A stretch of DNA of 64,000 nucleotides, taken from the NCBI GenBank assembly GCA_036374135.1, contig DASUUK010000024.1, positions 81,305 to 145,304 on the forward strand, in the 5' to 3' direction. The notes beneath the pieces were generated by a model that saw only the letters and a list, made by a program, of their open reading frames with translations, had not been told where the DNA came from and made no database searches. This DNA comes from Euzebyales bacterium (GTDB lineage: Bacteria; Actinomycetota; Nitriliruptoria; Euzebyales; JAHELV01). Below are positions 1-64,000 of this stretch, piece after piece (positions within the stretch are counted from its first letter, which is position 1; each line of letters begins with the position of its first letter). The position numbers were made by a program, and so were the translations under genes.

Positions 1-919
1 AGTTGGTCTTGGCGAAGACACCGACCGCCGGCGCGGTCGTGTACAGGATGGCGATGAACAGCAGGGCCCAGAACGCGCTCGCCCGCGCATCACGGACCGT
101 CTTGGTCGTGTAGAAGCGCACGATCACGTGGGGCAGCCCGGCCGTCCCGATCATGAGTGCACCGGTGATCAGGAGCATGTTCAGCATGTTGCGGTTCTCG
201 GCCGTGAACGGGTCCGTGTACCCACTGAAGCCGAGCTCCTGCTGCAGGCCGTTGAGATCCGTGGCGAGGCTGCCGAAGGACAGCTGCGGGATCGGATTGC
301 CCGTGAGCGTGTACGCGATCGCGATGGCCGGGATCAGGTACGCGACGATCAGCACCGAGTACTGCGCGACCTGCGTCCACGTGATGCCCTTCATGCCACC
401 CAGGACCGCGTAGAAGAACACGATCGCCATGCCGATCAACACACCGCCGATCACGGGATCGCCGAAGATCTCGATGCCGACGTACCGGCTGAACACGATG
501 CCGACGCCACGCATCTGTCCGGCCACGTAGGTCATGGAGACGAAGATCGCCGCAACCGCTGCGACGGCACGCGCTGTCTCGGAGTAGCGGTCACCGACGA
601 AGTCGGGGACCGTGTACTTGCCGAACTTGCGCAGGTACGGAGCGAGCAGCAGTGCCAGCAGCACGTACCCACCGGTCCACCCCATGAGATAGACCGAGCC
701 GCCGTACCCCTGGAACGCGATCAGCCCTGCCATCGAGATGAACGACGCCGCGCTCATCCAGTCGGCGGCGACCGCCGCACCGTTGGCCACCGATGGAATG
801 CCGTGGCCGGCGACGTAGAAGCCCTCGGTGTCCGCGACGCGGCTCCGCCAGGCGATCAAGACATAGAGTCCGAACGTCAGGACGACCCAGATGAGGGTCC
901 ACAGCTGAATGCTGGTCAT
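1..919 (-). CDS. sodium:solute symporter, ActP/VC_2705-like (C-terminus beyond window)
   Basis: Reading the minus strand from the ATG at 919 gives 306 open codons before the window edge, so the C-terminal part is missing. The protein is a chain of hydrophobic segments of the solute:sodium symporter family (PF00474), which couples sodium entry to uptake of acetate, pyruvate or similar acids through the inner membrane. Seen in the sequence: an early [15 protein letters not shown] stretch, [11 protein letters not shown] after the second or third helix, and [12 protein letters not shown], all typical of the ActP-type branch. AAGGGG lies about 8 bases before the ATG, inside the end of the upstream gene. 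Its start is 5 bases after the stop of a DUF4212 small-subunit gene, so the two are co-transcribed. The family is clear; the substrate is inference. Confidence 0.88.
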
Positions 920-924
920 CGCGC

Positions 925-1224
925 CTACCCCTTCCGCTCGTCCCGGGCGCCCGCGTCACCGTTCGCGTTGTCGCGTCCCACGCCGTACTCGTCGTCGAGC
1001 CGGTCCATGCGCCACACGTAGACGCCGATCAGGACCACGAACGTGACGATCGCGCCCTGCTGGGCGAACCAGAACCCCATGGGGAATCCGTTGATGACGA
1101 TGTTGTTCAACGGCTCGACGAGCAGGATCCCGCAGACGTAGCTCACCAGGAACCAACAGACGAGCAGCGCGGACATCAGTGTCAGGTTGGACCGCCAGTA
1201 CTGCTGGCGTTGTGATTCATCCAT
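925..1224 (-). CDS. DUF4212 symporter small subunit
   Basis: A 99-residue protein with two membrane helices (about residues 14-37 and 52-72) and a charged C-terminus. It matches the DUF4212 / putative solute:sodium symporter small subunit family, which sits directly upstream of a VC_2705-type symporter, as it does here. The N-terminus reads [14 protein letters not shown], where the YWR...N pattern is characteristic. I chose the ATG at 1224 because GAGGGAG lies about 11 bases upstream; an earlier in-frame start at 1272 has no such site and would add a non-family extension. It probably stabilises or modulates the large subunit. The family is certain; the role is inferred from pairing. Confidence 0.9.
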
Positions 1225-1486
1225 GGACAGGTGCACTCCCTCGCTCGGTACCGGCGCAGCGCGTACGCCCACAGGCCGGATCGAACCGCACCACGCTGGC
1301 CCCGTTCAAGCGGTCACCGATGGACGGTGGCAACCAGTTCGTCAACGGACGTGCGTGGGCCGCGGGCGGATCGACGAGGTGGAGCACGACCGCTCGGCAG
1401 GCACAACCGACCGTTCAACGTCCGCGATCCGCCGCTCGGCGGTCACGCCCCCGCATCGCGGCGGCATCGTGCGGTAGCGTGGCGGC
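1225..1486. promoter_or_regulatory. divergent intergenic region, symporter operon / membrane protein
   Basis: About 260 bases separate the DUF4212 gene (minus) from the small membrane protein gene (plus), so promoters for both directions should lie here. On the minus strand TTGAAC near 1310 could serve as a -35 element, but no convincing -10 follows at the right spacing. I see no clear operator palindrome. Confidence 0.35.
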
Positions 1487-1921
1487 ATGGCTGACAGCAC
1501 GCCATCGGGTGCGTCCGCGGCCACCCGACCCAGATGGCCGTACCAGGGGACGCCGCAGGTGCTGCTGCTGATCGCGGGGCTGGTCGCTACGATCGCCAGC
1601 TTCCTCCCGTGGCTCGAGACACCGTTCGGCAGCGCAAGCGGGGCGGTCGTTGGGGGATCCGTCACGTTCTACGCGGCCGTCTTCGCCGTGCCCGGTGCGC
1701 TCTGGCGACGCCGCGGCGTCGTCGTTGCCCACGCGCTGATCCTCGCGGTCCCCGGGATCGTGGTGCCACTCTGGCGCTTCACCTGGGCGATGGGGCGACT
1801 GCCCGGACTTGGCGAGGCCTGGCTACCGGGGCCCGGCATGGTGCTCGTGCTCATCTCTGGATGCGTGGCCGCCTACGCTGCCGTGAGCCTGTGGCAGCGA
1901 GCGCCGCTGCCACGTTCCTGA
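1487..1921 (+). CDS. small four-helix membrane protein, unknown function
   Basis: 144 residues with four hydrophobic stretches (about 25-43, 55-72, 80-98 and 116-136) joined by short charged loops, and a Pro/Arg-rich N-terminus predicted to be cytoplasmic. I do not recognise a family. It is transcribed with, or just ahead of, the second symporter system: the next start is only 33 bases downstream. The upstream sequence has no strong Shine-Dalgarno, so the start is moderately sure. A role next to the transporter is possible but unsupported. Confidence 0.7.
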   Translation: MADSTPSGASAATRPRWPYQGTPQVLLLIAGLVATIASFLPWLETPFGSASGAVVGGSVTFYAAVFAVPGALWRRRGVVVAHALILAVPGIVVPLWRFTWAMGRLPGLGEAWLPGPGMVLVLISGCVAAYAAVSLWQRAPLPRS

Positions 1922-1954
1922 CGGACGACGCGGCCGGCTCGCTAGATTGCGCGT

Positions 1955-2341
1955 GTGACAAGGATGCCCCGCAGCGACCCCGACCGATGGCCGACACCGC
2001 GTCCGACCGGGCGCGTCGGCCCCGATGTGGATGACCAGGCGGGGCGGGACGAGTTCGACAGTCCAGCGGAGGTGGACGCCGTCTTCCGCACGCAGCGTCG
2101 CATCGCGATCGGCTACTTCGTCGTGTTCGTCGGCGGGATGCTGCTGATCCCCCTCGCCACGCTCGCGTCCGAGTGGTGGGAGGGTCGCCTGTCGGACTGG
2201 GCGACGGGGTTCGTCGTCGCCGGTGCCGGTCTGTACGTGTTCTTCTTCGTCCTCGGTCTGGGTGCGGCGTCCCTGGCCAACGGCGTCGAGCAGCGCATGC
2301 TCGGCACGCCGACCGATGACGCCGACGACCCGGTCCGATGA
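1955..2341 (+). CDS. two-helix membrane protein preceding the ActP-like symporter
   Basis: 128 residues: a polar, acidic N-terminal half (1-48) and two membrane helices at about 50-70 and 84-106. Its stop overlaps the start of the symporter gene in an ATGA, a strong sign of translational coupling. In many bacteria a DUF485 or DUF4212 partner sits in this position; this one has the same size and topology, but I could not confirm DUF485 motifs. I chose GTG at 1955; an ATG at 1964 is an alternative. The role as an accessory subunit of the symporter is inferred from position. Confidence 0.75.
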   Translation: MTRMPRSDPDRWPTPRPTGRVGPDVDDQAGRDEFDSPAEVDAVFRTQRRIAIGYFVVFVGGMLLIPLATLASEWWEGRLSDWATGFVVAGAGLYVFFFVLGLGAASLANGVEQRMLGTPTDDADDPVR

Positions 2342-4026
2342 ACGTCGCGGCCGCGGCGCTGATCGTCGTCCTGGCGACGCTGACGATCGTTGCGCTGCTC
2401 CTGGCTGTCGGACCGCGACGGGCGTCCAGCATCGACTTCTACCTCGCTGGTCAGCGCATCGGGGTCGTGACCAACGCACTGGCGATCTGCGGTGACTACT
2501 TCTCGGCGGCGTCGTTCCTTGGCGTGGCCGCGGCCGTGTACGTGTCGGGCCTCGACGGGGTCTGGTATGCGGCAGGGTTCGCCGCCGGCTTCGTTCCGGT
2601 GCTGCTGTTCGTTGCCGCGCCACTGCGCAGGTTCGGGCAGTTCTCGCTGCCGGACTTCCTGGGTCGGCGCCTGGAGTCCGAACGCGTCCGCCTCGCGGCG
2701 GTCTGCGTCGTCCAGGTCATCACGCTCAGCTACCTGGTCCCCCAGGCGGTCGCGAGCGGGATCACGTGGCGCCTGATGGTCGGCTCGGGCGTGCTCGGCC
2801 TCGACGCGTACGCGACGGGCGTCGTCCTGGCCACGACGACGATCGCCGGCCTCGTCGCCTTCGGCGGCATGCGCGGCACGACGTGGGCGCAGGCGGTCCA
2901 GTTCGTGTTTCTGATGGCGGTGCTGGTGTGGCTCGCGGCGGCGGTGCTGTCGGACGGCTTCGACTACACCAGAGCTGTGGCCGATCTCAGCCAGGAGCCG
3001 CTGCGCAACCCGGTCGCCGTCGACGGTGACGTGCGGTTGGAGACGCAGGACAGCGCGCTGCGGCCCGGAACGCCGGCGCGGTTCGACCAGCCTGGCGCCC
3101 GCTACTCGCTCACCGGCCAGATCACCCTGCTGATCACCCTGATGCTCGGCACCGCCGGCCTGCCCCATGTCATGAACCGCTACTTCACGAGCCCGACCGG
3201 CCGCGAGGCACGGCGCACGACGGTCTGGGTGCTCGCCGCGGCGGGCATCTTCTACACATTGGCGGTGATGCTGGGCACCGCCGCGCGGAGCATGATCGCC
3301 GCGCTGCCGGCCACGCCGTCGTGGCTCACAGCGCTCACGGTCGAGGGCGTCCTGCGCATCCCCGAGCACGCGCTCCTGGCGCTGGGCCGGATCATCGCCG
3401 GCGACGCCGGACTGACCATCATCGCGGTCGCAGCACTGGTCGCGGTGATCTCGACGATGGCGGGACTGCTGCTCGCCGCCGCCGCATCGTGGGGCCACGA
3501 CGTGTACGCGTTCGTCGTCAACCGCCGCGCCACCCAGCACCAGGTCGTGCTGGCCGGGCGGCTCGCGGTCGTGGGCACCGCCGCCGTCGCGGCAGCGGTC
3601 GCGCTCCGGCTCGACCCGACCTCCCTGTCGGCGTTGTTCCCCTCGGCGGTCGCGACGATGGTGACGTGGGCGTTCGCGGTCGCCGGCTCCGCGTTGACGC
3701 CCGTCATCGTGCTGACGATCTGGTGGCGTGGCATGACCGCCGCGGGTGCAGTCGCCGGAATGGCCGTCGGCGGCGTCATTGCGATCGTCGCATTCCTCGT
3801 GGCGCTGCTGGAGCCGGACTGGACGCTCGCGGGCCTGCTGTTGACGCCGACCCCGGTCGCGGCGCCGTGCGCCGTCGTGGCTGCGGTGAGGGTGTCGCGC
3901 CGGACCGCGCCACCCGGCCGCGTGACGCAGTTGTGGGCACGCCTGCACGGCACGGCGGCCGACCGCCACGCCGAGCGCATCGCGCGGCTGACGCTTCGTG
4001 GTGTCCAGGCGGAGGATGCGGCGTGA
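2338..4026 (+). CDS. cation/acetate-type symporter (ActP family)
   Basis: 562 residues of the solute:sodium symporter family (PF00474), about the length of ActP. Visible family marks: DYFSAASFLGVAA near residue 58, a VWYAAGFAAGF helix, SLPDFLGRRLES near 102, YLVPQAVASG, GGMRGTTWAQAVQF near 180, and GLPHVMNRYFTSPT near 276. A polar insertion of about 45 residues (about 215-260) lies before that last motif, as in ActP. It should import acetate, propionate or a similar monocarboxylate with sodium. It overlaps the upstream two-helix gene by 4 bases and is followed 31 bases later by a LytS-type kinase, so transporter and sensor are in one operon. The family is firm; the exact substrate is not. Confidence 0.92.
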   Translation: MNVAAAALIVVLATLTIVALLLAVGPRRASSIDFYLAGQRIGVVTNALAICGDYFSAASFLGVAAAVYVSGLDGVWYAAGFAAGFVPVLLFVAAPLRRFGQFSLPDFLGRRLESERVRLAAVCVVQVITLSYLVPQAVASGITWRLMVGSGVLGLDAYATGVVLATTTIAGLVAFGGMRGTTWAQAVQFVFLMAVLVWLAAAVLSDGFDYTRAVADLSQEPLRNPVAVDGDVRLETQDSALRPGTPARFDQPGARYSLTGQITLLITLMLGTAGLPHVMNRYFTSPTGREARRTTVWVLAAAGIFYTLAVMLGTAARSMIAALPATPSWLTALTVEGVLRIPEHALLALGRIIAGDAGLTIIAVAALVAVISTMAGLLLAAAASWGHDVYAFVVNRRATQHQVVLAGRLAVVGTAAVAAAVALRLDPTSLSALFPSAVATMVTWAFAVAGSALTPVIVLTIWWRGMTAAGAVAGMAVGGVIAIVAFLVALLEPDWTLAGLLLTPTPVAAPCAVVAAVRVSRRTAPPGRVTQLWARLHGTAADRHAERIARLTLRGVQAEDAA

Positions 4027-4057
4027 CCCCGGTCGGCAGCCCGCCCGGAGCCGCGCC

Positions 4058-5362
4058 ATGAGCCGGTCCGCATGGCTGCTGGCCGCCGTGGTCGCAGCCC
4101 TCTGGGCGGTGCTGTACGTCGCCACGCAGATCGCGCTGTCCCCACCTCTGCGGACCGAGGTGCTGGTGATCACCGGCGTGGCGGCGACGACCGCATTGAT
4201 CCTGGGGTTCCCCTCAACGCTGCGCGGCCCGCGCGAGCCACTCGCCCCTCCGCGGCGCGGCCGGCTGCTGCGGATGTCGCGGGCAGGACCGGACGAGCGT
4301 TCGACGTCCGTTGCGGTGTTCGGCCGCGAGCTGCCCCTGCGGTCCGGCCTCACCAGTGAGGCGGCGGAGCGGACGGTCCGGCTCCTGCGCCCCGTGCTGG
4401 CCGGCGACTCGGTGGCGATCACCGACACCGAGTCAGTGCTGGCGTTCGTGGGGCCGGGCAGCGGGCACCACCGGTCAGGCCACCGGGTGACGACGGCGGC
4501 GACGTACACCGTGCTGTCCAGTGGCAGGACCAAGGTCCTGCGGACGCGCGCCGATCTCGGCTGCTCCGAGCCGGAGTGTCCGCTGCACACCGCGGTGGTC
4601 GCCCCGCTACGCGTGGGCGACCGCGTCGTCGGGACGCTCAAGGTCTACCGCGTCGACGAGACGCCTCCTGCGCGACAGCCGGTGCAGGACCTGGCCAGCA
4701 TCCTCTCGCTGCACCTCGAGCTCGCGGAGGCCGACCGCGAACGCCAGCTCGCGGCGGATGCGCGGCTGAACGCGCTGCGCGCCCAGATCAACCCCCACTT
4801 CCTGTTCAACACCCTGAACACGATCGCATCGAAGGCACGGACGGATCCCGAGGACGCCCGCCGGCTGCTGCTGCGCCTGAGCGACTTCTTCCGCTACTCC
4901 ATCCGCCAGGACGGGCAGTTCGCGGACTTCGCGCAGGAGTACTTCTTCGTACGGACCTACGTCGCCCTCGAGCAGGCGCGGTACGGCGACAGCCTCGACG
5001 TCCGCTACGACGTCGACCCGCAGGTGCTCAGCGCCCAGGTTCCGGTCCTGACCATCCAGCCGCTGGTCGAGAACGCGGTCAAGCACGGACTCGCGGAGAA
5101 GGTCGGCGGGGGCACCGTCCACTTGAAGGCCAGGGTCGATCCGCTGAGCCGGACGACGCTGATACAGGTGCGTGACGATGGCGTCGGCATGGACGACGAA
5201 CTGCTGAACAAGGTCCTGTCCGGAGCTGCACCCAGTGGCGGCATCGGGCTGCGCAACATCAACCAACGTCTGGAGAACCTGTTCGGGGAGCGGTACTCGA
5301 TGCACGTGCGGTCCGGTGACGACAAGGGCACGACCGTCGACCTGCGGCTGCCGCTGCGATGA
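4058..5362 (+). CDS. LytS/YehU-type sensor histidine kinase
   Basis: 434 residues. Two N-terminal membrane helices (about 5-25 and 32-50) are followed by a GAF-like cytosolic segment (about 85-215) with a CSEPECP cysteine pair. Then comes the His_kinase domain (PF06580), with phospho-acceptor motif INPHFLFNTLNT near residue 244. The ATPase domain has VENAVKHG near 336, DDGVGMDD and GGIGLRNINQRL. I prefer ATG 4058 (GGAG about 7 bases upstream) over an earlier in-frame start at 3998 that lies inside the symporter gene. It pairs with the LytTR regulator next to it. Because both follow the ActP-like gene, it likely senses the substrate or its flux, as BtsS-like and MctS-like systems do. The CSEPECP pair could bind metal or sense redox; that is speculation. 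Confidence 0.92.
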   Translation: MSRSAWLLAAVVAALWAVLYVATQIALSPPLRTEVLVITGVAATTALILGFPSTLRGPREPLAPPRRGRLLRMSRAGPDERSTSVAVFGRELPLRSGLTSEAAERTVRLLRPVLAGDSVAITDTESVLAFVGPGSGHHRSGHRVTTAATYTVLSSGRTKVLRTRADLGCSEPECPLHTAVVAPLRVGDRVVGTLKVYRVDETPPARQPVQDLASILSLHLELAEADRERQLAADARLNALRAQINPHFLFNTLNTIASKARTDPEDARRLLLRLSDFFRYSIRQDGQFADFAQEYFFVRTYVALEQARYGDSLDVRYDVDPQVLSAQVPVLTIQPLVENAVKHGLAEKVGGGTVHLKARVDPLSRTTLIQVRDDGVGMDDELLNKVLSGAAPSGGIGLRNINQRLENLFGERYSMHVRSGDDKGTTVDLRLPLR

Positions 5363-5396
5363 CCGCGCCTGGTGACGAGATGGAGGGTCGCGGATC

Positions 5397-6173
5397 GTGA
5401 CGCCGGACGACCGGTCCCGCAGGCGCGCGCGCTGTCTGATCGTCGACGACGAGGCGCCTGCGCGCGAGGAGCTGCGCTACCTGCTGCAATCGTTCCCGGA
5501 CGTCCAGGTGGTCGGCGAGGCGACGAACGCCGAGGAGGCGGCCGTGCTGCTCGACTCGGTGGACTACGACGTCGTCCTGCTCGACATCCGCATGCCGGGT
5601 GGCACCGGTCTCGAGCTGGCGACGCGGCTGCGTGAGCAGAACCACCAGGCGGCCGTGGTGTTCACGACGGCGTATCCCGATCATGCCGTGGAGGCCTTCG
5701 ACCTCGCCGCCGCCGACTACCTGGTCAAGCCCTTCGACGCCGAGCGCCTGGGCCGGGCGCTGCGGCGGGCTCTGGGCTCGGCCGGATCTGACGAGGACGA
5801 CCCACCCCCGCGCCGCCACGACGGCGACGACCTGCCCCCCGCCCTCGCGACGCGGGTCCCCATCCAGCACGGCGGGCGCACGGTGCTCGTCGAGTCCGAC
5901 GACATCTACTACGCCACCGCGTCCCGCGGGTACAGCTACATCAAGCTGGCCGACGACCGGGTGCTCACCACCTACACGCTGGCAGATCTCGAGCGGAGGC
6001 TGACGGGGTTCTTCCGCTGCCACCGGTCGCATCTGGTCAACCTGTCACACGTGCGGGAACTGGTGTCGGACTACCAGGGCGGACTGGTCCTGGTCATCGA
6101 CGACCGGCAACGAAGCAGGGTGGAGGTGTCGCGCCGCCAGGCGGCCGCGCTGCGGCGCGCCCTCGGCGTCTGA
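5397..6173 (+). CDS. LytTR-family response regulator
   Basis: 258 residues. The receiver domain (about 10-125) carries the acidic pair in IVDDEAP, the phospho-acceptor Asp near residue 62 in LLDIRMP, Thr in FTTAY and Lys near 110 in YLVKPFD. An acidic linker follows, then a LytTR DNA-binding domain (about 155-258) with the ASRGYSYI and FFRCHRSHLVNL motifs. GTG at 5397 has GGAGG 10 bases upstream. It is the partner of the LytS kinase whose stop is 34 bases upstream, and probably controls one or both symporter operons. LytTR proteins bind pairs of roughly 9-base repeats; I did not find an unambiguous pair in the 1225-1486 spacer. Confidence 0.93.
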   Translation: MTPDDRSRRRARCLIVDDEAPAREELRYLLQSFPDVQVVGEATNAEEAAVLLDSVDYDVVLLDIRMPGGTGLELATRLREQNHQAAVVFTTAYPDHAVEAFDLAAADYLVKPFDAERLGRALRRALGSAGSDEDDPPPRRHDGDDLPPALATRVPIQHGGRTVLVESDDIYYATASRGYSYIKLADDRVLTTYTLADLERRLTGFFRCHRSHLVNLSHVRELVSDYQGGLVLVIDDRQRSRVEVSRRQAAALRRALGV

Positions 6174-6182
6174 CGGCCCAGC

Positions 6183-6476
6183 TCAGGCGTCGTCGTCCTG
6201 CTCGAACAGCAGGCCCTCGAGCCGGTCGCGCGGCGTGTCGCGGTCGTGGTCGCTGGCCTCCTGCTCGTCGTCCACCGCGTCACGCGAGACGCGCTCGAGC
6301 TCGTCCGGGTCGACGTTGTCGTCCAACAGTGCCCGCAGCTCCTCGTCCGAGAGGTCGGCGTGGGCCGCCGGCTCGCGCGGACGTGTCCGGCCGCCGGTCT
6401 CCGCGTCGGACGGCGCGCCGGCGCGCGTGCGCCTGGCGCCGCCGGTCGGGGGTGCGTTTGATCGTCGACGGGTCAT
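6183..6476 (-). CDS. small acidic protein, unknown
   Basis: 97 residues. It has a basic N-terminus (MTRRRSNAPP) and an acidic C-terminal half containing LSDEELRALLDDNVDPDELERV and ending in DDD. The ATG at 6476 has GAGG 9 bases upstream. It lies 74 bases after malate dehydrogenase on the same strand, so it is likely a tail gene of that transcript. It is predicted to be soluble and mostly helical or disordered. I recognise no family. Coding status is supported by the ribosome site and orientation rather than by homology. Confidence 0.6.
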   Translation of the reverse strand: MTRRRSNAPPTGGARRTRAGAPSDAETGGRTRPREPAAHADLSDEELRALLDDNVDPDELERVSRDAVDDEQEASDHDRDTPRDRLEGLLFEQDDDA

Positions 6477-6550
6477 GGGTTACAGCCTCGCTTCGTCGTC
6501 GTCGCCAGGGTCGCCCTGCGTTCGTCGATCTGTGGCGTCGGTGGTTGTGC

Positions 6551-7480
6551 TCAGACCAGTGAGGCGACGTCCGCCTGCTTGGCGCGAACGGCGTCGGCGG
6601 CCTCGTGCAGCGCAGCGCGCTCGTCGTCGGTCAGGTCGAGCTCGACGATCTCGGTCACGCCGCTGCGGCCGAGGCGAGCGGGTACGCCGAGGTAGACGTC
6701 CGAGATGTCGTACTGGCCGGTGAGCCACGCGCAGACCGGCAGCAGCGCGCCCTCGTCCTGCGCGATCGCGCGGACCATCCGAGCGGCCGCCGAGGATGGG
6801 GCATAGTACGCGGACCCGGACTTGAGCAGGCCGACGATCTCGGCGCCGCCGCTGCGCGTGGCGCTCACCAGTTGTTCGATCGTCGCGTCGTCCATCACCT
6901 CACGCAGGGGTCTGCCCTCTACGGTCACCTGTGACGGTACGGGCACCATCGTGTCGCCGTGCGAGCCGAGCGTGATCGCGTCGACCGACAGCGGCGAGAT
7001 GCCGAGCGCCGTCGCGATCTTGTCCGCAAAGCGCGCCGTGTCGAGCATGCCGGCCTGGCCCATCACCCGTGCGTGGGGGAACCCGGAGACCTGTTGGAAC
7101 AGTGCCGTCATCTCGTCGAGCGGGTTGGACACCACGATCACCACCGCGTCCGGCGACGTCTCGGCGATCTCCTGCGCCACGCCGCCGACGATCTTCGCAT
7201 TGCCCTCCAGCAGATCCATGCGGCTCATGCCCGGTGACCGAGGCTTGCCGGCGGTGACCACCACGATGTCGGAACCGTCGGTGTTCTCGTACCCGTTGGT
7301 GCCGATGACCTTCGTCTCGTAGCCCTCGATGGGACGGGACTGGTTCATGTCGAGCGCCAGGCCCTGCGGCAGGCCCTCGATGATGTCGACCATGACGACC
7401 TCGTCGGCGAAGTCCGCCTGGGCGATGCGCTGCACGGTCGTCGACCCGTACTTCCCCGCGCCGACCACGGTTACCTTCAC
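6551..7480 (-). CDS. mdh: malate dehydrogenase (LDH-like)
   Basis: 309 residues, the usual length for LDH-like malate dehydrogenases, which oxidise malate to oxaloacetate with NAD in the TCA cycle. It has the nucleotide-binding VGAGKYGSTTVQ at the N-terminus, VSNPLDEMT, the GQAGMLDTARF segment, and the catalytic His in LGSHGDTMVP. The GTG start at 7480 is fixed by GGGAGG six bases upstream and by the glycine loop; a longer open frame upstream belongs to no family. It lies 80 bases downstream of folD on the same strand. Confidence 0.95.
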   Translation of the reverse strand: MKVTVVGAGKYGSTTVQRIAQADFADEVVMVDIIEGLPQGLALDMNQSRPIEGYETKVIGTNGYENTDGSDIVVVTAGKPRSPGMSRMDLLEGNAKIVGGVAQEIAETSPDAVVIVVSNPLDEMTALFQQVSGFPHARVMGQAGMLDTARFADKIATALGISPLSVDAITLGSHGDTMVPVPSQVTVEGRPLREVMDDATIEQLVSATRSGGAEIVGLLKSGSAYYAPSSAAARMVRAIAQDEGALLPVCAWLTGQYDISDVYLGVPARLGRSGVTEIVELDLTDDERAALHEAADAVRAKQADVASLV

Positions 7481-7560
7481 GGTGCGCCTCCCTGCGTGCA
7501 CGTTGAGAACTGCTGGATCGAATGGGTGCGCGGGCGAACGTACCCGATCGCGACCGGCGG

Positions 7561-8439
7561 CTACACCTGTGCGACCGCCCCGGCCTGCAGGCGCGCCGCG
7601 AGCAGGGTGTTGTGCAGCAGCATGGTCACCGTCATGGGCCCGACCCCGCCGGGCACCGGCGTGATCGCCCCGGCGATCTCGACCACGCCGTCGAAGTCGA
7701 CGTCGCCGATCAACCTCCCGTCGTCGCGCCGGTTTATCCCGACATCGATGACGGCGACGCCGGGCCGCACCATCTCGGCCGTCAGCGTCCGCGGCACGCC
7801 CGTCGCAACGACGACGATGTCGGCGCCCCGGGTGTGGGTGGCGAGGTCCCGCGTGCCCGTGTGGCACATCGTCACCGTCGCGTTCGCGCCGTCCCCCCGC
7901 ATGGTCAGCAGCATCGCCAGTGGGCGGCCCACCAGCTGGGACCGGCCGATGATGACGACGTTGGCACCGTTGGTCTCGACGCCGGCAGTCCGCAGCAGCA
8001 CCTGGCAACCCAGCGGCGTGGCGGGGACGAACCGGGGGTCACCCCGGAGCAGGCGCCCGGCGTTGTCCGGATGCAGCCCATCGACGTCCTTGGCCGGATC
8101 GACCCGTTCCTGAGCGACGATGGCGTCGAGCGGGGCGGGCAATGGCATCTGAACGATGATCCCGTGGACCGCGGGGTCGGCGTTCAGCCGGTCGATCTCG
8201 GCGTGCAGCGCGTCCTGCGTCGTGTCGGCAGGCAGGCGCACACCGTGCGACGTCATACCGACCCGCTCGCACATGCGTTCCTTCTGGCCGACGTAGACGT
8301 GGCTCGCGGGATCGTCGCCGACGAGGATCGCCGCGAGCCCCGGAACGACGCCGTAGGCCGCGAGCGTCGCGGTCTCGGAGGCGATCCGCTCGCGTTCCGC
8401 CGCAGCCGTCGCCTTGCCGTCGATCAGCAGTGCGGTCAT
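7561..8439 (-). CDS. folD: methylenetetrahydrofolate dehydrogenase/cyclohydrolase
   Basis: 292 residues. FolD interconverts methylene-, methenyl- and formyl-tetrahydrofolate, feeding 10-formyl-THF to purine synthesis. Motifs seen: ASHVYVGQKERMCE with the catalytic Lys, IIVQMPLP, KDVDGLHPDN, GRSQLVGRPLA in the Rossmann part, and the C-terminal PGGVGPMT signature. The ATG at 8439 has AGGAG about 9 bases upstream. The formyl donor links it functionally to purN and purH at 11.9-14.0 kb. It is followed by mdh on the same strand. Confidence 0.96.
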   Translation of the reverse strand: MTALLIDGKATAAAERERIASETATLAAYGVVPGLAAILVGDDPASHVYVGQKERMCERVGMTSHGVRLPADTTQDALHAEIDRLNADPAVHGIIVQMPLPAPLDAIVAQERVDPAKDVDGLHPDNAGRLLRGDPRFVPATPLGCQVLLRTAGVETNGANVVIIGRSQLVGRPLAMLLTMRGDGANATVTMCHTGTRDLATHTRGADIVVVATGVPRTLTAEMVRPGVAVIDVGINRRDDGRLIGDVDFDGVVEIAGAITPVPGGVGPMTVTMLLHNTLLAARLQAGAVAQV

Positions 8440-8486
8440 GGCGGGTGTCTCCTGCCCTCGCGGTGGCCGTTGATCGACGGCACACG

Positions 8487-9920
8487 CTACCGGCTCGGAC
8501 CGTCGGGCGCCCGCTCTCCCGCCGCGGCGTCGAGCGGCTGCGCAGCGGCTGCCTCGTGGGCGCGCAACGCGTCGCTGATCGCCTGGACCACGCGCGCGAT
8601 CGCCTGGGCGACCATGCCGACGACCCAGAACGGTGCGAGCACGGCCCGGACCGCGGTGACCCGATCGCCCCCGTCGGTGGCGGTCGTCACGGCGCCCCAT
8701 GTCAGTGCCAGCGCGCAGATCATCGCGACCCCGCTCAGCTGGCCGCCGGTGCCGAGCACGACCATGCGTGGCCCGTACCCCAGCATCACCGCCGCCGGTG
8801 GGACGAGCGGGAGCAGCAACGCCGCGTGGACGATCGCCTGCACCCGCTCCCGCTCTCCGTCGTCCGTCTCGAGCGTACGCACGAGCCAGCGGGCCACGGC
8901 CAGCGGCAGCCACGCGGTGGACGGGTCACGTAGCACGGGGTCGACCAGCAGCAGCCCCGCCAACGCCACGATGCCTGCGACGACCACCGTCGGCGATGGC
9001 AGGACGAGACCGGTGACGATCGGCAGCACGGCGGCACTCAGCAGACCCAGCCGCCACCACGTGCGGCTCGTCTGTGCAGCGGCACGCGTCACCGGGCGGG
9101 TCGCCTCGGCCGTGGCGCGCACCACGATCGTGCGGGTGGAGTCCACGAGGTCCGTACAGCGCAACGGCCGGTCGCCGGGGTCCGACGACAGCGCGTCGAC
9201 CATCGGTTCGGGCACGTCCAGCGCGTCGGGTTGGACCAGCATCGCGGCGAGGGCGTCGCCGCGCGCACCCGAGTGCAGTGCCAGCAGGGTCGCCGCGAAC
9301 GAGTACACGTCGGCAGGCGGCCCGAACCGACCGGTCAGGACCTCCGGCGCGACGAACAGCGGCGTGCCGACGTAGGTCATGTCACCCCCGACCGTGCGCA
9401 GCGTCGACGGGTCGACCAGCACGATGCGGCCGTCACCGGCCCGGATGAGGTTCGACGGCTTGACGTCACGGTGCACGAGGGCGTCCCCGTCCGACCACTC
9501 GCCGTCGTGCAGTCGGTCGAGCGCCAGCGCGAGAGGCTCGAGGTCGGCGAAGGCGGCCGCGCCGAGGTGGGCGTCGTCGAGCGGCTCGCCGTCGATGAAC
9601 TCCATCACCATCGCACCCCAGCCGGCCCACTCGCCGGTACCCAGCACCCGCGCGTTGAGAACGCGCACCAGCGCGGCGTCGTCGATGCGGGCGAGCGCCT
9701 GTGCCCGCCGCGTGAACGCGACGGGCTCGGCGACGACGTCGGGCCTGATGAGCTTGACGGCGCGGAGACTGGTGTCGGGCGCTGTCGCCGCCCAGACCTC
9801 GCCCTCACCGCCAACGCCGACGCGGTGTCGAAGCTGCATGCCGAGCACCGTCGGCAGACGACGTGCGGCGGGAGCCTCGCGCGCGATCATGGTGCGGTCG
9901 ATGGAGCGGTCGACGGTCAC
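8487..9920 (-). CDS. Hanks-type Ser/Thr protein kinase with membrane domain
   Basis: 477 residues from a GTG at 9920 (ATG 9890 is an alternative; neither has a strong ribosome site). The kinase domain covers about 25-270. It shows glycine loop VGVGGEGEVWAA (about 34), the ATP-binding Lys in AVKLI (about 56), HRDVKPSN (about 150), and APE within FVAPEVLT (about 191). The DFG motif is replaced by VDPS, keeping the metal-binding Asp. The C-terminal part has four to six membrane helices from about residue 288 and no PASTA repeats. It probably phosphorylates proteins at the membrane. It is divergent from an EamA gene with only 44 bases between the starts. Confidence 0.88.
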   Translation of the reverse strand: MTVDRSIDRTMIAREAPAARRLPTVLGMQLRHRVGVGGEGEVWAATAPDTSLRAVKLIRPDVVAEPVAFTRRAQALARIDDAALVRVLNARVLGTGEWAGWGAMVMEFIDGEPLDDAHLGAAAFADLEPLALALDRLHDGEWSDGDALVHRDVKPSNLIRAGDGRIVLVDPSTLRTVGGDMTYVGTPLFVAPEVLTGRFGPPADVYSFAATLLALHSGARGDALAAMLVQPDALDVPEPMVDALSSDPGDRPLRCTDLVDSTRTIVVRATAEATRPVTRAAAQTSRTWWRLGLLSAAVLPIVTGLVLPSPTVVVAGIVALAGLLLVDPVLRDPSTAWLPLAVARWLVRTLETDDGERERVQAIVHAALLLPLVPPAAVMLGYGPRMVVLGTGGQLSGVAMICALALTWGAVTTATDGGDRVTAVRAVLAPFWVVGMVAQAIARVVQAISDALRAHEAAAAQPLDAAAGERAPDGPSR

Positions 9921-9964
9921 CCCGTGACCGTATCGTGCCCCCGTCCGTTTGGAGAGGATCCACT

Positions 9965-10990
9965 GTGACCCCACGCCGCGCGCGGCAGGCATCGGCCGGC
10001 GCCGGACCCGCTCCGTCGTCACAGCGGTCCGCCGCCGATGCGCCCCAACCGCGGCCCGACCCGCGACCCGTCACGGGCCGGTCGCTGCGGCTGACGATCG
10101 CGTTGGGCGCCCTGGGTGCGTTCGCAATCGCGTTCTCGGGGATCTTCGTGCGGCTGTCCACGGTCGCGCCGTCGACGTCCGCGGTCTTCCGCTGCGTCTA
10201 CGCGCTGCCGGTGCTGGCACTGCTCGCACGTCGCGAGACCCATGCTGCCGGACCCCGGACGGCCGCCCAGCGCCGGTTGTCGCTGGCCGCCGGGACGGCG
10301 TTCGCGGTCGACCTCGTGGCATGGCACTACGCGATCGACGTCGTCGGCGCCGGCCTGGCGACCGTGCTCGCCAACGTGCAGGTCGTGATCGTCGGCCTCG
10401 TCGCCTGGCTCGTGCTCGGGGAGCGCCCGTCGCGCGCGACGATCGGTGCGGTCCCGGTGATGCTGCTCGGCGTCGTGCTGATCTCGGGCGTGGTCGGCGC
10501 GGACGCGTACGGCGACGACCCCGCACTCGGCGGCGCGCTCGGCCTGCTGGCGGCCTCGGCCTACGCGGCCTTCCTGTTGCTGCTGCGGGCTGGCAACAAC
10601 GACCGCCGGCATCGTGCGGGGGTGCTGTTCGACGCGACGCTGACAGGTGGGCTGGGCGCCGCCGTGGCCGGTCTCGCGCTGGGCGGCCTCGACCTCGTGC
10701 CGAGTTGGCCCGAACACGGATGGTTGCTTCTGTTGGCGCTGAACTCACAGGTGGTCGGGTGGCTGCTGATCTCGTACGCGCTGCCGCGACTGCCCGCCAT
10801 CGTCACGTCAGTGCTCCTGCTGCTGCAGCCGGTCAGCGCCGTGCTGCTGGGCATCGTGCTGCTCGACGAGGCGCCGTCGCTCGTCCAACTCGGTGGGGTG
10901 GGCCTCGTGCTCGTCGGGATCGCGGTCGCCACCGCGGGAGACACGGCCGACCGTCGTCGCGCGGACGCTGCCGCGCGTGCCGACCGCTGA
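9965..10990 (+). CDS. EamA/DMT-family transporter
   Basis: 341 residues with ten predicted membrane helices arranged as two EamA repeats. The first includes SGIFVRLSTVAPSTSAVFRC and LATVLANVQVVIVGL; the second includes the NSQVVGWLLISYALPRLP and LLLLQPVSAVLLGIVLLDE segments. The family exports or imports small metabolites. GTG at 9965 is preceded by GGAGAGG, which settles the start against a longer open frame beginning at 9863 inside the divergent kinase gene. It ends 10 bases from the convergent SDR gene. The substrate cannot be predicted. Confidence 0.9.
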   Translation: MTPRRARQASAGAGPAPSSQRSAADAPQPRPDPRPVTGRSLRLTIALGALGAFAIAFSGIFVRLSTVAPSTSAVFRCVYALPVLALLARRETHAAGPRTAAQRRLSLAAGTAFAVDLVAWHYAIDVVGAGLATVLANVQVVIVGLVAWLVLGERPSRATIGAVPVMLLGVVLISGVVGADAYGDDPALGGALGLLAASAYAAFLLLLRAGNNDRRHRAGVLFDATLTGGLGAAVAGLALGGLDLVPSWPEHGWLLLLALNSQVVGWLLISYALPRLPAIVTSVLLLLQPVSAVLLGIVLLDEAPSLVQLGGVGLVLVGIAVATAGDTADRRRADAAARADR

Positions 10991-11000
10991 GCGGGTCGGC

Positions 11001-11843
11001 TCATCCCACCCGCTGCGCGATCCGCTCGGTCCGGCCCCACAGGCCGCCCGCCACGTCAGCGTCGTCGGCACCATTCGGCCAGCCGACGCCGCGACCTCGT
11101 TCGTCGACGTGACCCTCCGCCGGTGCGGGACCCGTGGCCAGCTCCACGTAGCACGCGGCCACGCTGGCGGGATCGGCGGCCATCCGCTGCTTCGGCCGGT
11201 ACGCGATCTGCATCGCCCGCGGGTAGCCCGCGAGCCGCTCGTCGTCGAGGCGCACGCTGGGGATGCGCAGCGCGACCGCCGCGACGCCGCGACGCCGTAG
11301 CTCGGCGACGAACAGCAGCTGTGCGAGCTTCGACCGGTAGTACGCACGGGTCGACGACCACCGTCGGCGGCTGTCGAGGTCATCGGGATCCAGCCGCAGC
11401 CACGGCATCGCCAGCAGCCCCTTCGAGCCGGCCACGACGACACGCGCGCCGTCGCCCATGTGCTCGAGCAGCCCGGTCGTCAGCACGAACGACGCCACGT
11501 GGTTGACGGCGAACATCTCCTCGATGCCGTCCACGGTCAGCCGGCGTTGCCGACGGGCCACCGCGAGCACCGCCGCGTTGCTGATCACCGCATCGATGGC
11601 AACGGTGTCCACGATCCGCGCCACCGCCCCGCGCACGGCCGAGAGGTCCGCGAGGTCTGCCGACACGCTCGTGACGCGCCCGCCATCACGAGCCGCAGCG
11701 GTGCCGGCGGCCACGACGGCCTCCGCCCGCGCGTCCGAGCGCGTCACGACGACCGCGTGGCGTCCCGACGCGGCGAGCCGCACCGCCGCACGACGCCCGA
11801 TCCCCGACGCCGCACCTGTGATGATGATCGCTCCGGTGCCCAT
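11001..11843 (-). CDS. short-chain dehydrogenase/reductase
   Basis: 280 residues with the SDR Rossmann fold. The N-terminus has TGAASGIGRR for the cofactor, and the Tyr/Lys catalytic pair appears in YYRSKLAQ. The usual NNAG is SNAAVLA, and the catalytic Ser is probably in VVAGSKG. The layout resembles the retinol dehydrogenase/protochlorophyllide-reductase-like branch, with VNHVASFVLTTGLL. It starts 20 bases after purH on the same strand, so it may ride on the purine operon. The substrate is unknown. Confidence 0.87.
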   Translation of the reverse strand: MGTGAIIITGAASGIGRRAAVRLAASGRHAVVVTRSDARAEAVVAAGTAAARDGGRVTSVSADLADLSAVRGAVARIVDTVAIDAVISNAAVLAVARRQRRLTVDGIEEMFAVNHVASFVLTTGLLEHMGDGARVVVAGSKGLLAMPWLRLDPDDLDSRRRWSSTRAYYRSKLAQLLFVAELRRRGVAAVALRIPSVRLDDERLAGYPRAMQIAYRPKQRMAADPASVAACYVELATGPAPAEGHVDERGRGVGWPNGADDADVAGGLWGRTERIAQRVG

Positions 11844-11863
11844 CTGCCGTCCGTGCTCGACTG

Positions 11864-13399
11864 TCAGTGGCGGAAGTGGCGCTGGCCGGTCACGAGCATC
11901 GGGATGCCAGCCTCGTCACACGCAACGATGGTGTCCGCGTCCCGCTTCGAGCCGCCCGGCTGGACGATCGCGGCGACACCGGCGGCGATCGCGGCGTCGG
12001 GACCGTCGCGGAACGGGAAGAACGCGTCGCTGGCCATCACGGCACCCGTCGCGCGATCGCCCGCCTTGCGGACGGCCAACTCGACGCTGTCGACTCGCGA
12101 CATCTGACCCGCCCCGACACCGACGATCGCACGCTGCGCTGCGAGCACGATCGCGTTGGACTTGACGTGCCGGCAGGCCTGCCACGCGAACGCCAGCGCC
12201 GCACGCTGCTCGTCGGTCGGGGTCGCACGTGTGACGACCTTCCACCCGGCGGTCTCGTCGTCCCCCACGTCGGGCCGCTGGACGAGCAGGCCACCGACGA
12301 CCGTCTGCGCCTGGACCACGTCCACATCCGAAGCCGTGACCTCGAGCAGACGCAGGTTGCGGCGCTGCGCGAAGATCTCACGTGCCGCTGGGGCGTATCC
12401 GGGCGCCACGACGACCTCGGTGAAGACGTCGACGATCTGGCGGGCCGTGTCGGCGTCGACCTCGCGGTTGCAGCCGACGATCCCGCCGAACGCGCTCGTC
12501 GGATCACCTGCGAGAGCCGGCGGATAGGCGGCCGCCAGGCTGTCTGCCACGGCGATGCCCGTGGGATTGGTGTGCTTGATGATCGCCACGCAGGGTTCGT
12601 CGAACGCCGTGGCCATGCGCCACGCCGCGTCGGCGTCCAACAGGTTCGTGTAGCTGAGCGCCTTGCCCTGCAGCGGCGGCGCGGCGGACAGGCCACGCGG
12701 TGTGGACGGCCGGTAGAACGCCGCAGGTTGGTGCGGGTTCTCGCCGTAACGGAGATCGCCGACCTTGTGCCACACGTCGATCCGCGTCGTCGGCATGGGA
12801 TCGTCCCCCGCGAACCAGGACACGATGGCCGCGTCGTAGGTCGCGGTGTGCGTGAAGGCCTTGGCGGCGAGCCGCCGTCGGGTCGCGGCATCGATCCCAT
12901 CGCCGGCGACCTGCTCGGCGAGCGCGACGTAGTCGGACGGGTCGACGACGATCGCCACGTGGGTGTGGTTCTTGGCCGCCGCACGCACCATCGTCGGTCC
13001 GCCGATGTCGATCATCTCGACCGCGGCCGCCTCGGTCACGGCCGGATCGGCGACCGTCCGCTCGAACGGGTACAGGTTCGACACGACCAGGTCGATCGGC
13101 GCGATCCCGTGCTCGTCCAGGGTCGCCACGTGCTCCGCCTCGCCGCGGTCGGCGAGGATCCCGCCGTGCACCGCGGGGTGCAGGGTCTTGACACGTCCAC
13201 CGAGGATCTCCGGGAACCCGGTCAGTTCGCTGACGGGCGTCACAGGCACCTCCGCTCCGGCGATGGCCGCGGCGGTGGACCCGGTCGACACGAGTTCGAC
13301 GCCCGCGGCGTCCAGCGCGCGTGCCAGGTCGACGAGTCCCGTCTTGTCATAGACGCTGATGAGGGCTCGCGAAGGGCGGAGCGTTCCGGTCGTGGTCAT
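11864..13399 (-). CDS. purH: bifunctional AICAR formyltransferase / IMP cyclohydrolase
   Basis: 511 residues, standard PurH length. It carries out the last two steps of IMP synthesis. The N-terminal IMP cyclohydrolase domain (about 1-190) has SVYDKTGLVDLA, STGSTAAAI, GGRVKTLHPAVHGGIL and VVSNLYPF. The C-terminal transformylase has LRYGENPHQPA, the SAFGGIVGCNR segment, KSNAIVLA, and the terminal SKRDADTIVACDEAGI. Its start ATG overlaps the stop of purN in ATGA, so the two are translationally coupled. Confidence 0.97.
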   Translation of the reverse strand: MTTTGTLRPSRALISVYDKTGLVDLARALDAAGVELVSTGSTAAAIAGAEVPVTPVSELTGFPEILGGRVKTLHPAVHGGILADRGEAEHVATLDEHGIAPIDLVVSNLYPFERTVADPAVTEAAAVEMIDIGGPTMVRAAAKNHTHVAIVVDPSDYVALAEQVAGDGIDAATRRRLAAKAFTHTATYDAAIVSWFAGDDPMPTTRIDVWHKVGDLRYGENPHQPAAFYRPSTPRGLSAAPPLQGKALSYTNLLDADAAWRMATAFDEPCVAIIKHTNPTGIAVADSLAAAYPPALAGDPTSAFGGIVGCNREVDADTARQIVDVFTEVVVAPGYAPAAREIFAQRRNLRLLEVTASDVDVVQAQTVVGGLLVQRPDVGDDETAGWKVVTRATPTDEQRAALAFAWQACRHVKSNAIVLAAQRAIVGVGAGQMSRVDSVELAVRKAGDRATGAVMASDAFFPFRDGPDAAIAAGVAAIVQPGGSKRDADTIVACDEAGIPMLVTGQRHFRH

Positions 13400-13986
13400 T
13401 GGCGGATCCTGACATGTCTGCCGTCACGGTGGATGCGTCCCGCGCACCATGCCCGCACCACCTCGGGCAGCAGGCGGTGCTCGACACGCTGCATGCGGGC
13501 GTGCAGCGTGTCAGCGGTGTCGTCCGGTTCCACAGGTACTGCCTCCTGGGCGATGATCGGCCCGTGGTCGACCAGTTCGTCGACGAAGTGGACCGTGACG
13601 CCCGAGATCTTCACGCCCCACGCCAGCGCGTCGTCGACCGCGTGCGCGCCCGGGAACGCCGGCAGCAGCGACGGGTGGACGTTGATCGTCGGCCAGCGGT
13701 GGACGAAGTCACCGGAGAGCACGCGCATGAACCCCGCCAGCACGACGAGGTCGGGTGACAGGCCGTCGACGCGGGTGATCAGGTCCTGCTCCCAGGCGGT
13801 CCGGTCAGCACGCATCGGCACGGCGTGGACCACCACACCATGCCGCCGCGCACGCTCCAGGGCGGTCGCCGTCGGCCGGTCCGACACCACCCCGACGATG
13901 GCGTGGCCGAGGTCGTCGGCGTCGAGCAGTGCCTGCAGGTTCGTGCCGGAACCGCTGGCGAGGACGACAAGTCGCGTGGCGCGCAC
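13396..13986 (-). CDS. purN: phosphoribosylglycinamide formyltransferase
   Basis: 196 residues. PurN transfers the formyl group of 10-formyl-THF to GAR. Motifs: LASGSGTNLQALLD for phosphate binding, VVLAGFMRVLS, NVHPSLLPAFPGAHAV with the catalytic Asn/His, and TVHFVDELVDHGPIIAQ with the catalytic Asp. The GTG at 13986 has AGGAG 11 bases upstream. It is first in a purN-purH operon that continues into an SDR gene. Confidence 0.96.
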   Translation of the reverse strand: MRATRLVVLASGSGTNLQALLDADDLGHAIVGVVSDRPTATALERARRHGVVVHAVPMRADRTAWEQDLITRVDGLSPDLVVLAGFMRVLSGDFVHRWPTINVHPSLLPAFPGAHAVDDALAWGVKISGVTVHFVDELVDHGPIIAQEAVPVEPDDTADTLHARMQRVEHRLLPEVVRAWCAGRIHRDGRHVRIRQ

Positions 13987-14031
13987 GCCGGCACTGGCTC
14001 CTGGATCGAGGAACGGTTGGCGCGTCGGATC

Positions 14032-15702
14032 CTACGGCGTCGGGCCGGGCTCGGCTGCCGGCGGGTCAGGCTCCGGCGCAGGCTCCGGCTCCGGCTCCGG
14101 CGCAGGTTCCGGCTCCGGCGCAGGTTCCGGCTCCGGTTCGGGTTCGGGCTCCGGGGCTGGTTCCGGCTCCGGGCTCGACGCGGTCGGTGTCGACGACGGC
14201 GACGGACTCGACGAGGTCGGTGTCGACGACGGCGACGGACTGGACGTCGTGCCGCCGGACTTCGTACCGGACGTCGTGCCGGAACCCGATGACGTCGTCT
14301 TCGATCCCGAGGTCGACTTCGATCCCGACGTCGTCCCGGATCCCGACCCGGTCGAGGTCGTCGACCCGCCCGACACGGCCACGGCGGTGGCCGGCACACC
14401 GGTGAAGCCCGTGTACACCGGCCCGTTCATGCGCTCGCCGGGATCGTAGGCGGCCGCCTGTCGAGGCGTCTGGACCATGGCGATGGCCATGGCGTCGAGG
14501 CGGCGGTCGGTGTTGCCCGTGCGCGGATCCCCGTTCCCGGCGGGGCGCATGCGGCTGTCCTCGTCGTCGGCTCCTTCGTCCGGCAGGATCTCGGCGATGG
14601 CCTCGGCCGCCGGGGTGTCCAGCGGGAACGCGAGCATGGACCGCACCACTGAGGACCCGTCCGCAGCCGCTCCGACCTCGGCCAGCGTGGCCAGCGCCGG
14701 TGCGGGCAAGCCGGTCGTCGGAGCGGCGTCGATCCCGCCGATCGTCAGCGCCAGCACGGCGAGCACCGCCGCCAGCGCGAAGACCGGCTGCGGTGTCGGC
14801 GCATGCTGCGCGAACCGCGACGGCAGGCCCGAGATGTGTCCGGCCGCCCGGCGGCGGTCGGACACCGACAACCGCTCGAGGGCGTGCGTGACCGCCGGCG
14901 ACAACTGGTGGGCTGCGAGCGCCTCGAACGGCAGCCGGCTGCCGCCTGCGAGCGAGCGCTCGTACGGATGTGCCGCCGTCACGACGACGTAGGCGTCGGC
15001 GACGGCCGCGGCCTGGGCGCCGATCGCGACGGACGGGTTGCTGGCCGACGTCGCCGCGCCGACGAACGGACCGCGCAGCAGCGCGCGCCACTCGCCGAGC
15101 CAAGCGACGAGCGGCTGCTGCGGATGCGAGCGGTCATCGGGTGGCGTCCCCACCTCGCGCAGGATCAGCGCCCACTGCAGGCGGTCACGCGCCGCTTCCG
15201 ACAGGTGCATCTGATGCGCCAGCAGCGTAGCGACCGCTCGTACGCGGCCGACGTGTGACCTGCCAGGTCCACCCTGACGCATCTGTGCGGCGTACGCGAT
15301 CATCGCGTGCTCGGCGGCCGCGTCGAGATCGCCCTTGGCCAGGCCGGGCAGCAACATCCGCAGTTCGTCCTCGCCACCCCGCAACGACGCCAGCGAGGCG
15401 ATGCGCATGCGCGTCGGTGTCGCCCGGGGGAACCCGAGGTCCAGGTCGAGCAGCGCGGCGACGGACAGCAGTCGACGCAGCGCGCGCTCCGTCAGCAGAG
15501 CGCCTCCGAGCGCGAGCCCCGCGATCAGCACCCACCGTCCGGCCGCCGCCAGCGGACCGTCCACCTCCGGGACGACCAGCGCCGCCAGGACCGTGACGCC
15601 GAGGAGGGCGACAAGAGGGCCCACCACGGCATACGTCCGGTACGCACGTGCCAGACCAGGCCGCTCGTGCCAGCGGTCAGCGGTCGACTCCGGATGCGAC
15701 AT
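14032..15702 (-). CDS. membrane protein with degenerate HD-GYP-like domain and Pro/Glu-rich tail
   Basis: 556 residues. Two N-terminal helices (about 24-45 and 55-72) are followed by a cytosolic region whose order of motifs recalls HD-GYP phosphodiesterases. It has SHVGRVRAVATLLAHQM near 149, then ALILREVGTPP near 178 where an active enzyme has LHDIG, then AVADAYVVVTAAHPYERS near 222. The metal-binding His-Asp pair is therefore missing. A third helix lies at about 307-324. The rest is low complexity: Ser/Thr/Gly-rich from about 435, then EPEPAPEPEP-type repeats to the end, presumably outside the membrane. AGAGGA precedes the ATG. Probably a binding or scaffold protein rather than an enzyme; that is inference. 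Confidence 0.75.
   Translation of the reverse strand: MSHPESTADRWHERPGLARAYRTYAVVGPLVALLGVTVLAALVVPEVDGPLAAAGRWVLIAGLALGGALLTERALRRLLSVAALLDLDLGFPRATPTRMRIASLASLRGGEDELRMLLPGLAKGDLDAAAEHAMIAYAAQMRQGGPGRSHVGRVRAVATLLAHQMHLSEAARDRLQWALILREVGTPPDDRSHPQQPLVAWLGEWRALLRGPFVGAATSASNPSVAIGAQAAAVADAYVVVTAAHPYERSLAGGSRLPFEALAAHQLSPAVTHALERLSVSDRRRAAGHISGLPSRFAQHAPTPQPVFALAAVLAVLALTIGGIDAAPTTGLPAPALATLAEVGAAADGSSVVRSMLAFPLDTPAAEAIAEILPDEGADDEDSRMRPAGNGDPRTGNTDRRLDAMAIAMVQTPRQAAAYDPGERMNGPVYTGFTGVPATAVAVSGGSTTSTGSGSGTTSGSKSTSGSKTTSSGSGTTSGTKSGGTTSSPSPSSTPTSSSPSPSSTPTASSPEPEPAPEPEPEPEPEPAPEPEPAPEPEPEPAPEPDPPAAEPGPTP
14050..14360. repeat. low-complexity tandem repeats inside the tail-coding region
   Basis: Two kinds of repeat encode the C-terminal tail of the HD-GYP-like protein. 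At about 14075-14170 the plus strand reads reiterated ggctccggc and gcaggttccgg units, encoding alternating Glu-Pro and Ala-Pro. At about 14176-14241 a 33-base unit built around gtcggtgtcgacgacggcga occurs twice in tandem, encoding [10 protein letters not shown]-like segments. Such repeats can change copy number by slippage without losing frame in the 33-base unit. Confidence 0.8.
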
Positions 15703-15867
15703 CCCGCGTGTCCTCTAGGCGCTGTTGGAGCAGCGGTAACGGGACATTCCGCAGCACTGGCTCCCGACCGCAACCATCATCGCAGAACATGGGCCTGTTA
15801 CAACCAGATTCTCTGCGATCGGGTCGATCGACCACGACAGCCCGGGCCGGTGGTGCCCGCGTTGCCG
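15703..15867. promoter_or_regulatory. spacer with inverted repeat upstream of the HD-GYP-like gene
   Basis: 165 bases between sucD (minus, ends 15868) and the HD-GYP-like gene (minus, starts 15702), less GC-rich than the surroundings. An 8-base inverted repeat, ATCGCAGA at 15779-15786 and TCTGCGAT at 15812-15819, encloses 25 bases. It may be an operator for the downstream gene or a terminator stem for sucD. No T-run follows on the minus strand. Confidence 0.4.
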
Positions 15868-16782
15868 TTACCGGAGGCGGGCGATCATCAGCTGGGCGGT
15901 CTCGCTGGGGTTCATCCCGACGTCGATGCCGAGGTCGGTCAGCGCCTCCTTCTTGTCGGCGGCCGTCTCACCGCCGTCACCGCCCTCCTTGACGATGGCC
16001 CCCGCGTGCCCCATCTGCTTGCCGGGCGGTGCGGTGAACCCCGCGACATAGGCCGCGACCGGCGTGTCGGGGATGTGCTCGTGGATCCAGCGGCCGACGC
16101 GCTGCTCCTCGGTGCCGCCGATCTCGCCGACGAACACGATCGCCTCGGTGTCGGGGTCGTCTGCGAACCGGGGGATGATGTCCATGAAGTCCGACCCGAT
16201 GATCGGGTCGCCGCCGATGCCCACACACGTCGAGATCCCGATGCCGGCGGCGTTGAGCTCGTGCATGAGCTGGTAGGTCAAGGTGCCCGAGCGGCTGACC
16301 AGGCCCACCTTGCCGGGACGCGTGCTCGACTCCGGGATGAACCCGACGTTGGCCTTGCCCGGGGAGATCAGGCCCGGACAGTTCGGACCGATGAGGACGG
16401 GGCGGCCCTCCTTGGCGAACGAGCCGTCCGCCGCGCGCGGGTAGAACGTGTTGTAGACCCGCGCCATGTCGTGGACCGGGATCCCCTCGGTCAGGCACAC
16501 GATCAGCTCGATGCCCGCCTCGTAGGCCTCCATGATCGCGTCTTTCGCGAACGGGGCCGGCACCAGGATCATCGACGTGTTGATGTCCTCGTGCTCGACG
16601 GCCTCGGTCGCGCTGCCGTAGATGGGGCGGTCCAGTTCCTCCCAGGTCTCGCCGCCACGCTTGGGGTGCACGCCCGCCACGATCTTCGTGCCGTACTCGG
16701 CGTTGCGCCGCGCATGGAAGGTGCCCTGGTTGCCGATGCCCTGCACCAGCACCCGTGTGTTCTCGTCGATCAGGATGCTCAC
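15868..16782 (-). CDS. sucD: succinyl-CoA ligase, alpha subunit
   Basis: 304 residues. SucD and SucC make succinate plus NTP from succinyl-CoA in the TCA cycle. Visible: the CoA-binding N-terminus with [55 protein letters not shown], and the active-site histidine segment [11 protein letters not shown]. The GTG at 16782 has AAGGAG close upstream, and the following [15 protein letters not shown] matches the family N-terminus; a longer open frame is not used. It follows sucC by 55 bases. Confidence 0.96.
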
Positions 16783-16837
16783 CTGGTTGCTCCTTCTGGT
16801 GTCCAGCCGCTCGCGCTGCCCGGGGCCGGGTCGGGCG

Positions 16838-17989
16838 TCACGTCTGCGCGGCGAGCTGGACGGCCTTCTCGGCACCGGCGACCATGGTGTCGGCCGTCAC
16901 GATGCCGGGGTGGTCGGCGTCGTCGAGGATGGCGCGTCCCTCCTCGGCGTTCGTGCCGTCGAGACGTACGACGAGCTTCTGGGGCACGTCGCCGAGGCTG
17001 TCGAGCGCGGCGAGGATGCCGTTCGCGACCTCGTCGCACCGCGTGATCCCCCCGAAGATGTTGACCAGCACGCTGCGCACCTGCTCGTCCGACAGCACCA
17101 GCGACAGCGACTGGGTCATCTTCTCGGCGTCGGCACCACCCCCCACGTCGAGGAAGTTGGCGGGCTGACCGCCGGCCTGGTTGACCACGTCGAGGGTGGC
17201 CATCACCAGTCCCGCGCCGTTGCCGAGCACGCCCACGTCCCCATCGAGCTTCACGTACTGCAGGTCCTGTTCCTTGGCCCTGGCCTCCAGCGGGTCGTCC
17301 GTGGTGTCTTCCGACTGCACTGCGAGGCCCTCGTGGCGGAACAGGGCGTTGCCATCGATCGACACCTTGGAGTCCAGCGCGATGACGCGGCCGTCGGCCG
17401 TCTTCACCAGTGGGTTGACCTCGAACAGCGTCGCATCCGACGCCACGAACCCCTCGTACAGCGCAACGAGCAGGTCGGCGGCGGGTGCGATGACGTCGTC
17501 GGGAAATCCCGCCTGCGTCAGGATGCCGATCGCCCGTTCGCGGTCGATGCCGACCGTCGGGTCGATGTCCTCCTTGAGGACCTTCTCGGGCCGGGTGCGG
17601 TTGACCTCTTCGATCTCGACGCCGCCCTCGACGCTGGCGATGACCTTGTACCCCTTGCTGGACCGGTCGTGGAGCAGCGAGAGGTAGTACTCCTCGGCGA
17701 TGTCGCTGGCGGGCTCGATCAGCACCTTCTCGACAGTGTGGCCGGAGATGTCGAGGCCCAGGATCTGCTCGGCCTGCTCCTGCGCCTCGTCGGCGTCCGC
17801 GCAGTACTTGACACCACCCGCCTTGCCGCGCCCGCCCGTGAGCACCTGCGCCTTGACCATGACCGGGACGCCGAAGCGCTCAGCGTGTCCGCGCGCCTCC
17901 TCCGGCGTGCGCGCCAGCTCGCCCCGGGGCGTCGTCGGGATGCCGAGCGAGCGGAACAGCTCCTTGCCCTGGTACTCCATCAGGTTCAC
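16838..17989 (-). CDS. sucC: succinyl-CoA ligase, beta subunit
   Basis: 383 residues from GTG 17989, giving the canonical beginning (M)NLMEYQGKELF; AAAGGA sits 7 bases upstream. An in-frame ATG three codons later (17980) lacks its own ribosome site. The ATP-grasp fold is shown by VMVKAQVLTGGRGKAGGVK, FEVNPLVKTADGRVIALDSK with metal ligands, and NIFGGITRCDEVANG at the C-terminal end. It is upstream of sucD and downstream of the gene for a B12-binding domain, a context that suits methylmalonyl-CoA turnover to succinate. Confidence 0.96.
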   Translation of the reverse strand: MNLMEYQGKELFRSLGIPTTPRGELARTPEEARGHAERFGVPVMVKAQVLTGGRGKAGGVKYCADADEAQEQAEQILGLDISGHTVEKVLIEPASDIAEEYYLSLLHDRSSKGYKVIASVEGGVEIEEVNRTRPEKVLKEDIDPTVGIDRERAIGILTQAGFPDDVIAPAADLLVALYEGFVASDATLFEVNPLVKTADGRVIALDSKVSIDGNALFRHEGLAVQSEDTTDDPLEARAKEQDLQYVKLDGDVGVLGNGAGLVMATLDVVNQAGGQPANFLDVGGGADAEKMTQSLSLVLSDEQVRSVLVNIFGGITRCDEVANGILAALDSLGDVPQKLVVRLDGTNAEEGRAILDDADHPGIVTADTMVAGAEKAVQLAAQT

Positions 17990-18088
17990 AGTGATGTCCT
18001 TTGGCGTTGCGTGACCGGTCGCGCCCGTGGCGGCACCCACCCGTCGCCATCATGCGCAGGCTGACGCCGCGCGAACCGTGCAGCGGTG

Positions 18089-18493
18089 TCACCTGACGTC
18101 GGCGGGGTCGTCGACGTGCTCGCGGACCCACGCGATGATCTCGTCGGTGCGTGAGCCTGGTGTGAAGATCTCGGCGACACCGCGCCGCTTGAGCTCGGCG
18201 ATGTCGTCCGCGGGGATGATGCCACCGCCGAACACCACGATGTCGCCGGCATCGCGTTGCTCGAGCAGTTCGACCACGCGCGGGAACAGTGTCATGTGGG
18301 CACCGGAGTGGATGGACAGGCCGATGATCTGCACGTCCTCCTGCAGCGCGGCCTCGACGATCTGCTCCGGTGTCTGGTGCAGGCCGGTGTACACGACCTC
18401 GAACCCACCGTCGCGCAGTGCACGCGCGACCACCTTGGCCCCGCGGTCGTGACCGTCGAGGCCTGGTTTGGCGACCAGCACCCGGACCGCCAC
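18089..18493 (-). CDS. stand-alone cobalamin-binding domain (methylmalonyl-CoA mutase C-terminal type)
   Basis: 134 residues, the size of a free B12-binding domain. The base-off signature DGHDRGAK holds the Asp and His that replace the lower ligand. The downstream segments [11 protein letters not shown] and [12 protein letters not shown] match the second and third cobalamin-contact motifs, and [12 protein letters not shown] matches the C-terminal end. In two-part methylmalonyl-CoA mutases this small subunit works with a separate catalytic subunit, which is not in this window. GTG 18493 has AAGGACG upstream. It is first in an apparent operon with sucC and sucD. Confidence 0.9.
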
Positions 18494-18610
18494 GCGACGT
18501 CCTTTCCGACCGACATCGGCCGACGCGCCCGGTACGGCCGGCCGACGTGGAGGATAGCCGGCGCCCGCGGGGGCCAAACGGCCACGCGACCGGCATAGCC
18601 TGGGCGTTGC

Positions 18611-19165
18611 ATGCCCCCGGATGACCGCGCCGTGACCGGCGAGCAACCCGAGTACGGCCCGCGTGGCCACCTGCCACCGCGGGCCGCCAAACGTGCGCGC
18701 AAGATCATCCTGCGCGAGCCGATGGGCCTGCAGTGGGCCGTCGCCGCGGTCGTCGCCGGGGTCCTGGTCCTGCTCGCGGGCGTCCTGCTGCTCCTGTCAC
18801 GGTCGGGGCCACCGGGCGCCCCGTTCGAGGCGGTAGGGGCGTTGTCGGACATCGACGCGCGCGGAGCCGGTGAGCTGTCGCTGGACGACGGGCGCGACGT
18901 GCTCGTGCTCCGCGCCGCCGGCGATGTCCGCGTGTTCGCCGCACCGGCCGCCGACGCGACGTGGTGTGCGACGCGGAAGCGCGTCATGGTCGACGGCGAG
19001 AGAGTCTGGCTGCCCGACGGCCGGCTGATCGCCGGCACCGGCGACTCGCTGGCGCGGCTGCCCGCCCGCGTCCACGACGGCGTCCTCTACGTCGACGCCG
19101 AGGCGGACGGGACGCGCCTCGCCCCGACCCCCAGGGACGAGCCGCTCACCTGTCCCGCACTCTGA
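18611..19165 (+). CDS. single-pass membrane protein, unknown
   Basis: 184 residues: a basic, Pro-rich cytoplasmic N-terminus (1-38), one helix (about 42-64), and an extracytoplasmic C-terminal part of about 120 residues. The latter has beta-type alternation and two cysteines (in TWCATRK and near the end in LTCPAL) that could form a disulphide. I do not recognise the fold; a small electron-carrier or Rieske-like shape comes to mind but the ligand motifs are absent. It is divergent from the B12-domain gene. The next 337 bases are repeats. Confidence 0.65.
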
Positions 19166-19502
19166 CGCCGTCACGGTCTGCCTGCGCTCTGACGCCGGCA
19201 CCGGCCTGCCCGCGCTCTGACGCCCACCACCCCGACGAAGGACAACCACCCCGCCGAAGGACAACCACCTGCCGACACGCATCACGAGGTGAGTGGGCGT
19301 AGCACGGGGTAGGCGGATGGAGCACGAGGTGGGCGGACGAGCACGAGGTGGGCGGGCGAAGCACGAGGTGGTTGCCGAACCACGCGAAGATTGCGGTGAA
19401 ATGACAACCACCTCGGCAAAGGCGTCACCCACCATTGGCGGAAACGGTCCGGCGTGCGACCATTGAGCAACGAGGGGGGCGCACACCAGCTGCGAGGCGC
19501 CG
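19166..19502. repeat. repeat-rich intergenic stretch with perfect inverted repeat
   Basis: No gene is supported here. Short direct repeats occur: cgaaggacaaccacc twice near 19236-19270, and gagcacgaggtgggcgg-type units about four times between 19300 and 19370. The two families are partly complementary (aaccacc against ggtggtt). They end in a perfect 11-base inverted repeat, CGAGGTGGTTG at 19364-19374 and CAACCACCTCG at 19405-19415, with a 30-base loop. Base composition dips in the loop. Confidence 0.8.
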
Positions 19503-20357
19503 GTGACGAGCGAGCCTGAGACAACCGAGGACACACCCGCGTCCGGACCGCCCGGACCAGCCGCCCCCATCAGCACGTCCCTCGCGACAGCGCTGCAGCG
19601 ACAGGCGAGCGCCGCGTTGCGCAGCTTGGTCCGCCCCCGGTCGTACATGGGCCTCATGCGCGAGATGCTGCTCACGTCGGTGCACGCCACGACGTACCCG
19701 CTCGGTCTCGTGCCGCCGCTACCGTTCCGTCACGACGTGCCGGAGGCGTCGGTCCCCCGCCGCCCGGTCATCCTGGTCCACGGCTGGGTGCACAACCGCA
19801 GCGCGTTCCTGTTGATGCAGCGTGCCCTGCGCCGAGCCGGGCTGGGTCCGGTCCACACGTTCGAGTACCCGTCGGTGAGCAGCGACCTCAACCAGGTCGC
19901 GCGGCACCTCGCTGCCGTCGTCGAGGGTGCGGTGGACCACGCCAGCGCCGGCACGTGTGTACTGGTCGGCCATTCGATGGGTGGTCTGGTGGCACGGCAG
20001 TACGTGCAGGAACTCGGCGGTCACCGGTTCGTCGACACCGTCGTCACGATGGGCACGCCGCACCGTGGGACCTACAACGCGTGGCTCGGGTTCGGCCGGG
20101 CGGTCGAGCAGTGCCGACCGGGCTCGGCGTACCTCACGGCGCTGGAACGCTCGGCGCGGCCGGGACTCGCACGCTGGATCTCGTACTACAGCGATCTGGA
20201 CTTCATGGTGACCCCGGCGGTCAGCGCCAAGCTGACGACCCCCGGGCTCGACGCGACGAACGTGCGGATCCGCGACATCGGGCACCTGTCGCTGCTGCTG
20301 TCGCGCTCGGTGCTGGGCGATCTGCTCGCGCGGCTCGAGGAGCCGACCGCCGTCTGA
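19503..20357 (+). CDS. alpha/beta hydrolase, lipase/esterase-like
   Basis: 284 residues. After a polar N-terminus, VILVHGWVHNRSAF near residue 95 supplies the oxyanion-hole HG. The nucleophile elbow GHSMGG near 158 supplies the catalytic Ser, and DLDFMVTP and RDIGHLSLL offer Asp and His. MGTPHRGTYNAW matches lipase/acyltransferase-type hydrolases related to triacylglycerol lipase and PGAP1-like proteins. No obvious signal peptide. It starts at GTG 19503 just after the repeat field, and converges on uvrD/pcrA. The substrate is unknown. Confidence 0.85.
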   Translation: MTSEPETTEDTPASGPPGPAAPISTSLATALQRQASAALRSLVRPRSYMGLMREMLLTSVHATTYPLGLVPPLPFRHDVPEASVPRRPVILVHGWVHNRSAFLLMQRALRRAGLGPVHTFEYPSVSSDLNQVARHLAAVVEGAVDHASAGTCVLVGHSMGGLVARQYVQELGGHRFVDTVVTMGTPHRGTYNAWLGFGRAVEQCRPGSAYLTALERSARPGLARWISYYSDLDFMVTPAVSAKLTTPGLDATNVRIRDIGHLSLLLSRSVLGDLLARLEEPTAV

Positions 20358-20478
20358 TTCTCGCGGACGCGGCCGCCCGTCGCCACCGCCCGCACCACCG
20401 TCGGCGTCAGGAACGGCCCATGGAACACGGCCGCGTACAGAGCATCGGCGGCGAGCCCGCGCAGCCGCCCCGTCCTAG

Positions 20479-22710
20479 TCAGACGCGGATGAGCGGGGCG
20501 TAGGTCAGCACCAGGCGCTTGGTGCCCGACTCGTCGAAGGCGATCATCGCCTCCTGGCTGCCCGGCATCCCCGACAGCTCCAGGATGCGGCCCTCGCCGA
20601 AGCGCGGGTGCATCACCCGCATGCCGACGGCGAACTCGTCGCCGTCGTCCTCGTCCTGCTCCCGCTGCACGACCCGGCGGCTCGGCCCGCCCTGGTCACG
20701 CCGGATGTCGACGAGGTCGGACGGGAGCTCTTTGAGGAAGCGCGACGGTGGGTTGGCGTTGGTGGCCCCGAACAGCGTGCGGCTCCACGCGCTGGTCGTG
20801 TACAGCCGCTCACGGGCCCTGGTGAACGCCACGTAGCACAGCCGGCGCTCCTCCTCGAGCTCGTCGGGATCCGACAGCGCCCGGTGGTGCGGGAACACCG
20901 AGTCCTCCATGCCGATGACGAACACCACGGGGTACTCGAGGCCCTTGGCGTTGTGCATCGTCATCAGCACCAGCCGGGACTGCTCCTCGCCGTCGTCGAG
21001 CGCGTCGGCCTCGGTGACCAACGCGATGCGCTCGAGGAACTCGGCGAGCGTCGCGTCGGGCTGCAGCGACACGAAGTCCTCCGCGACGCTGCGCAGCTCC
21101 TTGACGTTCTCGATGCGACCCTGCGCCTCGATCGTGCGCTGGGCCTCCAGCTCCGACACGTACCCGGTGGCGGTCCACGCCAGCTCGACGAGCTCGGGCA
21201 GCGGCTGCTGGTCGACCGCGGTCCCGAGGGTGTCGAGCACGGCGACGAACTCGCCGACCGCCTTCACCGCCCGGGGCCCGAGCTGCGGGTGCTCGACGGC
21301 GCGGCGGCACGCGTCGACGAACGTGATGCGCTCACGCAGCGCGACGTCGGACAGCACCTGTTCGGTCTTCGCCCCGATCGCGCGGCGCGGCACGTTCACG
21401 ACGCGGCGCGCCGCGACGTCGTCGGCGGGGTTCACGAGCAGCTGCAGGTACGCGAGCATGTCCTTGATCTCGCGGCGCTCGTAGAACCGTGTGCCGCCGA
21501 TCACCTGGTACGGCGTGCCGGTGCGGATCAGCACCTCCTCGAGCACACGCGACTGCGCGTTGGTCCGGTAGAACACCGCGCAGTCGCCCGGCTCGTAGCC
21601 GTGCCCGTCGACCAGGCGGTCGACCTCCTCAGCGACGAACGCCGCCTCGTCGTGGGCGTTCTCCGCGGTGTAGCGGACGACCTGCTCGCCCTGGCCCACG
21701 TCGGTCCACAGCTTCTTGTCCAGCCGCTGCGTGTTGTGGGCGATCACCGCGTTCGCGGCGTCCAGGATGGTCTGCGTCGAGCGGTAGTTGCGCTCCAGGG
21801 TGATGCGCGTCGCGTCGGGGAAGTCGCGCTCGAAGTCGAGGATGTTGCGGATGTCCGCGCCGCGAAAGCGGTAGATCGACTGATCCGCGTCGCCAACGAC
21901 CGCCAGGTTGCGGTGCTCGGACGCCAGCATCTGCACCAGCACGTACTGCGCGTGGTTGGTGTCCTGCCACTCGTCGACCAGGACGTGGGGGAACTGCGCC
22001 TGGTAGCGGGCGAGCACATCGTCGAACAGCTGTAGCAGCTCGACGGTCTTGGTCAGCAGGTCGTCGAAGTCCAGCGCGCTGGCCCGCTGCAGGCGGTCCT
22101 GGTAGAGCCGGTAGACCTGCGCCACCTGCTGCGCGTACCAGTCCTGCGCCTGCTGCGCGTAGGTCTCGAAGTCGATGAGCTCGTTCTTGGCCTTCGAGAT
22201 CATGGCGCCCGCCGCGCGCGGCGTGACCCGCTTGGGGTCGAGCCCGAGCTCGTCGATGCACTGGGCGAGCAGGCGCCGGGAGTCGTCGGTGTCGTAGATC
22301 GTGAACGACGATTCGTAGCCCAGCCGCGGGATCTCGGTGCGGAGCAGGCGGGCACATGCGGCGTGGAACGTGGACACCCACATGCCACCCCACCGTCGGC
22401 GACGGACCTTGCCGTCCGCGTCGCGCGTGATGCCGACGACGCGGTCACCGACCAGCCCGGCCACCCGCTGCTGCATCTCCGACGCGGCCTTGTTGGTGAA
22501 CGTGATCGCCAGGATCCCGTACGGGTTGACGCCACGGTCGCGGATGAGGTGCGCGATCCGGTGCGTGAGCACGCGGGTCTTGCCCGATCCGGCACCGGCG
22601 ATCACCAGCAGGGGTCCACCGGCGTGCAGGACGGCGTCACGCTGTGCCGGGTTCAACCCCTCGACGAACTCGGCGGACGGGTCGACATACAGAGGTGGCG
22701 TGGAAGTCAT
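20479..22710 (-). CDS. pcrA: UvrD/PcrA superfamily 1 DNA helicase
   Basis: 743 residues. Helicase motifs in order: Q-motif LNPAQRDAVLH, Walker A AGAGSGKTRVL (near 38), Ia ITFTNKAASEM, II DEWQDTN, III VVGDADQSIYRFRGAD, IV RNYRSTQTI, V MTMHNAKGLEYPVVF and VI YVAFTRARERLY. The C-terminal end carries the short Tudor-like segment with MRVMHPRFGEGRI that PcrA uses for RNA polymerase contact. It acts in repair and in clearing stalled forks and polymerase. The ATG at 22710 has TGGAG upstream. Confidence 0.95.
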   Translation of the reverse strand: MTSTPPLYVDPSAEFVEGLNPAQRDAVLHAGGPLLVIAGAGSGKTRVLTHRIAHLIRDRGVNPYGILAITFTNKAASEMQQRVAGLVGDRVVGITRDADGKVRRRRWGGMWVSTFHAACARLLRTEIPRLGYESSFTIYDTDDSRRLLAQCIDELGLDPKRVTPRAAGAMISKAKNELIDFETYAQQAQDWYAQQVAQVYRLYQDRLQRASALDFDDLLTKTVELLQLFDDVLARYQAQFPHVLVDEWQDTNHAQYVLVQMLASEHRNLAVVGDADQSIYRFRGADIRNILDFERDFPDATRITLERNYRSTQTILDAANAVIAHNTQRLDKKLWTDVGQGEQVVRYTAENAHDEAAFVAEEVDRLVDGHGYEPGDCAVFYRTNAQSRVLEEVLIRTGTPYQVIGGTRFYERREIKDMLAYLQLLVNPADDVAARRVVNVPRRAIGAKTEQVLSDVALRERITFVDACRRAVEHPQLGPRAVKAVGEFVAVLDTLGTAVDQQPLPELVELAWTATGYVSELEAQRTIEAQGRIENVKELRSVAEDFVSLQPDATLAEFLERIALVTEADALDDGEEQSRLVLMTMHNAKGLEYPVVFVIGMEDSVFPHHRALSDPDELEEERRLCYVAFTRARERLYTTSAWSRTLFGATNANPPSRFLKELPSDLVDIRRDQGGPSRRVVQREQDEDDGDEFAVGMRVMHPRFGEGRILELSGMPGSQEAMIAFDESGTKRLVLTYAPLIRV

Positions 22711-22866
22711 GGGCTCCAGCGAGTGTAGGGCGCGCCCATGATCCACCGTGCGACGGTCCACAGCGGGGCGCACTGCCCACGGACGCCGGATGGCGCAGGT
22801 CAGGCACGGCGCTTCACAGCCTCAATGTGTACTCAACGTGTCCGAAAGATCAGGCTGCGTTGCGGT

Positions 22867-22908
22867 GTGCGTACGTCGACACTGTTGACGCACGGTTCAC
22901 GTACGCAC
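22867..22908. promoter_or_regulatory. perfect 10-base inverted repeat upstream of receiver-like gene
   Basis: GTGCGTACGT at 22867-22876 is exactly mirrored by ACGTACGCAC at 22899-22908, with a 22-base loop containing TTGACG at 22885-22890. It lies 36 bases before the receiver-like start. It could be an operator overlapping a -35 element, or an RNA hairpin in the leader. Confidence 0.55.
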
Positions 22909-22944
22909 CGCGTCGAGCGCGGTGATCCCGCGGGAGGTAGCTAG

Positions 22945-23421
22945 ATGATCGCCGTTGCCGATCCGGTCCCGATCTACCGTCGCGGCCTCGCGCTGGTGCT
23001 GCGCGAGGCGGGTCACGATGTCGAGGAATGGGAGCACCCCGATGAGCAGATCGACAGCGATCCGCCCAGTGGGCTGGAGGCTGTCGTCCTGACCGTGCGC
23101 TCGCCGCAGGATCTCGAGACCCTGAGCAAGATCCGCGCCCAGCACGAACAGGTCGCGATCATCGCGTTGATCATCCGCAGCGACATCGAGTCGTACCGGC
23201 AGACGCTGCGCGCCGGCGCGTCGGTCGCGGCGCCCTGGGATGCCACCGCCGAGCAGGTGCTGCGGCGCACCGAGGCGGCACTGGCCGGCTGGGCCGTGCT
23301 GCCGAGCAACGTCGTGTCTGCGCTCGCCGTCGAGGAGGCCTACGCGGGCGTCCTGTCCAACGACGAGCGCAACTGGCTGCGGCGCCTCAACGCGGACGCC
23401 GCGAACGGCAGCACCGACTAG
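22945..23421 (+). CDS. receiver-like regulator lacking phospho-acceptor
   Basis: 158 residues, about 120 of them receiver-like: IAVADPVPIYRRGLALVLREAGHDV matches the first strand and helix of NarL-type regulators. At the position of the phospho-acceptor Asp the sequence reads EAVVLTVRSPQD, so the usual LDxxMP is lost. The C-terminal end has LSNDERNWLRRL, recalling the first helix of a LuxR-type HTH (LTxRE...), but the recognition helix is missing. GGGAGG precedes the ATG. No kinase is adjacent. It may act by protein contact rather than phosphorylation; that is inference. Confidence 0.75.
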   Translation: MIAVADPVPIYRRGLALVLREAGHDVEEWEHPDEQIDSDPPSGLEAVVLTVRSPQDLETLSKIRAQHEQVAIIALIIRSDIESYRQTLRAGASVAAPWDATAEQVLRRTEAALAGWAVLPSNVVSALAVEEAYAGVLSNDERNWLRRLNADAANGSTD

Positions 23422-24590
23422 CTCGCGTCGCGCTCCTCGCCGGCCAGCCCGGTGATGAGCGCGACGTCCCGGACGACGCCCGCGGCGTCGGTCCGGTCGT
23501 CGAGCAGGTCGAGCACCGCGCGCTCCAGTTCGCCCTGGTAGGCGGGCATGCCGAACCCGGCGTGGTCCTCGGCGATGTGCGCGACGTCGATCACCCAGCC
23601 GCTGTCGAAGCGGTCGAACAGGCGGGGGTCGATGTAGGAGGCACGTGCCACGGCGGGCGTGTTGCCCAGGTAGTGCGCGACCTCGCGGACAGCACGCGCC
23701 GTCGCACGCTTCCTGCGCGTCGCCGCCTCGACCGGGCCACTGACCGCCAGGGCGACGGCGGCCATGACCGTCGCGTTCCACGTCCGGAAGTCCTTGGCGG
23801 ACGCCCCCTCGCCGCAGTGCTGCTTGATCAACTCGTTCACGTCGGCCGCGGTGACGTCGATCCAGCGGTCGCCGTCGCGGTAGGCGAGCAGTTCGGACCC
23901 GCCGGACCGTCGGCGACGCAGGCGGCCCACGACCTCGACGACCGACGGGTCGGCCAGCGACGTCACGCGGCGCTTGCTGCCCTTCGCCGGGTAGTCGAAC
24001 TCGACCGTGTCGCCCCCGCGGATCGCGACGTGATCCTTGTGCATCGTCGTCAGTCCGACCGCGTCGTCCTCGTCGACGGCGCGTTCGGTGCCGATGCGGA
24101 AGAACCCGTGGTCGAGCAGGCGCACCGCGCATGCGAGGATGCGCTCGCGATCGAGACCGTCCCGACCGTCGAGCACCTCGACGCAGTACCCGCGCAGATC
24201 CGGCAGGCGACGCGCGAAGTCGAGCATGTGGTCGTACTTGATGCGGTCGCGCTGCTGACGCCATCGGGGGTGGTACAGGTACTGACGCCGCCCGGCGTCG
24301 TCGACGCCGACCGCCTGCAGGTGACCGTTGGCGTGGGGACAGATCCACACGTCGCGCCACGCCGGCGGGATCGCCAGGTCCCGCAGCCGGTCGATCACGT
24401 CCGGATCGGTGACCTTCTCGCCGGACGGCCAGAAGTACTCGAAGCCACGACCGCGTCCCCGGCGGGTGATGCCGGGGACGGATGGGTCAACGCGACGCAG
24501 GCGGACCTCGGACCTCCGGGGTGATCGTGACGACCGGCGACGGTATCCCCGGTGACGCGCCTTGACACGCGCGCCGACCGCGTGGCACAT
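23418..24590 (-). CDS. DNA topoisomerase IB
   Basis: 390 residues of the poxvirus/bacterial type IB topoisomerase family, which relaxes supercoils through a 3-prime phosphotyrosine. Seen: the N-terminal RRGRGRGFEYFWPSGEKV, IPPAWRDVWICPHANGHLQA, GYCVEVLDGRDGLDR, the catalytic-core SAKDFRTWNATV with Arg, and the nucleophile Tyr near residue 319 in VARASYIDPRLFDRF. The start is uncertain: ATG 24590 lies 6 bases after the stop of the DUF2207 gene and has only GGGG upstream, and the first 30 residues are basic and poorly conserved. It is third in a guaA-DUF2207-topoisomerase run. Confidence 0.9.
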   Translation of the reverse strand: MCHAVGARVKARHRGYRRRSSRSPRRSEVRLRRVDPSVPGITRRGRGRGFEYFWPSGEKVTDPDVIDRLRDLAIPPAWRDVWICPHANGHLQAVGVDDAGRRQYLYHPRWRQQRDRIKYDHMLDFARRLPDLRGYCVEVLDGRDGLDRERILACAVRLLDHGFFRIGTERAVDEDDAVGLTTMHKDHVAIRGGDTVEFDYPAKGSKRRVTSLADPSVVEVVGRLRRRRSGGSELLAYRDGDRWIDVTAADVNELIKQHCGEGASAKDFRTWNATVMAAVALAVSGPVEAATRRKRATARAVREVAHYLGNTPAVARASYIDPRLFDRFDSGWVIDVAHIAEDHAGFGMPAYQGELERAVLDLLDDRTDAAGVVRDVALITGLAGEERDAS

Positions 24591-24596
24591 CCCCGG

Positions 24597-26588
24597 TCAG
24601 AACCCGCCGCCACCGGAGCCTCCACCACCTCCGCCGCCCCCACCGGAGAACCCACCACCGCCGCCCGCCGACGACGACTGCGGCGACGAGGCGATCGCGC
24701 TGGTCGGGATCGCCGCGGCGACCGAGGACAGCCCGCTGTCGAACCCGCCGTACAGGTGGCCGTGGTAGTACATCATCGGGTACCAGCCGCCACCGACCTG
24801 TTCGAGCTCCGCCTCCGACAGCTTGGTCTCGAGGTTGCGGGCGACGGTCTCGGCGACGCCCAACGGCACCGCATAGACGAGCCAGTGCCCCCACAGCGCC
24901 AGGTACTCCGGTCCGCGCTCGGGGATCAGGCTGTAGTCCGTGAGGTAGGCGCCGAACCGCCGCCACCGGTGCTCGAGGACCCGCCCCTCGGGTGTGCGCC
25001 GGCGCATCAACGGGCTCGCCGCGACCGCGCCGATCCCGGAGGCGACCGTCAGGCCGACCACCACGAGGTTCGCGCCGTACAGCGCCGCTGCGATCCCCGC
25101 CGCGATCATGGCCAGCCCCAGCGCGATCGATGCGCCGACCCACCCGTGCGACTCGATCCAACGCTGCCCGGCTGTGTCTGCCGCGACCATCGACGTCCAC
25201 CGTTGCCACCAGGAGTAGGCGTCCTGCCGGTGGTCGTTGACCCACGACTTGAGCTGCGTGTCGCTGACCGTCCGCCCGCCGCGCGCGGCGCGGTCGAACA
25301 GCAGCTCCATGACCTCCTGCTCCCATGAGCGCTCGGGCTCCGAGCGGCGCTCGAAGTAGGTCACGGACTCCTCGACGTCGGGCCGCAGCGTGCGGCTGGT
25401 CGTGACCATCTCGCGCCGCAGCCGGACGTGCCCGCGACGGGCCAGGTCCAGCACCGTGGCGGTCAGTGCCGTCTCGCCGACCGAGCCCCAGCGCAGCAGG
25501 TAGTCGACGTGCGCCGGCGTGTGGTCGCTCGGGAGGTCGTGCTCGTACTCGAGGTCGGCGAGCTCAGGCGGCAGCGCGTACTCGCGCCCGTGGGTGCGGA
25601 ACAGCTGCCACCATCCGGCACCACCACCGACGAGCAGCAGCCCGACGGCCCCGGTCAGGGCCAGCTTCAACCCGGCGTCGGGATCGCAGTCGTCGGTCGG
25701 CTCCTCGCCACGCGCGCGTGCCCGCTCGGCGTTGGCCTGTCGTGCGAGACAGCCCTCCTCGGCGAGGATCTCCTCGCGCACCGCACGGCCGTCGTTGGGC
25801 GCGTCGGCCAGCGCGTCCTGCGGCATCAGCACCCGCAGCTCGACGAAGGTGTTGGCCGGCAACTGCTCGACGGCGGTGCGCACGACCCCGGGCTCGGTCT
25901 CCTCGACCGTGCCGGTCAGTGGTCCGTGGGCCCAGAACTGCAGGTCCTGCGACGTGGGCAGCTCGACGTCGGCGACGAGGCGCGCCGTCGGCGCATCCCA
26001 GCCCTCTCCGACCCACTTCCAGAACAGCTCGGACGAGTCGGCGTGCCGCTCGCCCGCATTCGTGACCGTGTAGTCGAGCGTGACGGTGCGGACCTCGTCG
26101 ACCGGTGGCGGCTGCCAGCACCACGCGACCTCGAACTGATCCTCGTCGCCGAGCAGCTCGTAGGCTCCGGGCTCACGGGCCCCGTCCGGCGAGCACGAGC
26201 CGGCCCGGTACGTGGTGCCACGGTCGTCGCGGATCGCGTTGAGCGTGACCTGCTGCCCGTCGCGCAGGGGCAGCTGGTACAGCTCGCCGTTCCACGACCC
26301 GCGGTAGTCGATCGTGCGGCGCTCCACGACGCGCAGCGACCCATCCGAGCGCAGCTGCGCGTCGATGTCGACCTCGTCGTAGGTCTGTGACCGGCTCTGC
26401 GCGTCCGCCGCGGGAGCGGCGCCGAGGACCACGCCCGCGAGCAGGCAGACGGCCGCCACCAGCAGCATGACGCGGGATCGTCCGCGCCACGCTCCGGCTT
26501 TGCCGTACTGCGGCGACACGAACACCGGGTCCGGGGTGATCGCACGATCCCGCGCCGAGCGCATCCTTGCCAACCGCCGCGTGCTCAC
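24597..26588 (-). CDS. DUF2207 membrane protein with Gly-rich tail
   Basis: About 663 residues from GTG 26588 (ATG 26564 or a start nearer the signal helix are alternatives). It has a signal-type helix ending in AGVVLGAAPAADAQ. A beta-rich extracytoplasmic domain with DAQLRSDGSLRVVERRTIDY, the DUF2207 signature, follows. Further helices lie at about residues 325, 505 and 600, and the last 25 residues are nearly all Gly with a few Ser and Phe, which is usual for this family. GTG 26588 lies 4 bases after the guaA stop. The function of DUF2207 is unknown; it may insert or bind in the envelope. Confidence 0.85.
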   Translation of the reverse strand: MSTRRLARMRSARDRAITPDPVFVSPQYGKAGAWRGRSRVMLLVAAVCLLAGVVLGAAPAADAQSRSQTYDEVDIDAQLRSDGSLRVVERRTIDYRGSWNGELYQLPLRDGQQVTLNAIRDDRGTTYRAGSCSPDGAREPGAYELLGDEDQFEVAWCWQPPPVDEVRTVTLDYTVTNAGERHADSSELFWKWVGEGWDAPTARLVADVELPTSQDLQFWAHGPLTGTVEETEPGVVRTAVEQLPANTFVELRVLMPQDALADAPNDGRAVREEILAEEGCLARQANAERARARGEEPTDDCDPDAGLKLALTGAVGLLLVGGGAGWWQLFRTHGREYALPPELADLEYEHDLPSDHTPAHVDYLLRWGSVGETALTATVLDLARRGHVRLRREMVTTSRTLRPDVEESVTYFERRSEPERSWEQEVMELLFDRAARGGRTVSDTQLKSWVNDHRQDAYSWWQRWTSMVAADTAGQRWIESHGWVGASIALGLAMIAAGIAAALYGANLVVVGLTVASGIGAVAASPLMRRRTPEGRVLEHRWRRFGAYLTDYSLIPERGPEYLALWGHWLVYAVPLGVAETVARNLETKLSEAELEQVGGGWYPMMYYHGHLYGGFDSGLSSVAAAIPTSAIASSPQSSSAGGGGGFSGGGGGGGGGSGGGGF

Positions 26589-26592
26589 ACTG

Positions 26593-28182
26593 TCATTCCC
26601 ATTCAATTGTGCCAGGTGGCTTGGAGGTGATGTCGTATGCCACACGGTTGACGCCATCGACCTCGCCCACGATGCGGTTCGCGATCCGCTCGAGCACGTC
26701 CCAGTCGAGCCGCGCGAAGTCGGCCGTCATGGCGTCCTCGCTGGTGACCGCCCGGACGATGATCGGGTAGCCGTACGTGCGCTCGTCGCCCTGCACGCCG
26801 ACGGCCCGGACGTCGGGCAGGACCGCGAACGACTGCCACACGTGGTCCGGCGCATCGGTGTCGGAATGGTCACCCGCCCGGCCGGTGGCGGCCCGGTCGA
26901 GTCCGGCCCGGCGCAGTTCGTCGAGCACCACATGGTCCGCGGCGCGTACGATCGCGAGTCGCTCCGCCGTGACCTCCCCGATGATGCGCACCGCCAGTCC
27001 GGGCCCGGGGAACGGTTGCCGCCACACGATCTCCGGTGGCAGACCCAACTCCCCGCCGACGCGGCGCACCTCGTCCTTGAACAGCCAGCGCAGCGGCTCG
27101 ACCAGCTCGAACGCCATGTCGTCGGGGAGCCCACCGACGTTGTGGTGGCTCTTGATCGTGGCAGCCGAGCCGGCGCCGGACTCGATGACGTCCGGGTAGA
27201 GCGTTCCCTGGACCAGGAACCGGGCGTCGCCGGCGTGGTCGCGGGCGGCCTCCTCGAACACGCGGACGAACTCGGCGCCGATCCGCTTGCGCTTTGCCTC
27301 CGGGTCGGTCACGCCGGCGAGCCGCTCGAGGAACCGGTCCGCCGCCTTGACGACCACCAGCCGGCTGTCGCTGTAGGCGCCGAACGCCTCCTCGACCAGG
27401 CGGCGCTCGTCGTGGCGCAGCAACCCGTGATCGACGAACACGCATGTCAGCTGATCGCCCACCGCGTCGGCGACGATCGCCGCCGCCACCGCCGAGTCGA
27501 CACCGCCCGACAGCCCGCACACGAGCCTGGCGCCGCCGACCTGCGCACGGATGGCCTCGACCTGCTCGGCGATCACCGAGTGCGCGGTCCACGTGCGGCG
27601 TGCGCCGGTGCGCGCGAGGAACGTGTCGAGCACCACGCCGCCCAACGGCGTGTGGCTCACCTCGGGGTGGTACTGCACGCCGTACAGGCCGCGGTGCGGA
27701 TCCTCGATCGCCGCGACCGGTGTGTCGTCGGTGTGCGCGATCACGCGGAACCCGTCGGGCGCGCGGGTGACGGCGTCACCGTGGCTCATCCAGACCGTCT
27801 GCGCAGCGGGCTGACCGGCCAGCAGGACGCTGTCGGGGTCGGCGCGCAGCGCCGTCCGCCCGTACTCCCCGCGACCCGTGCGCGTCACCTCGCCGCCGAG
27901 CGCCTGCGCGAGCAACTGGTGGCCGTAGCAGATGCCCAGGACGGGGATGCCCGCGGTGAACAGGCCCGGATCCACGCGCAGCGCGTTGTCGGCGTAGACC
28001 GACGCGGGCCCCCCGGACAGGATGACGCCCGATGGCGCGCGGGCGGTGAGCTCCGCCGCGGAGATGTCGTGCGGCACGATCTCGGAGTAGACGTGCCGCT
28101 CCCGCACGCGGCGCGCGATGACGTTGGCGTACTGCGCGCCGAGGTCGATGACGAGGACGGTGTCGTGTCCGGTGGTCGCCAC
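26593..28182 (-). CDS. guaA: GMP synthase (glutamine-hydrolysing)
   Basis: 529 residues from GTG 28182, which has GGGAAGGG upstream; an ATG at 28236 has no ribosome site. The glutaminase domain shows [40 protein letters not shown] with the nucleophile Cys, and [11 protein letters not shown]. The ATP-pyrophosphatase domain has [15 protein letters not shown], and the dimer end reads [10 protein letters not shown] and finally KPPGTIEWE. It makes GMP from XMP. The GuaB3-type enzyme at 35.4 kb may serve the same pathway. Confidence 0.97.
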
Positions 28183-28308
28183 TACGGGGGGCCCTTCCCG
28201 CGATCCAGCATTGCCGCTGACTGACAGGGTAGACATGCGACGGGCCGATCCGGGCAGACGGCGCGGTCGGTGTGACGCTCCGGCGAGCATGACACGGCGA
28301 GGTGGTCG

Positions 28309-28872
28309 ATGGTGACGGACGACGAGCGCGAGCGGCGGGAGATCGGGGAGGGCGTGCTGCGCGTGGTCCGTGGCGACATCACGTCGCTGCCAGTGGACGC
28401 CGTCGTCAACGCCGCCAACGAACACCTGGCGCACGGTGGTGGCGTCGCGGCGGCGCTGTCGCGCGCGGGCGGGCCGCAGGTCCAGCAGGAGTCGGACGCA
28501 TGGGTGCGCCGGCACGGTCCTCTGGAGCCGGGCACGGCGGCGCTCACGACGGCCGGGCAGCTGCGGGCGGGTTCGCTCGTGCACGTCGTCGGTCCGCGTC
28601 ACCGGCCCGACCAGGACAACGCGGGACTGCTCACCGCAGCGGTGCGCGCGGCCCTCGACGCCGCCGACGGTCACGGCGCGACCAGCGTCGCGCTGCCAGC
28701 GATCTCGGCCGGGATCTTCGGCTATCCACCGGCCGAGGCGACCGCGGTGATCGCCAACGCGTGCGCCACCTGGCTGGCCGAGGGCACGCGCTGCGTCCGC
28801 GATGTCGTCCTCGTCGGCTTCGACGACGCGACCGCCGGTCAGTTCGCGGACGCCGTGCAGCAGCTTTCCTGA
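28309..28872 (+). CDS. macro-domain protein (ADP-ribose metabolism)
   Basis: 187 residues, a single macro domain. Characteristic: [32 protein letters not shown], with NAAN and HGGGVA contacting ADP-ribose, and [15 protein letters not shown], the GxFGxP phosphate loop. Such proteins remove or bind ADP-ribose, O-acetyl-ADP-ribose or ADP-ribose-1-phosphate. It is divergent from guaA and convergent with the sulfate gene. No ADP-ribosyltransferase gene is in the window. Confidence 0.92.
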
Positions 28873-28876
28873 GACC

Positions 28877-28890
28877 GCCGGCGCGCCGGC
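28877..28890. terminator. 14-base palindrome between convergent genes
   Basis: GCCGGCGCGCCGGC is a perfect palindrome 4 bases after the macro-domain stop, in the gap before the convergent sulfate gene. A short stem without a T-run, so only a possible bidirectional terminator. Confidence 0.3.
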
Positions 28891-28978
28891 CAGCAGGACG
28901 ACTGACGGTCGTCGCCCCGAGCAGCGGCGCCGCTGGTCGATCACGACCCACGGCGCCCACACCCGGTACGGGATCCGG

Positions 28979-30694
28979 TCAGCCTCCGACCAGGTAACCC
29001 TCGGCCCGCAGGTACCCGATGATCTCGGCCGCGGCCTCCTCGGCCGAACAGGTCGTGGTGTCGATGACCAGTTCGGCGTCCGTCGGCTCCTCGTACGGGT
29101 CGGAGATGCCGGTGAACTCCTTGATGATCCCCTCGCGCGCCTTCGCGTACAGGCCCTTGCGGTCGCGCTGCTCGCAGACCTCGAGCGGGGTCGCGACGTA
29201 CACGAGGATGAAGCCGCCACCGGCCTCGACCATGTCACGGACGTCCTGGCGCGTCTGGGCGTAGGGCGCGATCGGGGCGCACACCGCGACGCCGCCGTGC
29301 TTGGTGGCCTCGGACGCCACGTAGCCGATGCGGCGGATGTTCAGGTTGCGGTGGTCCTTGGAGAAGCCGAGCTCGGACGACAGGTGCTTGCGCACCAGGT
29401 CGCCATCGAGGAACGTGATCGAGCGGCCACCGATCTCCAGCAGCTTGCTCTGCAGCACGTTGGCGATCGTCGACTTGCCCGACCCCGACAGCCCTGTGAA
29501 GAAGACGGTGAAGCCCTGCTTGTCCCGCGGCGGGTGCGTCCGGCGCAGCTCCTCGGCGACGCCGGGGAACGTGAACCACTCGGGGATCGCCTCGCCGGTC
29601 TGCAGCATCTCGCGCAGCTGCGTGCCCGAGATCGACGCGGTCTCAGTGCCCTCGGGCACCTCGTCGATCGGCGCGTACCGCTGCTCACCGGGCAGGTACA
29701 CCATCAGCCGGAACGGCACCATCTCGATGCCCAGCTCCTCGGTGTACGCTCGCAGCAGTTCCTGGGCGTCGTAGGGCCCGTAGAACGGCGTGCCGCTCGA
29801 GTCACTGCCGGGACCCGCGTGGTCGCGACCCACGATCAGGTGGGTGCAGCCGAAGTTCTTGCGGATGATCGCGTGCCACAGCGCCTCGCGGGGGCCGCCC
29901 ATGCGCATTGCCAGCGGCAGCAGCGAGAGGTCCGCCATGTGCTCGGGGTAGGTCTCGAGCAGCGCCTCGTAGCACCGCACACGGGTGTAGTGGTCGACGT
30001 CACCGGGCTTGGTCATGCCGACCACGGGGTGGATCAACAGCGCGGCGTCGGCGTCCTTCGCCGCGCGCAGGGTCAGCTCCTGGTGCGCGCGGTGCATCGG
30101 GTTGCGGGTCTGGAACGCGACGACACGGTCCCATCCACGGTCCGCGAAGCGCTCGCGCAGCTGCGCCGGCGTCATCCGCCGGTCCGTGAAGTCGTAGTGC
30201 AGCGGGCGCTGCACACTCTCGATCGTCCCACCGACGTACCACGGGTGCGAGCGGCGCAGCAGGTGATCGACGCCCGGGTGCTCGGTGTTGGAGGTCCCGA
30301 AGACCGCCTCGGCCTCGGCCGCGCGGTCCGCCTGGTACACGTCGGCGACGTGCAGCACGGCGAGCATGACGCCCTCGGCGTCGCGCAGCGCCAGCGCCGA
30401 GCCCTCCGACAGCGCCTCGGCAGTCTCGGCATCGACGTCGAGCGTGATCGGCATCGGCCACAGGGTGCCGTCGGGCAGGCGCATGTCGGTGCACACGCTG
30501 GCGTGCTCGCGCTCGGTCATGAACCCGCGCAGCGGTGAGAACCCGCCGTCGAGCAGCAGCTCGAGGTCACACAGCTGACGTGGGGTCAGATCCCAGGACG
30601 GCCAGTCCTTGGCCTGCTGGCGCAGTTCGAGCGCTCGTGCGTCGTCGACGAGCAGGTTCACGAGCGTGCCGCCGTGCGGCGGGTTCAGGGCAGT
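28979..30694 (-). CDS. bifunctional ATP sulfurylase / APS kinase
   Basis: 571 residues from GTG 30694, which has GGGAG 9 bases upstream; an earlier TTG at 30715 is less likely. The N-terminal ATP sulfurylase has [14 protein letters not shown] and [13 protein letters not shown], the two nucleotide-binding signatures, and FYGPYDAQ. The C-terminal APS kinase has P-loop [34 protein letters not shown], and GLYAKAREG. Sulfate is activated to PAPS in one polypeptide. No sulfate transporter or reductase is next to it, so it may serve sulfation or assimilation. Confidence 0.95.
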
Positions 30695-30715
30695 CACGAT
30701 GAAAGGCTCCCGCAA

Positions 30716-30870
30716 AAAGGTAGAGATCTACAAAAGAGTCGTGATCGCAACGATCCTAGCGAACTGGCGGCGGATCGCCGCCCGGCCGCGCGTCGGGTCG
30801 GACGGTTCGGACCTGGCCCGCCGGTCAACGCTGGCAGCGGGAGCTCATCCACCGACGAGAGGACCGTGCC
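30716..30870. promoter_or_regulatory. divergent promoter region with GATCG-CAA-CGATC palindrome
   Basis: 155 bases between the sulfate gene (minus) and the GH13 gene (plus). The part nearest the sulfate gene is clearly AT-richer (aaaaaggtagagatctacaa at 30714-30733). A perfect inverted repeat GATCG/CGATC with a CAA centre lies at 30743-30755. The position fits a repressor or activator site for sulfate activation. Confidence 0.5.
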
Positions 30871-32463
30871 GTGAGCGGGCCGCAGTGGTGGCGCGATGCC
30901 GTGCTGTACCAGATCTACCCACGCAGCTGGGCGGACGGCAATGGTGACGGCATTGGTGACCTGCCCGGCATCACCGCGCGGCTCGACCACCTGGCCTGGC
31001 TCGGCGTCGACGGGCTGTGGCTGTCGCCGATCTACCCGTCGCCGATGGCCGACTTCGGCTACGACGTCGCCGACCACACCGACGTCCACCCCGACTTCGG
31101 CACGCTGGCCGACCTCGACGCGCTGGTCGCCGCCGCACACGAGCGCGACCTGCGGGTCATCCTCGACTTCGTACCGAACCACACGTCGGATGGGCACGCG
31201 TGGTTCCGGGCGTCGCGATCGTCCCGGGACGACCCGCGCCGCGACTGGTACGTCTGGCGTGACCCGGCGCCGGACGGAGGGCCGCCGAACAACTGGATGA
31301 GCCGGTTCGGTGGCGGTCCCGCCTGGACGTTCGACGAGCCGACCGGACAGTGGTACCTGCACACGTTCCTGCCGGAGCAGCCGGACCTGAACTGGCGGAA
31401 CCCCGAGGTGCGCCGGGCGATGTGCGACGTCCTGCGCTTCTGGATGCGCCGCGGCGTCGACGGGTTCCGCGTCGACGTCGCGCACCGCATCGTCAAGGAC
31501 GAGCGGCTGCGCGACAACCCGCCGGACCCCGACCACCGCGACGGCATGCCCGGGTACCGCCGCGTCACCGAGCACTACTCGCGCAACTGGCACGAGGTCC
31601 ACGAGATCCACCGGCTGCTGCGGCGCACGGTCGAGGAGTTCGACGATCCGCCACGGCTGCTCGCGGGTGAGGTCAACCTGGACCCGCCCGAGCTCGTCGC
31701 CTACTACGGCGACGACGACGAGCTGCACCTGCCGCTGAACTTCCACACCATCGTCGATCTGTCGTGGACCGCCACCGACCTGGCCGGGCTGGTCGACGAC
31801 GTCGAGGACACCACTCCGGCGTTCGCCTGGCCGTCGTGGATCCTGTCGAACCACGACAAGTCCCGGTTCCCGACCAGGACCGGTCGGCGCTTCGCGCGCC
31901 AGGCGCTCGTGTTCCTGCTGACGGCGCGCGGCACGGCGGTGCTGTACTACGGCGACGAGCTCGCGATGGGCGACGCCGACGTGCCGCCGGACCGCATGCA
32001 GGATCCGTGGGGCCGCCACGTACCCGACGAGAGCCGCGATCCCGAGCGCACGCCCATGCCGTGGGATGGCTCGCCCAACGCCGGGTTCTGCCCGCCGGAC
32101 GTCACGCCGTGGCTGCCGCTGACCGACGACGCGATGACGCGCAACGTGGACGCGCAGTGCGACGACCCCGCGTCCGAGCTGCACCTGGTGCGCGACCTGC
32201 TGTCGCTGCGGCGTGCGCGATCGTCGTTGCGCACGGGCGCGTACGAGCGGCTCCACGTCGACGACACCGTGTTCGCCTACGTGCGGCGCGACGGTGACGA
32301 GCACACCGTGGTCGCCATGTCGTTCGCCGACGCGCCCCGCACGCTGACGCTCGGCGGCCAGCACGACGTGCTGCGCTCGACCGACGCCGACCGGACCGGC
32401 AGCGTCGGCGGCGAGCTTTGGCTGGGCCCGTGCGAAGCGGTGGTCCTGGCGGCGGGCGACTGA
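30871..32463 (+). CDS. GH13 alpha-glucosidase / oligo-1,6-glucosidase type
   Basis: 530 residues of glycoside hydrolase family 13. [20 protein letters not shown] and [19 protein letters not shown] place it with alpha-glucosidases, trehalose synthases and oligo-1,6-glucosidases. Catalytic residues: nucleophile Asp near 202 in [11 protein letters not shown], acid Glu near 267 in LAGEVNL, and Asp near 329 in SNHDKSR. There is no signal peptide, so it acts inside the cell on short alpha-glucosides. The GTG at 30871 has AGAGGA upstream. The next gene starts 3 bases after the stop, so they share a transcript. Confidence 0.93.
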
Positions 32464-32466
32464 CCG

Positions 32467-33750
32467 ATGGACACCGGCGGATCCGCCGACGCAGACGACG
32501 GGCGGACGCGTACGTGGGTGATCGACGCCTTGAACGTGGTCGGGACGCGACCGGACGGCTGGTGGCGGGACCGGTCCGGTGCGGTTGCCCGGATCGTCGA
32601 CGAGATCGTCCGGTGGCGCGCGACGATCAACGACGACGTGCTGGTCGTCGTCGACGGCCACCCCTCGGGACGGGTCCGCGAGGGCATGTGGTACGGCGTG
32701 AAGGTCCGGCTCACCCACACCAGCCGACCCGACGCGGCTGACGACGAGATCGCCACGACCGTGGCCGCCGCGACCGATCCCACCGCCATGGTGGTCGTGA
32801 CTGCGGACCGACGGCTGCGGGCACGCGTGGAGGCCTGCGGCGCTGCGGTCGAGGGCCCGCGCCGGTTCCTCACACGCCTCGCGGACGTTGCGGTCCGTCG
32901 CGAGGACCGGGTGGTGCTCGCCCACTTCGGCGTCGACGAGTCGGCGCTGCTCGGGCGCGGTGGAGAGGCACGGGTGTACGGGCTCGACGACGAGCGGGTG
33001 GTGCGCCTGTCACACCCGGGGACCGATCTCGCCATGCTCCGCCAGCGGCGACGCCTGCTCGACGACCTCGCCGGCGGCGACATCGGCGTCGCGCTCCCCA
33101 GGGTCCTCGAGCAGCACGTCATCGCGGGCCGCGGCGTCAGCGTGGAACGGCGCCTGCCGGGTCGCGACGCCCTGGACGTGCTCGATGCGGACGGCACCGA
33201 CCGGGCCGCGCTGGTGCGCGACCACCTGGAGGTGGCCCGCCGCATCGCCACACTGCCGTGCCCCCTGCGCCGGTTCGGGCCGATCATCGGCGACGCGCCG
33301 ACGGCGGAGACGTTCCGCGCGTGGTCGGTCGCGCGCCTGGGCGCCCGACTGGCGCGGGGCGGGCCGGCGTTCGCCGGGATCGATCCGGTGGCCGTGACCG
33401 ACGACCTGCTCGCCGTCCTGCCGCCCGCGGACCGCCCGGTCGTGGCCCACCTCGACGCGTTCCTCGGCAACATGCTCGCCGACGGCGATCGGATCAGTGC
33501 CGTGCTGGACTTCGGCGGCCTGACCGCCGGAGCCATCGCCGATCTCGACCCGCTGCTCGCAGTCGCCTACCTGGCGCCCGAGATCACACCGACCGCGGTC
33601 GACGCCGACCGCGCGACCGCGCGGGCGTGGGTCGCTGACGTCGGCCTCGACCGTGCCGTGGTCGCCGCACGGCGCTGGGCCGCCACCATGTGGGCCGGCG
33701 AACCTGACGACCAGCCCCTCAGGCAGTGGTGCCGCCGCGTGCTGAGCTGA
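32467..33750 (+). CDS. fusion of YacP-type NYN domain and APH-fold kinase domain
   Basis: 427 residues with two domains I recognise separately. Residues about 15-140 are an NYN/PIN-like nuclease of the YacP type: WVIDALNVVGTRPDGWWRDR, then LVVVDGHPSG, ADDEIATT and VVVTADRRLRARV. The four acidic positions D20, D63, D92/D93 and D114 suggest an intact metal centre. Residues about 155-427 are an aminoglycoside-phosphotransferase-fold kinase: GRGGEARVYGL as glycine loop, VAHLDAFLGNML with catalytic D330 and N335, and VLDFGGL with metal-binding D348. It follows the GH13 gene by 3 bases. Possible jobs are phosphorylating a sugar, a nucleoside or RNA ends; none is shown. No linker stop or frameshift is seen. 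Confidence 0.85.
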   Translation: MDTGGSADADDGRTRTWVIDALNVVGTRPDGWWRDRSGAVARIVDEIVRWRATINDDVLVVVDGHPSGRVREGMWYGVKVRLTHTSRPDAADDEIATTVAAATDPTAMVVVTADRRLRARVEACGAAVEGPRRFLTRLADVAVRREDRVVLAHFGVDESALLGRGGEARVYGLDDERVVRLSHPGTDLAMLRQRRRLLDDLAGGDIGVALPRVLEQHVIAGRGVSVERRLPGRDALDVLDADGTDRAALVRDHLEVARRIATLPCPLRRFGPIIGDAPTAETFRAWSVARLGARLARGGPAFAGIDPVAVTDDLLAVLPPADRPVVAHLDAFLGNMLADGDRISAVLDFGGLTAGAIADLDPLLAVAYLAPEITPTAVDADRATARAWVADVGLDRAVVAARRWAATMWAGEPDDQPLRQWCRRVLS

Positions 33751-33780
33751 CGCGTGGGCGACTCGTGCCGTACGGCGCGG

Positions 33781-33861
33781 CGGTCGTCAGCCGACGAGGT
33801 CGCGGGCGGGGCGCGCAGGCCGGTCGTCAGCCGACGAGGTCGCGGGCGCGGGCGCGCAGGC
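33781..33861. repeat. tandem duplication of about 40 bases at the end of the kinase-like gene
   Basis: Positions 33781-33820 and 33821-33861 are near-identical copies. The first 28 bases match exactly and the rest differ by a one-base gap and one change. The second copy contains the stop codon and last codons of the minus-strand gene ending at 33827; the first copy repeats them downstream. Confidence 0.85.
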
Positions 33862-35293
33862 GGTCGAGGTGCCCATCGTCCGATGTCGCGCGCTCGTGCA
33901 GCCTCGACGTCCGCTCCGCCAGGTCGGCGTCCTGGAACGACCACGCGAGCTCGCGCACCTGATCCAGGCGCTCGCGTGCCGCAGCGGGCGTCCTCTCATC
34001 GGCGCGGATGGGGCGCGCCGCGCCCCAGTCGACGTGCACCAGGCCCTCGCCGGTCACCACGAAGTTGGCCGCGTGCCAGTCCGGGTTGTCGATCCCCAGC
34101 TCCTCGCACGCCAGGTGGTGCACGAGCATCTGGTCGTAGCGGTCGGCCGTCAGCTCCGCCGGACGCTCGACCGCCAGCTCCGCCAGCGTCGGCCCCTGCT
34201 CGAACGGCTCGACGGTGAGCCCGAGCGCCGTCGAGAAGCGCACGTCGCGTCCGAATGCGGCATTGAGGCGTTCGACCGCAGTCGATCCGACCACCTGCGC
34301 GATGTCCGCCCGCGCCGTCACCATGCGGCCCTCGCCCGTCGCGCGCGGCCAGTTCTCCGGCGAGCCCTCGTGGGTGCGGACGCCCAGGTCGATCTCGTGC
34401 TCGGGTTCCGGTGCGGGCTGCTTGACGACGACGCCCAGGCCCTCGGCGAGCAGGATCGTGCTGCGGCGGTGCCGACCCATGATGTACTCGCCCTTGAGCA
34501 ACAGCTCGACGCCGAGCTCGTCGGCGTGACGACGCTGCAGGTCGCGTGCCGCGCGCTCGTCGGCCACGCGGTCCTCCGCGGCGGCGGACCGGCGCGACAG
34601 CTCCAGGCGATACAGCTGTTCGATCAGTTCGTCGTGGGCGAGCATGGGGTGCAGCGATCCGCCGAGGGGTCCGTCACCGCGCACCGCGGCCACGAGATCG
34701 TCGATCAGGCTGTCGCGCCCGTCCGCCCTGGCAGCGCGGAGCGCCCCTGCCGACGCGCGCAGCGTCGCCACGCCGTCGGGCAGCTCCTGCGCCAGCCGGC
34801 CGGAGACCAGGACGGGATCGACGAGCGCGGAAGCGATCGTGTCGCCGTAGTCGACCAGCGTCTCGCCGGCACGCAGGACGGGATCGTCGTCATGCCCGTC
34901 GCCGGCGATGCCCATCGCGTCGAACCACAGCGGGGCCCAGCCGCCCAGGTTCCGTTCGAGGAACCGATCGTCGTCATCGAGGAAGTCGCGCGGCACCAGC
35001 CGGTCGGTCCGACTGAAGCCGACGTGCGCCATGGCGTCGTCGGTCGCGAGCACGGTCCGCACCGCCACGTCAGGCTCGTCGTCGAGCGCCATGAGCTCGG
35101 CCAGCCATCCGGCGCGCACCGCGGCCGGCGGACGCTGCTCGATCACTGCGATCGGTGCGCCCCGGGCGGGCACCCGCCAGTCGCGGATGAACCCGCTGAC
35201 GTCCGGGCGGCTCAACGGCACCGCGACGAGTGCGAAGTGGAGGCGCGGCAGATCGGGTGTCGGAGATCTGTCGGTCATCTCACCACTGACCAT
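33827..35293 (-). CDS. kinase-like protein of unknown family
   Basis: 488 residues. The N-terminal 200 residues are acidic and unfamiliar, with many Trp and Asp. Residues about 250-470 look like a protein-kinase/APH fold: GEYIMGRHRRSTILL could be a nucleotide loop, VVVKQP supplies a Lys, NPDWHAANFVV near 404-414 resembles the catalytic loop with Asp, His and Asn, and GLVHVDWGAAR supplies the metal Asp. I recognise no named family. The ATG at 35293 has GGGAG 11 bases upstream; an ATG at 35278 is also possible. It converges on the NYN-APH gene, placing two kinase-fold proteins tail to tail. Confidence 0.75.
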   Translation of the reverse strand: MVSGEMTDRSPTPDLPRLHFALVAVPLSRPDVSGFIRDWRVPARGAPIAVIEQRPPAAVRAGWLAELMALDDEPDVAVRTVLATDDAMAHVGFSRTDRLVPRDFLDDDDRFLERNLGGWAPLWFDAMGIAGDGHDDDPVLRAGETLVDYGDTIASALVDPVLVSGRLAQELPDGVATLRASAGALRAARADGRDSLIDDLVAAVRGDGPLGGSLHPMLAHDELIEQLYRLELSRRSAAAEDRVADERAARDLQRRHADELGVELLLKGEYIMGRHRRSTILLAEGLGVVVKQPAPEPEHEIDLGVRTHEGSPENWPRATGEGRMVTARADIAQVVGSTAVERLNAAFGRDVRFSTALGLTVEPFEQGPTLAELAVERPAELTADRYDQMLVHHLACEELGIDNPDWHAANFVVTGEGLVHVDWGAARPIRADERTPAAARERLDQVRELAWSFQDADLAERTSRLHERATSDDGHLDRLRARARDLVG

Positions 35294-35357
35294 GCAGCGA
35301 AGGGCTCCCGGCCGTCAGGAGCGCAGCCGGCCGCGGCTGCGCGGTCACGCTACCCGC

Positions 35358-36524
35358 TCAGCGGCGCCCCATGCCGACGCCCTGCTGGCGCTGGTAGTGC
35401 TTGCCCTCGGTCTGCAACGACGGCGCGACCAGCACCTCGGCACGCTGGAACTCCTTGATGCTGGCATACCCGCACGTCGCCATCGACGTCCGCAGGGCGC
35501 CGAACAGGTTGAGCGTGCCGTCGTTCTGCACCGCCGGTCCCTCCAGGATCTCGCGGAGCGACCCGATCGCCCCCACCGCGACCCGCGCGCCACGCGGCAG
35601 GTCGGGGTGGAACGTCGCCATGCCCCAGTGGAAGCCGCGCCCGGGCGCCTCCGTCGCACGCGCCAGCGGCGAACCCAGCATCACGGCGTCGGCGCCGCAC
35701 GCAACCGCCTTCGCCACGTCACCGCCGGTGCGCATGCCGCCGTCCGCGATGATCTGGACGTAGCGGCCGGTCTCCTCGAGGTGCCGGACCCGCGCGCCGG
35801 CGGCGTCGGCGATCGCCGTCGCCTGCGGCACGCCGACGCCGAGCACACCGCGCGTCGTGCACGCGTTGCCGGGACCGACGCCGACGAGGATGCCCGCGGC
35901 ACCGGTGCGTGCCAGATGCAACGCGCTCGCATACGACGCGCACCCGCCCACGATCACCGGGATGTCGTACCGCGCGATGAACTCCTTGAGGTTCAGCGGC
36001 TCCTCGCGGCTCGACACGTGCTCGGCCGACACGACCGTGCCCTGGATGACCAGGATGTCCAGCCCCGCCGCCAGCGCGATGTCGTGGTACTGCTCCACAC
36101 GCTGCGGCGTCAGGGACGCCGCCGCGACGATCCCGCCTCCCTTGAGCTCACCGACCCGCTGACCGATCAGGTCGGCATCGATCGGCTGCTTGTAGATCTC
36201 CTGCATCCGCGCCGTCGCGACCGTCGTGTCGAGCTCGGCGATCTCCGCGAGCAACGGCTCGGGATCGGCGTACCGGGTCCACAGACCCTCGAGGTTGAGG
36301 ACGCCCAGGCCGCCGATGCGCCCCAGTTCGATGACGCTGCGCGGCGAGGACACCCCGTCCATCGCAGCGCCGAGCAGCGGGAGGGCGAACTCGTAGGCGT
36401 CGATCTGCCAGCTGACGTCCACATCGTGCGGGTCGCGGGTACGGCGCGACGGCACGATGGCGATGTCATCGAAGCCGTAGGCCTGCCGCCCGCTCTTGCC
36501 GATGCCGATCTCGATCTCGGCCAC
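35358..36524 (-). CDS. guaB3: GuaB3-family IMP dehydrogenase-related protein
   Basis: 388 residues, without the CBS pair of ordinary IMP dehydrogenase. Visible: QAYGFDDIAIVPS at the N-terminus, PLLGAAMDGVSSP, ILVGVGPGNACTTRGVLGVG with the active-site Cys, IIADGGMRTGGDVAKA and AVMLGSPLARATEAPG. The GTG at 36524 has AAGGA seven bases upstream. The group is typical of actinomycetes and cyanobacteria; members have been reported to oxidise IMP, but the actinobacterial role is less settled. It is divergent from a DUF5319 gene, a pairing I associate with actinomycete guaB regions. Confidence 0.9.
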   Translation of the reverse strand: MAEIEIGIGKSGRQAYGFDDIAIVPSRRTRDPHDVDVSWQIDAYEFALPLLGAAMDGVSSPRSVIELGRIGGLGVLNLEGLWTRYADPEPLLAEIAELDTTVATARMQEIYKQPIDADLIGQRVGELKGGGIVAAASLTPQRVEQYHDIALAAGLDILVIQGTVVSAEHVSSREEPLNLKEFIARYDIPVIVGGCASYASALHLARTGAAGILVGVGPGNACTTRGVLGVGVPQATAIADAAGARVRHLEETGRYVQIIADGGMRTGGDVAKAVACGADAVMLGSPLARATEAPGRGFHWGMATFHPDLPRGARVAVGAIGSLREILEGPAVQNDGTLNLFGALRTSMATCGYASIKEFQRAEVLVAPSLQTEGKHYQRQQGVGMGRR

Positions 36525-36669
36525 GCGCAGTTCCTTCGTGACGTTGGCGGTGCAGGTGTCCACAACCACAAGTACGGCGGTACCACCGGTGGCGGGGGAA
36601 CGTACGGTGGAGTGTAGCGTCTGGATGACCGCCACCTCTCACGCCGGCGACGAAGGAAACGGCCTCGCG

Positions 36670-37221
36670 ATGAGCGACGAGTACGACGACTACGAAGACG
36701 TGCCGCAACCCCGACTGGGACGTCAGGAGGCCGCGCTCATCAGGCGCGACCTGGACGATCTGGCCGCGTTCCGTCACACGTTCGAGCCCGAGGGGTTCAA
36801 GGGCGTGAGCCTGTTCTGCGTCGACTGCGCCGAGGAGCACTACTACGAGTGGCAGATGCTCGAGCACAACCTCGAGGAACTGCTCAAGTCGGGGGAGACG
36901 CCGGTCCATGAGCCCGCCTTCGATCCCAAGCCGGACGAGTACGTGAACTGGGAGTACGCACAGGGCTACCTCGACGGACTGGCCGATGGCGGGATGCCCG
37001 CGCTGCCGACACAGAAGACCGCCACCGGTGGATGCCCGTTCTGCGGCGCCCAACTCCCCGAGCAATCCGAGCACCTGGTGTTCTGCCCGCTGTGCGGCAC
37101 GCACCTGGGACCGGCGAGGATCGCGCGGGCGCTGCTCGACCGGGGGTGGTCGGTCGAGGACGTCAGCGACCTGCTGCGTGGTGCGCGCATCCCCCCGATG
37201 CAGGGCCTGGCCGAGGACTGA
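36670..37221 (+). CDS. DUF5319-type protein with C-terminal zinc ribbon
   Basis: 183 residues from ATG 36670 (GAAGGA upstream; ATG 36625 is an alternative). The first 110 residues resemble DUF5319: EAALIRRDLDDLAAFRHTFEPEGFKGV, CVDCAEEHYYEWQ with a Cys pair, HEPAFDPKPDEYVNWEYAQGY. After a Pro-rich linker comes a zinc ribbon, CPFCGAQLPEQ...FCPLCGTHLG, and a final helix with LLDRGWSVEDVSDLL. I do not know the ribbon from ordinary DUF5319 proteins. Possibly a regulatory or RNA-polymerase-related protein; the function is unknown. Confidence 0.8.
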   Translation: MSDEYDDYEDVPQPRLGRQEAALIRRDLDDLAAFRHTFEPEGFKGVSLFCVDCAEEHYYEWQMLEHNLEELLKSGETPVHEPAFDPKPDEYVNWEYAQGYLDGLADGGMPALPTQKTATGGCPFCGAQLPEQSEHLVFCPLCGTHLGPARIARALLDRGWSVEDVSDLLRGARIPPMQGLAED

Positions 37222-37233
37222 TCCGGCGCGGGT

Positions 37234-39039
37234 TCACGCCATCATCTGGACGAGGCCGACCGTCGTGGCCAGCACCAGGATCGTCAACGGAAATCCCAGG
37301 CGCGGGTAGTCGCCGAAGCGGTAGCCGCCGAGGCCGTAGACGATCGTGTTGGTCTGGTAGCCGATCGGTGTGAGGAACGATGCGCTGGCCGCCACCGCGA
37401 CCGCGATCGCGAACGCCCGCACGTCGGCACCGACGGCGCCCGCCGTGGTGACCGCGATGGGGAACATCAGCACCGCGGCCGCGTTGTTCGTGATCATCTC
37501 GGTCAGGACCACCGTGGCGATGACGATCCCGAGCAGCGCACCGACGGCACCGAACGGCGCGAACGCCGACAACAGCAGATCGGCGGCCGTCTGGGCCAGA
37601 CCGGTGCTCTCCATCGCCGCACCGAGCCCGAACGCGGCCCCGATGACCAGGATCACGTTCAGATCGACCGCCTCGCGCGCCTCGCGCAGCGTCATGATCG
37701 GACGGCCGTCGCCGAGCGGCCGTGGCCAGGGGGCCACGAGCGCCAGCACCGCCAGCAGCGCGGCGTTGAGGATGTCGACGACGCCGGACCCGGCGACCAC
37801 GACGAGCAGCGCGGTGATCGCCAACACACGCGGACCGTTGCGGGTCCGTGTGGGTGCGGTGCCGCCGAGGCGGGCGACCACGAGGAAATCTCCCGACTCC
37901 CGCCACTTCTGACGGAACTCCGTGTCGGCCAGCAGGAGCAGCGTGTCGCCTGCCCGCAACTGGAGGTCACCGAGCTTGGCGTCGACGCGTTGGCCGGCGC
38001 GGTGCACGGCCAGCACGGCCGCGTCGTAGCGACTGCGGAACCCGACCTCCTTCAGCGTCGAGCCGGCTAGCAGCGACTCGGGTCCGAGCACCACTTCGAA
38101 GAACGCCTGGCGGGTCTCGTCGATGCCGTACAAGTGGTGCTGCTCGGTCGAGGACAGGCCGCGGATGCGCTGCAGGTCGACGACCAGGTCGACGTTGCCC
38201 GCGAAGCTCAGCACGTCGCCCGCCTGGAGCACCTCACCCGGTCCCACGGGGGCGATGACGTGTCCGGTCCGCTCGATGCGGACGAGGAACACGCCCTGCA
38301 GGGCGCGCAGCCCGGCCTCCTCGACTGACAGCCCGACGAGGGGACCGTCGTCGGACACCTGCATGTCGACACTGAACTCGCGCACCTGCTCCTTGAGGTC
38401 GACGCGCTGCGCGTCGCGCGTCCGCAGCAACCAGGGCGCGGTCAGGATCATCAGCGCGAGGCCGCCGAGGGCGACGGGCAGCCCGACGGGGGTGATCTCG
38501 AACAGCCCGAGCGGTGCCAGGCCCCGCTGGACGAGCAGGCCCGAGACGACCAGGTTGGTCGACGTGCCGATCGACGTCACGACACCGCCGAGGATCGCGG
38601 CGAACGACAGCGGCATCAGCAGGGGCGACGCCGATCGTCCCCGTTGCTCGGCCCACGCGGCGACCTGGGGCGCCGTCATCGCGACGATCGGCGTGTTGTT
38701 GAGGAACGCCGACGCGCCGGCGACCGGCACCAGCAGCCGGGTGAGCACCGAACGCGTCGAGCGTTCCGACTCGCCCGACCCCAGCAACCGGGACAGGACG
38801 GGATCCAGCGCGCCGGTGATGTCGACCGCGCCGGCCAACACGTACAGGGCCGCGACCGTCAAGGGGGCGGGGTTGGCGAACCCGGCGAACGCGGTCTCGG
38901 CGTCGAGCACGCCGGTGAGGACGAGTGAGAACGCACCACCGAGCAGCACCACGGCGGGCGAGAGCTTGTCGCGCACCAGCAGCGCGAGGCTCACGGCGAC
39001 CACCGCGAGCGTCAACCATGCATCAACGGTCATAATCAT
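37234..39039 (-). CDS. SLC13/DASS-type transporter with two TrkA_C domains
   Basis: 601 residues. Five to six N-terminal helices including TSIGTSTNLVVSGLL are followed by a cytosolic block (about 220-385) with two RCK_C/TrkA_C-like units (GLSVEEAGLRALQGVFLVRI and STLKEVGFRSRYDAAVLAVHR). A second membrane half follows with SFLTPIGYQTNTIVYG. The two SxxxxxSTN/GYQTN-type loops mark the sodium/anion binding sites of citrate, dicarboxylate or sulfate carriers. The ATG at 39039 is 14 bases after the nucS stop. The ribosome site is weak; M3 (39033) is an alternative. Confidence 0.9.
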   Translation of the reverse strand: MIMTVDAWLTLAVVAVSLALLVRDKLSPAVVLLGGAFSLVLTGVLDAETAFAGFANPAPLTVAALYVLAGAVDITGALDPVLSRLLGSGESERSTRSVLTRLLVPVAGASAFLNNTPIVAMTAPQVAAWAEQRGRSASPLLMPLSFAAILGGVVTSIGTSTNLVVSGLLVQRGLAPLGLFEITPVGLPVALGGLALMILTAPWLLRTRDAQRVDLKEQVREFSVDMQVSDDGPLVGLSVEEAGLRALQGVFLVRIERTGHVIAPVGPGEVLQAGDVLSFAGNVDLVVDLQRIRGLSSTEQHHLYGIDETRQAFFEVVLGPESLLAGSTLKEVGFRSRYDAAVLAVHRAGQRVDAKLGDLQLRAGDTLLLLADTEFRQKWRESGDFLVVARLGGTAPTRTRNGPRVLAITALLVVVAGSGVVDILNAALLAVLALVAPWPRPLGDGRPIMTLREAREAVDLNVILVIGAAFGLGAAMESTGLAQTAADLLLSAFAPFGAVGALLGIVIATVVLTEMITNNAAAVLMFPIAVTTAGAVGADVRAFAIAVAVAASASFLTPIGYQTNTIVYGLGGYRFGDYPRLGFPLTILVLATTVGLVQMMA

Positions 39040-39053
39040 CGTGTCAGCGGCCG

Positions 39054-39713
39054 TCAGAACAGCCGCAACTCGTCGGACTGCCGGCCGCGCAGAAGGTCGT
39101 AGTCGACCTCGACCCAGGTGATCCCGCGCTCAGTGGCCAGCACGCGGGCCTGGGGTTTGACCCGCTGGGCAGCAAAGATACCGCTGACGGGACGCAGCAG
39201 CGGGTCACGGTTCAGTCGTTCGACGTAGCGACGTAACTGCTCGACCCCGTCGATCTCACCTCGGCGCTTGATCTCGACGGCGACGTACGCTCCGCGCTCG
39301 TCCCGACAGAGCAGATCGACCGGTCCGATGTCGGTCGGATACTCGCGCCGGACGAGCTGCAGGCCGTCGGCCAGCGTGTCCGGGTGGTCGGCCAGCAGCT
39401 CCTGCAGGTGCGCCTCGACGCCGTCCTTCGTCAGGCCCGGATCGTCACCGAACACGAAGCTCGTGTCCGAGATCATCTCCAGCAGGGTGATCTCGAGCCG
39501 CTCACCCCTGCCGTTGGTCACGACCCAGCGCTCCGGACCGTCGTCCAGGACGTTGGGCGCGTTCATCCAGTTCAGCGGCTTGTAGGCACCGCCGTCCGCG
39601 TGCACGGCGACACAGCCGTCCGCCTTGACCATCAACAGGCGGACGGCTTCGGGCAGGTGCGCCTCGAGGCGCCCTGCGTAGTCCACGGTGCAGCGCGCGA
39701 CCACCAGTCTCAT
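39054..39713 (-). CDS. nucS: endonuclease NucS (mismatch repair)
   Basis: 219 residues. NucS cuts both strands at mismatches and replaces MutS/MutL in actinomycetes. It starts [21 protein letters not shown] and continues with the OB-fold part [25 protein letters not shown]. The RecB-like nuclease core has [24 protein letters not shown] with Asp, Glu and Lys, and [13 protein letters not shown]. The C-terminus ends LRLF, fitting the sliding-clamp-binding tail. The ATG at 39713 matches the family start; a longer open frame to 39776 is not needed. Confidence 0.95.
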
Positions 39714-40184
39714 GCGGTGGGGTCCGCCGCGTCGGCCGACATCATGGCGTGCCAGGCTAACGGCTGCGCGCCGCACGGCGCCGACCGGCCCAGCCCCTTC
39801 GGCCGGGTGCTGGACCGTCCCGACGCCTAGTCAGCCGACCCCACCGCCGGACATGCGAAGGGCCCGGCACTCTTGCCGTGCCGGGCCCGCACCCGGGCAA
39901 CTGGACGGAACATCGTGTGGCGGTGACTCTTGGCGTCACCCGCCAGTTCCGATCGTGCCCGACATTCGTGCGGTGTCCCCGTCGGCCATGCCGACGGCAC
40001 GCGAAGCATCGCATGTCGTCGTCACCGCCAGGTACCGCGGACCTGAACGTTGCGCCTCGAGGATGTGCCGGACGGTGTCGCATCCCGCTGCAGGTGGCAC
40101 GTGCCTCGAAAGGGGACGTGCCACCCTACCGCAACGTCATCACCGGCGCAGCGCCGGGTGACACCCCGGCGGCCGCGCCGCCGA
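39714..40184. terminator. spacer downstream of clpC with four inverted repeats
   Basis: No gene is supported in these 471 bases. Four stem-loops lie in 270 bases: GGGCCCGGCA/TGCCGGGCCC at 39860-39888 (loop 9), GGCGGTGAC/GTCACC(C)GCC at 39919-39944, CCGTCGGC-cat-GCCGACGG at 39979-39997, and GGTGGCACGT/ACGTGCCACC at 40093-40125 (loop 13). On the minus strand they follow clpC and precede nucS, so they may end or process the clpC transcript. None is followed by a T-run. Confidence 0.65.
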
Positions 40185-42704
<2,520 letters not shown>

Positions 42705-43036
42705 GATTGCCCCCTGGCCGGGTGCTCTGAGCGCATCGTAGCACCGGCCCTCCGAGCGCGCGGGGGGTCGGCGGCTGCTCCGACACCGTCGTGCGGGGTG
42801 TGGCTGGCACTGGGCTGACTCCTGTCGGCGTGGGTCGCACGCGCGCCGCCGTCGGGTGCGCGACGGTTCGTCGCGCGTCGACGACGCAGGTCAACGCTAG
42901 CCGCCGGTGTCCCCAGCGTCATCAGCTGCGCACGATCGCTGCAGCCGGCCCGCCCGATTCACGGCACGCCTGACCAGCAGGTTCCGCAGCATCGCCGTGC
43001 AGTCGCGGCCCGGGCGTCGGCGACCTGAGGGCAGCC
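42705..43036. promoter_or_regulatory. clpC upstream region
   Basis: 332 bases between lysS (ends 43037) and clpC. On the minus strand TACGAT (42740-42735) is a fair -10 element about 30 bases before the clpC ATG, but no good -35 is seen. A short CTGAGG/CCTCAG stem at 43025-43040 overlaps the lysS stop. No CtsR, HspR or HAIR-type repeat was found and no gene is supported. Confidence 0.35.
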
Positions 43037-44632
43037 TCAGCCCTCGTCCGGTGACGCCTCCCGCGGGTCGTCCGCGACCACGCCCACGGAGAGCTCGTCT
43101 TCTGTCTCGTGCGCGGGTTCGATCGGTCGGATGATCTCGGGCCGCAACGTCGGGAACAGGATGACGTCGCGGATCGTGGAGACATCGGCCAGGAGCATGA
43201 CCATGCGGTCGATGCCGATGCCGAGCCCGCCCATGGGCGGCATGCCAAACTCCATGGCCCGCAGGTAGTCCTCGTCGATCGGCATGGCCTCGTCGTCGCC
43301 CGCGGCGCGTGCGCGGGCCTGCGCCTCGAACCGGCGGCGCTGATCGTCGGGGTCCACCAGCTCGCTGAAGGCGTTGGCCATCTCGCGGCCGGCGACGATC
43401 AGCTCGAACCGCTCCGTCACCCGTGGATCATCGCGGTGGCGGCGCGCGAGCGGGGACACCTCGACCGGATAGTCGATCACGAACGTCGGCTCCCACAACG
43501 TCGGCTCGGCCAGCTGATCGCGCAGCTCCTCGATGACCTTGCCCGGTCCCCAGCGGTCGTCCGTCGTGACGCCGTGCTGGTCCGCGATCGCCCGGAGTTC
43601 GGCGATCGGCACGTCGTAATCGAGGTCGGGACGGTCCGTGGCCTCGCGGACGAGGTCCAGCACCGTGCGACGCGGCCAGTCGCCGCCCAGATCGAGCTTG
43701 CGACCTTCGTACGTCAGCGCCGTCGTGCCCACCGCATCGAGCGCGGCGCGCTGCAGAAGCTCCTGCGTCAGCTCCATGATGTCGTGGTAGTCCGCGTAGG
43801 CCTCGTAGCTCTCGAGCATCGTGAACTCGGGGTTGTGCCGTGTCGACAACCCTTCATTGCGGAACACCCGACCGATCTCGAACACGCGGGGCATGCCGCC
43901 GGCCACCAGCCGCTTGAGGAACAGCTCGGGGGCCACGCGCAGGTACAGATCGATGTCGAGGGCGTTGTGGTGCGTGACGAACGGCTTGGCCGTCGCGCCA
44001 CCGGGCTGGGTGTGCAGCAGTGGCGTCTCGACCTCGACGTAGCCGCGGTCGATGAGCTCGGTCCGCAGCGCGGCGATGGCCCGGCCGCGGACGTCGAACA
44101 CCCGCCGGGCGTCGGGGTTGACCGCCAGATCGACGTAGCGCTGACGGAAACGGGTCTCGGTGTCGCGCAGGCCGTGCCACTTGTCCGGCATCGGCCGCAG
44201 CGACTTGCTGATCAGCCCGACCTGCTCGGCCATCACCGACAGCTCACCACGTCGCGACCGCACGACTTCGCCGCGTGCGGTGATCCAGTCGCCGATGTCC
44301 AGATCGGCGACGCGTGCCATGCCGTCGTCGCCGAGTGCCTTGAGATTGCACATGACCTGCAGGTCGGCGTCGCCCTCCGCCAGCACCAGGAAGACGAGCC
44401 GCCCGTGACCGCGACGTGCGACCAGCCGTCCAGCCACCGCAACCCGCTCGTCCGAGCCCTCGCCCGGCTCGAGTTGGTCGTGCCAGCGACTGATCACGTC
44501 GTCCAGCGCGTGGTCGACCTGCACGTCGACGGGGTACGGGTCGTCGCCCCGCTCACGGAGCGCGCGCAGCTTCTCCCGCCGCTCCCCCATCAGGGAGTCG
44601 AGTCGGCTGCCGTGATCCTGGTCGTTGCTCAT
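43037..44632 (-). CDS. lysS: lysyl-tRNA synthetase, class II
   Basis: 531 residues. The N-terminal anticodon-binding OB fold is about 60-150, with VAGRLVARRGHGRLVFLVL. The class II core carries motif 1 (RTELIDRGYVEVETPLL), motif 2 (FEIGRVFRNEGLSTRHNPEF) and motif 3 (GLGIGIDRMVMLL). The ATG at 44632 has GGGAG 5-6 bases upstream; the open frame upstream to 44812 is non-family. The acidic C-terminus (about 25 residues after EIIRPIEPA) is slightly longer than usual. It is upstream of clpC on the same strand, an order common in high-GC Gram-positives. Confidence 0.96.
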   Translation of the reverse strand: MSNDQDHGSRLDSLMGERREKLRALRERGDDPYPVDVQVDHALDDVISRWHDQLEPGEGSDERVAVAGRLVARRGHGRLVFLVLAEGDADLQVMCNLKALGDDGMARVADLDIGDWITARGEVVRSRRGELSVMAEQVGLISKSLRPMPDKWHGLRDTETRFRQRYVDLAVNPDARRVFDVRGRAIAALRTELIDRGYVEVETPLLHTQPGGATAKPFVTHHNALDIDLYLRVAPELFLKRLVAGGMPRVFEIGRVFRNEGLSTRHNPEFTMLESYEAYADYHDIMELTQELLQRAALDAVGTTALTYEGRKLDLGGDWPRRTVLDLVREATDRPDLDYDVPIAELRAIADQHGVTTDDRWGPGKVIEELRDQLAEPTLWEPTFVIDYPVEVSPLARRHRDDPRVTERFELIVAGREMANAFSELVDPDDQRRRFEAQARARAAGDDEAMPIDEDYLRAMEFGMPPMGGLGIGIDRMVMLLADVSTIRDVILFPTLRPEIIRPIEPAHETEDELSVGVVADDPREASPDEG

Positions 44633-44810
44633 CGTCGCTCCCGTGCCCCACGACCCGCAGCGTCCACCGCGGGCGGGGCGCACTATCGTCGTGGTCCGCA
44701 CTGCGCGCGCCGCCGGCGGACAGCCTAGTGCGCCCGCGAGGGCGTACCCTGCCGCCGGCTGGGCCCCGGATCCTGCCACGGTGTCGGCGTGAACATGGAG
44801 GCATGACGGC

Positions 44811-45338
44811 ATGATGACGATGCCCGGACAGCTGTCGACCGATCGGCTCCTGCTGCGCCAGTTCCGGGAGGGCGACCTGGATGCCTTCGCCGCGATCCAG
44901 GCCGACCCCGGCGCGGCACGTCACATCGGAGATGGCCGGACCAACGACCGCGCCACGTCGTGGCGGCTGATCGCGATGTTCCTGGGACATTGGACCCTGC
45001 GCGGGCACGGCCAGTACGCGGTCGAGGACCGTGGCACCGGCGGGTTCCTCGGCCGGGTCGGCCTGTGGTACCCGGAGGGCTGGCCGGAGCTCGAGATCGG
45101 ATGGCTGATCGGGTCCGCGTCATGGGGCCGGGGGTACGCGACGGAGGCGGCGCGCGCCGTTGCAGCCGCCGCCTTCTCGGAGCTGGGCAGTGAACGCCTG
45201 ATCAGTCTGATCCGTCCGGCCAACGCCGCGTCGATCCGGGTGGCGATCAAGCTCGGCGCGGTGCGCACCGGGATCACCGAGCTCGACGGCGAGCGCACCG
45301 ATGTCTACACCTTGACGCCGGACGCGCTGACCGCCTGA
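44811..45338 (+). CDS. GNAT-family N-acetyltransferase (RimJ/RimL-like)
   Basis: 175 residues. LSTDRLLLRQFREGDLDAFAAI is the usual RimJ-type start, and EIGWLIGSASWGRGYATEAARAV carries the acetyl-CoA loop (GRGYATEA). LISLIRPANAASIRVAIKLGAVRTG is the C-terminal substrate-binding strand and helix. GGAGG lies 9 bases before the ATG. It is divergent from lysS. The target of acetylation cannot be told. Confidence 0.9.
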   Translation: MMTMPGQLSTDRLLLRQFREGDLDAFAAIQADPGAARHIGDGRTNDRATSWRLIAMFLGHWTLRGHGQYAVEDRGTGGFLGRVGLWYPEGWPELEIGWLIGSASWGRGYATEAARAVAAAAFSELGSERLISLIRPANAASIRVAIKLGAVRTGITELDGERTDVYTLTPDALTA

Positions 45339-45519
45339 CGCGACTGTCGGGGGGCTCGTCGGGCCGCGCCGATACGGGTGTCCGGACGCGCGGACGCGCC
45401 GAGGCGCCGCTGTTTGGGAGTGGGGGCGGCGGACGCGCGGACCCACGGGGTGTCCGTACGCGCGGACACGCCCCGCTGGTGGCGGGTACGCGTCCGCGCG
45501 GGCTGGCGCGTGCGACCTG

Positions 45520-45548
45520 CATGAATCGAACATACATTCGCATTCATG
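45520..45548. promoter_or_regulatory. imperfect palindrome containing a LexA-box-like core
   Basis: CATGAATCGAA pairs with TTCG-C-ATTCATG across a 6-base loop, with one bulged base. The centre, CGAACATACATTCG at 45527-45540, differs by one base from the actinobacterial and Bacillus LexA consensus CGAAC-N4-GTTCG. It is a likely operator; LexA itself is only a suggestion. Confidence 0.5.
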
Positions 45549-45587
45549 TGGAACACAAGTGCATCCCCATGCCTGTGGACATTGTTC

Positions 45588-45610
45588 GATGTCTGTGCAT
45601 GCACGACATC
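45588..45610. promoter_or_regulatory. 23-base palindrome GATGTC...GACATC
   Basis: GATGTC, one unpaired T, the perfect 10-base palindrome GTGCATGCAC, and GACATC make an almost complete inverted repeat about 200 bases before the OsmC start. It lies 40 bases after the first palindrome, in the same AT-richer patch. Confidence 0.55.
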
Positions 45611-45805
45611 ATCCGAGGGAACACATGGGATGGCACAGCGTAGACATGCCGGCGCGGTCACCCGCCCGAAACGTCGCTCCGAGCGAGCACCGACAGGCAC
45701 TCCCAGCCTCGACTGGAGGTTCTCCGACAGTCGAGGACCGACATCACGACCGCGCGGGACGATGCAGGGTACGGCGCGATCGACGACAGCGAGGAGGAGC
45801 AGGAC

Positions 45806-46213
45806 GTGACAACGATGAACGTATGGGTGCGCTCACTCGACGGGCACGTGTCGATCGGTCGTCAGGAGGAGGATCAGGTGCTGCCGCTGGACCGACCGGA
45901 GGCGACCGGCGGTACAGGGCTGGGCTTCAACGGCGGCCACCTGATGCTGCTCGGGTGGGGTGGCTGCTTCAAGAGCACGCTGATCGCCGCGGCCGAGGCG
46001 CGGGGCATCGACATCCGCGACCTCGAGCTGACCATCGCCGGTGAGACCGCCGACACGCCGTACCGCATCAAGAAGGTGCGGATGTCGGTCGAGCTCGACG
46101 CCGAGGTCGACGATGACACGAAGCGCAAGCTGATCGACATCGCACGCAACGGCTGTGCGGTGTCGAACACGCTGCAGCTGGGTGCCGAGATGGAGATCTC
46201 CCTGGACGATTGA
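45806..46213 (+). CDS. OsmC-family protein
   Basis: 135 residues. The family reduces organic hydroperoxides with two cysteines, or acts as a thiol-related protein in stress. Here GGHLMLLGWGGCFKSTLIAAAEARGI holds the first Cys and CAVSNTLQLGAEMEISL the second; SVELDAEVDDDTKRKLIDIA lies between. The GTG at 45806 has GAGGAGGAG upstream. The upstream palindromic patch suggests regulated expression. The closest known type (OsmC or YhfA/SACOL-like) is unclear. Confidence 0.9.
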   Translation: MTTMNVWVRSLDGHVSIGRQEEDQVLPLDRPEATGGTGLGFNGGHLMLLGWGGCFKSTLIAAAEARGIDIRDLELTIAGETADTPYRIKKVRMSVELDAEVDDDTKRKLIDIARNGCAVSNTLQLGAEMEISLDD

Positions 46214-46277
46214 CGGCGTGGGGCAGGCCACCGGATCGAGCCGGCGCGGGTACCGCACGCCGGCGATCCCCCACGCG

Positions 46278-47225
46278 TCACGCCATCCGGCGTGCCACCT
46301 CCGCGTGGAGGTCCGACAGGACGATCGCCAACGCGTCCAGCACCTGCTGCATGTGGTCGTCCGCGTTGACGAGCAGCGCGAGGAGGATGTGCGCCGTGCC
46401 CGCCGCCGGCTGGCCCCGCCGCTGCGCGTCCTCGGCGGCCCATCGCAGCACATGGCGTGCGGAGCCGGTCAGACCGAGTGCCGTGTCGCCGCCGTCGCCG
46501 CTGGCCCCGGTGTCGAGGTCGACCGCGACGACCGCCTGCGCGTCGGCGCCGATCGCCTCCAACGCGGAGGCGGCCGGGCCCGGCACGGATGCGACCCCGA
46601 TCAACAGATCCTGCGTATCGACACGGCCGGTCGCGCGACGCCGCGCCGACGCACGCGCGTACGTCAACGCCTCCCACGCCTGATCGTCGAACCGCTCCAG
46701 CAGCAGCGGCGTGGCGGACGTGGGCTCTTCGTCGTCATCATCGGACCGGAACAACCGTCGGATGCCCCGCCGCCGTTCCGGACGGGCGCGCTCGTCACCG
46801 GGCGCCCGGGTGGCCATCTGACGGACGTCGTCAAGCGAGAGGCCCTGCCTGGTGAGCACCGTGGCCGCGACACCGTCACCGGTGCGGAGCAGGCCCAACA
46901 GGATGTGCGTGGGACGGATCTCACGATGGCCCAGCTGCAGCGACTCCCGCAGTGACAGCTCGAGCGCCTTCTTGGCTGGGCGGGTAAACGGCAGGTGGCT
47001 CGGCGACGGCTCGGTTCCCCTGCCGACGACCGCGAGCACGGCATGCCGCATCGCGTGGATGTCGACGCCGAACTCGCCGAGGACCTTGCAGACCTCGGCA
47101 TCGTCTTCGTGGACGAGTCCGAGCAGCAGGTGCTCGGTACCGATCTCGTCGTGGTCCAACGTGCGCGCTTCTTCCTGCGCCAGCACCACGACCCGACGGG
47201 CCTCGTCCGTGAACCGCTCGAACAT
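46278..47225 (-). CDS. Clp N-domain protein without ATPase (tandem Clp repeats)
   Basis: 315 residues. The N-terminus is nearly that of Clp[36 protein letters not shown] and FTRPAKKALELSLRESLQLGH make one Clp_N pair (about 1-145). After a charged linker (about 148-175) a more divergent second pair follows: LLERFDDQAWEALTYARAS, and SARHVLRWAAEDAQRRG with AGTAHILLALLV. There is no Walker A and no AAA+ domain. ClpC N-domains bind adaptors and arginine-phosphorylated or other substrates, so this may be an adaptor or decoy. The ATG at 47225 has GAGAGG upstream. Confidence 0.88.
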   Translation of the reverse strand: MFERFTDEARRVVVLAQEEARTLDHDEIGTEHLLLGLVHEDDAEVCKVLGEFGVDIHAMRHAVLAVVGRGTEPSPSHLPFTRPAKKALELSLRESLQLGHREIRPTHILLGLLRTGDGVAATVLTRQGLSLDDVRQMATRAPGDERARPERRRGIRRLFRSDDDDEEPTSATPLLLERFDDQAWEALTYARASARRRATGRVDTQDLLIGVASVPGPAASALEAIGADAQAVVAVDLDTGASGDGGDTALGLTGSARHVLRWAAEDAQRRGQPAAGTAHILLALLVNADDHMQQVLDALAIVLSDLHAEVARRMA

Positions 47226-47425
47226 CACCGTGCCTCTCTCGCAGCACCGGCATTCTCCCGCCGTGCCGGGGCTGCGCACAAGTCCTGATCGACCTGGCCC
47301 GCCACAGGAGCCGCTACGCGACCGGGCCGACTCGTCCACGGTGGAGCGGACCCGGCCGGGCGTCGTCGAACGGGTGCTCGCCGCCCACTTCGACGTGGCG
47401 CCACCACCGAGCACGGACCGGCCGG

Positions 47426-48650
47426 TCACCATGAGGGCGGACGGGTCCGCCCCGCACGCACGCGCCGGGCCCGACCCAGGCCGCGCACCACCGGCAGCAG
47501 CGCAGCCGGCGACCGTGCCCGCAGCGCGCCGAACCACAGGCCGGCGCCGTATGCGAGATCATCCATCCGGCGGGCGATGCCGTACCGCAGCAGGTCCAAC
47601 GGAGCGCCGGTCGCCCGGTGGTCGACGACGGCGTCGAGGATGGCGGCGACCGTCATCGCGCGCTGCATGCGCCGCGAGCGCACAGCGATGACGGCGGCGA
47701 CGGGCCAGTACTGCCGGATCAGTGCGGATGCCGTTTGACGCGCCGCGGCGCTCACCCCGAGGTTGGCGAGGTGCACGACGGTGGCCGTGGGTGCGCCGCT
47801 GTGCCACAGCCGGCGCCGGATCCGCGCCACGAGGGCTGCATGGATGGCGGCCGCGACGGGCACCGACCAGCGCCGCTGCAACGCGAGCACGACGACCACG
47901 GCGACCGTGGGTGCCGTCACCACCATCGGCGCCACGGCCGCGCCGTGCCGCTGCGCGAGCAGGCTGGCGCCCGTGCCGTAGAACGCCTTGCGCGCGAGCC
48001 ACGACCTCAAGGTGATGCGGTGATCGTGCCGGACCACCAGTGCGGGGTCGTACCGCACCCGCCACCCACGGTCGGTCAGACGCCAGACCAGATCGACGTC
48101 CTCGGCGACCCGCAGCCGGGGGTCGAACCCACGACCGACGGCAGCGGTGCGCGCCATCAGGCAGGCACCCGGCACGTAGCTGACCCGGGTGTGGGGACGG
48201 ACACCGGCGGCCGTCGAGCCGAGATCCAGCGACGAGCGCACCGCCTCGTACCGGCCGACCCACGTCCCTGTGCCGGTCGGGTCCAGGCCGAGCACCCGCG
48301 GCGCCACCACCGCGACGGCCGGATCATCGAAGTGCCGTCGCAGGCCGACAGCCAACCCGGATCGGGTACGACGTCGGAGTCGACGAAGGCGACGAACGGC
48401 GTGAGCGCCGCCGCCAGTCCGGTGTTGCGCGCCGCGGCCGGACCGCGGGGTTCGGGATGGGCCAACCGCATGGCGCCGGCCGCGCGGCACACCGCCGCGC
48501 TCGTCGTCGGACTGCCGACCCGTCATCGACGACGATCACGGGCACGCCCGCCGGCAGGTGCGCGAGCAGACGGCGCAACTGCGTCGGGCGGTCCCGCACC
48601 GGGATCACCACGGTGACGTCGACCGTAAGACTGCCTGACCACTCGGTCAA
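47426..48650 (-). pseudogene. glycosyltransferase family 2, mycofactocin MftF-like, two frameshifts
   Basis: Three reading frames together give one family-like protein. Frame one (48650 to about 48515) reads [18 protein letters not shown] and VIVVDDGS. Frame two (about 48515 to 48350) reads [20 protein letters not shown] and [17 protein letters not shown]. Frame three (about 48350 to 47426) reads [57 protein letters not shown] and membrane-associated segments. Each switch needs one added base at a TCGGC sequence. MftF-type enzymes glycosylate mycofactocin; no other mft gene is nearby. The start is uncertain (TTG 48650 has no good ribosome site). Either a real pseudogene or a sequence error at two similar sites. 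Confidence 0.75.
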
Positions 48651-48684
48651 GGCCCACGAGCGGCCGCTGCGGCGGAATCCCGCC

Positions 48685-49638
48685 TCAGGAGCCGAGGCCC
48701 GCGGCGCGGCCGCGGGTGACCAGCTTCTCGGCCATCCGACGACTGGCCTCGTCGATCATGTGCCCGCGGTGCCGCGCGGCGCCGCGGCCCTCGGCGGTGT
48801 GACCGCGGTGGACGTCGAGGAGCTCCAGCGCGTCGGCGAACTGCCCGGGCGTCGGGGTGAAGACCTCGTTGGCGAGCTCGACCTGCGAGGGGTGGATGCA
48901 CCACTTGCCGTCCATGCCGGACAGCTTCGCCCGCGTCGCCATCGTGACGAACGCATCGCGGTCCGCGATGTCGCTGCAGGGCCCGTCGATCGCGTCCGCA
49001 TCGACCGCCGCGGCCGCATCGACGATCCGCGCGACGATCGCCGCCCACTGGAAGCCCGGGTAGTCGGGCTCGGGCATCCCGATGCCGGTCTGGGCCACGC
49101 CGATGCTCGCGGCGTAGTCGCCGGGCCCGAACGTCAGGCTCTCGATGCGATCGGTGACCCGGGCGGTGGCGTCCATCGCGACGGCGCCCGCGCCGGACTC
49201 GATCTGCGCCTCCACGCCGTGGCGCACGTCCAGGCCGACCTCGAGCTCCAGCTGACCCAGCAGGTGCTCGAGGAACCACAGCTGGCCGGGGTGGTCGACC
49301 TTCGGCACGACCAGGCAGTCGAACCGACCGCCCGCACCCAGCACGAGCTCCACCACGTCGCGGTACTGGTGCGGTGTCGTCGCGTCGTTGATGCGCACCG
49401 CCACGACCGCGTCGCCGTAGTCGTTGGCGCACAGCGCCTCGACCACTGTCCGACGCGCGCGCTGCTTCTCGCCCGGGGCGACGGCGTCCTCGAGATCGAG
49501 CACGATCTCGTCGGCGCCCCGCTCACCCGCACGTGCCAGCATCTTCGGACCCGACCCCGGCACGACCAGCACCGACCGCCGCAACCTGACGGCCCGCCGG
49601 TCGACCCGCCCGACGCTCTCGAACGGCTGCACCACCAT
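48685..49638 (-). CDS. CitE-like CoA ester lyase (HpcH/HpaI family)
   Basis: 317 residues of the HpcH/HpaI aldolase fold, with malyl-CoA/citramalyl-CoA/beta-methylmalyl-CoA lyases as relatives. [33 protein letters not shown] is the N-terminal signature; [30 protein letters not shown] with a Mg-binding Glu and [12 protein letters not shown] follow. [23 protein letters not shown] is the family end. GAGGAG precedes the ATG. It lies 44 bases after glcF on the same strand. It could cleave malyl-CoA to glyoxylate and acetyl-CoA; the exact ester is inferred. Confidence 0.9.
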
Positions 49639-49682
49639 CTCTTACTCCTCAGCGTCGCCGCGCGGACGGCCGAGCGTCGGTG

Positions 49683-51068
49683 TCACGCTAACGGATTCAC
49701 GCCGCGCAGCGACGCGTCCACCACCTGGATCGGGTGCAGCATGGGCAGGTCCGCGTCGAGGTGCCGCCTGAGCTGCAGCAGGCACCCGGGGTTCGAGGTC
49801 ACCAGCGCGTCGGGTGCGGCCGCCGCCACCGTCGCCGCCTTGCGCGCTCCGAGGTCGGAGGCGGCGTCCGGCTGCAGCAGGTTGTAGATGCCGGCCGATC
49901 CGCAGCAGATGTCGGGCTCGCTGAGCTCGACGAGATCGAGGTCGGGGATCGCGCGCAACGCCGCCCGTGGCTGGCTGCGCACGCCCTGTGCGTGTGAGAG
50001 GTGGCAGGCGTCGTGGTAGGCGACGCGGGCCGGGATCGGATGGCGCGCGGCGCGGGGCTCGAGCTCGTCGAGCAGCTCCGAGACGTCGCGCACCTTCGCC
50101 GAGAACGCCTGCGCCCGGTCGGCCCATGCCGGATCGTCCCGCAGCAGGTGGCCGTACTCCTTGAGGGTGGAACCGCACCCCGCCGCGTTGATGACGATGG
50201 TGTCGACGTCGGCATCCTCCATCGTGGCGATCATCCGCCGCGCGAAGCGCAGCGCCGACTCCTCCTCACCGGAATGCTCCATCAGGGCACCGCAGCAGCC
50301 CTGATCGGTGGGGACGACGACCTCGCAGCCCTCCATGGCCAGGACCCGCGCGGTCGCGGCGTTGACGTCGCCGAAGTAGACCGACTGCACGCATCCGGCG
50401 ACCATGCCGACCCGTCGGACAGGCGGGCGGGCGGGCTCACGCGACGCCCGACGTGGGGCGACGTGGGCCGGCAGCCGCCGCTGCAGCTCGTGCAGTGTGA
50501 TGTCGGGCAGCAGGCCCTCCAGCGCCTGGAGCCGCGCGGGCAGCCGCGCGAACACGCCCGAGCGTCGCAGCAGCCCGCCGATGCGCAGCCGCTGGTAGAC
50601 GATGCCGGCCAGCGCGGCGATCCGCAGGCGCCGGGGGTACGGGAACAGCGCGAAGACGAGCCGCCGGAACGCGCGGTCCGCCAGCGTCCGCGGATGGTTG
50701 CGCTCGATCTGTGGCCGGGTCGCCTCGATCAGCTTGTCGTACTGCACGCCGGAGGGGCAGGCGGTCACGCACGCCATGCACCCCAGGCAGCGGTCCATGT
50801 GGGTGACGAACACGTCGTCGATCGCGATCTCGCCGGCGGACGCGAGCTCCATGAGGTAGATCCGCCCGCGCGGCGAGTCCATCTCCTCGCCCCACAGCGC
50901 GTAGGTCGGGCAGGTCGGCAGGCAGAAGCCGCAGTGGACACAGTCGGCGAGCAGGTCGTCGGACGGCGGGCGCAGCAGATCGAACGCGCCGTGGCCGTCA
51001 CCGGCCGGCGCACCCACGACCGGGCCGCCCGCCTCGTGCTCGTCGGGCACCGCCGCGGCGTCGGACAT
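49683..51068 (-). CDS. glcF: glycolate oxidase iron-sulfur subunit
   Basis: 461 residues. Two 4Fe-4S ferredoxin sites lie at the N-terminal side (CVHCGFCLPTCPTY and CLGCMACVTACPSG). Two CCG-domain repeats follow, with DQGCCGALMEHSGEEE and PDICCGSAGIYNLLQ, and the end reads TSNPGCLLQLRRHL. GlcF passes electrons from GlcD/GlcE to quinone. The ATG at 51068 follows one copy of a duplicated 22-base element, so the ribosome site (GGTAGG) lies inside the repeat. It is third gene of glcD-glcE-glcF. Confidence 0.95.
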   Translation of the reverse strand: MSDAAAVPDEHEAGGPVVGAPAGDGHGAFDLLRPPSDDLLADCVHCGFCLPTCPTYALWGEEMDSPRGRIYLMELASAGEIAIDDVFVTHMDRCLGCMACVTACPSGVQYDKLIEATRPQIERNHPRTLADRAFRRLVFALFPYPRRLRIAALAGIVYQRLRIGGLLRRSGVFARLPARLQALEGLLPDITLHELQRRLPAHVAPRRASREPARPPVRRVGMVAGCVQSVYFGDVNAATARVLAMEGCEVVVPTDQGCCGALMEHSGEEESALRFARRMIATMEDADVDTIVINAAGCGSTLKEYGHLLRDDPAWADRAQAFSAKVRDVSELLDELEPRAARHPIPARVAYHDACHLSHAQGVRSQPRAALRAIPDLDLVELSEPDICCGSAGIYNLLQPDAASDLGARKAATVAAAAPDALVTSNPGCLLQLRRHLDADLPMLHPIQVVDASLRGVNPLA

Positions 51069-51069
51069 T

Positions 51070-51126
51070 ACACGTGACCTACCGCTTCGCTACTTGAGGT
51101 CATCACACGTGACCTACCGCTTCGCT
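51070..51126. repeat. 22-base direct repeat between glcE and glcF
   Basis: acacgtgacctaccgcttcgct stretches occur at 51070-51091 and 51105-51126, 35 bases apart. The first copy directly abuts the glcF start codon on the minus strand; the second is followed by a similar GATG. Each contains the palindrome CACGTG. It is probably a local duplication of the translation-initiation region, or a binding site pair. Confidence 0.85.
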
Positions 51127-51131
51127 CATTC

Positions 51132-52307
51132 CTAGATCCCTCCCACGAACCGGCCCGGGGCGCAACGCCCGTCAGGATCGAGCTGCTGCTTGACCCGTCG
51201 CATCAGATCGATGCCGGACGGCGGCGGACCCCACACGTCCACGACCTCTGCGACGCCCTCTGCCGTGCGGCGGACTACGGCATGACCTCCCATGCCGCCC
51301 AGCGCGCCACGCCAGGCGTCGACGAACGCCGCGTGCGCTGCCCCGTCGCCGTCGAAGATCCGGGCGGTCATCACGCCGAGCACCACAGTGGTCTGCAGCC
51401 TGACGTCGACACCGCTGCGCTCGGCTGCGTCGGCGCATGCCCGCGCGGCATCCGGCACACGCGTCGGCAGGCACGCGGCCCGGACGACCGTCTGCCCGGG
51501 TGTGCCCGCGAGGCCCGCCGTCAGGCCGTCCCATGCCTGCCGCTCCTCGTCGCCGTCGAGCCGCGCGGGGTCGCCGCTGCCGTCGGCCAGCAGCCCGACC
51601 GTGTGCTCCAACTGGCCGTCCACGGCGTCGGTGTGCCCGGTGTAGCGGATCCACAGGTGCCCGTCGTCCCACTCGGCCGCGACCGGCTCCACCGGCGCGG
51701 CTCCCAGCGCGACCGCGGTCGCTGTGGCCGTTGCTGCGTCACAGGGCACCCGCAGGGTCGCCGATGCCTCCGGTCGCGGATGCACACGCAGGACGACCTC
51801 CGCGACGAACGCCAGCGTCCCCAGCGAGCCGCACAACAGCTTGGCCATGTCGTAGCCGGCGACGTTCTTGATGACGAAGCCACCGGTGCGCCCGACCGCA
51901 CCGTCGGCCAGCACGTACGTGGCGCCGATGACCAGGTCCCGCATGGTGCCGTAGGCCACACGTCGGGGTCCGGCGTCGCCACTGGCGAGCAGCCCACCGA
52001 TCGTCGCGCCGTCAGCGACGTGTGGGGGATCGATCGCGAGCCACTGGTCATGCTCGGCGAGGGTGGACTGCAGCGCCGACAGGGGCATGCCCGCCTGCAC
52101 GGCCACCGTCCCGTCGGCGTGGTTGTACGCCAGGACCCCGGTCATGGCCGCCGACGAGATGACGGCGGCGCTGTCCGGCGGCGGCGTCCCCCAGTCGAGC
52201 TTGGTGCCGCCCCCGGTGAACAGCAGCGGGCCGGCGGTGTCGAGCATCGCGTCGCGCACGCCCGCCAGATCCGATGGGCGGTGGGTCATCGAGGTGTCGG
52301 TGCTCAC
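51132..52307 (-). CDS. glcE: glycolate oxidase FAD-binding subunit
   Basis: 391 residues from GTG 52307, which overlaps the glcD stop as GTGA. FAD_binding_4 features: GPLLFTGGGTKLDWG near the N-terminus, GADDGTVAVQAGM-like strand (here HADGTVAVQAGMPLSAL), GATIGGLLASGDAGPRR, RTGGFVIKNVAGYDMAKLLCGSLGTL, and a C-terminal VKQQLDPDGRCAPGRF. GlcE is the second flavoprotein of the glycolate oxidase complex. An ATG at 52289 is a possible alternative start. Confidence 0.94.
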   Translation of the reverse strand: MSTDTSMTHRPSDLAGVRDAMLDTAGPLLFTGGGTKLDWGTPPPDSAAVISSAAMTGVLAYNHADGTVAVQAGMPLSALQSTLAEHDQWLAIDPPHVADGATIGGLLASGDAGPRRVAYGTMRDLVIGATYVLADGAVGRTGGFVIKNVAGYDMAKLLCGSLGTLAFVAEVVLRVHPRPEASATLRVPCDAATATATAVALGAAPVEPVAAEWDDGHLWIRYTGHTDAVDGQLEHTVGLLADGSGDPARLDGDEERQAWDGLTAGLAGTPGQTVVRAACLPTRVPDAARACADAAERSGVDVRLQTTVVLGVMTARIFDGDGAAHAAFVDAWRGALGGMGGHAVVRRTAEGVAEVVDVWGPPPSGIDLMRRVKQQLDPDGRCAPGRFVGGI

Positions 52308-53758
52308 AGCCGCTCCGCCAGCCCGGCCTGTTCGATCGCGTGCGGGCGGTACGGGCCGGGACGCTCGCCGCACAGCCGCGGGGTCGGAAACAGCTTGCCC
52401 GGGTTGCAGATCCCGCCCGGGTCGAAGGCGGCCCGCACGCGCTGCATCACGGCCAGGTCCTCCTCGCCGAACATCTTGGGCATCGAGCAGGCCTTGTCCG
52501 CGCCCACGCCGTGCTCGCCGGTGATCGACCCGCCCGCCTCGACGCACAGCTCGACGATGCGGATCGACAGCTGCTCGGCCTCCTCGGCCTCACCCGCGTT
52601 GCGGCCGTCGTAGAGCACCAGCGGATGCAGGTTGCCGTCGCCCGCGTGGAACACGTTGGCGACACGGTAGCCGGCCTCGTCACTCATCTCGCCGATGCGC
52701 TCGAGGACCTCGCCGAGCCTGGTGCGCGGGATGACGCCGTCCTGCACGAAGTAGTCACGCGACAGCCGTCCCATGGCCGCGAACGCCGCCTTGCGACCCC
52801 TCCAGATCAATGCCCGCTCCGCGGCGTCGGCGGCGACGCGGATGTTGGTGGCGCCGGCCTCCTCGCAGTGACGCTGAACCTCGCCGAACAGCGCGGAGAC
52901 CTCGGCCTCGGGGCCGTCGAGCTCCACGACGAGGACCGCGCCCGCCTCGAGGTCGAGCCCGACCTGCGCGTCCTCCTCGCACGCCTGGATCGCCAGGTTG
53001 TCCATCATCTCCATGCCGGCCGGCGTGATGCCGGCGGTGGTGATCGCCGTGACCGCGTCGCCGGCCTCGCGGGGCGTGTCGAAGTCCGCCAGCAGCGTTT
53101 CGACCGCTTCGGGTCGGCGCAGCAGGCGCACGATCACCCTGGTCGCGATGCCCAGCGTGCCCTCCGACCCGATCACGACCCCGCGCAGATCGTAGCCTGG
53201 CGTGTCCGGCACCGCGCCGCCCAGCTCGACGATGTCCCCGTCGGGCGTGACGAACTCGAGCCCGAGCACGTGGTTGGTCGTGAAGCCGTACTTCAGGCAG
53301 TGCACGCCACCCGAGTTCTCGGCGACGTTGCCACCGATCGAGCACACGATCTGGCTGGACGGGTCGGGCGCGTAGTAGAGGTCGTGGCGGGCGACCGCCG
53401 CCGAGATCGCGGCGTTCGTGACCCCCGGTTCGGCGACGAGGTACCGGTTCTCGACGTCGACGTGCAGGATCGAGCGCATGCGCGACAGCACGACCAGGAC
53501 CCCGTCCGCGTGCGGCAGCGCCCCGCCCGACAACCCGGTGCCCGATCCGCGGGCGACGTAGGGCACGCCGTCGCGCCGGCAGGCGCGCACCACGGCGGCG
53601 ACCTCCTGCGTCGTCGTCGGCAGCACGACGAGCGCCGGGCGGACCCGGTAGCCCGTGAGCCCGTCACACTCGTAGGTCCGCAGCTGTGCGCCGGTTGAGA
53701 TGACGGCGTCGGACCCGAGCAGACCCAGCATCTCGTCGCGGATCTGCGCGATGCCCAT
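52304..53758 (-). CDS. glcD: glycolate oxidase catalytic FAD subunit
   Basis: 484 residues. It oxidises glycolate to glyoxylate. The FAD domain has VARGSGTGLSGGALPHADGVL, VEPGV-type AEPGVTNAAIS, SIGGNVAENSGGVHCLKYG and VIGSEGTLGIATRVIVRL. The C-terminal domain has VFHAGDGNLHPLVLYD, EHGVGADKACSM and FDPGGICNPGKLFPT. The ATG at 53758 has GGAG 8 bases upstream; a very long open frame further upstream is not real. First gene of the operon; the divergent neighbour is another FAD/Fe-S dehydrogenase. Confidence 0.96.
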   Translation of the reverse strand: MGIAQIRDEMLGLLGSDAVISTGAQLRTYECDGLTGYRVRPALVVLPTTTQEVAAVVRACRRDGVPYVARGSGTGLSGGALPHADGVLVVLSRMRSILHVDVENRYLVAEPGVTNAAISAAVARHDLYYAPDPSSQIVCSIGGNVAENSGGVHCLKYGFTTNHVLGLEFVTPDGDIVELGGAVPDTPGYDLRGVVIGSEGTLGIATRVIVRLLRRPEAVETLLADFDTPREAGDAVTAITTAGITPAGMEMMDNLAIQACEEDAQVGLDLEAGAVLVVELDGPEAEVSALFGEVQRHCEEAGATNIRVAADAAERALIWRGRKAAFAAMGRLSRDYFVQDGVIPRTRLGEVLERIGEMSDEAGYRVANVFHAGDGNLHPLVLYDGRNAGEAEEAEQLSIRIVELCVEAGGSITGEHGVGADKACSMPKMFGEEDLAVMQRVRAAFDPGGICNPGKLFPTPRLCGERPGPYRPHAIEQAGLAERL

Positions 53759-54061
53759 CGCGTGAGCTCCGATCTCGCCGCCGGGGCGTCGACGAGTCGT
53801 CGTGGCGGTGCCTCCCCTGCGCCTAGCGACGATAGGACCCGACGATGCGGTGTCAAGACCTGGGCGACCGTCTCGACCGAAACGGTTCGCGAATGGGCCT
53901 GCACAGAGCTGGCTGCCGGAGCCGACCGCCGTTCGCAGGATCGTCGATGCCGGCTGTCTACGCTGTTCGGCACGTGACGATCCACGCTGACAGCCACGCC
54001 GACCCGTCAGGAGCGCGGCCGGCGGCCGCCCCGGCGGTCGGACGACCGACGAGGTGATGAC
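53759..54061. promoter_or_regulatory. divergent promoter region of glcDEF and the FAD/Fe-S dehydrogenase
   Basis: 303 bases with starts on both sides and no gene. CGACGA-G-TCGTCG at 53790-53802 is a perfect 13-base palindrome 32 bases before the glcD ATG, well placed for a repressor or activator. A second, weaker symmetry surrounds gaccgaaacggttcg near 53875-53890. No GlcC/LldR-like TGGTnnnACCA motif was found. Confidence 0.5.
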
Positions 54062-57000
54062 GTGACCGCTTCCGACCCCGACGTGCGACCGACCCGCGCG
54101 GTCACGGCGGACCTGTCCGACGACCGGATCGGCGGGCTGATCGCCGCGCTGCGCGCGGTCGTGCGCGGGGAGGTGCGGTTCGACACGCAGAGCCGCGCGG
54201 TGTACGCCACCGACGGGTCGAACTACCGTCAGGTCCCCATCGGGGTCGTCGTCCCCCGCGACGTGGACGACATCGTGGCCACCGTCGCCGCGTGCTGCGA
54301 GCACGACGTGCCGATCCTCGGTCGGGGCGCCGGCACCAGCCTGGCCGGGCAGTGCTGCAACACCGCCGTGGTGATCGACTGCTCGAAGCACGTCAACCGC
54401 ATCATCGACATCGATCCGGACGCCCGGACCGCCACGGTCGAACCCGGCGTCGTGCTCGACGCCCTGCGCGACGCGGCCGCCCCGCACGGGCTGACGTACG
54501 GCCCCGATCCCGCCACGCACGCCTGGTGCACGATGGGCGGGATCATCGGCAACAACTCCTGTGGCGTGCACGCGCTCATGGCCGGCAAGGCCGTGGACAA
54601 CCTCGAGGCCATGGAGGTCCTGACGTACGACGGGACGCGGCTGACGGTCGGTGCCACAGCACCTGACCGGCTCGACGCGATCATCGCCGCGGGTGGGCGA
54701 CGCGGGGAGATCCACCGGGGTCTGCGGGCCCTGCGGGATCGCTACGACAGGCAGATCCGCACCGAGTACCCGGACATCCCGCGACGCGTGTCCGGCTACA
54801 ACCTCGACGAGCTGCTGGACGACCGCGGCTTCCACGTCGCCCGTGCGCTGTGCGGCACCGAGTCGACCTGCGCGATCACGTTGCGCGCGACCGTCAACCT
54901 GGTCGCCAACCCGGCCGCGAGGCGGCTGCTCGTGCTCGGGTTCCCGGACATCTTCACCGCCGGCGACGCGGTGCCAGACATCCTCGAGCACGCGCCGATC
55001 GGCTGCGAGGTGATGGACCGCCGCCTCATCAGCGAGATGCAGGCCATGGGCATCCACCCCGACAAGGTCGCGATGCTGCCGGGCGGCGACGCGTGGATGC
55101 TGGTCGAGTTCGGGGCCGACGACCGCGGCGAGGCGACCGCGCGCGCCGAGGCGCTGGCAGCCGCGCTCGACGGGCCGACGAGCCGGCTGTTCGACGACCC
55201 CGACGACGAACGCAGGATCTGGGAGGTCCGCGAGAGCGCCCTCGGCGCCACGGCGCGGGTACCGGGGCGGATGCCGACGTGGGAGGGGTGGGAGGACTCC
55301 GCGGTCCACCCGACACGCATCGGCGACTACCTGCGTGGCCTGGCGCAGCTGTGGGACACCTACTGCTACAGCGGATCGTGGTACGGGCACATCGGCGACG
55401 GCTGCGTGCACACGCGCAACAACTTCGAGCTGACCACCGCCGCCGGCATCGCGACGTGGCGGCGGTTCATGGAGGATGCCGCCGAGCTGTGCGTCTCGTT
55501 CGGTGGCTCGTTGTCGGGCGAGCACGGCGACGGCCAGGGCCGCGGCGAACTGCTCGACCGGATGTACTCACCGGAGATGCTCGACGCCTTCCGCGCCTTC
55601 AAGCGGCTGTGGGATCCGACCGGCCGCATGAACCCGGGCAAGGTCATCGACGCCTACCCGCTGGACAGCAACCTCAGGCTCGGCACGGACTTCCGCCCCG
55701 TCGACCTGGGCCCGACCACGTTCGCGTTCCCCGACGACGGTGGCAGCCTGCTCAACGCCAGCATGCGGTGCGTGGGCGTCGGCAAGTGCCGCCGCCCCGG
55801 CAGCGGCGACATGTGCCCGTCCTACCAGGCGACCCGTGAGGAGGTGCACTCGACCCGGGGGCGCGCCCGCCTGCTGTTCGAGATGCTGCGCGGGGACGTG
55901 ACCGCGGCGACGTGGCGCAACGACGACGTCGCCGACGCCCTGGACCTGTGCATCTCGTGCAAGGCGTGCGCCAGGGACTGCCCCGTCGGGGTCGACATGG
56001 CGACGTACAAGGCCGAGTTCCTTTCCCACCACTACGCGGGCCGGCTGCGGCCCCGCCACGCCTACGCCCTGGGTCACATCGACCTCGCCGCACGGCTGGC
56101 CACACGCGCGCCCGGACTGGTCAACGCCGTCACGCACGCCCCGGCGCTGCGCCGGCTGGTGGCCAGGCTGGCGGGCATCACGACGGAGCGTGAGATCCCG
56201 CGGTTCACGTCCCAGACCCTGGTCGCGTGGTTCCGGGAGGCGCACGCGTCCTCCGCCGCGGACGGTGCCCACGCGCCGACGCGCACCGTCGGGACCGACG
56301 TGATCCTTTGGCCCGACACGTTCACCAACCACCTGACGCCCGGGCCCGGCCGCGCCGCCGTCCAGGTGCTGACCGCGCTCGGCTTCCGCGTGCGGCTGCC
56401 CGACCGCGCGTTGTGCTGCGGGCGCCCGTTGTACGACTTCGGCATGCTGTCGCGCGCACGACGGTTGCTGCTGCAGGTGCTGGACACGCTGCGCGACGAC
56501 ATCGCCGCGGGCACCCCGGTGGTCGGCGTGGAGCCCAGCTGTCTGGCGGTGTTCCGTGACGAGCTCGGCAAACTGCTGCCCGACGACGCGGACGCCGCCC
56601 GGCTGGCGACCCAGACGTTCTCGCTGTCGGAGTTCGTGCTGCTCCACCGCGACCGGTTCGATGCGGCGCTGGAGCGCGCCGGCACAGCCCGCCCAGGTCC
56701 GGGTGCGGCCCGGCTGCAGGCCCACTGCCACCAGAAGGCGGCCTGGGGCACCGTCGCGGAGGTGGAGGTGCTGACGGCGCTCGGCATCGACACGGAGGAA
56801 CTGGCGAACGGCTGCTGTGGACTGGCAGGATCCTTCGGCTTCGTGTCCGACCACTACGACGTGAGCATGCGCATCGGCGAGCAGCTGTTCGGCCAGGTCC
56901 GGGACGCCGAAGATGACGCCAGGATCGTCGCCGATGGGTTCAGCTGCCGGACACAGATCGCGCACGGAACCGGTCGCGCCCCGGTCCACCTCGCGGAGGT

Positions 57001-57163
57001 GCTGCGCGACGCGCTCGTGGGACGTGCGCCGCGGACCTCAGACACGCCCGGCGGTCCTGCGGCCGGCGACACCGCGAGTCGTCGCGCGCGTTGGTCCGCC
57101 CTGACCGCCTCGGCAGGTGCGGTGGCGCTGGGATGGTTGGCCGCGCGTCGGCGCCGACCCTGA
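54062..57163 (+). CDS. large FAD-linked oxidase/Fe-S protein (YdiJ/D-2-hydroxyacid dehydrogenase type)
   Basis: 1033 residues, a GlcD-like half fused to a GlcF-like half. FAD part: VPILGRGAGTSLAGQCCNTAVV, VEPGVVLDALRDAA, TMGGIIGNNSCGVHALMAGK, the GHIGDGCVHTRNNF metal/substrate segment, and SGEHGDGQGRG. Iron-sulfur part: GVGKCRRPGSGDMCPSYQA (about 570) and CISCKACARDCPVGVDMA (about 629), then CCG motifs RALCCGRPLYDFG and NGCCGLAGSFGF. Such proteins oxidise D-2-hydroxyglutarate, D-lactate or similar acids. The C-terminal 25 residues add a short hydrophobic stretch (ASAGAVALGWLAA) that may anchor it. GTG start with GAGG upstream. Confidence 0.9.
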   Translation: MTASDPDVRPTRAVTADLSDDRIGGLIAALRAVVRGEVRFDTQSRAVYATDGSNYRQVPIGVVVPRDVDDIVATVAACCEHDVPILGRGAGTSLAGQCCNTAVVIDCSKHVNRIIDIDPDARTATVEPGVVLDALRDAAAPHGLTYGPDPATHAWCTMGGIIGNNSCGVHALMAGKAVDNLEAMEVLTYDGTRLTVGATAPDRLDAIIAAGGRRGEIHRGLRALRDRYDRQIRTEYPDIPRRVSGYNLDELLDDRGFHVARALCGTESTCAITLRATVNLVANPAARRLLVLGFPDIFTAGDAVPDILEHAPIGCEVMDRRLISEMQAMGIHPDKVAMLPGGDAWMLVEFGADDRGEATARAEALAAALDGPTSRLFDDPDDERRIWEVRESALGATARVPGRMPTWEGWEDSAVHPTRIGDYLRGLAQLWDTYCYSGSWYGHIGDGCVHTRNNFELTTAAGIATWRRFMEDAAELCVSFGGSLSGEHGDGQGRGELLDRMYSPEMLDAFRAFKRLWDPTGRMNPGKVIDAYPLDSNLRLGTDFRPVDLGPTTFAFPDDGGSLLNASMRCVGVGKCRRPGSGDMCPSYQATREEVHSTRGRARLLFEMLRGDVTAATWRNDDVADALDLCISCKACARDCPVGVDMATYKAEFLSHHYAGRLRPRHAYALGHIDLAARLATRAPGLVNAVTHAPALRRLVARLAGITTEREIPRFTSQTLVAWFREAHASSAADGAHAPTRTVGTDVILWPDTFTNHLTPGPGRAAVQVLTALGFRVRLPDRALCCGRPLYDFGMLSRARRLLLQVLDTLRDDIAAGTPVVGVEPSCLAVFRDELGKLLPDDADAARLATQTFSLSEFVLLHRDRFDAALERAGTARPGPGAARLQAHCHQKAAWGTVAEVEVLTALGIDTEELANGCCGLAGSFGFVSDHYDVSMRIGEQLFGQVRDAEDDARIVADGFSCRTQIAHGTGRAPVHLAEVLRDALVGRAPRTSDTPGGPAAGDTASRRARWSALTASAGAVALGWLAARRRRP

Positions 57164-57174
57164 CCGACCCGGGT

Positions 57175-58071
57175 TCAGCCGCCGACCCGCACGCCGGCGA
57201 GATGCTCGAGCGCCCTGACCAGAGCGTGGTTGCCTTCCCCACCGAGGCCGCGTCGCTGCAGCGTCGCGTACAGCTGGCTGATCAGTGCGGTGCCGACGGC
57301 GGGCAGCTGCAGCCGCTCGAACGCCTCGAGGACCAGCCTCAGGTCCTTCTGCTGGAGATCGATCGTGAAACCGGGCGACCAGTCGCGCGCGGCGACCTGT
57401 GGGCCCCGGTTGGACAGCATCCAGCTGCCGGCGGCGCCGCCGCTGACGGCCGCGAGCGTGCGCTCCAGATCGAGGCCCTCGGCCTCCGCCAGCAGCATCG
57501 CCTCGCTGACGCCGAGCATGTTGTGAACGACCAGGATCTGGTTGACCAGCTTCACCGCCTGCCCGGCACCGTGCTCCTCGCCGACGTGGGTGATCGTCTG
57601 ACCCATCGCGTCGAGCACGGGACGTGCGCGCTCGAACTGCTCGGCGGGACCGCCGACCATGATCGACAGCGTGCCCTGCGCGGCACCCTCGCTGCCCCCG
57701 CTGATCGGCGCGTCCAGCATCGCGATGTCGCGCTCGGCCAGGGTCGACGCGAGGGCCCTGGTCGTGGCGGGGCTGATGGTGGAGCAGTCGACGACCAGCG
57801 TGCCGGGGGTCGCACCGTGGATCACGCCGTCGTCGCCGGTCAGCACCTGCTCGACGTCGGGAGTGTCGCTGACGCAGATGATCACGATGTCCGCGGCGTC
57901 GGCGACCGCGGCCGGCGCGTCGGCCCACGTGGCACCCGCGTCCACGATCGCCTCCGCGCGCTGCCCCGTCCGGTTCCACACGGTCAGCCCGAACCCGGCG
58001 TCGAGCAGGTTGCGGCTCATCCCCCGACCCATGATCCCGAGGCCGATGAAGCCGATGTGCTGGTCGCTCAT
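57175..58071 (-). CDS. 2-hydroxy-3-oxopropionate (tartronate semialdehyde) reductase type
   Basis: 298 residues of the beta-hydroxyacid dehydrogenase family: GFIGLGIMGRGMSRNLL at the N-terminus, the DAPISGGSEGAAQGTLSIMVGG substrate loop, and GAGQAVKLVNQILVVHNMLGV with the catalytic Lys, then GFTIDLQQKDLRL. It best suits tartronate semialdehyde reductase, which with glyoxylate carboligase turns glyoxylate into glycerate; 3-hydroxyisobutyrate dehydrogenase is an alternative. The ATG at 58071 is chosen by the family start; the ribosome site is weak. Its end is 11 bases from the convergent dehydrogenase. Confidence 0.88.
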   Translation of the reverse strand: MSDQHIGFIGLGIMGRGMSRNLLDAGFGLTVWNRTGQRAEAIVDAGATWADAPAAVADAADIVIICVSDTPDVEQVLTGDDGVIHGATPGTLVVDCSTISPATTRALASTLAERDIAMLDAPISGGSEGAAQGTLSIMVGGPAEQFERARPVLDAMGQTITHVGEEHGAGQAVKLVNQILVVHNMLGVSEAMLLAEAEGLDLERTLAAVSGGAAGSWMLSNRGPQVAARDWSPGFTIDLQQKDLRLVLEAFERLQLPAVGTALISQLYATLQRRGLGGEGNHALVRALEHLAGVRVGG

Positions 58072-58277
58072 GTGGTCACCACACTGCGTGTCGTCTCTGG
58101 GGCGGCGGAACGCGGAGTGCGCTGCCGACACCGCGAGCGTCCCGCCGCGACCGACGGCCTACACCCCTCCATCTGTCGGTTTTCGCTACATGTTCTGCAT
58201 GTCACCCCTTCTGCTGCGTGCATGCGCCATGTAGAGTCAGACCAGCATCTGTGACACGACCGCCATGAGGGGGGCGT
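58072..58277. promoter_or_regulatory. divergent spacer with CTACATG/CATGTAG repeats
   Basis: 206 bases between the reductase (minus) and the transporter (plus), AT-richer near the middle. CTACATG-ttctg-CATGT lies at 58186-58202 and a matching CATGTAG at 58228-58234. Symmetric copies of one hexamer-like element suggest a regulator acting on both genes. No regulator gene is adjacent. Confidence 0.5.
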
Positions 58278-59735
58278 ATGTCCGAGGCGTCGCAGACACA
58301 TCCATCCGGTGAGGCGCTCGCTGCCGAGATCCCGTCGCGCAACCTGCCGGGCATCCCGTACGCGGATCTGCCCGAGCCCAGGACGTTCCGTCACATCGTC
58401 GGTCCGAGCGTCATCCTGCTCGCGACCTCGATCGGGTCTGGCGAGTACGTGCTCTGGCCGTTCATCACCTCGCAGGTGGGCCTGGTCGCCATGTGGATGG
58501 CGATGGTCGGCATCACCATGCAGTACTTCATCAACATGGAGATCGAGCGCTACACCTTGGCGACCGGCGAGACCGCCGTGACCGGGTTCACGCGCTTGTG
58601 GAAGCCGTGGGGCGTCATCATGGCGGCGCTCGCCCTGATCTCGTGGGGGTGGCCCGGCTGGGCCACCGGCGCGTCGACCGCGCTGACGTTCGTGCTCGGC
58701 ACCGGCACGGACGCTGTTCCGTTCATCACGATCGCCGCGCTCGTCGCGATCGGCATCGCGCTGACGGTCTCGCCGGTCGTGTACCAGATGGTCGAGAAGT
58801 TCCAGATGGTGCTCGTCGCGCTCATCGTGGTGTTCCTCGTCGTCGCGGTGATCGTCGCGATCGACGGCGACACCTACGTCGAACTCGCCCGGGGTGTCGT
58901 CAGCTTCGGCCAGGTCCCGGCCGACATCCCGACCGCGACCCTGCTCGGCGCGCTGGCCTTCGCCGGCGCCGGCGGCACCGTCAACCTCGTGCAGTCCAAC
59001 TGGATCCGCGACAAGGGCCTCGGCATGGGAGCGCGCATCCCAAGGATCGTGTCGCCCTTCACCGGCGAAGAGGAGGCGATGGTCTCGACCGGCTACTTCT
59101 TCCACCGCGACGAGGAGAACATGCGGCGCTGGAACGGCTGGTGGAAGGTCGCCAACCACGAGCAGTTCTGGATGTTCCTGGTGATCGGCGGGGTGTCGAT
59201 CCTGCTGATGTCGGCGTTGACGTACGCGACCATCGGCACCGGCAGCGAAGCGGAGAACTTCGACTTCATCAAGCTCGAGGGTGAGGCGCTGCAGGACGCC
59301 GTCGCGCCGTGGTTCGGGCAGTTCTTCTGGGTCACCGGCATCGTCGTGCTGCTGTCGACGAACCTCGGCGTGCTGGACCACATGGGTCGCATCACCGCCG
59401 ACGTGTTGAAGGTCGACTTCCTGCGCGACAACGACAACTGGTCCGAGAGCCGCATCTACTTCGTCGTGATCTGGGCCGAGATCGTGTTCGGTGCCATCGT
59501 GCTGCTGACGGTGGTCGACGCGCCGCTGGTGCTGCTGGTGATCTCGTCCTCGATCAACGGCGTCGTGATGTTCATCTACTCGGCGCTGCTGATCCAGCTC
59601 AACTGGGGCAAGCTACCGAGGGAGATCAAGCTGCGCAGCTACCGACTGGTCGTCATGGGTCTCACCGTGCTGTTCTTCGGCTACTTCTCCTTCATCACGG
59701 TCGTCGACCAGTTCGGCACGCTGTTCGGCGGTTGA
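58278..59735 (+). CDS. Nramp-fold transporter lacking canonical metal motifs
   Basis: 485 residues with eleven or twelve helices, in the Nramp family order. In classical Nramp, TM1 carries DPGN and TM6 carries MPH. Here TM1 reads ILLATSIGSGEYVLWPF (about 47-63) and the TM6 region reads LLGALAFAGAGGTVNLVQSNW, so both metal-binding motifs are missing. A long polar loop with MGARIPRIVSPFTGEEEAM and HRDEENMRRWNGWW follows. The neighbours handle glycolate, tartronate and hydroxy acids, so an organic-acid or other non-metal cargo is plausible; this is inference. It is followed by a microprotein gene. Confidence 0.85.
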   Translation: MSEASQTHPSGEALAAEIPSRNLPGIPYADLPEPRTFRHIVGPSVILLATSIGSGEYVLWPFITSQVGLVAMWMAMVGITMQYFINMEIERYTLATGETAVTGFTRLWKPWGVIMAALALISWGWPGWATGASTALTFVLGTGTDAVPFITIAALVAIGIALTVSPVVYQMVEKFQMVLVALIVVFLVVAVIVAIDGDTYVELARGVVSFGQVPADIPTATLLGALAFAGAGGTVNLVQSNWIRDKGLGMGARIPRIVSPFTGEEEAMVSTGYFFHRDEENMRRWNGWWKVANHEQFWMFLVIGGVSILLMSALTYATIGTGSEAENFDFIKLEGEALQDAVAPWFGQFFWVTGIVVLLSTNLGVLDHMGRITADVLKVDFLRDNDNWSESRIYFVVIWAEIVFGAIVLLTVVDAPLVLLVISSSINGVVMFIYSALLIQLNWGKLPREIKLRSYRLVVMGLTVLFFGYFSFITVVDQFGTLFGG

Positions 59736-59741
59736 GCGGCG

Positions 59742-59828
59742 ATGAAGCAGTTTTGGCTCAAGCTGCTGCTCACGATGACGTTGTGGCTGGTCTTCGTGTC
59801 GATCGGCTGGATGCTCGGCTGGATCTGA
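59742..59828 (+). CDS. 28-residue single-helix membrane microprotein
   Basis: The sequence begins ATG AAG CAG TTT and gives MKQFWLKLLLTMTLWLVF, then an SIGWMLGWI end, followed by TGA. One basic residue pair at the front and about 22 hydrophobic residues make a clean single membrane helix. It starts 6 bases after the transporter stop, with a GAGCGGCG site just upstream. Too short for routine gene calling. It may be a small accessory subunit of the Nramp-like transporter, as KdpF or AcrZ are for others; that role is inference. Confidence 0.7.
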   Translation: MKQFWLKLLLTMTLWLVFVSIGWMLGWI

Positions 59829-59829
59829 C

Positions 59830-59883
59830 GTCGACCCGGCCGGACACCTGGACGCCGGAACGTGTCGGCACGCGGCCGTCGAC
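59830..59883. terminator. bidirectional terminator-like hairpin
   Basis: GTCGACCCGGCCG at 59830-59842 pairs, with a two-base bulge, with CGGCCGTCGAC at 59873-59883. Inside, GCCGGACAC pairs with GTGTCGGC. It lies exactly between the microprotein stop and the convergent metalloprotease stop. Confidence 0.55.
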
Positions 59884-59892
59884 CACCGCGTC

Positions 59893-61404
59893 TCAGCGCA
59901 CCAGGGCCCGCGCGGTGTCGAGATCGGGTCCGATGCCCATGCGGACGTCCTCGTCGACGCACGTGATCACGGCGGTCTGATCGTCGCCTGCGCGGATCAT
60001 GCGCTCGTCGCGGCGCGTCGGGGCGTCCGTGGCGGCGGGGAAGGCGCGCTCGTACCACGTCACCAGCGCGTCGCACAACGGGCCGTCCGCGGTCTGGGTG
60101 AGGGCGAGACCAACGGCCGTCGCGTCCTCGTCGGTCCACAGCGTCAACTCGCCCCCGGTCCAGGCCAGCGCCTGCTCGCGCGGACCGTCGATCGCCTGGG
60201 ACGTGTCGTCACCCGGCGCCTCGAACAGCCAGAGCAGATCGGCGGCACCGAACGTGGTGGCGCGTCGGCGTTGCCAGTCCCCGCCGGGATCACCCGGATC
60301 CCTGACGTCGACCGCGGCGGTCGGGTAGCGCTGCGGATCGAGGATCTCGGCGCTCGTCTCCGGCAGCCGATCGTAGGCGGCGTCGACCGCCTCCCAACCA
60401 CCCTCGAGGTAGCGGGCGCAGGCGAAGCGCAGTCCCGCCAGGTAGGGGAAGTCCAGGCTCCGCGCGACGTAGTGCGGCACGTCAGCGAGTCGCCGCTGCG
60501 CCGCGCGCGCATCCGGGTCGGCGCTCAGCCCGAGCTGCTCGTCGATCGAGAGCCCGACCACCGTGAACTGCTGCTGGGCCAGCGTCGCGTCACCTTCGGT
60601 GAGTGCCAGGGCCGCCAGCGCAGCATCGCCGTCGGTGAGGTCCTCGAAGGTGTCGACCGGCAGCTCGAACGCCTGGTCCGCCAGCGCGTGCTGCAGTTCG
60701 TGCGCGACGACGGTCTGGGCGGTCGGATCGAGACCGTCCTGCGCCGGATCGGCACGCACGACCAGTTCCTCGGTCTCGGTGTCGTAGAAGCCCGCGACCT
60801 GCCCGGCGAGCAGGTCGCTCTGCAGCTCCACGAGGTCGGTGTCCGGCGCGACCGCCCCGAGGGCGGCGAGCAGACGCCCGTCGTCGTCGGCATCACCGGC
60901 GGCGTACTCCTCGCGGACCCGGTCGGCGACGCGGCGGGCGATCGCGTCGGCGTCGAGCAGGGTGGGCGACGGCTCCCGGTCGAACTGCAGTGACCGCAGG
61001 TCCTCCACGGCGTCGGCGATCAGCCCGACCTGCTGCGTCGTCCGGCCGTCGGGCACGTCCCGTGTGCCGGGCGCGCCGGCCTGCTGCACGCAGCGCGCCA
61101 ACCGCGCGGTGTCGTCATCCAGCAGGCCCTCCAGCCCGCCGGCGTCCTCCGGGAACAGGCTGCGCAGCGCCTCGCCCGCCTCTCCGTTCAGCAGGTCGTC
61201 GAGCGGCTCGGCCGGCTCCTCGGCGGCGCCCGCGCCGCCGTCGGCGGCCTGTTCCGACCGGAGCTCCGCGAGGTCGCCGCGCGCGGCGGCGAGCTCGGCA
61301 CGCGTGCTCAGCAGCTGGCCGGAGCGCACGAGCGCGAAGGTCGTGCTGACCAGCAACGCCACCACACCGAGCACCGCGATGGCGATCACGGCGGACCGTG
61401 GCAT
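59893..61404 (-). CDS. membrane-anchored HExxH metalloprotease-like protein
   Basis: 503 residues. An N-terminal helix (MPRSAVIAIAVLGVVALLVS) is followed by a coiled, Glu/Ala-rich segment (about 35-75). VVAHELQHALADQAFEL at about residues 232-248 has HExxH with H235, E236 and H239. LALTEGDATLAQQQF supplies E270, a likely third zinc ligand (gluzincin type). The rest is acidic and extracytoplasmic. GAGGAG precedes the ATG at 61404. I do not recognise a named family; a related DUF of actinobacterial lipoprotein-like proteases is likely. The substrate is unknown. Confidence 0.8.
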   Translation of the reverse strand: MPRSAVIAIAVLGVVALLVSTTFALVRSGQLLSTRAELAAARGDLAELRSEQAADGGAGAAEEPAEPLDDLLNGEAGEALRSLFPEDAGGLEGLLDDDTARLARCVQQAGAPGTRDVPDGRTTQQVGLIADAVEDLRSLQFDREPSPTLLDADAIARRVADRVREEYAAGDADDDGRLLAALGAVAPDTDLVELQSDLLAGQVAGFYDTETEELVVRADPAQDGLDPTAQTVVAHELQHALADQAFELPVDTFEDLTDGDAALAALALTEGDATLAQQQFTVVGLSIDEQLGLSADPDARAAQRRLADVPHYVARSLDFPYLAGLRFACARYLEGGWEAVDAAYDRLPETSAEILDPQRYPTAAVDVRDPGDPGGDWQRRRATTFGAADLLWLFEAPGDDTSQAIDGPREQALAWTGGELTLWTDEDATAVGLALTQTADGPLCDALVTWYERAFPAATDAPTRRDERMIRAGDDQTAVITCVDEDVRMGIGPDLDTARALVR

Positions 61405-61488
61405 GGGTGCTCCTCGTCGTGGTGCGCGTCGGGCACCAGCATGCCGTGTCATCGGACACGCCGGCCGCACGACGCGGTCGACTGCGCG

Positions 61489-62256
61489 TCAGTTGTTGCG
61501 CTCCCAGATCAGCCGCAACCCGCGCAGGGTCAACCACTGATCGTGGTGGTCGATGTGCCGGCACAGCTCGGTGATCGGTCCGGCCATCCCACCGGTGGCC
61601 ACGACGACCGGCGGCGCCGGCAGCTCGGCGGCGATCGCCTCGATCAACCGGTCGACCTGACCGGCGAAGCCGTAGCTCGCGCCCGACTGCATCGCCTCGA
61701 CGGTGCTGCGCCCGATCGCCCGCGCGGGCCTGACCAGTTCGATGGCGCCGAGCTGCGCACCGCGGGCGGACAGCGCCGCCATCGACGTCTGAACGCCCGG
61801 CGCGATCGCGCCGCCGACGAACGCCCCGGTGTCGTCGTAGACGTCCAGGCTGGTCGCTGTCCCGAAGTCGACGACGATGCCCGGACCTCCGTACTTGTCG
61901 TAGGCCGCCAGCGCGTTCACCAGCCGATCGGCACCGACCTCGCGCGGGTTGTCCATGCGGATGGCGACCCCGGTCCTGATGCCGGGACCGACAACGAGCG
62001 TCGTGACGTCGAGGTAGCGGTCCGCCATCTGGCGGAACGCCTCGGTCAGGGGCGGCACGACCGATGAGATCACGACACCGGAGACGCTGCGCGTCAACGA
62101 CAGGCCCATCAACGTCAGCAGTCCCTGCAGCTGCAACGCCAGCTCGTCAGCCGTGCGGTGCCGCTGCGTCGACACCCGCCAGTGCCGCAGCAGTTCGGTG
62201 CGGTCGTACACACCGACCACCGTCTGCGAGTTGCCGATGTCCATCGCCAGCAGCAT
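61489..62256 (-). CDS. coaX: type III pantothenate kinase
   Basis: 255 residues. CoaX phosphorylates pantothenate, first step of CoA synthesis. MLLAMDIGNSQTVVGVYD supplies the phosphate-1 motif, VVGPGIRTG and NPREVGADRLVNALAA follow, and VVDFGTATSLDVYDD holds the metal-binding Asp. GGAIAPGVQTSMAALSARGAQL is the pantothenate-binding region. Its ATG directly abuts the panC stop (TAG-ATG), with GAGGGGG inside the end of panC, so the two are coupled. Confidence 0.95.
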   Translation of the reverse strand: MLLAMDIGNSQTVVGVYDRTELLRHWRVSTQRHRTADELALQLQGLLTLMGLSLTRSVSGVVISSVVPPLTEAFRQMADRYLDVTTLVVGPGIRTGVAIRMDNPREVGADRLVNALAAYDKYGGPGIVVDFGTATSLDVYDDTGAFVGGAIAPGVQTSMAALSARGAQLGAIELVRPARAIGRSTVEAMQSGASYGFAGQVDRLIEAIAAELPAPPVVVATGGMAGPITELCRHIDHHDQWLTLRGLRLIWERNN

Positions 62257-63255
62257 CTACGCCCCCTCGATTGGGCCGTCGTGCGTCGCACGGTCACCGG
62301 CTGACGGGCGTCCTTCACGCGAACGCCCTCGGGAGACATTCCCTGGGCCGTTGTGAGTCGCGCCGCCACACCCGCCGTCCACGTGCTCGACGGATGCAGC
62401 ATGCACACCACGGTCATCCACCGCCTCTCCCGGCGCGAGGAGCAAGTTGTCGATCAGCCGCGTCCCGCCGACGCGCGCCGCGACCAGCGCCCGTGCGGCG
62501 TCGTGGCCGGGACCCGACAGCGGCTCGAGGGTGTCGGGGTCGACGACCTCGGCGTAGTCCACCGCGATGCCGTCGCCGTCGCGCAGTGCCCCCCACAGTG
62601 CGGCACGAGCGGCGTCGGCATCGCCGCTCCACGCCGCGGCCGCGCCCCGCAGGGCCTGTGAGAGGCGGAGCGCACGCGTCCGCTCGTCGGCCGTCAGGTG
62701 CACGTTGCGGCTCGACAGCGCCAGACCGTCGCCGTCGCGGACGGTCGGCAGTCCGACGACGTCCACCGGCACGTTCAGATCGGCCACCATCCGGCGGATG
62801 GTGGCGAGCTGCTGGTAGTCCTTCTCACCGAAGAACGCCAGGTGCGGGCCGACCGCGTTGAACAGCTTGACGACGACCGTCGTGACCCCCGCGAAGTGAC
62901 CCGGCCGGAAGGCACCCTCGTACCGGTCGGTGAGGCCCGTGACCTTGACGGAGGTCGCGAGATCGTCCGTGAACGCCTCCGCGTCCGGAGCGAACACGGC
63001 GTCGACACCCGCGGCCCGCAGCTCGTCGAGGTCGCCTGTCAGGTCACGTGGGTACGTGGCCAGGTCCTTCGCGTCGCCGAACTGGAGTGGGTTGACGAAG
63101 ACGCTGACGACCACCGTCGGGCACCGCGTCCGGGCGGCCGAGACCAGTGACAGATGACCGGCGTGCAACGCACCCATGGTGGGCACGAGCCCGACCGGAC
63201 CGTCGGCGGCCGCGCGCCAGCGGCGCAGGTCGACGATGGTGTTGGCGACGAGCAT
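62257..63255 (-). CDS. panC: pantothenate synthetase with extra C-terminal tail
   Basis: 332 residues; family members are near 280. It joins pantoate and beta-alanine using ATP. PTMGALHAGHLSLV has the HxGH signature, FVNPLQFGDAKDL binds pantoate, FFGEKDYQQL and LALSSRNVHLTADER complete the site, and the normal end TRLIDNLLLA is at about 280. About 50 polar, Gly/Arg-rich residues follow, without recognisable fold. The ATG at 63255 has GGAG 5 bases upstream; a GTG at 63261 would overlap the previous stop. panD, often next, is absent. Confidence 0.92.
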   Translation of the reverse strand: MLVANTIVDLRRWRAAADGPVGLVPTMGALHAGHLSLVSAARTRCPTVVVSVFVNPLQFGDAKDLATYPRDLTGDLDELRAAGVDAVFAPDAEAFTDDLATSVKVTGLTDRYEGAFRPGHFAGVTTVVVKLFNAVGPHLAFFGEKDYQQLATIRRMVADLNVPVDVVGLPTVRDGDGLALSSRNVHLTADERTRALRLSQALRGAAAAWSGDADAARAALWGALRDGDGIAVDYAEVVDPDTLEPLSGPGHDAARALVAARVGGTRLIDNLLLAPGEAVDDRGVHAASVEHVDGGCGGATHNGPGNVSRGRSREGRPSAGDRATHDGPIEGA

Positions 63256-63257
63256 GC

Positions 63258-64000
63258 TCACTCCGGGTCGAGGATCTCGGTGATCACACGGGCGCGCGCC
63301 TCGTCGAGCCCGGCCCGTCGAGCGTAGGACAACGCGAGCCGCGCCAGCGCACGGTAGGCCGGCACGGCCTCCGGCATCGTCGCGCGCAGATCGGCCAGGT
63401 GCGCGTCGACCGTGCCACCGTCGCCGCGGCGCACCGGTCCGGTCAACGCCGCGGCACCGTGGGCTGCGGCGTTCAGGGCCGAGGCACGCACGAGCGGTGT
63501 CAGGAAGCGCTCGGGGTCGGTGACCCCGACCGACAGCAGCAGGTCCCGCGCGAGCGCGACCACCGCGCTGGTCCCGTTCGAGCCGACAGCCAGCGCCGCG
63601 TGGTAGCGCACGCGGTCGACGTCGCGCACGTCGACCGGCACACCGCCGACGGTCGCCACCAGGTCGTGGGCCCACCCACGATCCGCCTCGGCGGCCGTCA
63701 CAGCCCAGGCCGTGCCCGGCAGCGCGGCGCGTCCCGCCTCGGGCGTGGGGAAGGTCTGGGCGGGATGACAGGCTGCGACATGCGCCCCGGCGAGCGCGAC
63801 GGGGCGCAGCACCCGCAGCCCGTGCCGACCCGAGGTGTGCAGCCAGCGTCCGCCCGGCCGGACCACGTCCGCGGCAGCCAGTCCGCGCAGCACATCCACC
63901 AGTGCGTCGTCGCCGACGGTGACCAGCACGATGTCGGCCGTCGCGGGAACCTCCGTCGCCGGCACGACGCGGGCCGTCGGGACCGCCGCGGCGAACCGCT
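63258..64000 (-). CDS. DUF2520/Rossmann-like oxidoreductase (N-terminus beyond window)
   Basis: About 247 codons are visible; the frame stays open to the window edge, so the true start lies outside. The visible part has DIVLVTVGDDALVDVLRGLA from the Rossmann domain, GGRWLHTSGRHGLRVLRPVALAGAHVAACHPAQTFP, and the helical DUF2520 end with ALAVGSNGTSAVVALARDLL and VRASALNAAAHG. It resembles F420-/NADP-dependent oxidoreductase-like proteins commonly just upstream of panC. Its stop overlaps the panC initiation region. The substrate is unknown; a ketopantoate-related role is suggested only by position. Confidence 0.85.
   Translation of the reverse strand, partial: RFAAAVPTARVVPATEVPATADIVLVTVGDDALVDVLRGLAAADVVRPGGRWLHTSGRHGLRVLRPVALAGAHVAACHPAQTFPTPEAGRAALPGTAWAVTAAEADRGWAHDLVATVGGVPVDVRDVDRVRYHAALAVGSNGTSAVVALARDLLLSVGVTDPERFLTPLVRASALNAAAHGAAALTGPVRRGDGGTVDAHLADLRATMPEAVPAYRALARLALSYARRAGLDEARARVITEILDPE

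What the first reader, a model, noticed from the sequence alone, without database searches (positions are those of the whole stretch)
32467..33750. YacP-type NYN nuclease fused to an APH-fold kinase
Residues 15-140 carry a full set of NYN acidic residues (D20, D63, D92/93, D114), and residues 155-427 carry a kinase catalytic loop (H328, D330, N335) and metal Asp (D348). I know the two domains only as separate proteins. Coupling an RNase-like domain to a small-molecule or RNA-end kinase suggests RNA processing or repair, or a toxin/antitoxin-like activity. The adjacent GH13 enzyme alternatively suggests a sugar kinase whose NYN part is regulatory.
Basis: partly seen in the sequence, partly recalled or inferred. 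Interest (0 to 1): 0.75.

Follow-up and report, generated by a model that had tools for sequence, protein, structure and literature searches.

The report
One-off nuclease–kinase gene fusion
One actinobacterial gene really does join an RNA-cutting-type domain to a small-molecule-kinase-type domain, but no second example turned up in about 425 related genomes or about 120 related genes, so it looks like a local gene fusion in a variable metabolic cassette rather than a new RNA-processing system.

Summary
One 427-codon ORF (32467-33750, +) encodes a YacP-type NYN domain (Pfam PF05991, residues 19-143) and an APH-type kinase domain (PF01636, residues 162-360), both above curated cut-offs. The NYN half belongs to an actinobacterial, normally standalone family marked by RPDGWWRDR; it keeps the acidic residues, is homologous to B. 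subtilis Rae1 and is modelled confidently. The kinase half keeps H328/D330/N335/D348; its only good relative found is a standalone gene. An indel error is excluded: neither other frame has a stop near the junction. A GAGGA box before GTG149/GTG150 suggests the kinase was, or still is, started separately.

The fusion was seen only here: not in 65 other genomes of the class, in 396 others sampled across the phylum, or in about 120 NYN-family ORFs. The gene sits in a variable cassette: absent in one congener, deleted in another; in a genome of another family its two flanking genes lie end to end without it.

Best reading: a lineage-specific fusion of two ordinary enzymes that probably act independently. 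Functional coupling (RNA repair, toxin/antitoxin, sugar kinase with NYN regulator) has no comparative support. No biochemistry was tested.

The parts
32467..33750 (+). NYN-APH fusion gene, 427 aa
32521..32895 (+). NYN_YacP domain (residues 19-143), Rae1-like
32548..32574 (+). RPDGWWRDR motif (residues 28-36), hallmark of the standalone NYN family
   Evidence: R28, P29, G31, W32, W33, D35, R36 invariant in 49 sequences; D30 and R34 at least 90%
32902..32916 (+). Junction: GAGGA box (32902-32906) and in-frame GTG149 (32911) and GTG150 (32914), possible internal start of the kinase
   Evidence: the only such box before any of 29 in-frame ATG/GTG/TTG codons of the ORF
32950..33546 (+). APH-type kinase domain (residues 162-360)
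33448..33471 (+). Kinase catalytic loop HLDAFLGN (H328, D330, N335)
33508..33510 (+). Metal-binding Asp D348 (DFG)
30871..32463 (+). GH13 alpha-glucosidase-type gene directly upstream (3 nt gap)
   Evidence: PF00128, E 1.2e-117; homologues in 58 of 66 genomes of the class
33827..35293 (-). Convergent 488-aa gene, no Pfam family; carries a DxxxxN and D kinase-like pattern by eye; same neighbour of GH13 in G045
30716..35357 (.). Variable cassette between the ATP-sulfurylase/APS-kinase gene and the IMPDH-type gene; missing in G003, mostly deleted in G001

Best explanation
It is a lineage-specific fusion of two normally separate proteins: an RPDGWWRDR-type NYN protein (about 120-150 aa, Rae1/YacP-like, predicted metal-dependent RNase) and an APH-type kinase of about 280 aa (predicted ATP-dependent phosphorylation of an unknown small molecule). 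The gene lies between a GH13 gene and that gene's convergent partner in a variable metabolic cassette and is probably co-transcribed with GH13. The fusion most likely arose by loss of the NYN stop codon in front of a closely following kinase start; the GAGGA-GTG site at the junction may still give some separate kinase. The two domains most likely work independently. Shown: architecture, conserved active-site residues, homology, absence elsewhere, empty and deleted sites in congeners. Inferred: both catalytic activities, co-transcription, stop-loss origin, independence of the domains.
For: Both domains above cut-off in one frame. Relatives of each half are standalone: NYN ORFs end 0-22 residues after the domain apart from L073 and a few partial alignments; the kinase relative in G071 is standalone and that genome has no NYN match. 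Fusion seen in no other genome of the class (66) or of the phylum sample (397). The other two frames have no stop between 32801 and 33394, so no indel artefact. SD-like box only at the junction. Cassette empty in G003, mostly deleted in G001; flanking pair without the fusion in G045.
Against: It is the only member of this NYN family in the genome and its invariant residues are kept, which would also fit selection on the fused form. Whether the gene was gained here or lost in G045 cannot be decided. The kinase substrate is unknown and the kinase fold could not be modelled.
Confidence: 0.62

Rival explanations
1. Ligand-gated device: the APH domain binds or phosphorylates a small molecule (sugar, nucleoside, antibiotic) and thereby switches the NYN RNase, or the NYN part regulates the kinase.
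For: One chain, both active sites kept; directly behind a GH13 gene.
Against: No recurrence of the pair as fusion or as neighbours; the GH13 gene occurs in most genomes of the class without it.
Confidence: 0.12
2. RNA processing or repair enzyme: the NYN part cuts RNA and the kinase part phosphorylates the RNA end.
For: Both a nuclease-type and a kinase-type domain in one protein.
Against: The kinase is APH-type, with weak best matches to aminoglycoside and macrolide phosphotransferases; no ligase or other RNA-repair gene among the neighbours scanned.
Confidence: 0.05
3. Toxin/antitoxin-like module, the kinase part holding the nuclease part in check or the reverse.
For: NYN belongs to the PIN-like superfamily, which includes toxins (PMC11346440).
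Against: No PADLOC hit; no small partner gene at the locus; the standalone NYN relatives have no constant neighbour.
Confidence: 0.04
4. Kinase with a passenger: only the kinase is used, and the NYN part is a non-functional leader.
For: No NYN match in two of three congeners, so the NYN function is dispensable; the kinase could be made alone from GTG149/150.
Against: The residues invariant in the NYN family are all kept.
Confidence: 0.1
5. Artefact: two separate genes joined by a base error in the assembly.
For: The junction looks like two abutting genes (SD-like box and GTG); one genome only.
Against: Indels excluded. Of the junction codons 130-152 only GAG146 is one substitution from a stop, so a very particular error is needed.
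Confidence: 0.05

Closest known systems
Rae1/YacP of Bacillus subtilis (PDB 5MQ8, 5MQ9); NYN_YacP, PF05991
   Same: Homologous NYN domain with the same acidic set; best Foldseek match of the model
   Different: Rae1 lacks the RPDGWWRDR motif and any kinase domain
Standalone actinobacterial RPDGWWRDR NYN proteins (e.g. L002, L083, L101)
   Same: 35-53% identical over the NYN domain, same invariant residues
   Different: No kinase; they end 0-22 residues after the domain
Standalone APH-type kinase of G071 (L116)
   Same: 30% identical over the whole kinase half, same catalytic residues, same Lys-to-Arg change
   Different: No NYN domain in front; different gene neighbours
APH(3') and macrolide 2'-phosphotransferases, PF01636
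   Same: Same superfamily, HxD...N...D catalytic set
   Different: Far below the family cut-offs (24.6 against 205 bits for APH(3')); substrate cannot be inferred
NYN run-on into a GNAT gene in Dehalococcoidia (L073)
   Same: Same NYN family, in frame with a small-molecule-modifying enzyme, SD-like box and GTG at the junction
   Different: Other partner and phylum; its AGGAGG box suggests the GNAT is started on its own

Membership tests
NYN_YacP (Rae1-like) | Family profile match | tested here: met
   PF05991 above cut-off; Rae1 at 2.5e-9 by profile
NYN_YacP (Rae1-like) | Active-site acidic residues | tested here: met
   D20, D92/D93, D114; set described in PMC11346440
NYN_YacP (Rae1-like) | PIN-like fold | tested here: met
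   pLDDT 87-98 over residues 11-140; Foldseek best match Rae1
NYN_YacP (Rae1-like) | RNase activity, ribosome-dependent cleavage | not testable with these tools
   needs purified protein
APH-type kinase (PF01636) | Family profile match | tested here: met
   54.2 bits against cut-off 23.2
APH-type kinase (PF01636) | Catalytic HxD, Asn and metal Asp | tested here: met
   H328, D330, N335, D348
APH-type kinase (PF01636) | ATP-binding Lys and alpha-C Glu pair | tested here: inconclusive
   Lys replaced by Arg as in several relatives, Glu not evident in the alignment
APH-type kinase (PF01636) | Phosphotransfer to a small molecule | not testable with these tools
   needs purified protein
Aminoglycoside resistance enzyme APH(3') | Score over the NCBIfam cut-off | tested here: not met
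   24.6 bits against 205
Toxin-antitoxin or defence system | Match to a known system, small partner gene | tested here: not met
   no PADLOC hit; flanking genes are GH13 and a 488-aa convergent gene
RNA-end kinase | Polynucleotide-kinase (P-loop) domain | tested here: not met
   only APH and NYN_YacP in Pfam up to E 1

The most novel reading that the evidence does not exclude
A selected allosteric or bifunctional enzyme in which a small-molecule kinase domain controls a Rae1-like RNase in the same chain, linking metabolite status to RNA cleavage.
Probability: 0.1. Interest if true: 0.65.

Novelty: new variant of a known kind. Interest (0 to 1): 0.3.

Why it matters
The pair NYN_YacP + APH appears undescribed: three term searches of the held paper library gave nothing and no second case was found in the genomes searched. 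Its main value is as a clean example of a gene fusion in a variable cassette, with empty and deleted sites in congeners. The more useful lead may be the widespread RPDGWWRDR NYN family itself, a probable RNase family common in Actinomycetota for which no functional paper turned up here. If the two domains proved coupled, it would be a new way of tying metabolite state to RNA decay.

Tried and rejected
Indel artefact: rejected, no stops in the other frames near the junction. Conserved operon of the NYN family: gene clustering around about 80 loci gave no constant neighbour. APH genes beside standalone NYN genes: one unrelated APH-like gene and one protein kinase among over 100 loci. Kinase family in viral contigs and whole protein in plasmids: nothing. 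Wider kinase relatives by a two-sequence profile: only remote APH proteins, most matched over the catalytic region alone. The 33827-35293 protein against the kinase profile: not significant. Rfam and tRNA scans around the gene: nothing. Two papers on Rae1 and on PIN-domain classification are not in the library.

Full report
Observation. The ORF at 32467-33750 (+) reads without interruption for 427 codons. Pfam finds NYN_YacP at residues 19-143 and APH at 162-360, both above cut-off and in one frame. In the NYN family D20 and D114 are invariant and D92/D93 nearly so. The corresponding three-aspartate set is the active site described for the CRISPR-associated NYN RNase (PMC11346440).

NYN half. 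The best relatives are standalone proteins, mostly 120-180 residues, in Nitriliruptoria, Acidimicrobiia, Solirubrobacterales, mycobacteria, nocardiae and a few Chloroflexota. They share an RPDGWWRDR motif. A profile of 49 members finds Rae1/YacP of B. subtilis in the PDB at 2.5e-9. The domain was modelled with pLDDT 87-98 over residues 11-140 and Foldseek returned Rae1 first. RNase activity is a reasonable prediction but is not shown.

Kinase half. It is APH-type with an intact catalytic loop and metal Asp; the ATP-binding Lys is Arg, as in several relatives, and the alpha-C Glu is not evident. NCBIfam gives only weak APH(3') matches; a profile of the two closest kinases weakly hits macrolide 2'-phosphotransferases and an APH(3') in the PDB. 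The only full-length relative is a standalone gene in G071, 30% identical; that genome gave no NYN match. This half could not be modelled.

Is the fusion real? The other two frames have no stop between 32801 and 33394, so a one-base indel cannot recreate an NYN gene that ends where its relatives end, 0-22 residues after the domain. Reading codons 130-152, a wrong base in GAG146 is the only simple artefact left. The gene lies on a 236-kb contig whose genes on both sides of the cassette match a congener at 86-90%. Among 29 in-frame ATG/GTG/TTG codons of the ORF only GTG149 and GTG150, at the junction, have a Shine-Dalgarno-like box, which they share. This points to a formerly, or still, separate kinase start.

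Is it recurrent? Not in what could be searched. In 66 genomes of the class and 397 of the phylum (the samples overlap, about 425 genomes in all) the fusion was seen only in the window's genome; 79 of the 397 had some match, mostly to the NYN part alone. Of 128 NYN ORFs held (four are copies of the window gene and some others are duplicates), only the window gene has an APH tail; one other, in L073, runs in frame into a GNAT gene. APH genes do not tend to neighbour NYN genes, and NYN genes have no constant neighbours.

Where it sits. The gene follows a GH13 gene by 3 nt and is convergent with a 488-aa gene that has no Pfam family. In G045, a genome of another family, the orthologues of these two flanking genes (71% and 62% identical) lie end to end, about 20 nt apart, with nothing between. 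In congener G003 the ATP-sulfurylase/APS-kinase and IMPDH-type genes that flank the cassette are only about 215 bp apart. In congener G001 a GH13 remnant is followed almost directly by the IMPDH-type gene; everything between window positions of about 31905 and 35355 is missing. The NYN-APH gene is thus part of a variable, dispensable cassette; whether it was gained here or lost in G045 is not decided.

Interpretation. The simplest account is the fusion of two ordinary enzymes, probably by loss of a stop codon between closely spaced genes, the domains acting independently. Functional coupling is possible but has no comparative support, and the RNA-repair and toxin/antitoxin readings have evidence against them. 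This is a genuine but isolated new domain combination.

Noticed in passing
window 33827-35293 (-): 488-aa protein without Pfam or PADLOC match; NPDWHAANFVV followed by HVDWG looks by eye like a divergent APH-type catalytic loop and metal Asp without the usual His. It sits beside GH13 in G045 too (62% identical), there close to glycerol-kinase-like and dihydroxyacetone-kinase-like genes.
   Followed up: partly
L073:6001-6930: In a Dehalococcoidia genome the same NYN family runs in frame, without a stop, into a GNAT-like acetyltransferase; an AGGAGG box and a GTG lie at the junction.
   Followed up: partly
window 33781-33851: 31-nt direct repeat, spacing 40, one copy covering the end of the 33827-35293 gene and one lying just beyond it: a small tandem duplication beside the 3' end of the NYN-APH gene.
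   Followed up: no
L217:5901-6894: In a congener the GH13 gene is a remnant (about residues 5-345 with an internal gap) joined almost directly to the IMPDH-type gene.
   Followed up: yes
L002-L081, NYN genes: A widespread actinobacterial NYN family with an invariant RPDGWW-DR core and no constant gene neighbours; 11 of 49 members also match DUF188 (YaiI/YqxD) weakly.
   Followed up: partly

Follow-up and report, generated by a model that had tools for sequence, protein, structure and literature searches.

An AT-rich patch upstream of osmC in a Euzebyales bacterium as the probable orphaned promoter of a lost DUF222/HNH-type gene

The window (the whole stretch of 64,000 nucleotides analyzed) carries a GNAT acetyltransferase gene (44811-45338, plus strand) and an osmC gene (45806-46213, plus strand), both identified with Pfam. 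The spacer separating them consists of a GC-rich left part followed by an AT-richer patch (45515-45650), the position and sequence of which had been given correctly in an earlier note on this DNA. The GC content of the patch is 50.7%, as against 71.2% across the window, and is the lowest among 6387 overlapping 136-bp windows (1 of the 6387 at or below this value), which bears out the note's remark that the patch has a lower GC content than its surroundings. It also contains no known gene: three scanned open reading frames which cross it (45546-45809 and 45559-46044 on the plus strand and 45305-45700 on the minus strand) were assigned to no Pfam family. Both of the inverted repeats described were recovered: the first (45520-45548, or from 45519) has 11 pairs, one bulged base and a 6-base loop, and the second (45588-45610) has 9 pairs, one bulged base and a 4-base loop. 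The window as a whole has 9 hairpins with 11 pairs or more, so that such hairpins are no rarity in it (five local shuffles gave 2-9). The first palindrome is unusual given the composition of the patch, an equally good hairpin occurring in 9 of 1000 patch shuffles, and the second is marginal, since 56 of 1000 shuffles contain one or more hairpins with 9 pairs or longer. The core of the first palindrome is a LexA-like box, CGAACATACATTCG, and its outer arms are absent from the cognate promoters with which it was aligned; the second shows no conservation in congeners, one of its arms being partly common to another copy in the same genome (C15, see below). The AT-rich patch and its palindromes are a real feature, correctly seen at first reading.

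The LexA-like box (45527-45540) shows one mismatch to CGAAC-N4-GTTCG, as the earlier note had claimed, and two mismatches over the 16 bases TCGAAC-N4-GTTCGA. A search of 31 genomes for the exact 14-mer gave 7 places, spread over 4 of them, while the reversed control gave none, and elsewhere than in the window it stands before DUF222 or dnaE2 genes. In the congener G001, all three places directly precede DUF222 genes, two of which were assigned to this family by Pfam, while the third (C16), cut by the end of the contig, has a start 81% identical to that of L054; a search of relatives with the spacer found a piece of it at C16, directly before a leftward open frame. The pattern CATNNATCGAACATACATTCG was found in 41 stretches of public genomes, in 23 of which an open frame starts in the box. 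These 23 were submitted to Pfam as alignment A1 and 10 others singly, the remaining eight (L055, L060, L065, L067, L072, L080, L089, and L091) being left out of this test. Twelve of the 23 frames match DUF222 (10 of the 23 are shorter than 90 aa, cut by the end of the fetched DNA), and the 10 single loci include one DUF222 gene and three DnaE2-type polymerase genes, fractions which are not base rates because the pattern requires an ATG after the box. When the upstream DNA of part of the DUF222 Pfam matches in the window's order was fetched (93 stretches, 89 of which were long enough), a LexA-like box was present within 1 kb of 22 of the 89, and the control pattern in none of them. The window's own genome, G000, carries 7 sites of the form TCGAAYNNNNRTTCGA (reversed control 0), one before dnaE2 and others before dienelactone hydrolase, glyoxalase-like, and HNH_3 genes; the window box is not among them because of its last base. 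Another of these sites precedes what we take, from the start of the protein, to be an ImuA/ImuB-like pair, for which Pfam gave nothing. Together, these comparisons support the assignment of the site as a putative LexA-type box of the same kind as those found before dnaE2 and DUF222 genes.

The similarity to DUF222 promoters extends beyond the box. An nhmmer profile built from four congener DUF222 promoters matches the window at 45590-45515 (E 2.1e-9), finds three held-out DUF222 promoters (L152, L153, and L154), and matches the osmC spacer of the congener G002 (E 1.8e-7); the boxes of other SOS genes match it over the box only. A model made from seven promoters (R1) matches 45583-45513 with 36.7 bits (whole-genome E 9.6e-9), the best match in the genome. 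Searched against four whole genomes of the genus, R1 gave 10 full-length matches with E below 1e-6, seven of which precede DUF222 genes (four of four in G001, one cut by the contig end, and three of three in G003) and one of which (G002 C153) precedes a DUF222 start fragment. The two matches without a DUF222 gene behind them are those in the osmC spacers of G000 and G002. Only the matches at G003 C45, in the window, and at G002 C158 are independent, because the other seven of the ten served to train the model. At G003 C45 (42052, L221), a DUF222 gene missed by the Pfam scan and held out of R1 was found via its promoter, and tblastn bore it out (47% over 496 aa, E 1.2e-119), so the model can be used to take a census of DUF222 genes and their relics. 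Short tandem repeats were noticed in the DNA upstream of this gene.

Read in gene order, the DUF222 promoters of the genus consist of TTRTCCACAGATA, a -35 TTGACT, a -10 TATGTT located inside the LexA-like box, and the ATG. The corresponding stretch of the window (45513-45590, minus strand, as delimited by the profile and R1) is directed leftward, away from osmC. The same -10 hexamer occurs in it at 45529-45534, and the box overlaps this hexamer and adjoins the start codon, ATGs being present on the minus strand at 45522 and 45537. The -35 seems to have decayed: TTGTGT (45553-45558) stands where two intact cognates have TTGACT, at 18 nt from the -10 instead of 17, and no recognizable -35 was found at 16-18 nt. 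A sigma-70 promoter scan of 45300-45830 gave no match in either direction, rightward included, and neither did that of the corresponding G002 stretch, whereas the intact cognates L011 and L054 pass the scan as TTGACT-17-TATGTT. The homology and this anatomy identify the patch, with good confidence, as a former minus-strand promoter of a DUF222/HNH (13E12-type) gene, presumably once under SOS control. On this reading, the low GC content is simply that of a promoter set in a genome of 71% GC, and the strong palindrome would be a LexA-type operator to which an outer arm has been added by chance.

Upstream of the putative -35 lies a DnaA-box-like site, ATGTCCACA (45574-45582, minus strand), the window copy of which has one mismatch in the alignments. 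Among the 12 copies of the genus (the window, C15, two in G002, four in G001, and four in G003), TTRTCCACA is exact in eight, has one mismatch in three, and lacks a base in one, as judged by eye. In most of the DUF222 promoters of the genus, the site precedes the LexA box by about 40-42 nt, and the loci where it accompanies the box are the window, L011, L054, L096, L152-L154, L221, and L231. In the 64 kb of the window, no more than 6 such sites occur when one mismatch is allowed, and none of the 6 is exact. Of 18 other SOS boxes in the genus, 5 also have a DnaA-like site no more than 100 nt away, including that of an HNH_3 gene in L141. At L116 and L122 (near 1501), an SOS box and a DnaA-like site were seen before a gene whose start is helix-turn-helix-like, clearly so in L122, and which adjoins what is presumably a tRNA gene. 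With at most one mismatch allowed, the motif was found in 3 of 11 order-level promoters with a box (shuffle mean 0.41, maximum 3) and in 6 of 24 GTDB promoters (shuffle mean 0.56, maximum 3), which is thin support outside the genus, because three of the six GTDB matches (L054, L074, and L086) come from G001 contigs and the G001 gene of L086 recurs among the 11 as L034. The idea that the motif might be a general feature of DUF222 genes was dropped in view of these counts, several of which come from G001 itself. The recurrence of the site beside LexA boxes is nevertheless a lead which can be tested.

What the window promoter lacks is a gene. Neither Pfam nor tblastn, the latter up to E 1, detected a DUF222 gene in G000, and two DUF222 proteins searched against the DNA adjoining the patch found nothing there. 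The putative remnant of the gene start (45520-45537, minus strand) has two in-frame ATGs and reads MYVRFMQ; MYVR.M is invariant in the 23 in-frame open reading frames at this box, an invariance due largely to the search pattern, in which those bases are fixed. After about 7 codons, the minus frame runs into a GC-rich hairpin repeat and ends at 45274, antisense to the GNAT gene, the whole open frame from the old start (45543-45274) amounting to 89 Arg/Pro-rich amino acids. As no DUF222 gene follows, the window copy is called a relic here and not a member of the family. G000 consists of 115 contigs and is 96% complete, so a DUF222 gene located elsewhere could be missing from the assembly.

The hairpin repeat standing in place of the gene body (45434-45514, its start also being given as 45374) has three clear copies in G000: that of the window, one at C15 beside a piece of the promoter, and one alone at C45. 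The coordinates of the other two copies are 2170-2240 in L009 and 1900-1965 in L010, and one copy lies between a gene which we take from its protein to be sulfatase-like and a presumably ABC-transporter-like gene facing it. The repeat pattern was not found in three congeners, including G002. The hairpin and the promoter piece follow each other in the window as they do at C15 (about 148 nt aligned at 74%, E 4.6e-17), the LexA box being lost from the C15 promoter; because blastn with the window finds C15 and the promoter profile does not, C15 is counted as a partial copy only. As regards a possible insertion at C15, the search of one congener locus (L234) was limited to three exact words and found none of them.

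The same orphan promoter occurs in G002 between the same two genes, GNAT and osmC, as a stretch of 69 bases lying before osmC (C158; L096 1381-1313). Its box has undergone one further change, its start codon is gone, and the GNAT gene is broken as well, while the OsmC proteins of the two genomes are 85% identical. In this comparison of related spacers, the promoter stretch is present at the same site according to the profile, and the rest of the spacer does not align significantly. A free local alignment of the whole osmC spacers of G000 and G002 scored 61, the maximum in 300 shuffles being 66, so that the homology of the spacers rests on the profile. No osmC match was found in G003, and no intact DUF222 gene was found at the osmC spacer in congeners, the G001 contig beginning 154 bp before osmC, so that loss of the gene in place can only be inferred. 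At G003 C10, a weak R1 match (14.6 bits) accompanies a DUF222 gene of which the start and the HNH end are kept and the middle is gone, and we propose that this copy is an intermediate of the decay. G002 also carries an internal DUF222 fragment without a promoter (C8 12647-12940, L155) and, at C153 (L145), the DUF222 promoter with the start fragment mentioned above.

The patch is homologous to the DUF222 promoters of the genus, the gene is absent, and the same orphan occupies the syntenic site of one congener. The explanation we favor is that the patch is probably the orphaned, decaying promoter of a lost leftward DUF222/HNH (13E12-type) endonuclease gene. Where congeners have an intact copy, LexA bound to the box, which overlaps the -10, would keep the near-leaderless nuclease gene starting a few bases further on repressed until DNA damage relieved the block; this scheme is drawn from the anatomy of the promoters and from what is known about the 13E12 genes of mycobacteria, and LexA binding at the window box and past SOS control of the promoter would follow from it. 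In G000, the gene body would have been lost, the hairpin repeat now following the approximately 7 remaining codons, and the -35 and its distance from the -10 would have drifted. The fact that both orphans fail the sigma-70 scan while two intact cognates pass it favors a dead or dying relic, and the promoter may well be non-functional at present. What counts against a relic is that the 14-base box has stayed the same in spite of the drift of the -35, as would also be expected if the operator were under selection, and that the orphan has been kept in two species, though the rest of the spacer aligns no better than chance.

These observations would suit a kept LexA operator, to which LexA binds, driving or blocking a short leftward transcript (the frame 45543-45274) or an RNA antisense to GNAT. 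The box core and the -10 are indeed intact, an 89-aa frame continues from the old start, and the orphan is found in two species. The degraded -35, the 18-nt spacing and the failed sigma-70 scan, the loss of the box at C15, the further changed box and missing start codon in G002, and the overlapping minus-strand frame 45305-45700, in another frame and without any Pfam match, nevertheless make this reading rather unlikely. A broader version, that the DUF222/HNH promoters of the genus are composite DnaA-box/LexA-box switches and that the osmC copy outlived its gene as a kept composite operator, is more doubtful still; a literature search found nothing on such composite promoters of DUF222/HNH genes. 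If it were true, a selfish or repair nuclease would be coupled to the initiation of replication as well as to DNA damage, and the kept operator might serve, for example, as a decoy or give rise to a leaderless small protein or an antisense RNA induced by damage.

Control of osmC, the gene to the right, by an oxidative or DNA-damage operator, which the earlier note had put forward, would account for the presence of the patch in the osmC upstream spacer of both G000 and G002. The LexA-type half of that proposal is supported by the boxes before dnaE2 and DUF222 genes, but the link with osmC is not supported: the signals point away from osmC, no rightward promoter was matched, about 265 bp separate the end of the box from the osmC start, and elsewhere the same promoter belongs to DUF222 genes, all of which makes such control improbable. 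It is very unlikely that the patch is part of a small mobile repeat in which hairpin and promoter piece move as a unit, as their shared order in the window and C15 might suggest, since G000 has only two such copies, the third hairpin copy (C45) has no promoter piece, target duplications or end repeats were not established, and the promoter half occurs at the syntenic G002 site, where the hairpin pattern was not found. The foreign DNA scar suggested earlier finds no support in the sense of a phage or plasmid remnant, the phage and plasmid collections having given no match to 45440-45650 (E limit 0.01); a looser version survives, in which the patch is what remains of a nuclease gene belonging to a repeat family. 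The least probable reading of all is a structured RNA, also suggested earlier, or a riboswitch, since, despite the two hairpins, the first of which alone folds better than shuffles (z -3.2, plus strand), no Rfam family was matched, the 151-nt fold of the whole patch does not stand out from those of shuffles (z -0.80 and -0.13), and cognates lack the outer hairpin arms.

The relic promoter accounts in a simple way for a GC dip and a palindrome which could otherwise be mistaken for a regulator of osmC, and suggests that the promoters of 13E12-type nuclease genes can outlast the genes themselves and mark their former sites. LexA control of 13E12 genes is already known, the primary work on those of Mycobacterium tuberculosis reportedly being that by Davis et al. 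in 2002.

As in the M. tuberculosis 13E12 (DUF222/HNH) family, a LexA-type box lies directly before the gene start, and the exact variant present in the window is found ahead of DUF222 genes in mycobacteria as well as in other actinobacteria; unlike those of that family, the window promoter has no gene behind it. In two papers, the M. tuberculosis 13E12 genes are placed in the LexA regulon (PMC5005354, PMC4181829), and a third lists five putative HNH endonucleases in the RecA-dependent set (PMC8151990). The actinobacterial LexA box is given for Streptomyces venezuelae as tCGAAC-N4-GNNCGa (PMC9380542). The window box resembles it in the half-site TCGAAC and the 4-base spacing and differs from it in the second half-site, ATTCG, which has A for G, and in the last base, C for A. 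With regard to DnaA, TTGTCCACA is given as the actinobacterial box and as the high-affinity box of M. tuberculosis and S. coelicolor, and TTATCCACA as that of E. coli (PMC4285127). Similar to these, TTRTCCACA is carried by most of the DUF222 promoters of the genus, and by the window with one mismatch, at a place which is not a known origin; the exact form at 40-43 nt is missing in 22 of the 24 GTDB promoters, which sets the promoters of the genus apart. The orphan state and the composite site are, compared with these known systems, of modest interest.

Follow-up and report, generated by a model that had tools for sequence, protein, structure and literature searches.

Genes of the locus and initiation of the microprotein

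The window, i.e. the whole stretch of 64,000 nucleotides from a Euzebyales bacterium that was analysed, carries a very short ORF directly behind the gene of an NRAMP-like transporter, with genes resembling those of hydroxyacid oxidation upstream. The following features are referred to below.

49683..51068, minus strand: glycolate oxidase Fe-S subunit, GlcF-like (332.6 bits for window:49686-51065 against NF008434 GlcF, cut-off 333)
52304..53800, minus strand: glycolate oxidase subunit, GlcD-like, assigned by eye; the start is approximate and the mechanical ORF extends further upstream
54062..57163, plus strand: fused FAD-linked oxidase / Fe-S protein of the D-lactate or D-2-hydroxyacid dehydrogenase type, 1033 aa (PF01565, PF02913, Fer4, CCG)
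57175..58071, minus strand: tartronate-semialdehyde-reductase-like protein of the beta-hydroxyacid dehydrogenase family (PF03446 and PF14833), divergent from the transporter
58278..59735, plus strand: NRAMP-like transporter, 485 aa, 11 predicted TM helices (LeuT fold; NCBIfam NF037982 Nramp_1)
59736..59741, plus strand: spacer of 6 nt between transporter stop and microprotein start, without a convincing Shine-Dalgarno site
59742..59828, plus strand: microprotein gene, 28 codons plus stop, MKQFWLKLLLTMTLWLVFVSIGWMLGWI; a conserved family under purifying selection, with the codon-position G+C of a coding gene

Some of these assignments are based on matches below the model cut-offs. The 57175..58071 protein scored 294.7 bits against TIGR01505, and a relative (L087:8360-9895) reached 559 bits against PRK11230/glcD, both below cut-off. 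On the other side of the microprotein, a convergent gene (59893-61404, minus strand) resembles the haloarchaeal Hvo_1808 surface-protein family, here in a bacterium, with 111 bits against NF038145 (cut-off 200).

Reading of the ORF bore out the original prediction of an ATG start, 28 codons for a single hydrophobic helix and a stop (TGA) at 59742-59828. The predicted distance of six bases to the transporter gene was also correct, as the transporter TGA ends at 59735. In the product MKQFWLKLLLTMTLWLVFVSIGWMLGWI, a single TM helix joins a basic N-terminus, predicted to lie inside, to a G-W-I end predicted to lie outside. The ribosome site that had been placed before 59742 did not hold: the 20 nt upstream of the start pair with the anti-Shine-Dalgarno sequence no better than shuffles do (-6.2 kcal/mol in the window genome versus -7.3 kcal/mol for the shuffles). 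Stop-to-start coupling is therefore the likelier initiation route in the window genome. Good ribosome sites precede the microprotein in several relatives (L006, L013/L014, L018, L019). In seven Rubrobacter loci (L023, L026-L028, L030, L032, L033), a similar stretch, about GCTAACGGGGGAGCGCGGCCGGGGTG, is common to the 40-80 nt gap between transporter and microprotein; it may be a ribosome-binding or RNA element that these loci share. A terminator was looked for downstream of the microprotein and was not better than in shuffles, while an Rfam search gave no match.

A conserved coding gene linked to one transporter clade

Transporter orthologues were gathered from the genus, the order and the class of the window genome, as well as from the Rubrobacteraceae. 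Behind 24 of them (window included), with 47-89% identity to the window transporter, an ORF of 28-33 aa was found following the pattern M(L)K-x-L-W-L-R-x-L-x-A-x-x-I-F/W-x-x-L-...-L-L-G-L-L. Its starts are ATG, GTG or TTG, and the spacing to the transporter varies from 0 to 81 nt in all three relative frames. The variable frame and spacing indicate that the microprotein is initiated and translated separately; an extension of the transporter by read-through or frameshift was ruled out, since the relative frame varies among relatives.

A comparable trailing ORF is present behind most orthologues of the transporter. As background, the 148 other genes of the fetched neighbourhood loci were used, and none of them was followed by a hydrophobic ORF of 26-36 aa starting 0-85 nt after its stop. 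Purifying selection on the microprotein is clear. In seven pairs of relatives, 44 amino acid differences were observed versus 73.3 expected under neutrality, when the same nucleotide changes were placed at random (5000 simulations, of which none fell below 57). The nucleotide changes in these pairs were distributed over codon positions 1/2/3 as 45/15/62, and a second set of seven pairs gave 43 amino acid differences versus 66.9 expected. The 90 nt downstream of the ORF showed 20-59% identity in close pairs whose ORFs were 74-89% identical. The G+C content at codon positions 1/2/3 is of the coding-gene type, with 0.39/0.32/0.96 for the window ORF and 0.58/0.42/0.95 for the transporter. A chance open stretch that reads as a hydrophobic helix in high-G+C DNA could be suspected from the short length and from the lack of a ribosome site in the window genome. 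This explanation is hardly credible, as it is contradicted by the conservation across families, the purifying selection, the coding codon-position G+C and the background of 0/148. The ORF at 59742-59828 is a real, conserved coding gene with its own initiation.

A profile search of 396 Actinomycetota genomes gave 27 places at E<=1.5e-3. All 27 adjoin an orthologous transporter, and the pair is present in at least 26 genomes, belonging to Egibacteraceae relatives, Rubrobacteraceae and one further lineage. No orphan or elsewhere-linked copies were found in these genomes at the same threshold, and weaker matches mostly lie inside long unrelated frames. One of the copies (G072:C217) is on a contig that begins inside the transporter C-terminus (DQWDNIKELFGL, then the stop), with the microprotein 9 nt later. 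The original prediction had named the recurrence of the short frame behind orthologous transporters as one way to check it. When this was run, the frame was present, under purifying selection and, across the 396 genomes, linked only to the NRAMP-like transporter. The linkage to one transporter clade is strict, and a conserved, transporter-linked microprotein gene is well supported.

When 38 transporters were placed in a maximum-likelihood tree, the distribution of the microprotein needed 4 changes, versus a mean of 11.6 with shuffled labels. The tree contains one large clade of bearers, in which only L005 and L016 are without the microprotein, and a single bearer in the sister group (L020). 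The microprotein is also present in G072, which is of the same genus as the L020 genome. Among the sister and outer relatives, L020 and the truncated G072:C217 copy are the only bearers. As transporters without it occur in the clade, in the sister group and further out, the microprotein is not essential to the fold. No such ORF was found for Planctomycetota homologues in 13 searched and two fetched loci; L108 and L115 show hydrophobic frames that look unrelated. No microprotein was found either with the homologues from Aureimonas (alphaproteobacterial), Nonomuraea and haloarchaea. The homologues on haloarchaeal plasmids (L049-L052) are extended at the C-terminus by about 60 residues, which include a further TM helix.

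In R. indicoceani (L046), a few kb separate two Nramp-like paralogues, at 647-2071 and 6001-7470. Only the paralogue located by lactate genes bears the microprotein; none was found with the second one, which precedes a UxaA-family hydrolase. The microprotein ORF of R. indicoceani comes after DU509_RS14990 and lies in a gap of the PLSDB gene table, which is known to be incomplete. A tblastn search of plasmids with a 30-aa consensus gave no match and also missed this R. indicoceani plasmid copy. In another locus (L024, G286:C106), the usual stop of the microprotein is lost and the frame runs on to about 80 aa; this microprotein goes with a second copy of the transporter in that genome and is possibly decaying. 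Scanning of 24 members against Pfam and NCBIfam gave no convincing family match.

Identity and probable substrate of the transporter

The window transporter matched NCBIfam NF037982 Nramp_1 with 481 bits (cut-off 50), while no Pfam family was found at E<=1. The best matches in a fold search were YcsG, EleNRMT and DraNramp (Deinococcus Nramp) at E 1e-6 to 1e-5, YcsG ranking first, with a low-confidence model as query. The architecture is that of a LeuT-fold NRAMP protein. Canonical NRAMPs carry DxxN in TM1 and A/CxxM in TM6, and the NRMT magnesium transporters carry DxxG and TxxA/T at these sites (PMC8806188). In the clade, GSGE stands in TM1 where NRAMP has the DxxN metal site. The protein thus lacks the DxxN of a canonical NRAMP metal transporter, and also the Asp of an NRMT at the TM1 site. 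The TM6 segment reads AFAGAGGxxNLxQSN, with no clear A/CxxM motif when read by eye without a structural alignment fixing the methionine column.

In the window and in Egibacteraceae relatives, the neighbours of the transporter include GlcD/E/F, the tartronate-semialdehyde-reductase-like enzyme and the fused FAD/Fe-S hydroxyacid oxidase. The Rubrobacter neighbours comprise LutB/LutC, a lactate-racemase-type nickel-pincer isomerase, a protein resembling D-threonate kinase and a PdxA-type dehydrogenase. The distant haloarchaeal homologues adjoin FAD/Fe-S oxidases and L-lactate permease in several species. No metal genes were found among the identified recurrent neighbours, which are hydroxyacid oxidases and regulators. 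The NRAMP-like relative PxpT is required by C. glutamicum for growing on 5-oxoproline, a carboxylate (PMC13274462).

The GSGE motif in TM1, the hydroxyacid-gene neighbours and the PxpT precedent together point to a 2-hydroxycarboxylate as the best inference. Judged from the TM1 motif and the genomic context, the transporter probably imports compounds of the glycolate, lactate or threonate type and not divalent metals. This clade is probably misnamed as 'Nramp family divalent metal transporter', because its TM1 lacks the metal-binding Asp/Asn and its neighbours are hydroxyacid oxidation genes. According to the automatic annotation, the microprotein would instead be the subunit of a true divalent-metal importer. 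The NCBIfam name of the transporter agrees with this, and the related YcsG of B. subtilis is a reported Mn importer that raises Mn levels (PMC10448178). A metal importer is nevertheless quite unlikely in view of the replacement of DxxN by GSGE (PMC8806188), the TM6 segment and the recurrent neighbours.

Proposed role of the microprotein and comparison with known systems

A short one-TM ORF that is coupled to one transporter family and is under purifying selection has the features of a helper subunit, as a functional kind and not as a sequence family. The microprotein is likely a single-helix accessory subunit of the NRAMP-like transporter. The best explanation of the whole, which we consider fairly probable, is a dedicated accessory microprotein that is translated by coupling and packs in N-in/C-out orientation on a 2-hydroxycarboxylate NRAMP-like transporter. 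The 28-33 residue microprotein would be co-transcribed with the transporter and translated from its transcript, from a start codon of its own and coupled to termination of the transporter. It would insert as a single pass, and the N-in/C-out orientation is predicted because of the basic residues at the N-terminus and the neutral or acidic C-terminus. The end of the transporter is predicted outside, since a basic loop precedes the last helix. The microprotein would then pack against the outside of the 11-TM LeuT-fold protein and could stabilise it or tune the transport cycle, while the transporter would import 2-hydroxycarboxylates.

A fusion in frame would give the helix the wrong orientation, which may be the reason why it is kept separate. 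In the window, a read-through fusion is in frame, and its AlphaFold2 model contains 11 helices and the microprotein helix (pLDDT 54.7). The linker in this model is 3 residues long, which is unsuited to an N-in/C-out helix behind a C-out transporter. Docking from the fusion model was rejected, the confidence being too low for contacts.

The position of the ORF immediately downstream of an 11-TM transporter, and the extra C-terminal helix of the haloarchaeal homologues and of some NRAMPs, could also suggest that the microprotein is a split-off twelfth TM helix, now a separate ORF. This origin is very unlikely. The K/R residues are at the N-terminus of the microprotein versus the C-terminus of the haloarchaeal helix; by the positive-inside rule, the two therefore run in opposite directions. 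Furthermore, the bacterial relatives nearest to the clade have neither the extra helix nor the microprotein, and spacing and relative reading frame vary. No in-frame fusion of the microprotein sequence to the transporter was seen among the homologues.

Distances of microprotein and transporter correlate with r 0.67, a correlation that vertical descent alone also gives. One-sided conservation along the microprotein helix was looked for and none was seen (p 0.33). Two residues of the transporter, A161 (TM4) and M460 (TM11), are invariant in 24/24 microprotein-bearing rows, L020 included, whose transporter groups with the microprotein-less ones yet keeps both. Among about 121 conserved columns, they are the only ones changed in both in-clade non-bearers (L005 and L016), and they are also changed in most outer non-bearers. 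The signal is modest, as about 20/325 row pairs (about 6%) share two or more such columns, and A161/M460 can be regarded only as a lead to a candidate contact site.

These residues also bear on whether the microprotein might be a free regulatory membrane peptide, e.g. a protease recruiter or sensor modifier, that adjoins the transporter only for co-expression. Its absence in L005 and L016 shows that it is dispensable, and small hydrophobic peptides of the MgtR type promote degradation of membrane proteins (PMC6813294). A free peptide appears unlikely, however: in the profile search of the 396 Actinomycetota genomes the microprotein was never away from the transporter, and its loss accompanies changes at two otherwise invariant TM positions of the transporter, which direct contact fits better, although an inhibitor or degrader binding the same transporter would look alike.

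If the accessory-subunit reading is true, one branch of the NRAMP/SLC11-like transporters would gain an unannotated family of 28-33 aa and a small-subunit architecture, and the microprotein would be needed when such transporters are expressed for transport assays or structures. It would also sharpen the case that organic acids, and not metals, are carried by many proteins named 'Nramp family divalent metal transporter'. No paper on a small subunit of NRAMP was found in the literature searched. A more far-reaching version, possible but rather doubtful, makes the microprotein the first small subunit dedicated to an NRAMP-fold transporter: it would dock in a TM4/TM11 groove, with A161 and M460 as its markers, and would help to make hydroxycarboxylate import possible in a clade of supposed metal transporters.

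Among known systems, MetS is the small subunit of MetPS, the methionine/alanine importer of Corynebacterium glutamicum (NSS family, LeuT fold), reportedly described by Trotschel et al. in 2008, a paper that PMC5105988 cites. KdpF is a single-TM helper subunit of KdpABC. Like MetS, the microprotein would be a very small protein of one helix whose gene directly follows that of a LeuT-fold importer; unlike in MetPS, its partner is NRAMP-like (NF037982 Nramp_1) and not NSS (SLC6-type). In the scan of 24 microprotein members against NCBIfam and Pfam, the models for MetS, KdpF, CydX and AcrZ gave no match at E<=1. CydX is the single-TM helper subunit of cytochrome bd (PMC6005532), and AcrZ is a short helix on the periphery of AcrB that stabilises or tunes the complex (PMC7267776). 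The microprotein resembles AcrZ, CydX and KdpF as a short helper helix with a proposed place on the periphery of a large membrane protein, and differs from them in partner and sequence.

As for the transporter, PxpT and YcsG are likewise NRAMP-fold proteins of about 11 TM adjoining carboxylate-catabolism genes, in their case for 5-oxoproline (PMC13274462). The substrate genes are different here, and the available parts of the sources on PxpT and YcsG describe no microprotein. The NRMT/EleNRMT Mg transporters share the fold according to the fold search, but their TM1 DxxG (PMC8806188) is absent from the clade. By analogy with AcrZ on AcrB or MetS on MetP, the microprotein likely serves as a peripheral helper helix.
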